From contig NC_089980.1 in assembly GCF_036417845.1 (NCBI RefSeq), forward strand, positions 59,766,501 through 59,830,500: 64,000 nucleotides of DNA, written 5' to 3'. The position numbers and the translations under genes are program-made. Shown here piece after piece: positions 1-64,000 of this stretch; position 1 is the first letter of the stretch, and every line of letters starts with the position of its first letter. Under the pieces are notes generated by a model that had not been told where the DNA came from, did no database searches, and worked only from the letters and a program-made list of their open reading frames with translations. Source of the DNA: Apteryx mantelli. Its lineage: Eukaryota; Chordata; Aves; Apterygiformes; Apterygidae.

Positions 1-339
1 CCACCATGCTCAGAGGCGGCTGGAGAAGTGACCTTGGTCTTGCTGTGTATTTGCGTTTATGTTGTCCCCATGTACCCCACGTAACGCAGAGGTACCATAA
101 CATGTAGACTGGCCTAGCATGATGCTGATGAGAAGACGTGTTTGACTGAAGGCTGCACTGGCCACAACAGGCTTTAACCCAGTTGCCTGAGTATAGGCAC
201 CTAGTTCCATCTGAGATGCCCTAGGGCTGTCCTAGGTAGTTGCCTAGCCACATTATACTTTGCATCCTTCAGGATGTCATCCAGAGTGAAGCAGAGTGCC
301 TCTGTTGAGGTGACTGGATCAAATACACTGCTATGTGCA

Positions 340-530
340 CTTAAAAACATAGAAAAAATGTTGGTTGCAAGGGACCTCTGGAGGTTTCCAGTCCAATCTC
401 TGCTCCAGGAAGGACCAATTTCAAATCTAGATCAGGTTGCTCAGGGTCTTTTCTAGTTGAACTTGTCTGTCTAGACACACCAGTTCCGAATCTGCCCACT
501 GTCAAGGACATCTTTAATCAGAATTTCACA
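340..530 (-). mobile_element. CR1 LINE 3'-end fragment
   Basis: Read on the minus strand, this is the diverged CR1 tail. The plus strand shows GGTTGCAAGGGACCTCTGGA, the complement of the CR1 motif around TCCAGAGGTCCCTTCCAACC. It then runs through a degenerate TCTAGATCAGGTTGCTCAGGG block. It is old and truncated, with no coding capacity. Confidence 0.75.
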
Positions 531-1935
531 GGGAAATTTTAAGTCAAATCCCATATAAAATCAAATTGTATTGCATCCACAAAGTTATTATTGCTAACTG
601 AACGGGTAATCTCAAATAATGAAGAAATGACTGCATTCATTATGTGTGTATTCAATAAATCATTATAATGAGCTGTTTCATCTAAGGATTAGCAAATTGT
701 CAAAGGCGTTGACTGAACTTGTGCGTAAGACTTGCTATCAGCTGATCTGAACGGAACTTCCTTCGTGACAGAGGTTTTCTTTGCTACCTCATTCATTTCA
801 TGAACCTTTGCACCTCTGGCTTGCGCCTGGAGGTAAAAATGCCCAGATACCTTGTTCCTGTGTTGATTCCAGCAGAGCCAGAGCCAGGCACTGCTAGAAC
901 TCCAATACGATGCTGTGCATATTCATCTCCTGGGAGCTACAGGTAGCTGCCACTTGATCAGCAGTGACTGAAGGCAGGTGAAGGAAACTATTGGGAAGAA
1001 CAGTGAAGCAATGCAGTTGAACCACTGTAGGTCTTATGGAAATGTAATAGCCACCCAGAGTAAACAAGAACATCATTGTTTTTAAGGTTTCATCAGAACA
1101 GTCTGCACAAAGATTACTAGGGTACTCTTTCTTTTTTTCTTTTCTTCCTTTTTCTGACTTGAAAGGGGTAACATGACCTGCCAAGACTTTAAATGTTTGT
1201 TTCCAAGCCCTGGTGCTTTCTTGGCCTCTGAACCAGACCTTTTATCTTGATGCATACCTGCCCTTTATGAAAGATGTCAGAAAGAAGCAGTGTAATTTCC
1301 TAGCCAGTAATGAAAAATCATTTGGGGAGTTTGGGGGCCTTTTTACCAGCTTACCACAGATGCTGTATGGGATAGTCTGGTGTTACAGCTAAGCAGATCT
1401 AACAGCTATTGCCTATTATATAGTATAACAGCTATGCCAAGTCCTGCTCCTCTTCCCTTCCTGTCCTTGGTCTCCTGCTTGTGCTTGTCTGACACCAAAG
1501 TGAGCCAATTCAGAGAGTTTAAAAATACTCACTTTTCTTTTTTTTTTGTAGCGTTTCTTTGTTCTTGCTGCTAGTCTACTTCCCTCAATTGCTAACTGGG
1601 CCAGGACTGTGGTTTCACAATAATTTTGTATTCATGTAAATGTGTGCTGCTTGAAGTGAAGGTGTCGCCCCCTGCCCACCCCTGCTTGTGCTGTCACTGG
1701 AACTCATGCAGCCCATGTGGGGAGTCACATCCCAGTGCTGATCTGGAGAAAAGTCATATTCCCCCTGCTGCTTTCTTTTCTTCGGGTTAATTTTGAGCTG
1801 GTTTCCTGATATGGCTCACTGCATGGTTGTACAGGTACTAGCAGGAGGGGGTAGGATCTCCTTTTGCCAATAACTTCTACTTGAGAGATTGTGAAAGGGC
1901 TGCTTCAGTTATGCCCATGTTAATCTAGACCTTTT

Positions 1936-2002
1936 CCACTGAAATGAGAGCATTTATTCTGTATCTACTCTGATGTAAATGAGATCAGAATCCAGCCCAA
2001 TG
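1936..2002. repeat. Old dispersed repeat fragment (GATGTAAATGAGATCAGAA type)
   Basis: TGATGTAAATGAGATCAGAA followed by TCCAGCCCAATGG matches the right-hand arm of the same ancient repeat type as 10144-10205. Confidence 0.4.
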
Positions 2003-2280
2003 GAAAGAAAATATTGCATAAGAAAAGGTATGAAGGATGGAAAAACTGGAAGGTAGTCCTGTTCAGCAGTCTTTTTTCTTTCAATTAAATGGAGTTTGAT
2101 CTGAATAAGTTGTAAAACAGTCTTGCTCATTGTTAGTTACCTTTTTTTTAGGTGAAGAGGCATTTTAAGATGGCACATCAAGGGGCAAATACACCCTAAT
2201 GCGATAATTAGTGGGCTTTTAGTTGAATATCCCAGTTAGAAAACACATTGTTCTGACTTTTTTTCTTCTGCTGCTCACAG

Positions 2281-2382
2281 AGCTCAGCCAATGTGTCAGG
2301 ACCAGTGTGCTGCCAACCTCCACTTCATCATCCAAGTAAACACACGAAGTCCCAAAAAGAAACTGAGCAAATATTACCTAAG
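2281..2382 (+). CDS. Candidate exon with near-ideal splice sites
   Basis: A long pyrimidine tract ending CTGCTCACAG precedes 102 nt closed by CTAAG|GTAAGTG. Two frames are open. The one matching downstream phases (2 in, 2 out) contains HFIIQVNTRSPKKKLSKYYL. As far as splice signals go this is the best exon in the left third of the window. A non-coding RNA exon is the alternative. Confidence 0.5.
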
Positions 2383-5300
2383 GTAAGTGTGAAAATCCCA
2401 GCCCTTGCTGGGTCCTTTCAGCTGACATTCTCTGTAAAATTACCAAGCTGAATGTATGGAATAAAGGCCACATTTGTCTGTGGTGTTTATAGTGGCCTTA
2501 CTGGAGTCACACTTGGTACCCATTTTGATGCAGTTACTCATAAGTCAGTGGGTGGTTTGTTTTGGCTTCAAAGTGCTCAGCTGATTTTTCTGCAGTGAAA
2601 AGTTATCTGAACTAAAAGGGAAAATGTTGATAAGTTGTGGATCCCCACCTGTTAAAGTGGCAGTTCTGACTATCTTAAAAAAAAAAAAAAAGTCCTAATT
2701 TTAATACCTCTCTCATTTGTCTTTTCTAAATTAAAAAATCTTACTAAAAGTCATTCAAAGCCCAATTTCTGGTTTAATCATACTTCATTCATACGTGCAT
2801 AAGATGTAAGAGGGGAAGTCCAGGCCTATACAACATGAGACTAATGTATCACTTGAGTTGTGAAGATCTTGCCCGTGCTCTGCACATAAGGAGGACTTTC
2901 AGCCAGTGACAATGCTGCTCCCCCTCCTCCAGGCATTCCAGTGAAATTCCCCTTTCTAATGCTTCCCAGTGAAATATAGATATGTATCAGTATTTCTAAA
3001 TGCAAAGCATATATTGGTTTGAAAATGTGGCTGTCCTCCTTTTTCTTTGCTGCTGAGGATGAAACAGTACATTTTTTGTTTTTCTCTCCAGTAAGTAGAT
3101 GTCGAAAGGACTTTTTCTGAATATCATCTCTTTGTTCCACTGGGCCCTTGTTCAGGCCTGCATTTTGCCCCACCTTGATTATTATAATGAACTTTAGCCC
3201 CTGCAAGGACAGATACATCCATTCTTTGGAGCATAAGAGCTAAAATCATCTCTTGGCCTGTTGATTTAGTTGTGTCACTCCCATGGGAGGATCTCTCACT
3301 GGATCCCCATCTTTTCTCACCTCCAAAGCTTCTTAAAGCTTTTCTTCTCCATTGCTATATTTTAAATTGCCTTGCTCTTGTAATGTCCTCAGCTACTTTT
3401 CCTCTCCTCCACTGTGGCCTCTATGTTGCTGCCTAAGCATTCCACAGGTTTCCTGAGCTCATCCAGAGAGCCCACACCAGTCATCCTAATAGTCCACCCG
3501 TGCTGCTCTGGTCAGAGGGAGTCTCGAAGGCAAGTGTTAAAGTATTGTTGCCTTTCACTGACTTTCCTCTGAGTGTCCATCTTTTGGCCAACCTCAGAGA
3601 GTGACAGCTCATTCTGGAATATTAAAAACAATTATTACTCTGTAGGAACTACTGAAAACAAATCATATATGCTACTCTCAGAAAAAGGTGGCTAACTTCA
3701 GTCAGGAGCAGAAAAGAAAAGAGAGTCTTAATATTTTAAATTTCAGTGCTAACTGAGAGTAAGTGATGAAGTCTTCCAACAGGCCTTCTAATTCTTCACT
3801 AAAAATGTTTTAGGGAATAGACTACTTCTCCCCTTCCCCACTGTAATCTTATTCCAGCACCTAAAAAATCACATGTGCTTCAGAAATTGTATCTGTACTC
3901 CATGTAGCACCAGAGAAGAAATATGTGAGGGCTTTGGGGCAGCACTGAAGTGTGCCAGCTTGGAACAATTGTCAGTATTGGGGCTTCAGAATTAAGGACC
4001 AGATTGTGCTGTTGGGTTTTTGTAATTTACTTTGTTTCCCTCCTATCACTTCATGTTATTTCCCTATACCATACCCGAAGGATCTTTATGTTCCACCACA
4101 TCATAGTAGAAAATGCCTCAGAAAAACTTACTTACCCTTGCATTAGAGAAACAAAAGTCTATTTTTTTAGCCAAGAGGAAAATGAACAGCATTAATTATT
4201 GTTTTAAAACACAACTCAAAACTTGGAGGCTCAAATGTGGTCATGTGGTTTGTCTGAGGTATAGAGACTGCAGTGGTTGACAACAGCAATAGGAACCTCA
4301 GCTGGTTAATTTGTTTTTTACTAATGTGGAGCTGTACTATTTGCCTTTCAAGATTCTTAGATGTAACATTTTTCAAACATTTTTCAAACATTGGTTCATT
4401 GAGCCTCTGAGCTTCCAGTTGGCTGGATATCCCCTGAAATGTGGTCATATCTGGTGTTGTATTTATACCAACTACATATTGAAACACACTCTATAGATTG
4501 GGACATTATTTGAAATAACAAGGTGAATTTAGGCAAGATGATGAAATTGTCTGAACTGGGCCATGGGAACATAGCTAAAAATCTACTCTTTGGAATAGTA
4601 TTGGGGGTATTGTAGCACAAAGTAGACCCTGTTTTTCACAGATTTTCTTCATTCATCTTTCAGGACAGTCGCACTTTTTCTCATTGTGCCTGGGAGTCCT
4701 TGTTCTCTTTGATTGCAATTTCATGGCCTTGCAGTTTCACTTCTCACTCCAGCCATTTCCTCAGAATTCCTCCCACACATTTCTCTGCGTTAGCCAGATC
4801 AGGCAAGATTTAGCCATTCTCAGATTAGCATGGATTTATGGAGTTTTAATGTTCTCCAGCATTTCTTCAATTAGAATTGACTGAAAAAAAGGGAAATGAA
4901 GAAGTGGGAAGCATTTGTAATCTGTTTGAACCCCACTGGTTTTCACAACGTGTTTTATTGCTTTTAAATTTCATATACTTTAAGAATTTTGATAGTTTTG
5001 AAATTGTTAAGAGTTGTAAAACAATATTTCAAATTAAAAATAAAAGCGCATAGACTTGGCTGTAGGCATATACTTGTTACAGTTATTATAAGCTGGTCAA
5101 TCAGAATTCAAGAAAAAAATCAAGGAACTAATATTTTTAATTGAAAATGTGTGCAAACGAATCTGGGAAAATCAATGTGTACTACAAACTTTTTATTCTC
5201 TAAGATAGCAGGGGTATGAGAAGCAGGATAGCCCTGCTAGCCTGGTGCTCCAGCCAGGTTCAAATAGCCTGGTGAGACTGAACTTGCATTGCACTCTGCT

Positions 5301-8300
5301 GTGTCTCATACAGCCTTAGGGTTAAAACCTTTGATAGCCAGCCCATTTGAAACTAAGAAGGACCGTGTCATAATAACATAATTGATTAAATGTTGGACAA
5401 ACGTGAATGAACTGGCAGAAGTCAGAGTTTGATATCACAGAGGTACTTACTTAAATCAAAACATACTCCACAAGTACCCTGATACAGAGCAGAAAGGGCA
5501 ACAGTGGTCCGCAAAAATTATTCGGCAAGCACCCAACATAGCTAACCACTATGTGGAAGGCATATGCATTTTAAGCAGCCTATAGAATTGAATAAGGCAG
5601 GGGGTGCCCTGCTGTGGTACATGTCACTGGTGGTGTACAAGTCATCTCAGAGTGGCATGTGGCCGGGAGTTGCAGTTGCTGCTGCCCCTAGGCGGGAGGA
5701 GGAAGGCAGAGCTGGGGATGGCAGAGCGAGTTTAAAAGAGCAGCTCCAGTGAGATGCTCAGCAGCTGAACCAGGCAGCATCCTTAAATGCCTGCGGAGGA
5801 TGGGTGAGCACACCTGGAGGTGACACAGTGAGATGCTTACTCCTTGAGGCTTGTAGTCAGCTTTTCCCAGACTGTGATCTGAGGCATTTCAAAGGGGACT
5901 GTGGTGCAGCAACAAACAAGATGTTGCTTGTGGCTCTCACTGTTGCTTCCAGTACCCAGAAAAAAGAGTTTTGGAATCTCAAAATAAAGAAACCTACAGA
6001 TTTCCAGAGAAAAGCAGAACCTGAAAATTAATCTGAGGTAAATGTATTGCCTCAATTATTTTAATATTTGAGCACCTCATAATCCTGATCATTGTATGTT
6101 TGTTTCATTGCAGCCCCTCATTGTGAGGTGGGGATTGTACTGCCGCCCCCACCAAAGAGGGGTTCTGGTGCAAAAAGACTCTGTAACATGCTGAGGACCA
6201 TTGATGAGATGTGTGGCAGAGCATATAATTTACTGTAGCATTCTGTAGCACCCACCCACCAAGTACAATCTCCCTCTGCTTTTCAGTTTCTAACCTGCAT
6301 TTTTTATTTTGCTATTCAATCACTAAGCCTGGCTCATGGCACTCCAGAGTTGCAAGATCAAAACTTCTTTCTTGGAAAGCTGATGACAGAGTAGTTTTCA
6401 TGAATCATATACCATATGTTTGGGAAGACATTTTTGGATATCACAGACATGACGAGAAAGGCCAGTTCATGTAATCAGGTGGCTTGTGAGTACACACAAA
6501 GCATACTGAGATTTTGCTTTGTTTGGTTTGCTTTTTGGGTACAAACTCATCTTTGTGGAGTCTTGGGATGAGCAGTGTGTGTTATATTTATGTGCTGAAG
6601 GTACTGGCACAGTTTCCACAACTGTTACTGGAAGAGAGGAAAGACAGCATCTTATGTGTACAAAGTTCCCTTGAATGTCTCTTGTCAGAACTGAATTTAG
6701 GAGCAGCATGAAACACATGCACTTCATTCCCTAAAGCCTCTTGGAAAGTGCACCGGATGCAGATCCTCATTCCAGCAAAGCCTTGCCATGACAATTCTAA
6801 ATAAATTTTAACTGCAGGCATGGAGGAAACCAAGCTGCATTCTTCAATGTTGCAGACTACAAGCTCTATTCTCATCCAGACTGACCTTTTTTAAAGAATT
6901 TCCTGCTATTTTATAACTCTAGCTGCTACTCAGTAGCACAAGGAAATGTTAGTGTGATAGCAGCGGCAGGATGCTCCTGGTTCTGGCTCATCTATGGCTG
7001 GCACTCTTTTTCTTCAGGTTTGTGATTACTCCCAATCCTGGTTTAAGTTTCTGGGAACTGCTGTATCAGGAATGGTTGTTTGGAGGAAATATAATATTAG
7101 GAAAAAAATATATATTTGCACTATGGTTACCTGAAATTTATCTATTGCTACTTGCCAGAGGGGGCATATGCATCCTGTAGGTCCAGACAGATATGAAGGT
7201 CCAGAACTAGGCTTGCATCTTTGAGCTTTGGGCAGTTCCCAGCGACACTAACTATACCTTTAGGAGCTGTAGAATTAAAAATTGTAGCTCTCTTTCTTAC
7301 AGATCAGCAATCTTACAGATTGCTAAACTTTTGAAGTAAATAGATGATGTAGAGATGAGCAGCAGAGATGACATAGTCTCCACTTGTCTGCTTGAGTAGC
7401 TCCTGTTAAAGTTTCTGTCCTCTCACAATATGTTGCTCACTACTGCTTCCTTCAGCACTTATCTCCTCACCCATCATTAGCACCAAAATACTGCCCAGCT
7501 TTAAAATGCTAATACAAAGGGCCTGAGTTAAAAAAGAGATGCATAAAGATTAGGGTGCTAGGGGACATAGGACTTAAAGGCTGCAGAGTGCTGAATGTCC
7601 CATACCCAGCTATGGGCCTGGGAATGGAGTTTAAGCCCAACTGCAACTGTTCATTCAGGCTCTAACCTCAATAGGAGGTTGGGGCACTAAATATTTTGTT
7701 AAAACTGGGCCATGCTTCAGTGTTTGGGCGATCTGCAAGTTTAAGTCCCATTGATTCTGAATGGCACAGAATACCCTATGTGACCTGTGTGCTCTCAAAA
7801 GTGTTGCCCATAGGCAATTAATTTCAGGCACCTATTTTGGAAAATCTCAAGCTGGAGTTGTTTAAAGTTGTTCTTGGTGAGCATGCAGATCTGCTGGGTG
7901 CAGCTCAGGCAATAGCCTGAGCAATGTTTAAAATAAGACTTTTAAGTGACTTTTATAAACTAAGAGTTTTAGATAGTTATTAAATTGTTTAGTTATTTCA
8001 AGAAGAAGAGCAAATTGTTGTGCTTTGTCCTGTTTGTTTTTTTTTCAGCAGTCAGTCCCCTCTGCCTTCATTGCCCAAATATAAATAGGTGCAGGAATTC
8101 CAGATTAAAGTTTGTGACATCATAAGCCAACTCCAAATGATATGACTTTTGTTTTCCACTCTTAAGTTCACATAATTGGAACTGGTTCCCTATCACTGAA
8201 TAAAATCATTGAATGATTTAAGGGGAGGTTAAATGAAAACTAAGAGTTTTCATATTGGTGTGATGCAACTCTTGTGTCCAATTAAAGCCTCAAAGCATTT

Positions 8301-11300
8301 TTTAAAAGCTGTGTAAAAGGTGAATCATTTCTGTAAACAGCCCTTAAAGTGAAAACCCAACACCTTTGCTGTGGGAGAAGTAGTACGGCCTCGAATACCT
8401 TTGCAAACAAAGAGTCACTTGCCTTCTGCGAGCTGCTCTCTTTCTTCAGCAGCTCAGCATGGGGTGCCAGAAAAATCATTAACGGGCCCATCTTGCACTT
8501 CCCTCTTTTCCACACCTGCGTATCACGATCCCTGCTGTAACTTTATGGACCATGAGGAGGCAGGTTTGACGCCATGAAACACAGGCTCAGCCAACAGCTG
8601 CAGGATGGGCAGAAAGCCAGACAGTAAAATGTAAAGAGGAGGAAGGAGAGGGATCACCTTTGAAGTCTACAAAAAGGCATGACTTTGACCACTTCCTTTT
8701 TTAATTAGCTGTCTCAGGTACATTGAGCTATTGGCCACCAGTTTGAATGTAAGTGGGGGGGAGTTTGGAAATGCTGAAGGTAATACTGTAAGCAAAATGT
8801 ATGGTTTCATCACTATATAGCTATTCTTTTTTCTTTTTTTAACTTTTTTTTTGGTTGTTTAACATATGATCATGAATGTCAGGGGAAACAGTTTATTCCA
8901 TTTGGGAAACCCTGAACTAAAGTTAACTCTGTCTTTCAAGTGTGAAAAAACACATTAATGCAGTGTTAAAAGTTACGATTTTGGTCACACACTAGCCAGG
9001 AAACTCATAGTTACGATTCCCATAGCAACCATAACACAGCTCCTTGGTGCATAGGTAGATTTTTTTTGAATTAATTTATATAGTGTTAACTTTTGGTCAA
9101 TATCTTACCTTGAGGAAGTTGATTTTCTTTACTGTAGCTGAAAGACTAATATCTGAAGGATTATGTAGAACAATGCAGTCGCTATGGGGCCAAGCTTTCA
9201 TGTGCCTTCAAAAGGCCAAAAGTTAATTTTGGACTAGTATGTTCTGTGCACTTTCTATTCACATTAAAGTGTGTTTAGGGAAACGGATAAAGAGAAAATA
9301 GAAACAGTAGTTGTTCATGCATGTAGGAACCACACTCATTTAATTTACAAGCTTGTAAATCAAGAGTAAGTACATTGATGCTAAAAGTCTATGTTAGGGT
9401 CAGATCCTTAAACATAGGAGTGCTTTTTCTAAGATATACTTTTTGACTAAAAAGAGTTGCACTTAAACACGCTTTAAGCATAAGGAAATCTATTTGTGCC
9501 CATAGAGGGAAATAAAACAAGTGTTTCTTGTAAGGCAGATTCAAATTATTTGCATATTCTTGCCTATGCAGCTATAGTGATATCTCATGGGAGGTGTTAA
9601 GAGACCTACAAATTCAAAATATCTTATATTTGTGCTGCAAATTTGGCAAAGGTATCCTACTTCATATGTAGTCAGTACTCCAAATGGAAGACTGAAATTG
9701 AAAAGAAAAAAGGAAAACAAAATATATTTTGAAGTGCTGCAGATCCTCTCAGAAAGCAGATGCAAAATATGTTGTAACTGATAATTTTAATAATAAATAT
9801 AGCACTTTAATAATTCAGAATATCTGAATGAGCTGTCTGCCAGGTTGAGAAATTGTATGAGACGATTAAAAGACCATACATTTAACTGATTACATTCAGT
9901 ATTGCTCAAGCTTGGGAAAATTTATTTGGGAATTTATTAGAGCTGCAAAAATACTATCAGATAAAAAAAAAAAAAAGCAACAAAATGACCTACTGTCCTG
10001 CTGTGCAGTCAGGAGTGATCTCATAGTAAAGTCCAAGGGTGCAGTATCAATGACGAAAAACTTCCTTGTGATTTGTAACTGCAGTAGGCCTCAGGCTGTC
10101 CTTTACTTAAAAAAAAAAAAAAAGCAAAAGTCACATTGGATATTGGTATAAATCCACTGAAGCCAATAGAAATGTTTCATCTTTATACAGGAGCTGAGTC
10201 TGGTCCAGTTGGTTTTAAAAACTTCAAAAAAGGGCAAAAGGATGCACAAAAGCATGTGTGTTGTACACAGGTAGTTTGAATAACATTAATTTAAAAAATA
10301 TTTCCCAGTCTCTTTTCTTTTCATGTTTTTCAGATGATGTTTTTTAAAAATAAATTTAAAAAGAATGCTTTAACTCATATTTATAAACTATGAAATACAT
10401 AATTTTGTACATCATAGGTAAAGAAAATTATGAATGTAAATTAGTTTATTAATTGCTTTATTTCTCCAGAGTCCTTTAATAGAGAATAATATATCTGCTT
10501 GTCATTCTTTAGTGTTTGTTTTTCTGTCTCTAGGCATATGCATTAACAGAAAAGCATACATGAGAGCATGCAGACAAACAGTTCTCTAGAGGTAATATGT
10601 CTCACAATATAGGAGTGTTGATTTTATTTTTTTAAGATCAGGCAGTGTTTTAAGAAGTCATTTATATAGATTAATGGCCTTAGAAATGTATCTAGTGTTT
10701 ATGGGTTGTTGCTCTCTTTGCTTAGTAAGCATCAGGCAAAAATTGCATCCTGATATAATATTATAATAAAATATTATGCACTCATAACAACTTTTTGTAG
10801 AGGATGATAGATTATGGGTGAATTGGTAGCTTAGCTCACAAGTTTTTTGTTTTATTTTTATGAAAACATTGGCAAAACCTGCGCATTTCAGGGGAGGGAT
10901 GAGGATCTCAGGAAATATTAACTGCAAAATTTCTAGGCTTACTGAAATAACCTGAAAAGATAATCTAATCCATCATCTGTCCAATGCAGCCTCAGATACA
11001 CCTATTTATTCCTGACAGATACTTGTCTAAGTTTTTCTCATGGACCTCTTGGAGACCTGCTGTCCTTGTCAAACTAGTCTAGATCTCCCCTCTTCTTAAT
11101 ATTAAAAAGTTTTTCTTAACATGGAACTTTAACTTTCTTCCTGCAATTTAAGACCATTCCTTTTTGCATTTTCCACCGTGGAATAACTAATAAATAGATA
11201 AACTATAATCTGCTTCTCGCAGGTTTGCTGTATCAGAAGGTACCATGTTCCCTTCAGTCTTTTCTTCTTAAGCTAAAACACCATTTTGATTAACTGCACT

Positions 11301-14300
11301 TTCTAGACCTCTGTTCATTGTTCTCTTCGATTTTTCTGTATCCCTTTTGACGTGCCTCCTCCACAGCTGGACACAGTATCCCCTCGAAACTATAATGCAG
11401 CATATAATGGAATGATTACGTTTTGTGATTTCCAGGCTGGGCTTAGGTTTATAGTTCCTGTTGCAGCATTTGGGTTAGCTAAGCTTGCAGTCCCCTGTAG
11501 CCCCTCATCTTTCCTTTCTCTAGAGCTCTAGCCAGCTCTTTTGTATCCTATCTTCGTGCAGTGGATTATTCTTGCTTGTGTGCACTGTCTTGCATTTGTC
11601 TGTGCTGGATAGGCTGCCACTTGCTCAGAGCACACCTTCCATTTGTCAAGATCACTTTGTGAGTTCTAAGCCCAGTTTCCATCTGTCCCCACTTGGTATC
11701 ATCTGCAGATTTAATAAATGCATCCACTATTCTGTCATCCAGGTCACTGGCTGATGTATCTAGGCCTCTAAGATTAATTTTGGGGGAATATAAAGTAATA
11801 TATTTTGTTGAAAGGACTAATGCTATGTTCAGTGGTTCTAATAGTGGCCCTCAGAATACTAAATCAGGAGCTATGTTGGTGAAGTGTATGGATGTACAGG
11901 GACTTGAGGCTTAGAAAAAAGATGGAATTGCAAAGTAATAACAGGATAAAAAGCAACAAGATCTATCTTTCTGTGGAATTAGAGCCCCACTTCCTAATAA
12001 TGTGGTAGTGACTGAACTGAACATTGACCTGGAGATAAGAGAAATAATTATTCTGTTGAGGCCAGGCTCACTTTTTCCATGCATCTTAGATCCAAGTGGT
12101 TTGTGAATGTCACCAGAGTACAAGCCCCTACTCCCATTGTTCGTATTTTCACTGTGGATTAGAGATTGGGTAATGAGTGTGTTCCCCTCAGCAGCTGACT
12201 GCCTTTTCTTGTACTGATGTAAAGGAGAATCTCCTTAAGCTACTCTCAAGAGAACAATAATTAAATTTGTGATTCACTTTCTTCTCTCAGGAGAGTAGGA
12301 TAGAGTTCTGTGATGTCTGGATCAGGGATATTACTTTTCATAAGGGGCTTCACAGATACATTTATTATTTTTTTGCTACCTTGCAGCCCTAGTAACTTGG
12401 AATCACTATGTCCCACAAGTTAAAAGGAGCAGGTTGTATTTGATTGGAAAACTGTTCAGGCATTCTAGCAAATAGTGGAGATATGAAAAAATAGGTGGCA
12501 TTTTCCTTCACATCAGCTTGGAACAAGTGCTGTAGCAAACTGTAAGCCGCCATACCGTTTCACAGTGTGATGCTTTGAATGAGCCTTAACACAGACATTT
12601 CTTCCCTTTTAAATTTAAACTGTTGCCAAATTCTTTCTCAAGGCAAGAACTGCAAGGTCTCATTGGACCACAGTGGAGCATTGCACACTGAAACATAATA
12701 GGCAGCCTGCAATCCATATTTATCCTGTTGGGCTCACTATTTGCTATTTCTGTTTTATGCTAAACCTGAATGTTGGATTTTGTACCTCAGTTGCAGTTTT
12801 CTAGGCTCTCTGAATTGCAGAAAAGACCCGAAGAGTTGCTCCAAACTCAGGAGGAGGTGAGTTCTCCTAGTAAATCTTCATGATATTCCTTTTTTGCCCA
12901 TAGTTTCTCCTTATTCCCTCAAACAAAACAAAACAAAACAAAAAAACCACTAGCGCCAGCAAATACAGCAAACAAGGTTTATTTGAGCTCTTGTAATTTT
13001 ATCTGTCTGGGAGAACAACCAAGGTGTCAAAGTATCAAAGTGAAATTCAGAAAAGTCAAGAGCAAGTAGAGACTTGAAGGGGTAAAAGGGAAATAGAAAA
13101 AACTGCTGGTCTTTATCATGGTAATAGTAATGAAGCCAAGCTGAAAAAGCGCAGACAATGGGCTGAGTTACTGTACTATAAACTGCTTCCTGCCGCTAGG
13201 TTTCACAAATCGACTTTACTAAGCTGATTAGGGAACTACAGAGCCACTCCTGTTGCTTCCGAGTCTCGGGGGAGCTTGCCAAGCTTTGGGATTTCTACCA
13301 TTCAGGGCTTTTCTGGTTCTTACTCCTGAGAAATGAAAGTGAAGAAAGGACTAAAGAAGTGAACTGTTTTCTGTGGTTTACTGTTTAGAAATGGGGAATG
13401 CTTGGGCTGGGCAAAACAACATTTCTTCTGCTGGAGAGCCTTGCAATCTCCCTGCAGGGGGCTGAGCAGCCTCCCAGGCAGGCTGCCTGCTGTGCCAGCT
13501 GGGCCCCGCAGTGCTGCTCATTCCCTGGCAGTTGGGTGTAGGAGGTAGTGGTTGGATTCCCTTGCTGGCCCTCTCTTCTCAAATCCACAAGCTGGTTTTG
13601 CGTTTGGCAGCACACTGGAGAGGGACATGAGCTCTGTTCCAGAAGTGGTTCACAGCCTGGGCTCCAGAAACTCCAACGATTCCCCTTCTGCTAAGCTGCC
13701 TTGCAGCCTCTGTGCATGCATATCCCTTCAGGGGATCTAGCCCCTCAGGGATGCAATCAGGCTTCTAATCAATTAGGCAAATTGACTGCAGGGTTAAGCT
13801 ATTTCCTATTCATGGCAACAAACCTGGGTTACATTAACTGCATATTTCCCAGGAGCCTGGATCCCCCCACCTTGTTTTTTCAGATGGGACAAAAGGACAA
13901 AACTGTGAAGAAGGAGAGGAGATTCTAGTAATAATGGATATGCTCTGATACTGCAAAATCAAAATAACTTAGCAAAGTGTGAGAAGGTTTTGGTGACCCT
14001 TTTAAAAAACATAACAGTTTGGATTCAAAAGTAAAGAGACAGATTTACTGGTAGGCAGATATGGGAGCATCTACTCTTTCAATCCCAGTCTTCCAAAGAC
14101 ACGGTGTACATAGGCAGCCCTATCAGAGTCCATACAATTACTCAGAGAACTAGTGCTGTAGGTATTTAAATCTACAGGTGCTAAAAATAGTTATGATATG
14201 CTGCTTACAGAATACAACTTAAAAAGTCCTGAGGACAGAAGTTCCAGGTGAAAATTAAGCTGCACTTTCCCACTCTGATGTTCTTCATAGCAGAAATTTG

Positions 14301-16864
14301 TTTTTATCAGGCTCTGCAAGGAGTTATGCATGAACAAGTCACTGAAGTCACCCAAACTCCACATATGTTCAGAATTCTACTTGTTCAAAGCTTATTGGAG
14401 GTTCAGGGCCATAGTATGTCAAGTTTGTTGTTCTTAAACATTATTCCAGATACACTAGCCTTTGGTTTCAGAGGTTATTTCCAAAGATGACATCAGGCTA
14501 TACTATTGCATCTGATTTCATTTGCTATTTCAGGAGTTTTATTCAGTATAACTTCTCGCCTAGCGTTGTATACGAGACAGAAAAGCCAGCCCACACAGTG
14601 CTGTAATCAGTTGCTTAGTGGTCTGAGCAGCCCACTAAGCACAGTGTCTGGTTTAGGCTCTGCTCTTGTTTTATTTCTACAATCCCACCAGTTGCATTAG
14701 GCTCACTCTAGTAAACAGCAGAATGTGGAAGGTGCTGTGTGATGAGTCACCGACATCGGTCCATATATTAACAATGGATCTTGCATAGAGAGTGATTCCT
14801 GAAGCCTAGTTCCTATGGCCTTAGGGACAACCTGAGTTGGTCCTCAAGTCAGTCAAGACTTCTAAAGTTCAAATAACTCTCATTAGAAATAAAATACCTT
14901 CTTGATTTTGACTGAAGTTGCTTCCTTCAGGAGGCAAGAAAGCTGCTGAATTCATATAGAAAGGCAAAATTAAGAGTTAGGTGAATTGGCCAAAGCATAT
15001 GCATACAAAAATTAAAGACTGTTACAATTAAAAATTGCTACTCAAACTCATTAACAATAACAGTGTATCCATTCATTGCAAATTATGAGCAGAACACTAC
15101 AAGTGTAAGGGTGACAGAGTCACATGGTGAAATAAATGAAAGGAAGAGAGTGTTAGTTACAAGTCATCTTTGCTCACTGGACTAGTCAGCAGAATAGGGG
15201 AAGCTAAACACAGAGCTGAGGTTGAATAGATAAAATCCCAAACTTCATATATTTTAATATATGTAATATAAAAATATATTTTTATAAAGAACATTAAATG
15301 TTACTGGAGCTATCCTGATATGATACAAAACAGAGTAACTTAACCTCAGTATTTTTACTTTGAATTTATAATTATATTGCTATAACTCTAATTCAGGTCC
15401 TAAAATATCAAGGGTCATACAGGATTGTAAAGATAATGTTTTTCTTCTAAGTAAGCTGACAGTTTGTATAATGTGTTACAATGATGCAGTATTTTTTTTT
15501 TACCTACAGTACAGAATTTCTGAAAGGAGTAAGAAATATTTCCAACATAAAAAGCATCTTTCTTACTTGCATCATATGTATCATCTTGCCTTTCTAAATA
15601 TGGCATCATCTAAGAGGTCAGTTACTGTCATCATATATTCTTTTTAACTTATTTGAAGACATTTTCAAGTCTCCTGAGTTTAACAGATTGTTTAACAGAT
15701 TTCTGCTGAATTTTAGAAGACATTGTTTTACTGACATTTGTTTTACAGGCATTTATTTTGGCTTCCTCATTTGCAGAAATGATGGCTGGGTTTTATACAC
15801 AATTGTTAATCAATGAGTACATAAATGATGGAGCAAAAAATGTTACAAACCTCTGATCATTAAAAATAAGATGATTGTATTGGTCCCACATTAACCACGT
15901 GCTCAGAAGAAAAAAAAAAGATTAACATGTATATGAAAAGCTGATTAAACTTCAGATTTATTTCCCCATATACGATAACAAATTTTGGCAAAGCAAGGTT
16001 ATAAATTTGCTGTGTTTCAAGCTTGTATTGCATGCATGAATGAGTTTTTGTTGGACTCAAAGGCCTTAGAGACAGAGGACCAGATTTACATTTACAGAAA
16101 GTCCCAGTTACATTAATTTCAGATCACTGTATCCCTATTTCAAAGTACTTTTGCACCTCAATTCTTGTTTTAGCAAAGCTGATGGATCTCTTTGCGAACA
16201 TCTTGCTCAAGCTTCTCAAGAGCACTTAGGAATACAAATGGCTTTCCTGACAGTAAGATTGTCTCCTTAAGATGGTGAGCAAGCTTAGTGTTTTGGTGGT
16301 CCTTCATACTTGGTAATGTTTTCCTCAAGCACAAAGTTACAGTGAGGCTCTGTCTTAGGTAGGAAGCTAAGTTATCTAAAATTTACACCTGATCCCTCTA
16401 CTCTTCCCAGCCCAGGAAAATCTGTTTCCTTACTTGAGCTCTGTTGTAGCATTTCTTTTCATCATAGAAGACCCCCAGCCCTCTAGCAAAGCAGCAGTCT
16501 ATTTATAATGCCAAGGGAGAAACACTACAAGCAGTGTATGCAGTTTTTCAAGGTAGTTCCACAGTTAGGTCCCAGGGATGCCATATGGCGTAAGGGACAA
16601 TGATTTGGCAGAGATGATAATATCTGCTATGTATTCAGAGACTGATGAATTTTATTGCTTTCCTCCAAATGTGTTTCTTTATTTGGTGTTACCTGGAACA
16701 GACGGCTGGAGCAAAACCCCCAGTTTGCAGCTGTTGAAAATGAGTACAGTGTCCATGATCTGGTGAGTAATCAGATGATTACAGCTTTCTTCTATGCCTC
16801 TGCTTTCTAATGAAGAGTCTACAAGGCAAAATAAAGACCAAAGCGCCTCTAGAGTATTGCAAAG

Positions 16865-16918
<54 letters not shown>

Positions 16919-19900
16919 AAACTAAAATTAATTGATTCACCGTGAAAACTCATAGCAGATGGACAGATTGGTGGTAGGCAGGGAGTTTGCACACAGAACT
17001 TCTGCCTTTAAACCACTGTGAAGTTTGATATAAGTGATATGATGGACTGAAACAGCAAAAATATAGTGAATAGTTGTAGGCAGACAAGGACAGTAGCCTG
17101 GATGCCCTCTAGTACTTTTAGCTTCCTTTCGTCATGACAGCTAAAATTAAGCAAAAGCTTTATTTTAAAGGTTCCTTGTGAAATTCCACTTCTGGTAGTC
17201 AACGGTAAATCTGCCAAGAACACTGGATGGGCAGAAGCTTACATCTTCTATTTTCAACCTCTCCCCATTACATGTGTATTTTCAGAGAGAATGGAATAAG
17301 GTCCTGTCCACATTGCAACCACAGCCAACTCAGGTGGCTTGGTGATACCATTGTTAAATGGCATCACCTGTCTCCATTGTGTAGCTAGAAATTAAATGAA
17401 AAAAAAACCCTGGCCATAAGCATCAAGTTATATATTTTAAATAGTTGTTGGATGTAAATTTCATGTTTGTCACCTTGCATGTTAGAAATGTTGTATTCTT
17501 GGTATTAATCACAAAAAAGATCTGACTAATTTGTCTAGACCTTACAGACTTTAAAGCTGGGTTTTAATATCCACTGATATCTACTATCCACTTAAAAACC
17601 TTTCAAGCAAATGATATCAGGATCTTAGATAGCAAAAAACAAGCTGTGGGTGCTGTGTGCCTTTGAAAAATAATTAACTAAAAGTGAGGTTTGGTTCCTA
17701 ACAAAATAACCCCAGTTAATATATTCTGTCATGGATTCATAAAAAATTTTTGTGAAAATATCTTCATATCTCATTTTTCACCTACAAATTTTAATTATTA
17801 GAACTGAACACAACCCATATGCTGTGAGACCTTTTATTTATAAGGAAGTGGAAGTTCTAGAGAAAAATGTTCTTTTAACAGAAATTCCTGAAAGTGCTAG
17901 CTGCACTGTCTTCTCAAACTATTAAGAACTTTTTCTATTTCACCATACCATAGTGTACTTACACTTTCCATGTATGTACGATCAGCTTAAGTCCTTTCTT
18001 TGTGATCTGTATCTTCTGTGGTCTGTGCAAATCTAGAGATGGACAAAACAAAACACTATTTGCCAAAAGATAATTTATCAGTGAATTAGAAAAATAGATA
18101 AATTGTATATAAAATATTTCTCCTCTCTAGATTCCTTCAAATTCTGGCAAAATGCAATAGCAAAATAACCTGTCAGAACAGTATGTCACAAAGCATTAAA
18201 ATGAGAATTTAAGAAGCCTGTTTAGGACACTGCAGTTATGTTCTTGTAGCTATTACAGAACAAAAGTTCTGCTTATCTAAGAGTCCACTTTATACTGAAA
18301 GCAAAAATAATGTTAACTGTAGTAAGACCCGGAATAAGCCCTATGGTTATAACATAATTTAAAAAGTAATGCTAGATACTTACTACAAATAATATATACG
18401 AAAGATGAAAGGGAAATTTGAGAGTAAGACCCATTTTGTTCAAAATGAACATTTGATTTTTTTTATATATGAATAAAAGATATTTAATCAAAATAAGAGC
18501 CATTATTTCAAGCAATAAAAGGAAAAAAAAAGAAATAAGCACTAAATAAATATTTTCTCCTTTATTTAATATTTTACTGAAAAATCGAAAACCAGCCTAA
18601 CCCATGAATGGATCTGTCAGGTTCTGGGACATTCTTACTGAATTCAGGGAAGTATAGCTCTTAAACAAGCAAAACCTTTCAACACTGTTCTTTCACAGGC
18701 TTCTCTTGAATGATTCCTCTGATTTTTTTTTTTTTCCATGTTCTGTACTTAAGGGATAGTGTGTGTAGGTATTAAGTCTGAGCATTACTCTGTCAAAGCA
18801 AACCCATGTAAAACAGTTATTTTTAGCAGCAGTTATCTTACCTATTTTTAAGGTTACACACCTAACGTTCTGCAGTCAGTGGGGAAAGAGAGGCAGTATC
18901 AGTGGATGGTTTATCCTGCCCAGAGGCAGGCTCCTCTGCAGGGTGAATCTTTTCACCTATTCACCCTCTTTGATTAGTGAGGAACCTTAGATGGTTAACT
19001 TGTAATTGAGTTAGCCATGAATCTCCCCATAGTAACTGCCAGAAATGTATGCTCTTCTGCATTTCAAAATTCAATCTAAAATGAGTATCCATGCTCAAAG
19101 GCAGGCAATAGATTTAGTAATTACTGGATATTATCTAAAACTTGAGGAAATGATGCATTCAGTTCTGAATATGTTGTTGATTTTTACCATATGTGATGCT
19201 TTTTAGCTGTTTGCAGTATTCTCCTGCAAAGGTGCAGAGCTGCTTTATATTATTTACGTGATTTTGTGTTTCTCCTGTCTCAAGATGAATTATTTATTTC
19301 CAAGTGAACATAAATCACCATGTGCCACTGAGAGAGAGATGGAGGAAAACATATTTCCAGGTTTGGCAGGAAGGAAACAGCAGGAACAGCATTGCAAGAG
19401 ATCCTCCAAAGCGCACAAAGTTTTCAAAGAAATGAGAAATGAAGATAATGGAGGCACTGAAATGTGAGTACATTTTCCCTACATAATGATTTGAATCAGT
19501 ATATTTCTTAGACCACCCCCATTCCTGAAGGAAGCCCTATCTAATGGTTATTTCGTCAGGAATAATAATAGTTCCTGTGAGTAAAATGCCTGTATTCTCT
19601 CATGCAGACTGAAAGCAGAAACCTGTTTTATAATAACAGTAAGGTCTCCAACCCCTTTTTCCTTTTGTAACTGTGATTAAGAACAATGCAGTTCTTAAAG
19701 TAATCACACATTCAAATACAAGTAGGTGTGAGCTTTCAAATATACTGAAAGTGAATATTCAGAACATCACATCCTGGTGTTTGCTTCTGAAGTTAAGAAA
19801 AACCTGCTGTGCAAACCAGGATGCATGTTTTAAAAAGTCCATAAGTTTGTTATTTTGAAGCCAGATTTCTTCAAACAGAACAAGGCACATATTTACCTTC

Positions 19901-21827
19901 CAGGGATGTGTGCCATTTGTGCCAACTTTGGTACTCTTAAAAGAAACTGATTTTGAGTTTCTTTGAATGAAGAAATACATGCAAATAAAATTTTCACAGC
20001 TCATTTTTAGATAAATTTGTTTTGCTCTTCTGAAGTTAACATTTTACTAATAGTTTATCTTCGGTTGTGGAGGAGAAGGTGCGAAATTATACTAGCTAAG
20101 AAGAGATGTTTTAAGTAAATTAAAAGTAAAAAATTATTTTATTATAACAGAAAATTGGTATCTAATATAATTATTTTGTAAACATAGCACTATGCTGTGG
20201 ATATGAAAATTGGGTCCATTGAATTAATTATAGTAAACTTTTTCAGAGAAGTTTTTGATGCATCTTGCAGTCCAGAGGATCAGAAATTCAGGGTCAGTGC
20301 TTTAGCCCCACATGAAATGACCACTGTGCCTCTAACTCTTGAAGATGTGGCTCTGAAACATCCAGTGCTGGTATGTTGGTCCTCATTTATTCTACGTCCT
20401 CATATTCAGTTCCATAAAACCTGGGGGCAACAGGTACCAGAACTGGTACCAATTTCTGAACTGCTGAGGAGAGATTTGGGTTTGACTTTGCTCTCAAATT
20501 TCAACACAATGACAACATAGAGTCTCCAACCCCACTTTCTGTGTATAGGCATGCACATATCACTATTAGTACCAGCTTCCTAAAATACAATATTAGGAAC
20601 TTAAAAAGTATAGTTTTTCAGGGACCTAGTTATAAAATAGTTTAATAAGCTTCGAAGTACATGGATACTTAGAAAGGTCAATGACTCCTTTACTTCTCAC
20701 AACTGTTATGTCTTACTTTCTTAAAGTTAAATACCTATTTTCTACACGCCTTGTTTAAATTTTAATCATAGAGGGAATGGTACTTAAAAAGAGGGCTCCT
20801 CTAATTTATTTTTATAGGGGCTGCATGATTGTAGATAAAGACACACAGACTCTAGCTTTTACTCTAAAAAACAGTATCAACCATTGCAGCAAGAGAATAG
20901 AGGATGTCTTCCTCTTTAACATGGATTTTAATGGTTTGTCTCAATTATTTTCAAGTTAAAATTCCCTTAAGACATGACAATACTATAGTATTATTTGGGG
21001 TATCAGAATTAGATCTGATGAAAAAAGAGAAAGCACAGATTTTGAACTCTGACTCAGTCTGGCAATAGCAAAGCTGCTTTTTGATTAAACAAACAAACAA
21101 ACCCCACAACTAAAACATTGATATTCCTAGCTCAGAATGTGTTATTTCATTTTGTTGGAATGACACAAAATGTTCTGGGTTAATTCACTGTTAACCCATA
21201 TTCTTAGTTTGTCCTTCTGATTCATGGGACTTGTAATTCACATGAAATCAGAAGCTCGGACTACCTGTGTCAGACTCCCACATCCATTATCACACATTAA
21301 TACAAGACATGCAGCCCAGCTGAGGCAGTGCCAGTGGGAATAAGCCACCATCCAGGGGTGGAATGTGTCTCATAGAGGGGCAGGTGTTGGCCTTGGCTCC
21401 CAATATTTACACCAGTTCAACCCACTGAAATGTTAGGACTGAGATTTGACTTAAAATGGGATTTTTTGTCTTGATTTTTCCAGGTCAAATTAAACATGTT
21501 CTGTGAAAATATTTACTTCTGCAAATATTACACTTTCCCACTTACTTAAATAAGCAAATAAAAATCCCACCAAACCCTTATCAGAAGTTGTAGGTTGACC
21601 CAAATTTTAATTTCTAACATTATTTGTAGCAAAGTACTAAATTATTTTATAATACACTATTATAACTAAAATAATGATAAATCTCTTGTTCGGGACTGAT
21701 TATATTAATGTACATGGCTGAATTCTTCAATACAATGGTGAACTTCTGTTTATTTTTTTAACTTTAGGAAGCTAAATCAGTTGTTACTTACTGGACTAAT
21801 TACGCAGATGAAGAAGAAATTCCCTAA
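2281..21827 (+). CDS. Unrecognised multi-exon protein-coding gene, 3' portion (model)
   Basis: I do not recognise this gene. Eleven candidate exons with consistent phases are 2281-2382, 8718-8748, 12791-12856, 13200-13338, 14211-14247, 16174-16252, 16330-16358, 16702-16762, 19285-19463, 20271-20370 and 21768-21827. They total 883 nt, or about 294 codons plus TAA, and the 5' end is outside the window. The last four are the firmest, with good GT-AG sites and phases 2-0, 0-2, 2-0, 0-stop. The predicted chain is helical and charged, lysine- and glutamate-rich in the middle, and ends EAKSVVTYWTNYADEEEIP. I see no signal peptide or membrane segment. Many exons are very short, which fits fast-evolving cilium or testis genes, but that is only analogy. 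Exons at 13200 and 16330 have weak donors or are micro-exons and may be wrong. An alternative for 16702 is an acceptor at 16723 (exon start 16724). A candidate AATAAA is at 22340-22345. Confidence 0.45.
10144..10205. repeat. Old dispersed repeat fragment (TGTAAATCCACTGAAG type)
   Basis: TGGTATAAATCCACTGAAGC is followed by GGAGCTGAGTCTGGTCC. This order is typical of a decayed amniote repeat in which a TGTAAAT..CACTGAAGTCAATGG arm precedes GAGNNCAGAATCTGGCC. The family is not named. Confidence 0.4.
10940..11800 (-). mobile_element. Ancient CR1/L3-like LINE, antisense
   Basis: The plus strand reads the reverse complement of an old amniote CR1-type element. From left to right it shows the 3' tail (AATCTAATCCATCATCTGTCC), the CTGGACACAGTATCCCCTCG stretch, and the reverse transcriptase C-terminal coding part (TTGGTATCATCTGCAGATTT, then CATTCTGTCATCCAG-like sequence). 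It is heavily diverged and broken by many stops. Confidence 0.65.
12791..12856 (+). CDS. Candidate 66-nt exon (coiled-coil-like)
   Basis: The acceptor GGATTTTGTACCTCAG and perfect donor GAGGAG|GTGAGTT frame 22 codons, QFSRLSELQKRPEELLQTQE, with helix-forming, heptad-like Leu spacing. Phase 0 at both ends agrees with candidate exons 8718-8748 before it and 13200-13338 after it. Confidence 0.4.
12920..12947 (+). repeat. (AAAAC)n simple repeat
   Basis: About five AAAAC/AAAC units, ending in a short A run. Confidence 0.85.
16174..16252 (+). CDS. Candidate 79-nt exon (KADGSLCEH...)
   Basis: The acceptor ATTCTTGTTTTAG and donor GACA|GTAAGA frame the only open reading, KADGSLCEHLAQASQEHLGI and onwards (phase 2 to 0). 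It follows in phase from candidate exon 14211-14247 and needs the micro-exon at 16330-16358, or the alternative exon start at 16724, to join the next exon. Confidence 0.35.
16702..16762 (+). CDS. Exon of the unrecognised gene (RLEQNPQF...)
   Basis: The acceptor ACCTGGAACAG and the donor CTG|GTGAGTAA frame a 61-nt exon. Its only frame that fits the next exon reads RLEQNPQFAAVENEYSVHDL and ends in phase 0. A (TG)26 tract begins 104 bp after the donor. Confidence 0.5.
16866..16917 (+). repeat. (TG)26 microsatellite
   Basis: A pure TG dinucleotide tract of 52 bp, lying in the predicted intron 104 bp downstream of the exon ending at 16762. Confidence 0.98.
19285..19463 (+). CDS. Exon of the unrecognised gene (MNYLFPSEHK...)
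   Basis: A 179-nt open exon follows TCTCCTGTCTCAAG and ends GAAAT|GTGAGTAC (phase 0 to 2). It encodes a hydrophilic, Lys/Glu-rich segment (EREMEENIFPGLAGRKQQEQ, then KAHKVFKEMRNED). If the upstream exons are wrong, its first codon ATG could serve as a start. Confidence 0.55.
20271..20370 (+). CDS. Exon of the unrecognised gene (PEDQKFRVSALAPHE...)
   Basis: The acceptor GCATCTTGCAG and the donor GTGCTG|GTATGT frame 100 nt. The first base completes an Ile codon split with the previous exon. Then come PEDQKFRVSALAPHEMTTV and LTLEDVALKHPVL, ending in phase 0. Confidence 0.55.
21768..21827 (+). CDS. Terminal coding exon of the unrecognised gene
   Basis: The acceptor TTTTTTTAACTTTAG is followed by 19 codons, EAKSVVTYWTNYADEEEIP, and TAA at 21825-21827. 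The phase-0 start matches the exon at 20271. The acidic tail and immediate AT-rich 3' flank suit a final exon. Confidence 0.5.
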   Translation, partial: EAKSVVTYWTNYADEEEIP

Positions 21828-22339
21828 ACTGGAATAGAACAACTAAAATGTAGAAGCTCACAGTAGAAATTGCTTTTTTTTTTTTAATTTCTCAAAGAGC
21901 TGCATCAGTTACAGACTATATATAAATACTTGTAATTCAGTGTGTTATTAACGATCATCCTGGCCCTACATGAAGAAAAGAATTTTGCTATTTACTCATC
22001 AGACTTGTATTTGAACATAAAACTAACATTAACATTTCAAAACGTGGTAAATAGATCTTTTTCTCTGAAACTTGTCCTTCCCTGCACTTTTGTTATCTTC
22101 TTCTTCTGTAGCAAATTTGCAACATAATTTCTCAGGATGGTTGTTATTACTGCAACTGGAAGATTATATTGATATGATGAAATTAGAATTTCTCAGTCTG
22201 AGCTAATGCACTTACAGTACTGAAAATCACAATACCAGAGATTTTTTTAAATTTTGTGCTTCCACTAACCTGGAGGCAAATATTTTCCAATGTAAAGTCT
22301 TCCATGTACCAGTATGCATAACAAAACTGAATATGAAAC

Positions 22340-22345
22340 AATAAA
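22340..22345 (+). terminator. Candidate poly(A) signal of the unrecognised gene
   Basis: AATAAA lies about 515 bp after the predicted stop; another is at 22504-22509. Use of either is inferred from position only. Confidence 0.35.
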
Positions 22346-22409
22346 GGAAGGCTGTGAGGAAACAGGATATTAAACATACTTGAATTCAGAAGTCTGCTCA
22401 TTTTCTTGG

Positions 22410-25400
22410 TGGTTTGGAGAAAACTGTTCTCAGTGTAATTTAGTGAAGGACTCTGTACCTCTCACATGCGTGGGCTATCTTACACTTGGTAACTGTTTAG
22501 AGGAATAAACAGATCACAGACTCATGTACTAGAGACAAGACACTCAACAGTATGAGAGAGAAGAGGACTACAGAGGGGAGAGATACTTAAAAGAATCAAG
22601 TAAGGTCAATGGAGAAGAAAAAAAAACCTCTCACAGATGGATCACAATAGCTTTCTAGAAGTAGATAAGGTCACTAAGAGCTGGGAGTTTCAACAAAACC
22701 AAAAAGGTTAAACCCCTCCAAAGCTGTATATACATAGAGGTTGGTTCCCTTTCTCTTTAGAACATGAAATGGACTGTCAGAAAAATCTGTCTTCCCATCA
22801 CGGCTGGGAATTGCAGGGCAAGTTTAGCGAGGTACGTAACCGCCCTCCCAGGTCCCTACGACCGAAGTGGCTAACCCTCCGTTTCTTTCCATGTGGATGA
22901 AGTCAGAGTGCCAGCCACATCCCCCCACCCTTACTCCCCATTCAAACGGCAGGAGGAGAGGGGCTTCTGCAGCTATTACAAGACCATAGATAAGTTGCCA
23001 CCGCTAAGTAAGCCTTTGTAGCATATTTACCCCATCGCAACCACGCAGAAGACATTAGTTTGAGGCTTGTTATCACCCTAGCTACTAGCAGGACCAGTGA
23101 TGCATATGTAAGTACAGTGTAAACTTCATTACAGAAAAAGGAATCTAGAGAACAAAACCAGCTTTACTTACAAAAATGGCTGCTGTTTATGTGTATTGTG
23201 TACAGAACACAACCAACATATCTTAAGACAGAAGCAACTAAAATCAGTAAATATGTGAAAGATGAAGCCAATGATGACACTTTACAAAAAAACAAAAATA
23301 GGACTGGTTAGTCTGCTTTGCAAGAGCATGGTTATTCTGATAAACAATTCACATTCATAGACTCTTCCTGAAGTTGATAGGCCGTACTCTCTTTTGAGCT
23401 GTTTTTTCAGGGTTGATCAAGAAATTGATGTGTTTAATCCAGCTTTTTTACTGAAACAATTCAGAGTTTAACCCCATTCATATCAAGGTAAATAGCTTCA
23501 TTTCTAACTACCATTTTCAGTGCTCCAGATACAGCACATAAGGCATTGAAAAAAAAAAAGTCTAGTAAAGAAAGCTTATTAGCCATTATTCATATCTTAA
23601 AATAAATTAAAAAAAAGAAGCAAACAGTTTTAGTAAAACAAGGTGTCCTCTTTCTTTACCTTATACTTCAGACAACAAGCCAGAGAATAAAAATGCTATT
23701 TACAACAGACAAGCAAGATTTCAAAAGGGATTAGTAAAGAAACATTTTGTTTAAGTCAGTTCACCTAAAATCCAGAACAAAGGTTGTAGGATTTTTAAAT
23801 GGTATATTTCTGCACTTAACTGCTAATAAAAGTGCCTACCTAATTGTTAGGCCCAAGAGTTATATGAGAGGGACCATTAACATGTTGTTCTGTTTTTGAA
23901 GTATCTCTCTGCATTAACATAGGGCATTGTAGTGCAGATTACATTGAAATGCTGACTACTCTGCTGTAATATTGGTAGGAGGAAAACATTCAACCCTACA
24001 ATAAAGAATTAATATTAGTTAACTGTTAGCACAGAATAGATAAGTATTACTCTATTTTTGCTATTTTAGATGCTCTTCTTGACAATTGCATATATATTAA
24101 TTTCCCGTGAACATTTGGCATTTCTGCTTTCCACAATTAAATGGCTTCTACAAAGATTTTTTACGTAAAACAAAGTAGTTACATATACAAATGATACAAA
24201 ACATTTGACATTAAAAGTCAACTTCTTCCTGCTCCAGTATATCATGAGAACTGGAGCAGGAAGCATCACAAATTTAAGTTTTAGATTTATGGGAAACTCA
24301 AATTACTGTAGGTCAAGTTAGTTTTCTTTGCAGCAGTTAGCCCTATCAAAGAGAAACCAACACTTGTGAGCTGCTAAAAATATATTCATTTAGATCAACT
24401 TGACAAGTTCAATAGAAGTCAATATTTGTAGCCTTATCACATGAGTTACAGCTTTACATTTTCATATCTAATTGTTTTTATCCAAAGTGAATTAAGTGCT
24501 ATAAGAAGGGGGGGGGGAAATCAATTGACACCACCAGAGCAAAAGAAACATGTTTCTTTGCATATGCTAAACATTTCCCTCTGTGTGTTTGTGTTGTCTC
24601 TTTGTGGGTGCAGACTAAGAGTGGATATGAATAGTGAATTTATTCTAACCTGAAAGCTATACTTCTTCCATCTTCTCTCCTTCCCCTTTGTTCTTTCTTC
24701 TAAACAAAGAAGTTTCTCGTACCAGGCTGCTCCTCATTTTGCTCAAACTCCTCTTCTTTGGGCTTTCATTCCCTCCCCATCCCATGGCCCCTTCCCCCAC
24801 CTTCTTGCCCTTCTCTTGCCTGTTCTCACTGACTTTCCATCCTCCCTCACCAGCGGTGCTGTCTCTTTGTTCCCACAGCACTCCTGAGCTGTGCAGCAGG
24901 AACCAAGTTCTCTTTTCTTCTTGTTTCTTTCTTTTTTGTGAGCGGGGAAACCTGGAACATTTGAAGTCCCACGGACAGCAGACAACAAGACAACAGATAA
25001 AAGAAGGAACCATCATATGCCGCAGCAAAATACTATCATAAAACAGTTTTTCATTCAGGAGATACAGAAGTACCAAGAAAGATTCCTGGGCCACATGCAG
25101 CTCATGCAATTAGGACACATTGCTGTTTAAGCAGTTTGTATAGAATTAAGGACTTTCCTATCATAACACGTTTAACACATTTTTAGAGGCAATAAGCATA
25201 TTTATATCTGTGCAGCAAAGTGAGTGGAAGTTAAGCTAAAGAATCAATTTGCACTGAAGTACCACTTAAGATTTTCTGAAAGCTTTTACATGTAGAAATA
25301 ATGAGCACATTTTCAAATCTGTTTAAGAACTTCTAGCAGTGAACTGGCTGTTAAAGAAGGGTCTCAGATTTGTAGCACTAACCTGCTGGCATAGTGGTGT

Positions 25401-28040
25401 TCTGAATAAGAGAAACACAGACTCTTGAAAGAGAAAGCACAACTGTCTTCTTCCCAGATTTAGAAGGACAAGCATCCCTAATTTTTCATTAAAACCATAA
25501 AAAACAACCTGCGTAACTACCATATAAGAATACAAGATTAACTCAAAACAAGTTTAAGTAACCAAGAAAAAATTGTTAAAGCAGTGCATCTCTCCTATAT
25601 ATTCACCTTATTTAAGAAAGGTATGATTGCAAATGAAGCATCTTTCATTTTAATCAGGTTCATCTAACATTTCTAAAAATCCTGCCTGCTTCCAGTTTAT
25701 GCTTGAGATAATCACAGCACATTACTTCTTACCCATTAAATGGAGTGAGCAGTAGTCACACCAGGCTAGTAGTCCTGCTATGGAACAAGCTCCCTTGGGT
25801 TCCCTGGCAGTGCTGTGGAAACTGAAGATGCCTGCGGATGCCTCATCCCTAATATCAAGGATCAAAACAGTCAAGTGTTGCTCTGCAGCACATTGCATTA
25901 TATTAACTTTATACAAGAATCCTCATGCTTCCTTAGGTATCTATGAAAGCTGGCAAACACTAAGAGGCACTAACAGAATTCCTCTAAAAGTTCACTTCCG
26001 CTGATTGTTCCTGAACCACTCCTTGGGACAGAACAGAAACTTGCTAGGAGTATTTCCACCTGAAATATTTTCCCCCTGCCCTGATTTAAAACAGTGAAAT
26101 TCTACTTGAATTAGGACAACAGGAGAGCCAATTTAAAGGGGCCCTAAGGATTCTAAAGCTGGCTCAGCCTTTTAATCACAACTGTGACAAAACGCTGTCA
26201 TCCTTTCCAGCAATTCCTTAGCAATTTATGGTATATCAGTAAAACATGAGAAAATTTTGCATTCCCAAGAAAATTGCCTAGATAACCAGGTCTTCATCTT
26301 CTGATTCCCCTGCCCTTTCAATATCAAACAAATTCTAGTGATCGCCAGTTGTGCTGAAGCATGCCGGTATTCTGTCATCTAGAAGCCCTGACATCATATC
26401 TAAAGTCATTTGGAAACCAAAATCAGTGCAGACTGCAGCCACTCATGTAATAAGAAGAGCACTTTGATAGGACTGCATGAGTGCACCCTAGCAGCCCCAT
26501 TAGTTTCCAGTGAAAGTTTAAAAGTTTTTACTGAGAATTTAAAAGTTTTTATTATAGAGCTGAGGAACCAATCTAAAATCATATTTTTATTATTTGCACC
26601 TAATTAAATGTAATCTAAAATAGGGTACAAGGATGGTAATATAAGAAGACAAATAATGTAAAGAACAAGAATATACCTCAAGAATAGATCCTGTCTTCAA
26701 AAGATTATATTGTTTCTTACTTCTACTCTTGTATCAGTAAGTGCCAGAAACAAATCATTGTTTCAAAATATGTTTCAAAACAAAACATATTAGTAATTTA
26801 AAACTCTGATAAGCACCACAAAGAAAACAAACCATATATTTGAGACTGATTTTTTGAAATCATGTAATTCTTGTAACTCCTATAAATTCTATCTCTTCCT
26901 TCTTAATCAATCGCTGCTTTGTCATTACCATTGTAGTCTTACAAATCTTGGATATTTGAATCTTAGCTTCCTTCCCGAGATGCTTGAATAACTGGAAATT
27001 CTACAAGGCTTTTTTATACTGGAGTCATCTAACAGGGCTGCTGACCAAAAAGGATCCTTACTGCAGTCATCCAGCAGATTACTTATAGTCCCACTACTTT
27101 TGTACATATATATATGTGCAATTTACCTCATTACTGGATGCAATCAGTTCATAGAGAACTTCCAGAGACAAATACCACTGCTTCAGAAACGTTAATACCA
27201 GCTGCTAGAGTTTTTAAAAAAGGACATTTAAAAAACAAGGGGAAACAATACACTCTGCCAAACTTTTGGGGAGTATGTACCTTTTCCTGCTTTCTTGGTG
27301 GTGCTTCCATAATGAGGCAGGCACAACAACAGCGCACTTACTTTCTGCTAGCAAATTGCAGAGATTTTGTAGAGCCTTAGAAGGCTCAGAACAACTTGTA
27401 AGTTCAAGTGGAGGGAAACAAGTCTCCAGGGAGGCAAGGGATTTAGACACAGCAAGTACAATTTAAGAACTTAAGTCCAAGACTTCAGATGTCTCTCTCC
27501 AGGTTTTTCAATATTTGAAAAGCCACAGGTGGATACAGTTCAACCAGGGGCAGGTAATTCCCTTAATTGCCAGGTCACCTTTATTGTCTTGGCAGGGCTG
27601 ACTGCTTTGAAGCCTAACTCTAGCCTTCCTTGTACTTACGGCTTCTGAGACCCCTGCTGCAGTAGGTGTATTTGAGCCTACCTAAGGTAGTACCTGCACT
27701 GAGCTTGTCCAGGAAAGCAGCAAAGTGTGTAAGTGGCAAAGGCCACCAATCAGCCCACTGTCTTTGGCCACAAGGACCGTGCAGCCACTGCTTTGCCCTG
27801 GCATGGCACAGCACACTGAGGGGTGCTGAGGCCCTGCCTCACCTGCAGCTGCCACCCTGTGAGGTGGCAGAGTGGTTTTGCCCCTCTCCTCAGACTGCAG
27901 AAGGCATGCAATGCTTTTCTCTTGACCGAAAAATACTGTAACCTCCAGCCCTTTTGTAAAAGGTGGGAGCAGCACCGGCATTATCTTCAGAAGAAAGAGC
28001 AAGCCAGCCGGTTCCACCTCGCTCAGAAGGCGTTTTCCTT
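22410..28040. other. Intergenic, no gene recognised
   Basis: AT-rich single-copy DNA with short shadow frames only. It contains a G9 run near 24509-24517 and the pyrimidine-rich block at 24660-24870. A slightly more CpG-bearing patch lies at 22800-22870 with GCGAG|GTACGT, too little to call an exon. Confidence 0.5.
24660..24870 (+). other. Pyrimidine-rich strand-asymmetric stretch
   Basis: About 200 bp strongly biased to C and T on the plus strand (CTTCTTCCATCTTCTCTCC and similar). Long open frames on both strands here result from the composition. No gene is supported. Confidence 0.5.
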
Positions 28041-28049
28041 CCTTGGAGC

Positions 28050-28600
28050 CCTTAGACTACACGGGGAGCTCGATGCTTTTGCACACCCAAGGCAGGCCCG
28101 GCCCGCGGACAGGCGGGGAGCCTCAGCGGCGAGCGCCCGACGCCGGCGGCGCGGCGCCGCAGCGGCCCGAGGCCCCACCGTTAGCAGGGAGCTGTTGAAG
28201 AGCGACGATCCCCCCGGCGGTAACCACCAGCTGCCTCAGCGACGGGCGGGCGACTCCGCGCGCAGCCCCCTCGCGGGGGGCATGTGAACGCGGAGCGCGG
28301 GGTGGGCCGTTAACAACCATGCCTCCCCCCTCCCGCGGCCGTTATTCTGCCAGGCCACGTGACCGCGGGCGCGGCAGGGCGCGGCAGCGGGCGCAACGCC
28401 CGGCGTTGCGCTGCCCCAGGCCTTGGGCGGCGGCGGCGTTGGTGTTGTCCCGGCCGCCCTGCGGCTGGAGCTCTGCCTGGCGGCAGGCCTGCCCGGGGGG
28501 AGGCTGAGCGGGCTCCGGAAGCTCGTTTTGTGTTTCCAGGAGGAACCTGGAAATAGCCAGCCCGTACCGGGAAGGTAAGTTACCCTGTCACTGAAAAGGT
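28050..28600. promoter_or_regulatory. Orphan CpG island with a plus-strand splice donor
   Basis: An isolated GC-rich, CpG-dense block lies in AT-rich surroundings. It contains GGCCACGTGACC (an E-box/USF-type CACGTG at 28354-28359) and ends in GGGAAG|GTAAGTTA (donor at 28575), as a first non-coding exon would. I could not connect a downstream coding exon. Open frames here are short, GC-driven and unlike known proteins. Direction of transcription is unproven. Confidence 0.55.
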
Positions 28601-31600
28601 GAAGTCTTTGTGAGAAGGTGCTGTCTGACAGGTAGCTCAGCCCTCGGGGTTTCCAGTTTTGGTCAGTGTCTTTCAGGCTTTCTGGACTAATGTGCAGCTG
28701 TCAGCCCCCACGGCTACTGCTGACCCATCGGCACAGTCACCTGAAACCGCTGAGTTACTGGATTTTGTGGTTTAAGGTGCATCTGTTGCATATCACTTTT
28801 GTGAGCAGTTTGAGAATCTTTAAGGGACTTGTAATGTCACCTGGTCATGGTATTGTATTACCTTATTTAGGTGTTAAACATCTTGATTTCATGACATAGT
28901 TTGTGAGATGTTGCTGTGTGCTTTTATGCTTAAGGACTGGGAAAATCTGATTAAATAGCAAATACCAGTATACTTACTTGCAAAAGGCTGAGCTGATCTA
29001 CTGTACTGCAACTTGCTTAACACAGAGCAACTGTGTTAATTAAGGAGTCATGTTATAATGTGATAGTCCCTCATCTGAAGAGTATGTATGATCTGGTTTT
29101 GTGCAGATGGATTTTTCAAATATGGTTGATGACTGCTAGAAGGGTTGCAATCATTACTTGCAATCATTATTTAACTTCTAGTGTTACTGAAGCCAAAAAC
29201 ATATTCTCCTTACATTTGTAAGACTAAATTCTGAACTTCCACATACATATATTGAGCTTCTACATATCATTATCTGGTCCTCAAGAGACCCTGCCAAGCA
29301 ACAAACCTTGTCCCTCCAAACTGAACTCTATTCAGTATAATATTGAAAACTAAAACATGTGACTCACAAGAAACAACAGGCCAAAAAAAGCAGGCAGCTT
29401 AAAATTTTTTCACATATTTCACTATTCTGAAATGTGTGAAAGTAAGGCAGATATTTGCCAAATATAAACCAATGATTAGAAATCAAGATTGGAAATTAGG
29501 AAACCAAGTGCCGTAGTGCAAACTAGGACATAATACACTGATTTATCTAGATTTGTCTTGCTCACTCCTGTTATGCTCCTGGGGAAATGACTTGGAAATG
29601 GTGAGTACTGTAGTAATCTTCACAGTGAGTTTTCACTGAGGAGAAGGATATTTTTACCTAAATTAGCTAACTTGAGTAAAAAAAATCTTAGCGAAGTTGA
29701 GACAGTTTATATATTTTTTTTATGACTCTGCAGTCAGGTGGAAAATTATAGGGAGTCTCCAATTTAAATAATAAAGTTAATGTTTCTTCTTAATATTTTG
29801 CTTTGTTTTAATTAAACTAAGTTTGAAATACAGCTTTTTTAATGAAAATGACATCTGTGTAGAAAAATAGAGCTTAATACTCATCTGCTTCCTCTGCTAG
29901 ACTAACAGAGAACGTATGCTCAAAGGAATCAAGGGAACAATGAGAAGGGGAGAAAAACAGTATTTCATTATGCTGTATAGTAATTATTTATCTGGCTACT
30001 GATGAATGGTGATGAGAATTGATTCAACCTCTAAGTTTTAACTTAAACCACCCAGTAGGCTTTAAGCCTGAAGTTAAATCTCAAAAAAATTGTTGTTTAT
30101 TAGATAAGTATTTATAGCGAAGATGATGGTTTTCTGTAATCTGGACACCTTTGGCAAGGGAGATACCTTCAAATGACAATAATTGTTCATGAGGCAAAGC
30201 TCTTTAGCCATCTACTCTCACATTCCTTTGGAGTGAAGATATTTCCAGAAAAAGAATTTTATATCTTTTTTTCCCCCCCCTGTTTATGACAGGTTGGTGG
30301 GAAAAGGAGAAAATATTTAAGAAAAAAACTCCTTGCTAAATGTCATTAATGTTCTTTAAAGGACACAAATTGCAAAGTCAGCATTCCCTTTTCAGAATAA
30401 TGTGCTCTTGTTCACTGTCTTTTTATGCAAGATCTTCAGACAGTTCTCCATGAGGAGTACAGCTTATGGCAACCTGTAAAAAAAAAAAAAAAAAACCTCC
30501 TTTTCATACATTGTCTTTTAGACCTGACACTCTACTTAGATTGAAGAAAGTAGTTTCAAAACAGGTATGAAATGGGTAATTGCCTTTCCCTACCTGAGGC
30601 TTCCATGGGCACATTCTCTTGAAGGAGACTCCCATCAGGACTGTTTTTGGAAGAGAAGGAATTCCTCAGTGCTATGTGCAAAGCTCTTCAGGCACACATG
30701 GAAGGGAAGATAGTGCCTCTGCATCCACTTCAAGAGTTCTACATTGAAGCCTAGTAATAAAACATTGCAATAAAAATAATTAGAGTTACTGGAGGTTTAG
30801 TATCATAGCCTCTGAACTGAGGCATCTCAAGTAGATCCATTGAATATGTCCTTCTGCCCTTCTTTGGGATTATTGTTCTGTCTTTCTGTTCAAATGATGC
30901 ATTAGTTGGTCTAAAGCCATTAATATTTCATTTTCAATAGTTCAATGCTAATTCAAGAAAAAATCTATCCTATCCTATAGATAACTAATTTGTGTTGAGT
31001 AGAAGTTTACAGTGTGAAAGCTTTTCAGTTTTGAAATGTATTACCATAACATGAATCTTCTTTTGAATAATGATTGATGTTTAAACCAGACTTTAAAATG
31101 TACAAAAAAAAAAAAAAACCTCTCCAAGATTATTTTAAATATTCTGGGAATTACTGTTTTCCTTTGATCTTTCTCTGAAGCAGGACATATTGGCAATATT
31201 AGGAAATTTTAGTTTCATTAAAGTCCTTGTATTTAGCTATTCAGCTTAGACTTTTATCCTGCATGGCTCTTTGACTTTGGCTGTTGATGTGGATTTCACA
31301 TACAGAATAAAGTGGAAAGGAGTAGAGATGAGTCTGAAAAAGTGAAAATTGTGTAGATTTCCATGATCAAGAGGACTGAATATCAGTTGACAACTTATGG
31401 TGTATCTGACCCCTGATAGGATATGAATTTAAAGGGGAGGAAAGATAATGAAGTACAAAAATAAAGTTCATTCTGTAGTGGAATATGAAAAACAAAGCAT
31501 TACATTATGCATAAAAAAACAACTCCTTTTGCTTTAGTTCTGCTTCTATTCCAAACAAGTGCTATAACTATTTATTGAAATGTATATTCCCCCCAAATTA

Positions 31601-34600
31601 GAATAACAATCACATTTTTAATAGTTTAATGATTAATTATTAAACTTATATATTTTAAAATGTAGATTAGACTATCAAAGGTGCTTAAGTTTGCAGATGG
31701 TATGGTTATAGTATGACTGAACTCTCTTGGCTTTGCCCCTTTATGATGTTTCATAGCCTAGAAATATTTCAGTGGTTTGCATATCATAATCAAAAGAAAG
31801 CTGTTTCCTCTTGGTATAATATTGAAACTATAGATGGGGAAAGAAATTGTATTGTTGCATGAATTCGACTTTATTGTTTTTGAGATATAATTGAGAAGTG
31901 TCTTGGGACCTTGTAGCAAACCCAAAACTACTCCTGTTAATTATTGTCATACTTATTAGTCAATTTTCAGTTATGTACTTGTCTGTATGCTCAAGAAATG
32001 TGTGCATAGTTAAGAGGAAGGGGAAGAAAATCTCTATTAACTCGAATTAGATAAGGTAAAATCCTAGCAGAGATGGTAATTTGCTGTTTTCACAAGAGTT
32101 AGAAGGTTAAGCTAAAAACTTTCTCGTCCCTAATGTGACATGCTGTGTTGGAGGAAAGATTTTATTCTGTTTCCATCCTTCAGATGGCTTTTGTAAGGCT
32201 CTGTGAATCAAAGCCTGGAGATGACAGTTATGCCATACCTCTTCCTCTCATGACAGCTGGGTGATAGTAGGGAGAAATATTCGTAATGTTTTTTGGGGCT
32301 GTGCTTCCTGCTGAAAGAAAGACTAGGATTCTAATGTCTGTGTTAGCGCTATCTACTGCCGTCTCTCACTACAAGCTACAACAGATTAACAACAGTTATT
32401 TCCCAACAGACTTCATGGGATTCCAAATTAGTGTATTGTAGTTGATTTTAAGAATTTGTTGTAGAGTGTTGTTTTAAGTATATCTATTGACTGAGGGTAT
32501 TAGTGAAATTATAGTAGAATCTTTGTGTATCTTTTCTTCTCATTTTAATTCTTTTTAAGTGTTTAAGACAAAAAATATATCAAACTTGTGTGGTTAATTT
32601 GGGGTATGTGAATCCAATATGTGAATCCAATTTAAGAACTTAATTTCTGCAACTGCTTTGCTCAGACAAATTGACTTACTGAGTCTAATGCAATTACTTG
32701 AGTGAGTAAAGTTAAGAATATATATACCTTTCTGTATCTGAGGGCAGAGGAGAAAAGGAGGTTGGGGGCTGGAAGAGGGTTAAGTATCCTAGTTCTCAAA
32801 AGTTCTTGACTTTGGTAGGAATTGTGGGTACTTAGCAACACTGATTAACAGGCAACTCATTAGGTGCTTACCTTTAGATTGTCTATGGAGATACATCTAG
32901 GAGGAATAGAATGGAAGTTAAGCAGAATAAACCCCATGCAGCATATTGGGAAATAAAGATGCCTTGCAAGGGAGTTATATTTTTCTGAGACTTGTTTTCT
33001 AAGACAAACAAAGGAAACTTCAGCGTACACAAACATTTAAAAGGAATCTGGCAAAAAGGAGGCCTTTGGACCTTGCAGAGAAATGGTTTTCATCTGTTTT
33101 CTATGATACTCTCTCTAGATGTTTGGCATGAGACCTTGTGATTTTGGTTGAGAATACATGGAGCAGCCAAAAGCTTCTAGCCACTCGTGTCTCGTGCCAG
33201 AGATCAGCTTCCATAAAACTGAATTCCTTTAAAGAAGGTGCCATACTGTCAGCACATCTGTCTCGAGAAAGGAAAGGAAGCACTGAAGGTGGAGGATTGC
33301 TGTTCATTAATTGCATCATATTGAGCTTCCAGGCAGACAAGTACTTGAGACAGCCAAAAGGTGGAGATTTCTAGGTTCCTGCCCTCCTCTTCCTTCTCCT
33401 CCCCCCTCTTCCCAAAAGAAGTGCTTTGCCAAAACCTCCTTGTGGCAACACATGGTGTTTTAAAGAAAAGTCAGAAAAAACAAAGGAAAAATTTCTGGAG
33501 ATCCTCATTTCAATCCTGTGTTTTCTGGAAAGAAGCCTTGGATTATATTCGCTCTGTCATGTTACACATCTTGTTATCTTTACACTGGCATTCACGGTGC
33601 AAATTGGAACAATTATACAAAATAATACAAAAAGAAAATAGGGGTGCAAACTCCCACTGTTGTTCTGAGAACAAAAAGCATAAGAATTGTGGAGGTAATT
33701 GTTCTTTATTCAGCTTTATCCCTATGCATATTACTCATGAAATACTTCCTTTGTCTTCAACAGAAGTTCTACCTAAGCGGAAACTATACAATCTAACTGA
33801 TGTGTAGGAATTATTCTAGAATAAGACTTCATTAATAAGATGAGTTGGCAGATTTTCTAATTTCTTGATCAGAAATGTATACCCTGACTTAACTTTGTGA
33901 TGTTTCAGTTTTGCACACTATATTATTGTATTTCAGATATAAAACAGGTAGAAAACTTTTCAAAGTGCAAACCTGAGTAAATCTTGAAGGCTACATTAAG
34001 TGCATCACAACAGTTGCTATTTGAATAGAAATCTGTACTATAAGTATGGACAATTTTATGTGTGAGAGGAGACCTCTGCCAAAGGTGAAGTCTTGAATTA
34101 AACTCTATTTTTATGAAAGCTGTCAATGTGTTGGACTTCTTTAAGTGAAGCTTTTTTTCTGAAGGAAGGTACCTTGAAGTAGGTAAAGTAGTTCTTTTTC
34201 TACTGCTCAGATTAATCACATAGACTGGTCCTTTCCTTAAAATCTGGAAAGGTGGAATCAAAAGTGAATTCCTAGAGATACAGGACATCTTCTTTCATGA
34301 GATTTTGAAAGTGATCAACGCACCTTAAATTACAGACTTTGACATTACTGAAAATTTCCCTCTGGTTCCCAGCAGAAATTTTTCACAAAGCCAATGTCAA
34401 ACACAAATAAGCTGCCTGTGGGATAGAATATGAAAAGGCTTCAATTAATGGTTTATTTTTATAGTATAGAACAACAATCCTGGTTGAGGTTTCTTTTAAT
34501 TCAACTCAAAGTTAACAGCTCTTTTAAAAAGCTCAAGAAGGACATTAAATGTTTACAGTGTGCCTAGAAGATTATTAATTTGCTTATTACACCAGCAGGG

Positions 34601-37600
34601 ATGCAAGTGAAGAGTTCATGATTGAAAGTAACCCACCAGCTTAAATGAGCACAGCTGGTAACATCAGCAGATTGCTGTTATGAGGAGCTCTCAGATATCA
34701 GAGTACTTCTGGAAGAACAGAAATGTAATACAGCTTAGGATCTCTTATATGATGAGCATTTTTTTTCCACTGTATCTTCGAATACTTCAGCCTTTTGGCT
34801 GTTGATACTCTGGAACATCACTGCAATTACGTCAAAAGTTTCCAGTGCTTATTTGGAGAAAATTTGCACAGAATGGTGGGGAGCTGGATAAAGGGCATTG
34901 CAAATATGTATGTAGGTCATTGAGTAGGGCATTAAGGCCGCTGGAAGTAACTTGCAAATGCCAAAATGCATGTTGAATTAGAAGGTATCAAAAGTACTGG
35001 TGCACTTGAACATGATTGGGATCAATGTCCTTTTCTGTTCGCATGCAGAATTTAGGCACACACATTTGTAGAGAGAATGCCAGCACAAGGCTTGAGGATT
35101 CACTGTTGTATTCACCAAGAGTACTGATCCGAGTACACTAGTCAGTTATCTTGGTTGACTGGCTAGCCACCAAAAATTGTTAGCTTGTGCTTTCTGAGGA
35201 GAGAACAATCATGTTATTATTGAAGGATATTATACAATGTAATTCCTAGCAATAATAAAGTTAGGTAAACCTGAATTCATTTTTTTGTCTTTTAGGGATC
35301 TGAGTGAATTAGCCTGTTGTTCTATCATTAACTTTTAAATAAATGACTCACCTTCTTCAATTATCTCACATCCACAGGGGATTGTAAGAGCCCTCATGAG
35401 ATGATGAGAGGAAGCTTGAGGAAGAAGTTTCCCTCAGAACCAAGGGTGTAAAAAGAAATAGCTGTCTCCATTAGATCTGCTGCTGTCTAATTGTTCTTAC
35501 CTAAGAATCTGATGTTAGGCTGTTGGAATCAAAGCTGAAAGTAAGAAGCTTAGTACATTGCATTATTAAAATTGTGCCTCTGTAAAGTGTTTTGAACCAG
35601 TTAACAACTAACTGAGCTCACTCTAGTTTAATACAGAGATGTAGCACAGATTTTCTAGGCAAGGGGCCTATACATTATACATACAATAATCCAGGAATGT
35701 AGTTCTACTGATTTGAGCTAGATATAAAATAATAATTTCACAGGAAAGAAAAATTTTAATTAGTGTAATGGTCAGATGCAAAGTGGGTAAGAGAAACATT
35801 TAAAGTTAAATTGGCTTTCAAAAAGTACAGCACCTATAAGTCTTCATGTTTTAAGGAGTAAGTGAATCACTAGAGCCACAAAGACCTGTCTGACTGAAAA
35901 CATTACAAAATAATCTGCATAATCGGGTGAAGAATTGCATCTTCCTGTGTAACAACTAGCCAGTGTTACACAGGACATCAAACTCTATGGACCATGAGTT
36001 CTAGGTCACAAGTGACATTTTCTTAGCAAGAACAAGAAATACTTTGTGAGAAAGTGTCTAACATGCCCAGATTTCAAAGAGAGGCTAAATTGTCTGTAGC
36101 ATCAGCTAGGTATTCCTAGCACTGCCTCCTGTGGCATGTGCACTGGTTATTATTACATGATGTGATCACCACATGTTCATTATCTGCTGCACATTATCAT
36201 CTCTGTTGTACCTGCATGTGGTACTGATGGCTTGGATGCTAGAGAAGATATGGCTTGAGTAGTTCCTTTTTACTATGCAGAGTTTTTTCCTTAACAAATT
36301 GGAAGTGTAAACCAAACCAATGTCTGTAGCATGCTGGAACTAAGTGGGAATAAAATGAGCAGTTTGGTAAAAGTGCAGGTGTTCTAAAAGCATCTAGCAG
36401 GCAAAATACACCCTCATAAGATAACCAGATCAGACTTGCACTACCTGAGAACAGAGAAGATGAATTTTTATTTTGATATGTAATTATTTTTTACTGACTA
36501 GCTTCTCTGATACTTATTTCTATTAGAAATAGTTCCAGAGAAAATATTACTAATGAAAATTTCTATGGAAATTTTTCACTATGAAATAGAGAGGCTTACC
36601 AAAATGGAGATACTGAAGACTTGCCCAAGTTGAGACAGTGAGTCAGTGGAGGAGCTCTCAGAATCAAGTCTCCTGATCTCCAGTTTCTTGTGCTATATGT
36701 TAAATAAACAGTCTTCCCAGAGCTGAACTCCTTAGGTGGCATAAGGCAGAAAAAAAATGGCCAAGACCTAATTAACCTTTGAGCTCAAAATAGGGAACTA
36801 CAGAAAGTATTTCTGTTTGTCAGAGCTTGATAGGTACATTTAATGGGAAAAGGCTGAATGTTGCCCCAGCAGGACTGACAGGTTCACTTTATACACTACT
36901 GGTCATGAAACAGAGAGACACAAGCATGTTTGCACATCCTGGAAGCTGCTCTCCAGGTCTCAGTTCTGTAGGGCGGTAAGAAGCTGACATTAATTTGCAC
37001 TTTGACTCCCTGAAAAGACCAACAGGGCTTTTTTAAGGAGCTATTGTATCAGTGTAATTTTTCCTTTCTCTGCAATTGCTGCTTTCCAGTGAGTGTTGCC
37101 TATTTATTTCTCGCTCAGATTTTAAGGTTGTTGGCACTGCAGTCCTATTCTTCTGCTATGCATGGTCCTTCCACTGCAAAATCTCTTACCAGACCTACCC
37201 AGGAAGATATCTAACATAAATGCTGTATACATAATGGGGAAAAAAAAGATTTGCAGGAAGATATGGTGGTGACTTGATGAATTTGGGAGTTTTTCACATT
37301 CTTAATAATGTGAAAATATTTTTGAGATGTGGAGAAGTTGTCTTCATTCGTGAAGCAAGTGTGGGTAAGATTAAGGGTTGGGTATACAGAGTGGAACTAG
37401 GTAATGCAGAGCTTGGAAGAAAGTGGAAATTATTTTGGTTCAGAGCAGTGGAAGAGAGGATACAATGGATGGGCCTAAAAAGTGGGGTCAGTTGGTAGAA
37501 AAGTATGCTACCTGGGAGTTCAAGTAATACCTAGACTAAGTTCCAGTCCTTTCCTATGAGCCAACTTCATTAAGATGAAAAAAACCCTACAGACAGGATC

Positions 37601-37701
37601 ACAGTTATGCAGAACTGTTGCTATCAGTCAGTGGGGATTAACTCAGATGAGGAAAAGAAGAAAACAGTTTTCTATCAGATAGTTTCCTTGCTAGTATTCT
37701 T

Positions 37702-37759
<58 letters not shown>

Positions 37760-37764
37760 GAGCG
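37702..37764 (+). repeat. Compound (TA)n(GA)n microsatellite
   Basis: About eight TA units pass directly into a GA tract with two single-base interruptions (GC in place of GA). Confidence 0.97.
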
Positions 37765-37868
37765 CTACTACCCTGATGAGACAGGCAGAGAATTTGATTT
37801 CAGCAACCCCTCATTGCAAAAGCTGACCAAGTGCTTTTATGCCATATGATGAGGGGATTACCTAGAGT

Positions 37869-37891
37869 AAAAAAAAAAAAAAAAAAAAAAA
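37869..37891 (+). repeat. Poly(A) tract
   Basis: A run of 23 A. No retro-element body is recognised immediately 5' of it. Confidence 0.95.
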
Positions 37892-38926
37892 GGAAAATAA
37901 TCTTATCAGTAAAGGGCTCAAAAGTTGCTGTAAGTCCTGAAGTCACATTCAAGGCAATTACTGTTGCCAAAGCATGAGATAATCAAGATTTAGGCACAAG
38001 TTGCCTGTTGAATGCTAGAAATGTTATCCTTATTTATAAAATAATCGAGGTCTTAACGTTCTGTGGCAGTGAAGCACCCAGTTTGTTGTAAGTAAGCCTC
38101 AGAGGAGGAACTATGAATTCCTTACTGCCTTAAATCTTTTACTGATATTAAAGAACTGCAAAGGGAATATAAAGTATGGCCTGTTTGATTATTAGCTCTG
38201 TACATACTTTGATAAAGAGATATAATGTTCAAGGCAAAGATGAATATTCCCAATAAAAATATGTTGTTTTTGTTATCAATGAAAATGTCAGAAAATTTGA
38301 GGACTTTTGCACTTGAGACTTGAACATTAGCTTTTAAACTCACCTGAACATATCCTAACAAGAAAAAAATCCTGTTGACTTTAGTAGGTTTTGGGAACTG
38401 TGTGGGTTGAAGTTCATAACAGGAGCTCTCAACAGGACAGGACAGTTAGGATGTTTAGGATAAGGCAAGTACTTTCTACATCAGACTGCTATAGTCTGAA
38501 GCAGAATAGGTCTGCACTCTTCTTTCTTCAAGGTTATCCTTGAGGCCAGGATAAGTCAGTAAACAGTATCTTACTCTATTACTTCTTTTTGCAACCTGGT
38601 GGACTCCATTGGGCCTGTTCCTCCTTGCAATTTTTAAAGAAATGGGCTGTTAAGAGTGGTGGATGGTTGTTATTTGTGTCATCTATTTGCTCCCACTAGC
38701 TCACTCCAGATTATTTGGTTTAGATAGCTCTAGTCTTCTAAGCAACATCATTAAGATATTGAAAAGAATATTCTAAATAGGAATTTTGAGATTTAATCAA
38801 AAATACCTTGCTCTCAGCTTTGCTGATTTAATCCGTCTTTTGGCCAGACTCTCACTTTAGGGCTTTTATGTGAGTTTCAGTTTATTTTGTTGTTTTTCCC
38901 CAGTTGGTGCTGTCTAATGCAGCAGG

Positions 38927-38967
38927 CACTGAAGTCATTGGAAGTTTGATCATTGACTTTCATGAGG
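38927..38967. repeat. Old palindromic repeat fragment (CACTGAAGTCAATGG type)
   Basis: CACTGAAGTCATTGGAAG and then CATTGACTTTCATGAGGG form imperfect inverted arms. This arrangement is common in ancient amniote MITE-like or SINE repeats. Related traces lie at 45518-45533, 10144-10205 and 1936-2002. Confidence 0.4.
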
Positions 38968-39699
38968 GAAATCTCAGGATCTGAGTGTTTGAGATGGAGA
39001 GGGGAGAGGGTACTTAGCAGTACTCAAGCAAAGATTTGACTAAGTCAACGGGAGTTTTGCCACCTTCAAAAAATGCAAGATGGCACTCTGCCTTTGCCTT
39101 GTGCTCCCAAATGCTAAAGGATGAAAGCAAAACAAACCAAAATCAACATGTTTTGCTCCATTCAGACTGCTTGAGGAGCACATGTTTTTCAAAATATGTT
39201 TTTTGAAGAAAAACAGACCTATTTTGTAAAGATTAAAAAACACTTCTAAAAACAGAAGACCTGAAACATAATTATTCCAGAATCTTAACAGTCACAATAT
39301 ATGAACTTAAAATGAATAAAAACATCATATGCTTTCACACTTTGTCATTTTTCTATGTAGGCTAAATGTTAGTACCTTGGGGTTCAAAATGGTAACTTTT
39401 TTGAAGAGCTCTTTCAGAATAATCTTTAGGTTTGTTCTTGTTTAAGCATTGTATGTAAGGGAAAAGTATGCTAGAACAAAACAAAATCCAGACGCTTCTT
39501 ATGAAAATGGCATTTACATTATTATTCAGTGCCTTAACAGTGGTATCAATAGAGAATATTCCTCCCAGTGTCCAAGAAAAAGTAACTGACAAGCAGAGCT
39601 ATAGAGAGATATAAATATTTATTATGTATTAAATATATTCATTTTTCTGGGGGAAAAAAAAGAACAATGAGGCAGGTTATGGGGAAGTAGACGTTTCTT

Positions 39700-42600
39700 T
39701 TTCAGGAGTGGAATGTTTTGACCTGTGTAACTTACGATTAAATTTGTGAGCTTGCTAAGTGCCCCGTGTTGCTGCCGCGGAGCCGTGGGAAGCAGCGCTG
39801 GAGCCGGGGAGGATGTGGAAGACGGGGGGATGCAGGGAGCCTGATCCAGCACGAAGGACGCTGGTAATTGCGCGTCCTCCTCAACTGCAAGTTGAAAGAT
39901 AATTTAACAAATACCTCCAATACCTAATCAGGCGCTCATTTTGCTTGGCATCCCCAAGAGAGTAAAGCCTCTGTTGGCAACACATTTGTTAGCTGATGCC
40001 CAAGAGTTACCAGAGCGGACACGGGCTGCTTCCCAGAATGCGAGGCTGTCTAGTGCTTCGCGCTGTCCCGGGGGGAGGGGGCACAAGGTAGAGAGTGATG
40101 AACAGGTCCTATGAACCCGAGGTAACAGCTGGAGGCTACTACTCGCCCCATGTAAGAAGGAAAGTATTGCTGTAAATCGGGAGTCTTTATAGCTGTTCGG
40201 CTGGAGGAAGTTTTTGGCTGTAAACTGTCATGCACTGCAGCTTTCGCTGAAAAGGCTATGAGAGTGGGGAGTTTTCTCTCCTGAGAACCAAAGTGCAATT
40301 AAGATCAGAAAGAGGGAGAAGGAAATAAAATAAAAAAGAGGGCAGGAATCCAAGCCGAGGAAAAAAACTTAGTATTTTGTTTTCTATTCTAAAGATTACA
40401 GACTACTTCTGGAAACATTTTTTTATTGTAATGTAAAAATGTAAAGCTAGATAGACTTTTGAACGACCAACTAAATTTGAGTACGTGCGTGATTGCTCTG
40501 GGATGAATGGCTCAATCACCATTCAGGCGACAAAAGTGAAATACGTAACTTTGTCAGGACAAAGTGAAATATATCGAATTAAATTCAATTTCAACTCCCC
40601 TCCCTTTGCCTAAAGAGAGTGATCAGTGCAAAAAGTAGTGATCAGATAGATAAGGTTTCTGTTACTGAAGGGGTTAAGGTCACTTCCCATATATCATTCC
40701 ATATATATAAATGTAGTAGGAATTAGTCGTTCCTTGAAGCATTAATTCGGGAGAATTAGAATAATGTTTTTAAAACTCATATATCCTAAATACACGTCCA
40801 GATTAGCTTTACTCCTTTTTCATTTTCTGAATCATTCATTTCACACTAAAACGGCCCCGTTGCTTTCAATTCCGGTTTTCTACTACTTTCAGCGCTTAAA
40901 TATATTCATTGCTAGGTGAAGTAGATTTGAGGAAGGTTTGAGACTGGGGTTTGCCCTACACTGAATCCATAACAACAACAACAACTACCACTTCCACCCC
41001 CACCCCCCAACCGTATCCTGAAAGGGAAACGGGTTTTGCAAGAGGGGAAAAGTCCCTTCTTTCTCCTTCACCTGCACAGAATTAGTCTCAGCGCCAGTCC
41101 CTCTTTGGGATTCAGTTCTCATGGTGCTGGACTTTTTCAGTGTTAAGATATTTGAAATTTCGCCTTCAACCTACGAACACAAAGCAACATAGTACTGCCA
41201 ACCGATCGACAGTATACCGTCGTCTTTCGGAGTTTGACATGGCTTTTGTTAGGACGCTTCTGTGTTTGTTTTGAACGGAGCACATTAAGAGAAATAAATG
41301 CCTAATAAAGTTCGCCTGTTATTTCTCGAAAGTGCTGCTTTGCTTATCTAAAGATGACAAAAGTGGTCGGTAGGTATTTAGGCAAAAAAAAGCTTTAGGA
41401 AACTTTAAGGCAGGAATTAAACTGCAGGGAGAATATTTTTCCGTGTTTTTCTGGACAGTAATTGAAGAGCTGAGATTCGGCATTTAAAATAGCAGTTAAA
41501 AAAAAAAAACTCTACGAAATCGAGTAAGTTAATGCTGTATTAACCCGATGGTGCTGTGTAATGAAAATGGAGCCGTAAGTCGTAGCTCCTAAACCAAATA
41601 GAAGCTGAAAATAATAGCGGAAGCATTCGGTTTGTTTGAAGTTAGATTAAAGTAGACACTTTCAGGTTGCTGCTCCGATGTGTACAGAGAGTAGAAACGC
41701 AGGGTTTTATAGACAAGCTCTACGTGCTCGCAGAAAGAGTATATGCCTGGACTGACCAGCTATCTGCATCCCGTAAAGCGGACCCCTTTAGGTTGCCTTT
41801 CCGTACTAAACCTTAGTTCCAACTTGTGCTTCCAGATAACCTGCCAGCATACCACAGACACTTTTTCTTAAAGATAAAATCTTAAAAATTCCAGCAGCAA
41901 TGAGGCGCAGTGTTTGGAGAGCGGCAATAAGCGCATTTTTAAAGAAAACCTTATTTTTACACTGCGTCGCTTCTTTTTCGTCGCCTTTGCTCCCATTTAA
42001 AGAACTTGTTATTGTTTAAAGAGACCCCATTGAACTATTTCCTGCTCATTGTCACCTCTCTCCCCCTCACCCTCTATCCAGAGATTCTCACAGAAAGGTA
42101 ATAAACTGTTTCCCTCACACCACAGACCGCCGCAGCCCCTGAGAATTCAAACTATTAAAAATATCGGCGGGAGGGAATGTTTCAAAATATCCCTTCTCTC
42201 CCTCTCTGTATCTCTCGCTTTTGCGCCAAACAACTTTAGAATAAATTCAGTACGTTGCAAAGTTTCATCCGTAAGGCAAACTTCAGTCTTTCCAGTAGAA
42301 ACTTGCGGAAGTTTCTCCTGTTATAAGAATTGAAGCCTCCAGGTATCGATCCAATTTTTAGAAATACTTTTTACTTAGGTAGTGTGTCTCGAAACCATCG
42401 TGGTTGTGCATATCGGCTGCTTTCATAGATGAAGGCACTATCTAGATTAGCGACAAGAGACAAACTTAAGCCTCTTCTAACGGATTGGGCACTTGTGATT
42501 AGTAAAAAAAAATTGGGAGACGACGGCAAAAGTTCAGTGGGAACAAGCAGGCTGAGGCGGGAGATATTTTTATTATGCCACTTTTCTGGTCAGCTGCTTT

Positions 42601-43019
42601 ATAGAGAGATTTTAGATTTTTGTTCTTAATTTCTTACCGAGTAATCAGCAAAGTTTGTCTTTGCTAATTTCGGTCTTCACTTAAGCAGAAGTGCCGCTAT
42701 TTGCGACAATATGAATGCGAGAAATTGCGAGTCGGGAGAGAGGGGTTATGAACTGCCTTGTAAGTGACTTGGAAACACGCAGCGACGTTTCTCGGCAGAA
42801 GAGTGGAGAGGAGGACTTTTCACTTTTCCTAAATATTACTCCGTGACAGTAGTGTCTCCTTTTCAGGATTGGCTGGTCTAGAAATGATGTGTAAAACAGT
42901 CTCCAGGGTTTGCCGTCTTGGGCTCTGTCCTGAGTGTCAATGGACCCATTAATGACTGCTGCCGGGGAGGCAGGAGGATGCTGCGCACAGGTTATGAGGC
43001 TGTTGCTGAGATGGGCCAT
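39700..43019. other. Repeat-poor upstream flank of TBXT
   Basis: No gene or interspersed repeat is recognised here. The stretch is free of CR1 and microsatellites and carries scattered CpGs that the AT-rich DNA to its left lacks. A distal regulatory block is plausible. Mammalian TBXT has distal notochord and mesoderm enhancers, but I cannot align to them from memory. Confidence 0.4.
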
Positions 43020-43054
43020 TTCCTCCGCGGCTGCCGAAGCCCCAGCTCCGGCGG

Positions 43055-43093
43055 CTTTGATAGAGGTGCAAACATTTGGGGGCAGATTTGCAT
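43055..43093 (+). promoter_or_regulatory. Proximal TCF/LEF-type site and perfect octamer upstream of TBXT
   Basis: CTTTGATA at 43055-43062 fits the TCF/LEF consensus, in the orientation opposite to the site at 43199. ATTTGCAT at 43086-43093 is a perfect POU/octamer element. The spacing of about 30 bp and position about 200 bp before the predicted start site suit early-embryo control, but only the motif matches are seen. Confidence 0.5.
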
Positions 43094-43170
43094 AAAATAG
43101 CCGCGTTTAATCCCACGGGCTGCAATTAACATCACAGGCTTCCCCGGGCACCGTTCTGATATGGCCGCGG

Positions 43171-43290
43171 GGAGCCAATCGGAAGGGCCGGCCGGACACA
43201 TCAAAGCGGTCGTCCTCCAATCAGGGGCGCCCCCCCGCAGGTATTGTGATGTCACCACGGGGGTGTTTATGACGGGGTATAATTGCGGAC
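43171..43290 (+). promoter_or_regulatory. TBXT: TBXT core promoter: CCAAT boxes, TCF/LEF site, TATA-like box
   Basis: CCAAT occurs at 43175-43179 and 43217-43221. CATCAAAG, a TCF/LEF-type site, is at 43199-43206. A TATAAT-type box is at 43278-43284, which would place the start site near 43308 and give a 5' UTR of about 120 nt. Wnt control of mouse T through TCF sites close to the promoter is established. That these particular matches act is inference. Confidence 0.7.
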
Positions 43291-43426
43291 CCTTCCCCGC
43301 TGCCGCTTGCTCCGGCCGCGGAGGTCAAGTGGAATTAAAGCAGCCGCGGCCCCGCGCTGCGGCCGCTTCCCTGCGCCGCGCCGGGCAGCCGCCGCTCGGG
43401 GCTCAGCGGGGCGGGTGCGGGCGACG

Positions 43427-43632
43427 ATGAGCTCCCCCGGCACGGAGGGCGCGGGCAAGCCCCTGCAGTACCGCGTGGACCACTTGCTGAGCGCCGTGGA
43501 GAGTGAGCTGCAGGCGGGCAGCGAGAAGGGCGACCCCACGGAGCGGGAGCTGCGGGTCACCCTGGAGGACAACGACCTGTGGCTGCGCTTCAAGGAGCTC
43601 ACCAACGAGATGATCGTCACCAAAAACGGCAG
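43427..43632 (+). CDS. TBXT: TBXT coding exon 1
   Basis: Encodes residues 1-69 (last codon split, phase 2): the N-terminal segment [10 protein letters not shown] and the first strand of the T-box. The donor is AG|GTAGGG. The ATG is preceded by GCGACG and lies about 149 bp after a TATA-like box. The frame stays open upstream, but the family N-terminus fixes the start here. Confidence 0.97.
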
Positions 43633-46600
43633 GTAGGGGCGTCGCGGGCCTCGCGCCTCCGGGCCCCTCTGCCGGGGCAGCCCCTCCGCCCCCGGCTCTG
43701 CGCGGCCCCCCTTCAGGGCCGGCCTGCGCCCGCCCGTCCAGCAGTCCCGGGGCGGGGGGGCGCCCGGCTGTGTCGGGGGGCCGGGGCCTGGGGCCGTCCT
43801 CCGCGGGGCGCCGCCGTGCCTCGCGCCTCCGTGTCGCCCCGCAGGAGGATGTTTCCGGTGCTGAAGGTGAGCGTGTCGGGCCTGGACCCCAACGCCATGT
43901 ACTCCTTCCTGCTGGACTTCGTGGCGGCCGACGGGCACCGCTGGAAGTACGTGAACGGCGAGTGGGTGCCGGGCGGGAAGCCGGAGCCGCAGGCGCCCAG
44001 CTGCGTCTACATCCACCCCGACTCGCCCAACTTCGGCGCGCACTGGATGAAGGCGCCCGTCTCCTTCAGCAAAGTCAAGCTCACCAACAAGCTAAACGGC
44101 GGCGGGCAGGTAAGCGGCGGGGCTCGGCTCGGCCCGGCCCGGCCCGGCCCGGCCCGCCGCCCTGGCCCGCCGCCCTGGCCTAGCCTCGCACGGCGGGGCC
44201 GGGCCGGGGCCCATCCGCCGCACCGCTGAGCCGCCGCTTGTGCTCTCCTTAGTGCTCGTTTCTGTATTGCCGTTACCACATGTGTTGTGGGGAGCGGCTG
44301 GGGCTGTTGGTGTGTTTGTTTTTTCCAAGCACTGCATTTTTTCAGTAGGACTGAGCTTTTGGCAAAGGGTGGGCTCCTTGATGTTTTAGTTTTTTAATGT
44401 CTTTCTGGCTTGAATGTTTGATGATGCAAATGGTGTAGATGCATCTTTCTGGCTATTTGTCACTGTGTTTGTGACTGTATAAGTTGCCCTGTCAAAAGTA
44501 CAGGATGATGATAATGAAGCAAAAAGTTGGGGTGTCTGGCTGAAATGTTTGCTTATGGCTTCAGCTTTAGGATTTATTGAGACTTGTTGCCTCTTTCTTC
44601 TTTGCGGGAAAGATGGATCATGAGTTACTTTAAAGGCTGAGTGCTTTCTGTGCCCATCATGATCTGTCTTCATGCCATCACTGCTTAACTTCTCTATCTG
44701 TTTGTTCACAGATCATGTTGAACTCCCTGCACAAGTATGAGCCTAGGATTCATATAGTGAGAGTTGGTAGCCCGCAGCGGATGATCACCAGCCATTCCTT
44801 CCCGGAGACCCAGTTTATAGCTGTGACAGCGTACCAGAACGAGGAGGTATGCACGGCGGGGAAGAAACCTCCCAGTACTTGCATCCTTTCAAGTGGTAAA
44901 GTGCAAGTTACAAAGCAAAATAACGTCTCTCTTATCATATTTTTTTCACTTCTTTCTGTGCTTCATTTGAAGTTGAATGTAAAAGTGAATTTAATATATG
45001 GGTAGCCCTATGAATATGTAATAACACAAAGTTCTGATCACTGTCTCAGTATATACTGCAAACTTATTGCAGAGGAGTAATTCTTAAAAGATTCTTTGGG
45101 CCAAAGAAGTATGGTGAGAAATATGATTGTCATTTTTAAGTACATGGTGAAATAACTGGACGTGTCATTTTCAAAACTGACTCTTCTTTCTGTTAGCCAA
45201 AATGCTCATGTCTGTGTTAAATGAATCTGTAACATTTTGTGTTTATTGAATCTGCATTCATTGTTGTCCATTCTGTTCTGTCCTGAACTTTGAAGCTTGT
45301 TATAAATGTCTTTAGTGTACTACCTTTCTAAACTCTTTCCTTAGGTGATTAATAAACCCAAACAATTCAGTCAGCTAGTGACTGGTTTCCTTTAAAATTT
45401 GGCAGAGAGAATAATTCCTAACCCACTGCTAATATTTAAGACATATAAATGCTGTTTAAGTGATGTATATAGGTTTGTATTATGGCCCTAATCTTATATC
45501 TTCGGAAATCAGTGGTTTCACTGACTTCAATGGATAGTTCTAGTCAAATCTTAATTTTTGTATGATAATGAATAGTGATACTTGCAAATTAAGATATTTG
45601 TTGTTGTTTTTAGATCACAGCTTTAAAAATTAAATACAATCCATTTGCAAAGGCATTTCTTGATGCAAAAGAAAGGTGAGAGCTCCTAAATAAACTCAAT
45701 TCTAAAGTTTGTGGAATTTTGTATAGATTTGTGAAAACATACTCTTAACTAATTCAGGCTGGTTTCTTTTACAGAAGTGATCACAAAGACATGATGGAGG
45801 AAGTGGGAGACAACCAGCAGTCTGGGTATTCACAATGTATGCTTTCACTCTATATTATGTACATAACATTGAATTCTTCCACCTTATCAATTGCATTAAG
45901 CAAAATTTAGAGAGAAACGTTTGCTGACTGGCATAGTTCACCCTGTAAATTACAGGAGAATAATATTACCAATCCTTATGATTGCTGTTTGTACAGGTTT
46001 ATGATTTTATAATACATATTTGATTTAGATATAATATGTATTGAATCTATTCAAATAGTTTTAAGGAGAAAAAGCTTATTTCAAAATACAGAAAATTTTT
46101 GGAATTGTGTTTATGTTTTAAGTATTTTTAGAAAATTGGAGGCATTTACTTAAAAAGTTACTTTTTTGCAGATCTGAAAAAGTATTAGAATTTTAAAATG
46201 ATTTCTGTTTTGAAGGGTTATTGCCAAGATATATCTGCAACTTACTTATAAATGGGGTTATTATGAGTTGCAGTAGGAATTATTTTATGTTTCAGTGAAA
46301 ATACTTAATCTTTAAGGATTTTTCTTAGCAGTCTGAGAAACCTCAAAGCATAGCTATGAATTGGAACCCTGAAAGAACAACTTAAAACTGAAAATATACT
46401 AACCACTATTAAGCACGCAAAATGAGCATGCATTACTTACTTACATAAGGCATTGTTTAACCATTTCGGTGTTTTCTTACTATGATTGTAATTAAATGGT
46501 AATTTTAAAAAAAGTGTTAGCTTTACACAAGGCTTTTTCCAAGGTCTTTTAAAATATTTCTTTCCTTCATATGATCATTTAAGAAAGTTGTATGAGATCC

Positions 46601-49600
46601 AAATTTTTCATATGTGTTGAAACTTGGTTTCCTTTCGCAAGTGTGTGTTTTCTTGATTATCCGTTATCTTGGCGCAGCATAGTTCTTTCACTGTCTGGAT
46701 GCATTATGTACCTATCTTACAAAACTCTTGCTTTCTCACAGTAGGTAGTTGGCTTATTCCTGGAACTGGGACTCTGTGCCCACCTGCCAATCCTCACCCT
46801 CAGTTTGGAGCACCCCTGTCACTCTCCCCCGCTCACAGCTGTGAAAGGTACTCATCGCTGAGGAATCACCGTTCTGCCCCTTACCCCAATCCCTACACCC
46901 ATAGAAACAACTCACCAAGTAAGTCTTACTTTGCAGATATGTAAAGATGGGAAATTAGCCAAGGGATCCAAGCCCTGAGCAATTATACCAGTGTGAATCT
47001 AAAGTGATGCCGCAGAAACTGAGGTCACTGCCTAGTTCAGTTTCTGCAGAGGGCTTGGGGCCACCATTGCAAAGAAATAATTGCAATGAGTATGTTTCCC
47101 AGGGCCCTTACAGGCGAAAAACTGAGGTTGTGTAGAACTCTCTCCTGTTAATTGATTAGATTATACGGTGCTAGCTTTGTTGTGTGCTTTTGAATTATAA
47201 TAACCAATGAGATTAAACTTATTTTGACTTTTTTTTTTGGAATTTGCTTGAAAATGAGAATTTTAATCAGTATTTACAGGAAGGACAATGAAATGAATAA
47301 GTATATGTCCTATTCTGTTGATAGTCACTTGTTATTAACACATTTAAGCTAATAATCGAGGGCGTGATTCTGTCAGTTTGACTTGCATTGATGTAAACTA
47401 CTGCAATATGTATGTATTAAGGTTTGGCCTCAACAAGCATGTCAGAACTGGACACACACAGTAACAATATAGAGCTGAGTAAATTGCATAACTATTTAAT
47501 TTTTGTGCTCAGAAATATACCTTGGACTTAAGGGGAGGAGAACAGGGCTTTTTTAACAGTGATTTTTTTTCCTCTCCTAGCAAAGGCCTGTTAATAATTT
47601 TTGCCTGTCAGCCTGTAATGGATATTGAAGGCTCCCTTTTAAAAAACAATATTATTTTGAATTAATACATACTCTTCCAGACACAGCCTGGTCAATCCTA
47701 TATGTAACTTTGTAATTAATTTTAAAGAGGAAAACTAGCTCTCTGTGGGCTCTTTTTGCATCTTGAAATTCTATGTTCATTTTGCAACCTGAAACAAAAT
47801 AAAAGACCACTGCACCTGTGTTCCTCCACTTTCCTCATCCTCAGCTAAAAAACCTCTTCTCCTTCCCCTAAAGCCACCTACCACAGCAACTGTTTTCTGG
47901 CTATGGATGGCTGAATAGGATTCCCTTTATAGTTTCCTAATGTATCTGATAAATCGGCCAGTCAGTCCGATCACAAGCTGAGTAGTCTGATCACTCTAGA
48001 TGATGTGCCTATCACAGACTTTAGAGCTTGTGGTGGCATTCTCAGCTCAAAACTGGGATGTGTGATTCAGACCACCTATTATCCAGGACTGCCAGACTGT
48101 TACTGCCAATGTAGATGAGGGATATGAAAAAGGTGCCTTGGGAGAGAGATTGGGATAGTGTTAAGTAAGGAGCTTGCCTTTCTCCACTGACTGAATAAGG
48201 AACCATGGCCTGAATTAGTAGGTGGTTTGAAGATAACTTTTTGTCTGTAGATCCTTTATAGAAACAAGACTTTGCAGTTGTAGGCTGAGCAGAACAGTGC
48301 ATCAGCCAGGCAATGCCAGTGAAATTGCAGGCTGATACAACTGGAAGCTGAGTTTGTTTATTTATTTATTTGCAAGGCAGAAAAGTTAGTGGAGGAGGTT
48401 AGTTTAAAGCTATATGTTGCATTTGAATAAAAGATTGTTATTTGGTCTGATTTTAACGTGTTGAAGTGCTTGCTTGTTTTCACAGCAGCCTATGCCGATA
48501 ATTCCTCTGCCTGCCTTTCCATGCTCCAGTCCCATGACAACTGGTCCAGTCTAGGAGTTCCCACACATACGACTGTGCTGCCCATGAGTCACAGCACTGG
48601 CACAGCTACCAGCTCCAGGTAGGAGTCCATCCCTTAGCAGCCCCCAAATCAATATACTGATACTTTCTAATAAGAGAAAAAGGAAAAAGGAGGTAAAGAG
48701 TCACCATCAAATTACAAATCTTATTACTACATGAAAATTACTGACCTTGCAGGGGAGGTACTGAAATGGACTATTCACAGGGAAAACAGATTGGAGAAAC
48801 AAAATTATTTTCTGATGTTTTGGTTTTGGAAATGTAGATACTTGTGACAATGGTATCTTATAGATTAAGGAAACACAGATCACTTAGACAAACATCCATT
48901 TAATTTGAGGGTGCTCTTTTAAGTTTCATCTCATTTTGCTTTTAAGCAAAACTGTATTCAAAAAGGTTATTTTTAATCTGTTTCATTTTAGCCAGCCATC
49001 ACTTTCCCATCTGTCTCCACAAACCTTTGCTCTGCTACAAATGGATGGGCAGTGTGGAGAAGTGGCTGGAGTAGGAATTTTTTTGCTTGAATGTTGCCAG
49101 CCAAGCCAGCATAGCATGAAATTATGCACTTGGTGAAAAGATTCCTTATTTTGTGATCATATAAATGTATCTTTTCTCCGCTTTGTACTTATCTTAAACT
49201 TTTTGATCCTTTAGCAGAGATTTAGCTTATAGTCAGTCTCTTGGAGCTAAGCTTGAAAATTTGAGGGAATTCAGTTAAGGAGGTAAAAATTTTGCTATAA
49301 ACCACAGAGAGATGAGCTTTGGGCATCTTTTTTGGCAATTCAGATCTACCTCTCAGGCTGTGGAAAGCATTCTTATGTTTATCATGTAAACAAGTATTTC
49401 TAGCACTTCTTTCCATGCCTGACCCCCAGCATATTTTTAAAGTTGCAAAATCAGCTGAGTTTCAGTTGCTGCAGTAAGGGTTATCCAGTAGATAAAACCA
49501 GCAGAACTGAAACTGTGGGACCTTAAGGAAGGCATTTCTGCCATCTCTTTTATCTAGTCTCCTATATGTGAAGTAAGCATAATATTTATCTTTTTTGATA

Positions 49601-49720
49601 AATTGTTTGGGATCTATAAATGAAAAGTACTGTGTAGTACTACACAGAAGGACTGAATTTGTTCTCATAATGTTTTTCTTGGATCAGCTTATTTATTTTA
49701 ATGTGTGTGTGTTCACACAA

Positions 49721-49767
<47 letters not shown>

Positions 49768-50680
49768 CACACATACACACACATTCAGAGAAGGATAGAG
49801 AGTATGGAGGCTATAGTGTCTTGACAAGGCTTTTTTCCTTATAGCAGCCCTTTCTGTAGTATCCCAGTAAGCTGCAGCCATAGATCTAGCTCTGTCCCTT
49901 CTAACATGAGATGATGAGCAAGGTCCTAGGAAGCCTGATTTGCTGTCCGGAGGTGTCTTTTTGTCTCTGTTGACTACAGAGGGACCCAAGGGGGACTCGT
50001 GGCAACAGATAAAAAATGACTGGTTTCAACAGCTGCTGTGTCCAGCCATCCCTGTCACACTGCTATCTCTGGAGGCAAGGGTATCTTCTTGGCTCAGGAA
50101 TCAGCTCTTGAACCTCTACATTTTTCAGCCCAGCCTGTTAATTCCTCAGCTTGGCCTAAAAATTACTAATACACCCAGTGCTGGAACCTGCCGTTGGAAA
50201 ACGGAGCCGTTTTAGATGTGTTGGTGGGGTGGCATGAACACAGCCCTCCGGCCTAAGGGTCCTTTCTGCCTTGCAATGGCTGGGAGCTTCCTGAAGAAAT
50301 TCTCCATCTGCCTCAAATGCATCTGGCCTGGGAGTTGTGTTGTGATCTGAGCAACTGCCAACAGAAGCTGGAATCACTAATAAACTATATTATCTTTCAT
50401 TCTCTCTCTCAGTCAGTATCCTAACTTATGGTCTGTGAGTAACAGCACCATCACACCAGTGTCTCAGTCAAGTGGGATGTCCAATGGCCTGAGCTCCCAG
50501 TTTTTACGTGGCTCTCCAGCACACTACACTACCCTTCCTCATCCGGTTGCTGCCGCCTCCTCTGCATCCCCGCTGTATGACGGTGGTGCACCTACAGACC
50601 TTCCTGACAGCCAATATGATGCCTCTGCACATGCTAGGCTAACATCCACGTGGACACCTGTCACCCCACCTTCCATGTAA
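43427..50680 (+). CDS. TBXT: Brachyury (T-box transcription factor T), complete 8-exon coding gene
   Basis: Brachyury is the nuclear T-box DNA-binding activator of mesoderm and notochord formation. Coding exons are 43427-43632, 43845-44109, 44712-44846, 45614-45675, 45775-45836, 46742-46918, 48486-48618 and 50413-50680. They sum to 1308 nt (435 aa plus TAA), and every intron is GT-AG with matching phase. The start ATG opens MSSPGTEG, the family N-terminus. The T-box spans about residues 42-223 ([61 protein letters not shown]) and is encoded by exons 1-5. The Ser/Pro/Tyr-rich C-terminal half (residues about 224-435) is the transactivation and repression region and ends WTPVTPPSM. Length matches the vertebrate family (433-436 aa). 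No frameshift or premature stop was seen. Residue 177 is Ser where human has Gly. The CpG-island promoter lies just upstream. Identification is by recognition of the protein and is secure. Confidence 0.98.
43845..44109 (+). CDS. TBXT: TBXT coding exon 2
   Basis: Encodes residues 69-157 of the T-box core, from [13 protein letters not shown] to KLNGGGQ. The acceptor is CCCCGCAG and the donor CAG|GTAAGC. Exon composition is very GC-rich. Intron 1 is only 212 bp. Confidence 0.97.
44121..44181 (+). repeat. GC-rich minisatellite in TBXT intron 2
   Basis: Tandem GGCCC/CGGCC units (about seven) are followed by two copies of a CCGCCCTGGCC unit. They start about 12 bp after the exon 2 donor. Confidence 0.8.
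44712..44846 (+). CDS. TBXT: TBXT coding exon 3
   Basis: Encodes residues 158-202, from [19 protein letters not shown] to AVTAYQNEE. The acceptor is TTCACAG and the donor GAG|GTATGC; both ends are phase 0. Codon 177 is AGC (Ser) at 44769-44771. Confidence 0.97.
45614..45675 (+). CDS. TBXT: TBXT coding exon 4
   Basis: Encodes residues 203-223 ([20 protein letters not shown]), the last helix of the T-box that contacts DNA in the minor groove in T-box structures. The acceptor is TTTTTAG and the donor AAG|GTGAGA. Confidence 0.97.
45775..45836 (+). CDS. TBXT: TBXT coding exon 5
   Basis: Encodes residues 223-244, [20 protein letters not shown], the linker after the T-box. The acceptor is TTTTACAG and the donor AAT|GTATGC, ending in phase 1. 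Intron 4, just before it, is only 99 bp. Confidence 0.96.
46742..46918 (+). CDS. TBXT: TBXT coding exon 6
   Basis: Encodes residues 244-303, including [20 protein letters not shown] and the Tyr/Pro/Asn-rich stretch ending HRNNSP. The exon is 177 nt with phase 1 at both ends, so skipping it would keep the frame. The acceptor is TCTCACAG and the donor CCAA|GTAAGT. Confidence 0.96.
48486..48618 (+). CDS. TBXT: TBXT coding exon 7
   Basis: Encodes residues 303-347, [20 protein letters not shown] and onwards. The acceptor is a CAGCAG tandem: the first AG gives ThrAlaTyr, the second would give ThrTyr. The donor is CCAG|GTAGGA. Confidence 0.95.
49702..49784 (+). repeat. Compound (TG)n(TA)n(CA)n microsatellite in TBXT intron 7
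   Basis: A TG tract runs into TA and then CA repeats. TG on one side pairs with CA on the other around a TA centre, so the tract is a near-perfect inverted repeat. Confidence 0.95.
50413..50680 (+). CDS. TBXT: TBXT coding exon 8, with stop codon
   Basis: Encodes residues 347-435 and [33 protein letters not shown] and the C-terminus [12 protein letters not shown]. The acceptor follows a CT tract (TCTCTCTCTCAG). Confidence 0.97.
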
Positions 50681-52485
50681 ACCCAGATCTTTTCCTTTAA
50701 GACAAAGACTTTCTAGCTACTGAATTACTTTAAATGCTTAATCCTCAAAGAAGAGAAAAAGGAGCCGTGAAGTAAATTATAGACAAGGCATCTGCACTGC
50801 TTTGCATAGAGCAACTAAGTTATACCTCTGCTAGTAAACAGTGCATCATACAGAGTTTACAGACCTGGTGAGCGTGCAATTCTCAGAGCAGATTCACTGC
50901 TTTTAATCTTTTTTAGTTTGATGGAGATAGGCCTAAGTTATAAAATTTTGACTTAGATTCCAAATTTCTCAGTGTTCTGATATATTTGGATCTGAAGTTT
51001 GGCATCATTCCTATCTGGACAACTTTGAGCAAGTTGCTCCTTATTGATTTTCAGTTAATTTTTTTACGGCAAACTTAGCTGTAGTCATGAAAAGACTTTT
51101 ATTAACTATCTAGTTAGAAGCATTCTCGAAACTGCACAAATGTAGCTGAAGAGTGAAGTTTTGGAAAATCATGTGCACTAACACGTATTTGTCTCACAGA
51201 TGCGTTGTGTTCTTATACTTAACTGTATGCTTATTTCCTTGCTGCTGAATTAAATGATAAGACAATCTGCAAGAACTATTTTCTTCCTAATAAATGCAGT
51301 ATTAACAGTTTGTCTAAGTTATTTTACCCAAAAGGCCCCTTTTTTGAGGTAAGTTTTTGCTGTTTGATCATATTGTTTTCAAACACTTGTCAGCCCAGCT
51401 AAGCATCTTCATTTCAAACAGCCAATGTTAATAAGGAGCAATATCTAAAACCTTTCCAAGTTGGTGGAAAAACATCCACTTTTTTGTGGTCTCTGGCTTA
51501 GGCCTTTAGGGGCCTTCAATATCTGGAGAATCATTCTAATTTATTTTAGTTCAATATTATACTCTGTTGATCTATATTTATTATTTGGTAAGTTGCAACT
51601 TTGTTTTCTACATGTTGAAATATGTATATAATCCATCAATATACTGTATTCTTTAAGACAATCATACATGGGTTATGTCACCCAATGGCACATTGAACAG
51701 CATGGAGGTAAGTAGTTAACTTATTGTAAGAGGGAAAACTCTAGTTGTCAGTAATTTGGGATGAAGTACACTGACTGCCTGACTTGCTGGAAAGATCAGG
51801 TGTTGATAAGGTATTTTCTTCACTACTGATATTAAGTACTATCATCTAAATTTTGAGCGCAGGCTAATTCAAAACACTGGCTCAAAGCATGCCCTTGGAC
51901 ATGTCTGTTTCTCCCATTGACTCCAGCAAGTATGTATCCCAAGGAAAGTGAATTGTTTTGCATAAGCCATAATGAATAACTTTTATAATGAACTGCCTAA
52001 TATTGTGAAGCAGAATTCTAAATCAGGGAGTTCGTTAAATATCTCATCAATGTGTGCTTATGTGCTACAGTAGCAGCTTTGAGATGAAAAAGCAAATATT
52101 TGCCACCACTTTGGTCTCTTTGGATCCATATGGGCAGGTCCCTGTACCTTGAAAGACTTTGGTAGGGTTTTCTCCCTGCAGAAGGATTTATGTAGGCATG
52201 TGCAACTGCAGGATGCAGTCTCCCAGAGGTATTCCAGCAAGAGACAGCACCAGAAATAGATGGCTGTACAACTGTGTCCTCTGTCAATATTGTAAATATT
52301 GATCTAAGCTCTCCTATTTTATTGTGAAAGAAAAATGTATAAATGATGTAAGTGCATTATTATTTAGATTGTTTTGTAGAAGTTAGCAACTTTTTTTTTT
52401 TTTAACTTGTATTTTGGAAGTATAATTTAAGTTGAAAAAAATTAGTAAACCTTCTTAAATAAACTTAATGCCTAATTTTCAATTT
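50681..52485 (+). other. TBXT: TBXT 3' untranslated region with two poly(A) signals
   Basis: AU-rich DNA without open frames follows the stop. AATAAA occurs at 51289-51294 and again at 52458-52463. The second is followed within about 25 bp by TTTGT and a run of 14 G (52488-52501), a typical U/GU- and G-rich downstream element. The distal signal is therefore the likelier main site, giving a 3' UTR of about 1.8 kb. Use of the proximal signal would give about 0.6 kb. Transcript ends are inferred, not shown. Confidence 0.6.
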
Positions 52486-55400
52486 GTGGGGGGGGGGGGG
52501 GAAAGGGTGAAACAAGTGCACATCAGACACATTGAGCTTAGAGTATGTTGAACTTCCATGGAGTGGTTTCACAAATGGCTCCATCCTGTTACACAGTGTA
52601 GCATCCGGCTGTGGGCGAAGGGTCAGAGAGTTCTGCACGACCAAATTGATGATTATTCAGTCATGAAGAACTAAAAGAAATATGGAAGCGAGCATTGTGA
52701 TAGCAAGGTCTCTTGAGGTGCTACATCCCCTTCATCTACTTCTTTCTTTTTTTTTTTTTGTCATTTCTCCCTTCCTTTGGTAAATCCCTGACTGATGGTC
52801 AGAGTGGTAACTGCAACTGTCTTTTCCCAGGCTGACTCAGAGGAGCTGCTGGAGCTGGGTGTAAGACTGACAGGTGCTGAGTTCGGCCTCAACAACCAGA
52901 CTTTCAAGTGTGTTTTTAAAGCCCTCCCCCACCATGGTAATGCGTTACTTAAGGCCTGTAAAGCCTATTTTTGGCAGATGCATGAAATGGGCAACTCTGT
53001 GCCGAACTGCCAACTGATATACTCACTACTGAAGGAGTTTAAATTGAGGGCTAGTCTAGCACTACGGTGACTGTGCATGTAGCTGAACATGCAGATGTCG
53101 CCTCTGAGAGCTGGCACAGTCAGTATGGGAGCCCAGCTCACGCTCTGGAGCGAGCTAGCATTAGCCTTTGCCCTTCTGGCCAGCTCACACCCTGCAAAGA
53201 CGGTCCATTTGTCACCCCAGACCTATTCCTTCAAAACAGACATTTCAAGGGAAGAGGATGATAGTGCCCCCAGGCATTGAAAGGGAGAAGGGGACCTGCA
53301 AGGTGCGAGAGAGGTGCTAGGACCAGGGATGCGAGGCACCCCTTTGCACACCCTGGGCTGTCTTTTATCCCACAAGGCTGAAGAGGAAGACAGCCCCTGC
53401 TGGTGCCCTGCATGGAGATCAGTGTTTTCTCATCGGGTTCTTGCAGAGCTCGTACTGAAATAACAATTACCGTGCATGTGGGCAAAAATAGCTTATCCAT
53501 TGATTTATCTGGAGCTTGCCAAACTCACCTGTCTAAGACAAGGACTGCCTGCTGTGAAGTGGAGGAGCCGTTTACCCATTTCCTGACTTAACTTGATGCA
53601 TGGCCTTGGAAGCCTCTGTGATCCAGTTTTGATGAGTACGTAAGGCCAGCAGGAACTTGCAGTTGCCCAGTAGACCTGATAATAATTTGGGAGCTGCACC
53701 ATTTTTCACTACCTCAAAATCTTGAAAGAGTTGCATTCCTAGATTTAAGAGATCCTTTCTGTGTGGTGAGCAATGAAGATCAAGCCGTATTTATTTGAGG
53801 AGAGGTGCCTAGATCTGTATATTTTAGGAACAATGACAGTGAGTTAGTATTCAATCTGATTGTCATTTTTTGCTGGAGTAAGTTTCTACTGGAAAATGTT
53901 TCATTTCAGAAAACTATTTTTAGGGTTTTCGAAATCATACTTTTGGCATTTCTATGCCATTTTTTTCTTTTTTTTTTTGTCCTAATTCTAGACTAACTTA
54001 ATTTTCTGACCAATTTTAGCTGATATTTATATATAGTTGAAAGGACGGACTGCCCCATCCTTGCTGCGGAATATTATTAGATGAGGAGGGGCAGAGCCTG
54101 TACAAAGTTGTGCCCCATACTAACACTTCCCTGGCCTAGTTGTCTTATTTGCAGTAGGGTTGACTTTTCCTTAAAAGGAGAAGCCCCGGCTGATATGCTT
54201 GAGAACAATGCCTCCCTGATAGGATTTATATAGGAATTTGTGTATATGAATCTGGAAATAAAGAAAATCATAGATGTAGGAAGTGCTTCTTTCCTCTCAG
54301 AGTGCATTACTCCAGATGCACAGCTGTTCATTTAAATAGCAACAGAATCAGTCAATTCCTCAGGTAAGAAAGGGAAGGAAGGGAAAAAAATGTAAGTTTC
54401 TGGGATAAGCTCTCATGTTGGTGACAGGGATAAACTGCTGTTTCTTATTTTTCCCCTTCAATGAAGGAGCAGCCAACACCAGGAACCTTGGTGAATGCAA
54501 TACATGTATTTATTTTGAACAATCTGCTATGAACAACATCTCAGGCAATTCACTGATGTGGGCTGAACTTGTGGGTAAGACCTAGAAGCATGACCCTGTA
54601 TTTCTCCCTAGTCTTCCCATAGCTATTTCATTTTTTTCTTTTGGCAGAGATCTCAGCAGTGATGCCATCAAGTGTACATTCATTTTGACTCTGCTGTGTT
54701 GGTTTTGATACGTACCAGAATTTAGTTCTCTGTTACTCAGGTGCAATATATGACACCATGCTGTCATGCTGTACTATATTCAAATTCTATTATGGAAAAG
54801 TTAAAATGTATATAAATGCCACCCCTCCCCACCTACATTTCACCCTGGGCTAAGCCACCCTGCACTGACCCTGCATTTGCTGTAGGTTGGGGATTTGCAG
54901 CTGCAGGTTCCTGCAGATCAGCTGCTGCCTGGTAACTTGTTTAGCGTCTGTGGTTCATCTGGGCTCTGCCAGGCTTGGGGTTGCTATGCACTGGCTGCCC
55001 AGAGCAGTATGAGTATGAAACTGGGGAGGGGGGGATTTGGGAATCTCCTAGAAAAAGTCTTTTGCCAGACTGTTGTCACTTGTTTTGTTTTTTTTTTTTT
55101 TTTTTGGTCAGTAAGTAATCCAAAGGGAAAGTAGATTTGTGCCCCCATGATGACAGCCAAACCCTTGAAGGGTTTCAGGGGTTTCAAAATTCAGTGCTGG
55201 TTGCCTGTGGGGGTGCTGTCTGGGTTTTGGTTTTAAGGCAGAATTCCTCTCTGGGCATGAGGGGGAATTCTGTGCTAAGAAAAAATAGAAAGCACTGTTT
55301 TTTCATGTTGGTAACTTCACTTGAGTAACTTCTCTGCTGTTCAAGTATTTTGAATACTTCTCTTAGTACTTGAGCCAGGTCCTGCAGGCCTCAAGCAGGT

Positions 55401-55548
55401 ATGGTAAGTGGTTTTACCACTGAAAGCAAATTACCATTAAAATTAATTAATTACCATTAAAGTCTGTACATGTCACACGTTACAAAGTCTATACTTACTA
55501 TAAAAGAAAAACACTGGTTTCTGAGCCTGAAGAATAGCCACACACAAC

Positions 55549-55590
55549 ACATGTACATGCGCGTGCGCGCACACGCGCACACACACACAA
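55549..55590 (+). repeat. Alternating purine-pyrimidine (CA/CG) tract
   Basis: Mixed ACATGTACATGCGCGTGCGC followed by CACACGCGCACACACA. The almost unbroken purine-pyrimidine alternation, rich in CG and CA steps, favours Z-DNA. Confidence 0.9.
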
Positions 55591-55849
55591 AGACAAGTCA
55601 GGCAGCTTTCTTTATATCAGGTTGTTATGATGTAATCTGCTTTTTTGGTGTTTTTTTTTTCTTCCCATACATTCAAATTAAAGAAACAAAAACCTTTCAT
55701 AACAGCAAACTAAGCTGCATACAGCTTGAAAGCAGACCAAGAATTTAATCTTTTTACACTTGCTGTGCCACCATCCTGCCCCTGAATTGTACTGCTTTTC
55801 TCTTCTGACTTCCTATGGCTGTTTGTTCACCGAAGGCAACTCAAAGAAG

Positions 55850-56170
55850 GCCACAAATTTCCCTTGCGACCCCGCTGAGTGCTCTAAGTGCCGGGGGAGC
55901 TGGGCAGTCAGACTCGCTGAGAGGCGGCGGCGGTGGCAGTGGCACGGAAGTGGCGCCTGTTTGGTCTGACTCATCTGGAGAGGCTATTCTCATGTGTGGG
56001 GCTGCGCCAGCGGCGCTCCTGCCCACAGACGTGGCCTCCGCGGCTTTCAGCAGAGGAGACGCGGAGGCACAAATATACCAAACATTTCCACATTCTGAGG
56101 AAGGCTTGTATGACGGGGCTCGCCTCGGTCTGCCCACGGCTGAGCGGGGCTCTGCGGTTTCACTGTGCCA
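55850..56170. other. GC- and CpG-rich patch 5 kb downstream of TBXT
   Basis: Composition rises locally, with CpGs and GGCGGCGGCGG. Overlapping frames are open on both strands, as expected from GC content. No splice structure or protein family is evident. It could be a small CpG island or a regulatory element. Confidence 0.35.
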
Positions 56171-58619
56171 ATGCAACCATGCTGCTTTGCTGTGCCTGTC
56201 ATGATGCTACGGGACAGACAGATCCTGGGGCTAGAGAAAACTGGCAGTCTAGGAGGCGAGCCAAATGCTCAGGCATGAATCCAGCAGCAAATGATCAAGA
56301 CTCTTGGGAAATCCATACAGTTCAGTTTTGGCACATTAATATTTTTTTTGTGTGTGTGGCAAGGGATAATTGACAGTTCTAAAAATCTCTGCAGACCTCT
56401 CAGTCCTTTTGCACAGAAATGTCTTGTTATGTCTGAGAAAGCAATGTGGATACTCAATTTTACATAGCAGTAAAATGTGGGACTGGGTACACCCACACTT
56501 CTTTCTCTACAGACTCTTTCCCATGGATGTCAATTAGAGCTGTGAGATATGTGAGCTGTAATAAGGAGCTGCATCACAGATGTCAATAGTCCAGTCGAGG
56601 GGGGGGGGGGAGGGAAGCAGTAAAAAGCCACACATTTTCTTAGGCAGATGTAAGGAAGATAATAAGCAGAAAAAAATATATTTTAAAATCACATACAGGC
56701 CATTTCCAAGTGGCATAAATTAATGGAGAAAATAATTTCCATGTAAAAAAGTCTGGCTCCAGCTGCTTGTAGGTTTCTGTGCATTTGAAAAGTGAGATAG
56801 AGAAAATAAGAGATCCAGTTTGTGTGTTGTATGATGCAATTCTGGTATTATAGAGTCTTATAGCATCCTATAGGTGCCTATTTGTGACAATGGTGTCAAA
56901 TGTTCCTTGATATAATAAGAATAAACCCAAATCCAAATTCTTTCACTGCATGCATCCTCTGATGTGAAATCAAGGATATGGATATTGTGGGCTTTAAAGC
57001 CTACAGTTATATGACTTTCTAGAGCAGTAAACACAAACACTGCAGACTCTTGTTCTTCTCAGGGGTCTCCTCCTGGGCCAGCCAGGGCTTGTCCACTCGC
57101 AGAATTTGTCCTTCTGCCCTTGGTATTCATCTGCTCCCCCAAGCTAACACATTCAGTTTTATTCCTGGGAACCACAGCTGAATGCCCCCCCACACATAAT
57201 CTTTGTTAGCCAAAGTTTAAGTTTATAGGCATTATTCTCCTTTTATGGATGCCACAGTAATAATAATCTTAATATGTGCGTGGTGTCCCATCCTTGATGT
57301 GTCTCTGAGCCCATTCTCCAGAGGTGCTGAGTGGTCCCAAGGGCAGTGCTCAGCCAGCCTGACCTCTGTGACACCCACACCGTGGCAGGCAGGAGGCCCA
57401 CACTGGCGGCACAGGAGACCTTATGGCAACTTTGAAATAACAAAGGTCTGGTTGGCCTAGGTTGGCAAGGGCGCTCTCCATCTGGGCCCTGATGAGCAGT
57501 TTGGGCAGCATCTGCACTAGCGAGGGGGAGGGAGGAGAGAAGTTTGTAGGAGGCACTCAGAAAGTTCTGGGGATGTCGGGACCTGGTGTCGAGAAGTGTT
57601 TCTGGAGGCCAGACATGGCTTAAGGCAGAGGGGAGGTGTGGCTATGTATGCACAAGGCAGGCTGACACAGCATATGGAAGGTGAGCACAGAAGAAAAATC
57701 TTTGGGCTGAAAGTTGAGGAAACACCTGCGCAGTGACAGGGACTGCCAGAGCTGACTGCTCCTCTTAATGTCCTATGCTTCAAATCCTTTTTAAAGGTGG
57801 GCAGAGGGGATGTGACCCAAGGAGCAATCATCCTCCTATAGAAAGCTGTCTACACCTGCTGGGCAAGCAACTTGCAGCTTTTTATGCCTCTCCCTCTCCT
57901 CTCCCAGTCCTGCTGCATTACAGAGTAAGTTACTGTTTCCTGAGGCTAAAAAGCTAATGAACTACGTCAGTCAGTCCATCAATGCCAATATTTCATCCAC
58001 GACATACAGAGTTACCAAATTTGCATTGCATAGGAAGGGGCCTCCTGATTACTGACAATTTCCTCACTGAGACCTTTCATGAAGGCACCAGGATCTGCCT
58101 TAAAACCAGTTGGTGAGATTTTGAGGAGGGTTTTGTGTGTATGTGCATGGGTGTATGTTGGGAGTTCTGCCTGCTTCTTTTATTGGGAAATGCTTTAGAC
58201 CCTCACTCTTCAGTGATTAGGAACCACTTTTTAATTGCCAGCTAAAATTTATGTATAATCATCTGATGTCTAACTGTTCTTGAGCCAAAACCTTTCCTCA
58301 GTTTAAATAGTTCTTCTCCCTTGGTGGTGTTTAAGTTGAGAAGCGTTTGTAGGCAGTCATTTCTCTGTGTTTTTGAGAGCTAATCAAAGCCTGCTCTTCT
58401 GCTTGGGCAGCCTTTCCCTCTCCTGCCATCCCTCTGTGCACCTGTCTGGTTCAATGACTGGATTAGTGGGACTGTACATGGTATAATGCATGAACTTTCA
58501 AAAAAATCTGTGCAATGATATGATGCTTCCCCATCTGTACTGAAACTAGCCCTTTTGATACATTTGAAAACCACATTTTCATTTTCTAGAGTTATATCAT
58601 AGTGATTGATCATTTGGTC

Positions 58620-59034
58620 ATGGTGATCCAGTTTTTTTTTTTTTTATTTTTTTTTAAGCTATTTTTAGCTGATGAGCTCCCCGCTTTTGGCATAAAGTCT
58701 TGTTATTTCTTTACTGTGACTTTGCTTTTGTACCATTCAGTTTTATTCTAATTCCATTGCTCCCAGATTGTCTAGCTGTATGATATTGCAGTTTTGCTCT
58801 GCGTTAATGACCTCCCAGGCTCAGATTTCCAGCAGATTTCATCAGTGATCTCTTAATTTCTGGACTAAGTCATTAATGAAAGCACAAAACCAAGACTGTC
58901 CCAAGTCCTCTGCTAGCAGTCTTTCTGCAACCTGGCACTTCCTTGGTAGCCATGCCCTTATCTAGTCAATAATTCAGTTGCTAATCCCCATCTTATCCAT
59001 CTAGCTGGTAATTTCTCATGGGACACTGTATCAA
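58620..59034 (-). mobile_element. Older antisense CR1-like LINE, left part (interrupted)
   Basis: Diverged reverse complement of the CR1 reverse transcriptase 3' region. Landmarks include TCATTAATGAAAGCACAAAA and GGGACACTGTATCAA at the right edge. The same element resumes at 63125 with sequence expected to follow directly, so the 59035-63124 insert splits it. Confidence 0.65.
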
Positions 59035-59220
59035 ATTGCTCCTCGGCCTTTTGGCTAAGATCAAGTGTAGTATATGTTCTTATCAGTTTAATATCTGATA
59101 CATCCTTGATGAGAAGACTTTATTTTAAATGGGTTTGCCCATGGGAGTTGGACCTGGCATTTGCTCTCTCTGCTCTGTGGATTGTCCCAGTACTGCAGTG
59201 CCTCCAGGAACGGTGCACCA
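59035..59220 (+). ncRNA. U2 spliceosomal snRNA-derived sequence (retro-copy)
   Basis: The first about 71 bp match vertebrate U2 with about four changes, including the branch-site-pairing block (GTGTAGTA at 59065-59072) and the TCTTATCAGTTTAATATCTG stem region. The last about 35 bp, including CCTCCAGGAACGGTGCACC, also match closely. The middle (about 59106-59185: Sm site and stem-loop III area) is strongly diverged, and the Sm-type run is degraded to GGGTTTGCCC. I see no U2 promoter element upstream, since the flank is antisense CR1. It is almost surely a pseudogene carried by the chimera. Confidence 0.85.
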
Positions 59221-60112
59221 TTTTTATTCACCAAGTCAAGGAGTTGAGGGAAGAGGTCAGCAGACTGTGCAGCGTCAGGGAGGTTGAGAAGGAGATCGAC
59301 CAAATCTTCTCCAAGACTCTGCAGCTTCAGGAGCCCGAACCTCAACTGTTGTGGAGAGGCAGGCAGAGTCTGTGCCTATCAGGTCAGAAAGTGGAAACTC
59401 CTAGGATGGTGAAGGCAGGAAGCTGGTGACTTCTGGCACCAGGAGGTGGGCTCAGGCTGCTGTTGTACTGGAAGACTTGTAGCTCTAGAATAGGTTCCCA
59501 GGCCTCGTAGATGTCGAGGAGCTGGGAACAGTCTCAAATGGAGCACTGGGGCCAGCTGAGCCTCAGCTGCACAGGAGCACTGGGAGGAAGAGGCCAGGGC
59601 TAGTAGTGGGAGACTCCCTGCTGCAGGGGAAAGAGGGCCCCATCTGCTGACTTGCCATCTAGGAAGGTTTGCTGCTTGCTGGGGGCTCACATCTGGGATG
59701 TTGTGGAGAAGCTGCCAAGGCCTGTGTGGCCCTTGGACTATAACTCCCTGCTGCTTTTCTGTGGGCTCCAACGATACTGCCAGGGGAGACCTGGAAAGTA
59801 CCAAATACGACTACATGGCTCTGGGGGTGATGGTCAATGGCAGGGGGGCCCAGGTGGGTTTCTTCTCTATCCTACTGGTGAGGGGGAAGGGCCAAAGGAA
59901 GACCAAATGGATCCTATGGGTCAACAACTGTTTGTGCAGCTGGTGTTGAAAGCAGGGTTTCAGTTTCTATGATCATGGGACCTTCTTCAAGGACTGACAA
60001 CTGCTAGGTAGAAATGGGATCCACCTGACAAAATGAGATAAGAGTATCTTTGCCAACAGGCTGACCAACCTGGTAAGGAAGGCTTTAAACTAGGAATGAC
60101 AGGGCAGGGAGA
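59221..60112 (+). pseudogene. CR1 ORF1 remnant: coiled coil plus GDSL-esterase domain
   Basis: It begins inside the coiled-coil part (ELREEVSRLCSVREVEKEID), in frame with the U2 head. The esterase-like domain shows the nucleophile motif VVGDSLL (GDSL at 59609-59620), the GSND block at 59764-59775, and a degenerate DGVHLT-type motif that here reads NGIHLT near 60013. In CR1 this domain is an SGNH/GDSL hydrolase of uncertain role in the ORF1 ribonucleoprotein. Frame changes and stops break the reading, for example around 59640-59700 and 59970-60030. Confidence 0.75.
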
Positions 60113-60289
60113 GAGTGGCCAACAGTCAAACAAGGAAGTAGTGGATGGGGTTGGCGGCCAAAGAGTCTGGAGTGATGTAAACAGAAGGGACCTCTTAACA
60201 CAACAGGGCTGAAGTGGAATCACCCCAAGTGCATGCATGTAAACAAGGAATTGCCTGTAGGATCACATTATGGATAAAGCTTTCATGCC

Positions 60290-63090
60290 CTTTCTAGGAA
60301 GACAGTACACTGGAGTGCCTCTCTCAAGTGCCTGTACAATAATGCACACAGCATGGTGAGCAAACAGGAGAAATTAGAAATCTGTGTGCCCTGTGCTACG
60401 ATCTCATTGGGATCTTGGAGACATGGTGGGATAGCTCACATGACCGAAATGCTGCAATGGAGGAATACGGGCTCTTTAGGAAGGACCAGCTGGGATAGCG
60501 AGGAGGTGGAGTTGCCCTTTATGTGAGAGCAACAGGAATGCATGGAGCTCTGCCTGCGGATGGGTGAGGGGACAGCTGAGCGCTTATGGGTCAGGATTAG
60601 TGGGCAGACTAACATGAGTGACATTGCAATGGGTGTCTGCCACAGACTGCCTGATCAGGAAGAAGTAGAGAAGGCCTTCTTGAGACAACTGGAAGAAGCT
60701 TCATGTTTGCAGGCCCTGGTCCTAATGGGGGATTGATATCTGCTGAAGGGACAACACAGCAGGGCACAAGCAATCCAGTAGGTTTCTGGAACACACTGAT
60801 GACAACTTCCTTACACAGGTGATAGAGAAGCCAACAAGAAGAAGTGCTTTGCTGGACCTCCTACTTAAAAACAAAGAAGAACTAGTATAGGATGTGAAAG
60901 TCAGGAGCAGCTTTGGCTGCAGTGACCATGAGATGGTGAAGTCCATGATCCTGTGAGGAGGGAACAGGGCAAAAAGCAGGATCACAAGCCTGGTCTTCAG
61001 GAGAGCAGATTTTGGTCTGCTCAGGGACCTGCTTGGAAGAATCCCATGGGATAAGACCCTGGAAGGAAAAGGGGCCCAAGAGAGCTGGCTGATTTTCAAG
61101 GATCACCTCCTCCAAGATCAAGAATGGTCCATCCCAACAAGCAGGAAATCAAGCAACGGCAGCAGGAGGCTTGCAGGGATGAACAAGATGCTCCTGACTA
61201 AACAGATACATAGAAAGAAAGCATACAACAGGTGGAAGCAGGGACAGGTGACCCAGGAGGAATATAGAGACACCATCTGAGCACACAGGGATCGGGTTAG
61301 GAAAGCTAAAGCCCATCTGGAGTTGACACAGGCAAGGGGCATGAAGGGCAACAAGAAAAGGCTTCTGTAAGTACATAAGCAGCAAAAGAAAGGCTAGGGA
61401 AAACGTGTCTGCTGCTGAATGCTGAATCTGGTGACAAAGGACATGGAAAAGGCAGAGGTGCTTAATGCCTTTTTCACCTCAGTCTTTACTGGTAAGACCA
61501 GCCTTCAGGAATCCCCAGCCCCTGAGATCAGAGGGGAAGTCTGGAGCAAAGAAGACCTATCCTTGGTGGAGGAAGAGCAGGTTAAGGAACACTTAAACAA
61601 ACTAGACATACACAAGTCTATGGGACCTGATGGGACACAACCACAAGTGCTTAGGGAGCTGGCCAATGTCATTGCAAGGCCATTCTCAATCATCTTTGAA
61701 AGGTCATGGCGATTGTGGGAGGTTCCAGAGAACTGGAAGAAAGCAAATGTTCCCCTATCTTCAAGAAGAACAAGGAGGATCTAGGAAACTACAGGCTGGG
61801 CAGCCTCACCTCCATTCCTGGGAGGATGATAGAGCAACTGATCCTCCTGGAAACCATTTCCAGACATGTGAAGGACAGGAAGGCAATTGGGAGTAGTCAG
61901 CATGGATTTACAAAGGGGAAATCATGCTTAACCAACCTAATAACCTTCGACGATGAGACAACTGCCTTGGTGGATGAAGGGAGAGCAGTGAATGTTGTTT
62001 ACCTTGACTTTAGTAAGACTTATGACGCTGTCTCCCATAGTATCCTCACAGGCAAGCTGATGAAGTACAGGCTAGATAAATAGACAATGAGGTGGACTGA
62101 AAACTGGCAAAACTGCCAGGCCCAGAGGGTTGTGACCAGCAGCATGAAGTCCAGCTGGAGGCCAGTCACTAGTGGTGTCCTCCAGGGATCGATCCTGGGG
62201 CCAGTCAGGTTTACCTCTTCATTAATGAGCTGGATGACAGGACAGAGTGCACCATCAGCAAGTCTACAGATGATACAAAACTGGGAGGAGTGACTGACAC
62301 ACCAGATGTTTGCCCTGCCATTCAGAGGGACCTCAACAGGCTGGAGAAATAGGCAGAGAGGAACCTCATCAAGTTCAGCAAAGTGCAAAAGCCCTGCACC
62401 TGGGGAGGAATAACCCCATGCACCAGTACAGGCTGGGAGTTGACCTGCTGGAAAGCAGCTCTGCAGAGAAGGACCTGGGGATCCTGGTGGACAAAAAGTT
62501 GAACATGGGGCAGCAATGCGACCTTGTGGCAAAGATGGCCAACAGCCTCCTGGGCTGCATTAGGCAGAGAGCTGCCAGCAGGTCAAGGGAGGTGATCCTT
62601 TCCCTCTAGCACTGGTGAGGCCACATCTGGAGTGCTGGTCCCTCTTCTGGGCTCCCCAGTAGAAAAAAGACATGGACATACAAGTCCACAGGAAGCAAGG
62701 AGCAAGGAGCAAAAGGCCACAAAGGTGATTAAGGGACTGGCACATCTCTTATATGAGGAGAGGCTGAGAGAGCTGAGACTGTTCAGCCTGGAGAAGAGAA
62801 GGTTCAGATGGATTTTATCAAATGTTTATAAATATCTGATGGAGCCAAGAAGATGGAGCCAGACTCTTCTCACTGGTGCCCAGTGACAAATTGAAATATG
62901 AGAAATTCCATTTAAACATAAGAAAACAATTTTTTGCTGTGAGGATGGTTGAGCACTGGAACAGGTTGCCCAGAGAGGCTGTAGAGTCTCCATCCTTGGA
63001 GATATTCAAAAGCTGGCTGGACATGGGCCTGAGCAACCTGCTCTTGGTAACCCTACTTGAGCAGGGGTTGGACTAGATGATCTCCAGAGG
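60290..63090 (+). pseudogene. CR1 ORF2 remnant: AP endonuclease and reverse transcriptase
   Basis: Endonuclease pieces include RISGQTNMSDIAMGVCHR and LVLMGD near 60715-60735. The linker and RT follow: EVLNAFFTSVFTGKT, SMGPDGTQPQVLRELANVIA, SSQHGFTKGKSCLTNLITF and VVYLDFSKTYDAVSHSIL. The catalytic box, normally FADD in CR1, reads STDD at 62263-62274: both aspartates survive but the two residues before them are changed. The C-terminal part includes YEERLRELRLFSLEKRRFR and EHWNRLPREAVESPSLEIFK. At least a dozen stops and several frameshifts make it non-functional. Confidence 0.85.
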
Positions 63091-63124
63091 TCCCTTCCAA
63101 TTCCAGCTATTCTGTGATCCTGTG

Positions 63125-63250
63125 AAATGCTTTTAATGACATCTAGACAGAGGAGATTTACTGCAGCTCCTTTGACCTGAAAATCTTTTCTTGAAGAAAG
63201 CTATCAGTTGACACAAAGGACCTTTGGCATGCTCTTGCTTTGACTTAAAG
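63125..63250 (-). mobile_element. Older antisense CR1-like LINE, right part
   Basis: Continuation of the element at 58620-59034: AAATGCTTTTAATGACATCT, then GAAAGCTATCAGTTGACAC and GGCATGCTCTTGCTTTGAC. These match in order the antisense CR1 segment after GTATCAAAAGC. Confidence 0.6.
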
Positions 63251-64000
63251 GAACAGACTTGGCCCCCAGTGTGGATGGGGACGACGACTGTCCTGCCCTG
63301 TGTGAGGGCCAGGGCTAGCAGGCAGAGCTGGTGCTGGGGAGAGAGAGGGATTTCTGTAAGGTCCCTCTCTAAAGCACTGCAAATTGTCCCTGGCCCTGTC
63401 TGTGGCATGGGGATTCAGATGGCTGGAGGGGAACTGAGATGTTCTAGTGCTTTGGCAGAGGTCAGGTAACAGTAAATCTACATCCAATTCCATTTTCCAT
63501 TTCCATCCCTATCTTTAATTATCCTTTCTTTTAAACTTCATTGTAAAGCCAGAACTTCATTGTTCTGGGAGATGAAACTCTCAAAGTTTGTTATGTACTA
63601 TTGCAAAACCGCTAGGCTTGGCATTTCTGAAGTTGCTTCTTTCCCCCTTCTTTTAAAATACATCTACTGCATCTGCTGTCCTCTAAATGTGCAACATCAA
63701 GCTTGAGTTGAGAAATTTAATAAATGTTTGCTGTTGGGTTGCAATTTTAAGTTCCAAAATTCTGGAAGAGAAATGATGTGTTTATTGCCCAAGCTGAAGT
63801 ACAATAAACTACCTGAGTTCTGTTTCCATTTTAGAAGTGGCTATTTCCATTTCCAAGCCTTGGTTCCCATTAGTTTTTCTGCCTTGGCCTCCACATTATG
63901 CATCCTCTCTCTTACTGATAAAAGAAGCAGACGTACAAGTGCTTATCAAACTCCCCCCTATAATATCCTTAATTTATTTCCTGCCTAACAGCACAGCAAC
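63251..64000. other. Right edge, nothing recognised
   Basis: Single-copy-like DNA without a supported gene. Short frames only. Confidence 0.4.

Follow-up and report, generated by a model that had tools for sequence, protein, structure and literature searches.

In the window, by which we mean the whole 64,000-nucleotide stretch of the Apteryx mantelli genome that was analysed, a copy of U2 snRNA was found joined to a CR1 LINE. The features of this locus are as follows:

59033-59036, + strand: possible 5′ target duplication AAAT, overlapping U2 nucleotides 1-2 (weak alone)
59035-59219, + strand: full-length U2 snRNA retrocopy, corresponding to nucleotides 1-187 of the genome's own U2 with 2 nt deleted
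59220-59228, + strand: T-rich filler ATTTTTA, plus TT that is possibly part of CR1; not present in the 3′ flank of the U2 gene on contig C37
59227-63124, + strand: decayed CR1 LINE, 5′-truncated inside ORF1, delimited by blastn against the genome's CR1 copies
61700-62080, + strand: relic of the CR1 ORF2 reverse transcriptase (Pfam RVT_1, E 1.1e-8)
63109-63124, + strand: CR1 3′ terminal octamers, ATTCTGTG ATCCTGTG, read from the sequence
63125-63128, + strand: possible 3′ target duplication AAAT (weak alone)

Within the window, the only Rfam match above the gathering score was to RF00004 (59035-59223, model positions 1-192, 115 bits, E 1.7e-23). The presumed functional U2 genes of this genome form an array of seven copies on contig C37 that are mutually 99-100% alike. 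An alignment of 59035-59219 with nucleotides 1-187 of the C37 gene showed 84% identity from end to end. The complete U2 joined to CR1 on the same strand was present as predicted. The copy in the window was changed at 12 of 28 CpG-site positions and at 16 of 157 others. Relative to human U2, the U2 gene of the array (C37:610219-654179) presumably differs in the 3′ half, and this would account for the uneven look of the window copy's divergence. The flanks of the C37 gene (60 nt 5′ and 73 nt 3′) showed no resemblance to the flanks in the window, which identifies RNA rather than the gene region as the source of 59035-59219. For the same reason this copy was rejected as a U2 snRNA gene, and a 3′-extended U2 precursor was ruled out as the template because the 3′ flank of the C37 gene was unmatched in the window. 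Additionally, a 130-codon frame (59037-59426) stays open across U2 into the CR1 ORF1 relic, which is probably due to chance.

The original prediction had U2 and CR1 abutting directly; this did not hold, as 7-9 nt (59220-59226 or 59228) at the join could clearly be assigned to neither side. This filler is absent from the 3′ flank of the U2 gene, and CR1 relatives align only downstream of it. Five CR1 copies from the same genome (L018-L022) matched the window by blastn from 59227-59231 onwards and differed upstream. The first stretch of the CR1 part is probably ORF1, judged by known CR1 ORF1 sequence. The CR1 3′ terminus proved normal, as predicted, ending in octamers at 63124 with the RVT_1 relic lying within the CR1 part, although the RVT_1 model is a general reverse transcriptase model and not CR1-specific. 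Of the two ATTCTRTG units at 63109-63124, one was exact and one had a single change; the octamer 5′-AUUCURUG-3′ is described as typical of amniote CR1 in the accessible part of PMC5729268. The fold of the CR1 3′ hairpin (-18.6 kcal/mol) was no better than that of shuffled sequences (z 0.04). No Pfam match to an endonuclease domain was found in the ten broken pieces of the CR1 part that were scanned, and no viral-contig relatives of the reverse transcriptase were confirmed. The snRNA 5′ end is complete, the LINE is 5′-truncated, and the two adjoin on the same strand, which are the features that define an snRNA/LINE chimera.

Searches of the 1.50-Gb assembly (408 contigs) revealed at least 21 snRNA/CR1 fusions, comprising nine with U1, three with U2, two with U4, five with U5 and two with U6; as each genome search scored 19-48 candidates, these counts are lower bounds. 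All 21 had the snRNA and CR1 on the same strand, and their apparent CR1 starts differed. The RNA part aligned from snRNA nucleotide 1-6 in 20 of the 21, and from nucleotide 13 in L053. The U2 fusions were the one in the window, L009 (U2 1-106) and L010 (U2 1-87); a DNA search with the U2 gene, for which 26 of 26 candidates were scored, was included. These were the three top-scoring U2 copies outside the C37 array. L014/L038 was rejected as a fourth U2/CR1 fusion since 425 nt separate the parts.

The U1 fusions were L067-L073, L079 and L111. Rfam matches to U1 numbered 40, of which 12 were gene copies on contig C3 and 28 were solitary; 18 of the latter were fetched. All eight fetched copies with 90.8-95.0% local identity were followed by CR1, as opposed to none of the ten with 75.5-79.7% (Fisher p 2.3e-5 for these 18 Rfam-listed copies). 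A later U1 DNA search, in which 40 of 50 candidates were scored, led to four more loci being fetched; L111 (85%) was fused and L110, L112 and L113 were unfused. Four of five U4 matches were fetched, and these were L093 (U4-CR1), L095 (U4/U1/CR1), the presumed U4 gene (L096) and an unfused copy (L094). The U5 fusions were L097, L101, L102 and L103, together with the copies on contig C344, which were counted as one event (L098); the U5 copies L104-L106 carried no CR1 fusion. Nine U5 matches are spread across the 2.8-Mb contig C344 (C344:289673-2714722). Three of the nine were read (L098, L099 and L100) and had common flanks, and this U5/CR1 fusion has apparently been multiplied by duplication.

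Two of 15 U6 matches were fused (L058 and L053). In the U6 survey of the genome the best match reached 63 bits, and an intact U6 gene did not appear. U6 copies may therefore have been missed, 19 to 2 should not be read as a fair comparison of rates, and a bias of CR1 against U6 is not established. SRP RNA gave four gene-like matches and one weak match (L108), all of them free of CR1, and 7SK gave one strong and one weak match in the genome. Among 66 copies, fusion to CR1 was seen in 19 of the 28 whose local identity was at least 0.82 and in one of the 38 below this value. Short conserved stretches score high by this measure and account for several of the nine unfused copies in the upper group. 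Faint translated CR1 matches at three of 46 unfused loci (L085, L038 and L062) were excluded from the fusion count. Outside CpG sites, the snRNA part had diverged by 10.2% at the fusion in the window and by 2.1-13.2% at 16 others, which indicates that the fusions arose over a long period.

A T-run of at least 5 was present at 14 of 20 joins tested, namely at 14 of 18 joins with U1, U2, U4 or U5 and at neither of the two U6 joins. Each segment tested reached 3 bases into the end of the snRNA and 8 bases into CR1; the segments of L095 and L053 were trimmed by hand, and L111, which has TTTT at its join, was outside the 20. The number expected per 20 joins was 0.15 on average in random CR1 windows and 1.1 in genomic flanks, with maxima of 4 and 6, respectively, in 2000 draws each. 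Equally long runs of A, C and G were found at 1, 1 and 2 of the 20 joins. No T-run reached 4 at the joins of L068, L071, L095, L058 and L053; the L071 join carried an A-run instead. In L010 and L102 the T-run lies partly within the terminal snRNA bases. The U1, U2 and U5 genes encode no such T-run at their 3′ ends, as seen from the gene flanks. A T9 lies just downstream of the U4 gene, so the T-run of the U4 fusion L093 is not a clean case. The longest T-runs at joins were 20 and 39, and these may have grown after insertion.

Target duplications were clearer at some other loci than in the window, where AAAT alone is not convincing. GATAAG (L010) and TGGTTC (L067) each enclose the RNA and CR1, and each includes bases of the last CR1 octamer. 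Duplication length averaged 4.2 compared with 3.3 for permuted pairs (p 0.008; 10 of the 21 loci, with 3′ ends set by hand). No clear target duplication was found at L069-L072. Directly 5′ of its U1 copy, L070 has a repeat of the U1 5′ end (ACTTACCTG), perhaps through target microhomology or a restart.

The structure in the window very probably arose in one retrotransposition event, during which the CR1 enzyme left CR1 RNA for U2 snRNA. The CR1 protein would have nicked the target and started to copy CR1 RNA at its 3′ octamers. About 3.9 kb on, inside ORF1, the enzyme would have left the CR1 template; copying would then have resumed at the 3′ end of U2 snRNA and run to its first nucleotide. 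The expected product is U2, a T-rich filler and CR1 in one orientation. CR1 would repeat such jumps with spliceosomal RNAs, mainly with the Sm-class U1, U2, U4 and U5 in these finds. The fused structure and its recurrence were observed directly, as were the common strand, the differing breakpoints and the T-rich joins. A CR1 template switch onto an snRNA had been one of two readings originally predicted, and it is supported, and recurrent, given that a single locus among the scored hits carries this join and 20 further fusions have other joins.

Ligation of an snRNA to a 5′-broken CR1 RNA by an RNA ligase, with the chimeric RNA inserted as a single template, would give the same order, the same orientation and a single insertion, and in the available text of PMC13174262 it is mentioned alongside template switching for U6/L1. 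We consider it unlikely here, as the T-runs would require an additional tailing step and the tripartite L095 (C4:59665710-59665850, minus strand) has the form predicted by a jump. L095 consists of U4 (1-70), then U1 (108-153), then CR1; the U4 and U1 alignments share an overlap of 8 nt, in which 5 nt (AAACT) are identical in both genes. The internal U1 piece thus meets U4 1-70 at a short stretch of microhomology, which supports jumping, and from its sequence L095 reads as a double jump. We infer that the enzyme jumped rather than that two RNAs had been ligated beforehand. A second tripartite locus, L053 (C1:151457168-151457268, minus strand), contains U6, then a 5S rRNA-like piece, then a CR1 3′ tail.

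Independent insertion of CR1 and a U2 pseudogene that came to adjoin by chance is highly improbable, even though adjoining CR1 is lacking in 19 of the 22 Rfam matches to U2 outside the array: only 7-9 nt lie between the parts, which share a strand, and the same structure recurs at 20 other loci, including the best-scoring non-gene copies of U1, U2, U4 and U5. The other reading originally predicted, that the locus belongs to an undescribed U2-headed CR1 lineage which spread together with its head, is just as improbable in this genome, and nothing in its favour was found: in a junction search (query 59035-59300; 40 of 51 candidates scored) one locus in this genome spanned the join and the remaining matches covered U2 or CR1 alone, the CR1 start differs in every fusion, and the sole multiplied fusion is the U5 case on C344 with its common flanks.

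Under the template-switch reading, the T-runs suggest either U-tailed snRNA templates, whose oligo(U) tail was copied along with the snRNA, or an addition of A to the end of the cDNA by the enzyme, ahead of the jump or in the course of it. A model in which an A-tailed cDNA anneals to internal U-runs of the snRNA was considered and set aside, since by eye most breakpoints lie off such runs. The snRNA breakpoints were 83, 115, 119, 151, 156 and 156 in U1 and 99-112 in U5; breakpoint 106 of U2 in L009 adjoins an internal U-run. According to the part of PMC5069555 that was available, oligo(U) tails are typically 6-8 nt long on aberrant RNAs, snRNAs included. The same portion describes the snRNAs that DIS3L2 binds in human cells, whether mature or partly trimmed, as mostly free of U tails, which counts against the U-tail version. 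We tentatively propose, while regarding it as somewhat doubtful, that the CR1 enzyme prefers Sm-class snRNAs with a non-encoded 3′ oligo(U) and that a U-run is a common landing signal, which would also explain the preference of L1 for U6. If so, snRNA/CR1 fusions would be genomic fossils of snRNA uridylation.

An upstream flank (GGTTCAGACCAAAGGTCC-like) was common to the old U1- or U2-like copies L037, L041, L044, L045, L077, L078 and L085, and downstream flanks were similar among L036, L037, L039, L046 and L076. Nine of 406 pairs upstream and six of 406 downstream scored above the best shuffled pair; one pair in each set (L046/L050) consists of two overlapping loci. A genome search that used one such flank (73 nt) yielded two loci only. 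It is as if ancient U1- and U2-headed elements lay within one repeat, reminiscent of SINEU. SINEU is a short, multi-copy crocodilian SINE with a U1- or U2-derived head and is tied to Tx1-Mar. The fusion in the window shares with it a U1/U2-derived head; as a single 4-kb locus this fusion was rejected as a SINEU, which is short and multi-copy with a shared join between head and body. The predicted kinship with crocodilian snRNA-headed SINEs is weak, since SINEU is tied to Tx1-Mar and is not known to be tied to CR1.

The fusions resemble mammalian U6/L1 chimeras, as these are described in the text available, in having a small RNA at the 5′ end followed by a truncated LINE, mostly in sense orientation and as single events. 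L1 is stated to switch predominantly to U6/U6atac, the L1 being inverted in its chimeras with U1 and U2, and small-RNA chimeras are also recorded in the L2 and RTE clades (PMC4476161, in part). The accessible portion of PMC13174262 catalogues 253 L1 chimeras (U6 70.9%, 5S 10.5%, U3 8.5%) and places U1, U2, U4 and U5 among the known L1 partners; the words CR1, chicken and birds do not occur in that portion. In contrast to the L1 chimeras so described, the joins here mostly carry fillers rich in T, the LINE is CR1, and U1, U2, U4 and U5 make up 19 of the 21 fusions found in a survey that was uneven across RNAs. Another LINE clade, CR1, is thereby joined to Pol II snRNAs, and such fusions may explain the gain of snRNA copies where a LINE needs its own 3′ end.

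In birds, a turkey U6/CR1-like copy shares with the U2 fusion an snRNA beside CR1; it is a single 5′-truncated U6 with an assembly gap, on which its authors came to no definite conclusion in the part of PMC4476161 available. Among the open-licence full texts listed for U1, U2 or snRNA generally, none on an snRNA/CR1 fusion was seen beyond this turkey case. For PittSINE of passerines, a template switch of the CR1 reverse transcriptase to tRNA has been proposed (PMC5729268, in part), which is likewise a proposed CR1 switch onto another small RNA. PittSINE has a tRNA head and became a SINE family, whereas the fusions described here are single insertions with snRNA. The T-rich joins yield a testable rule on the choice of a second template by LINE enzymes, which bears on the possible ways in which SINEs gain their heads.
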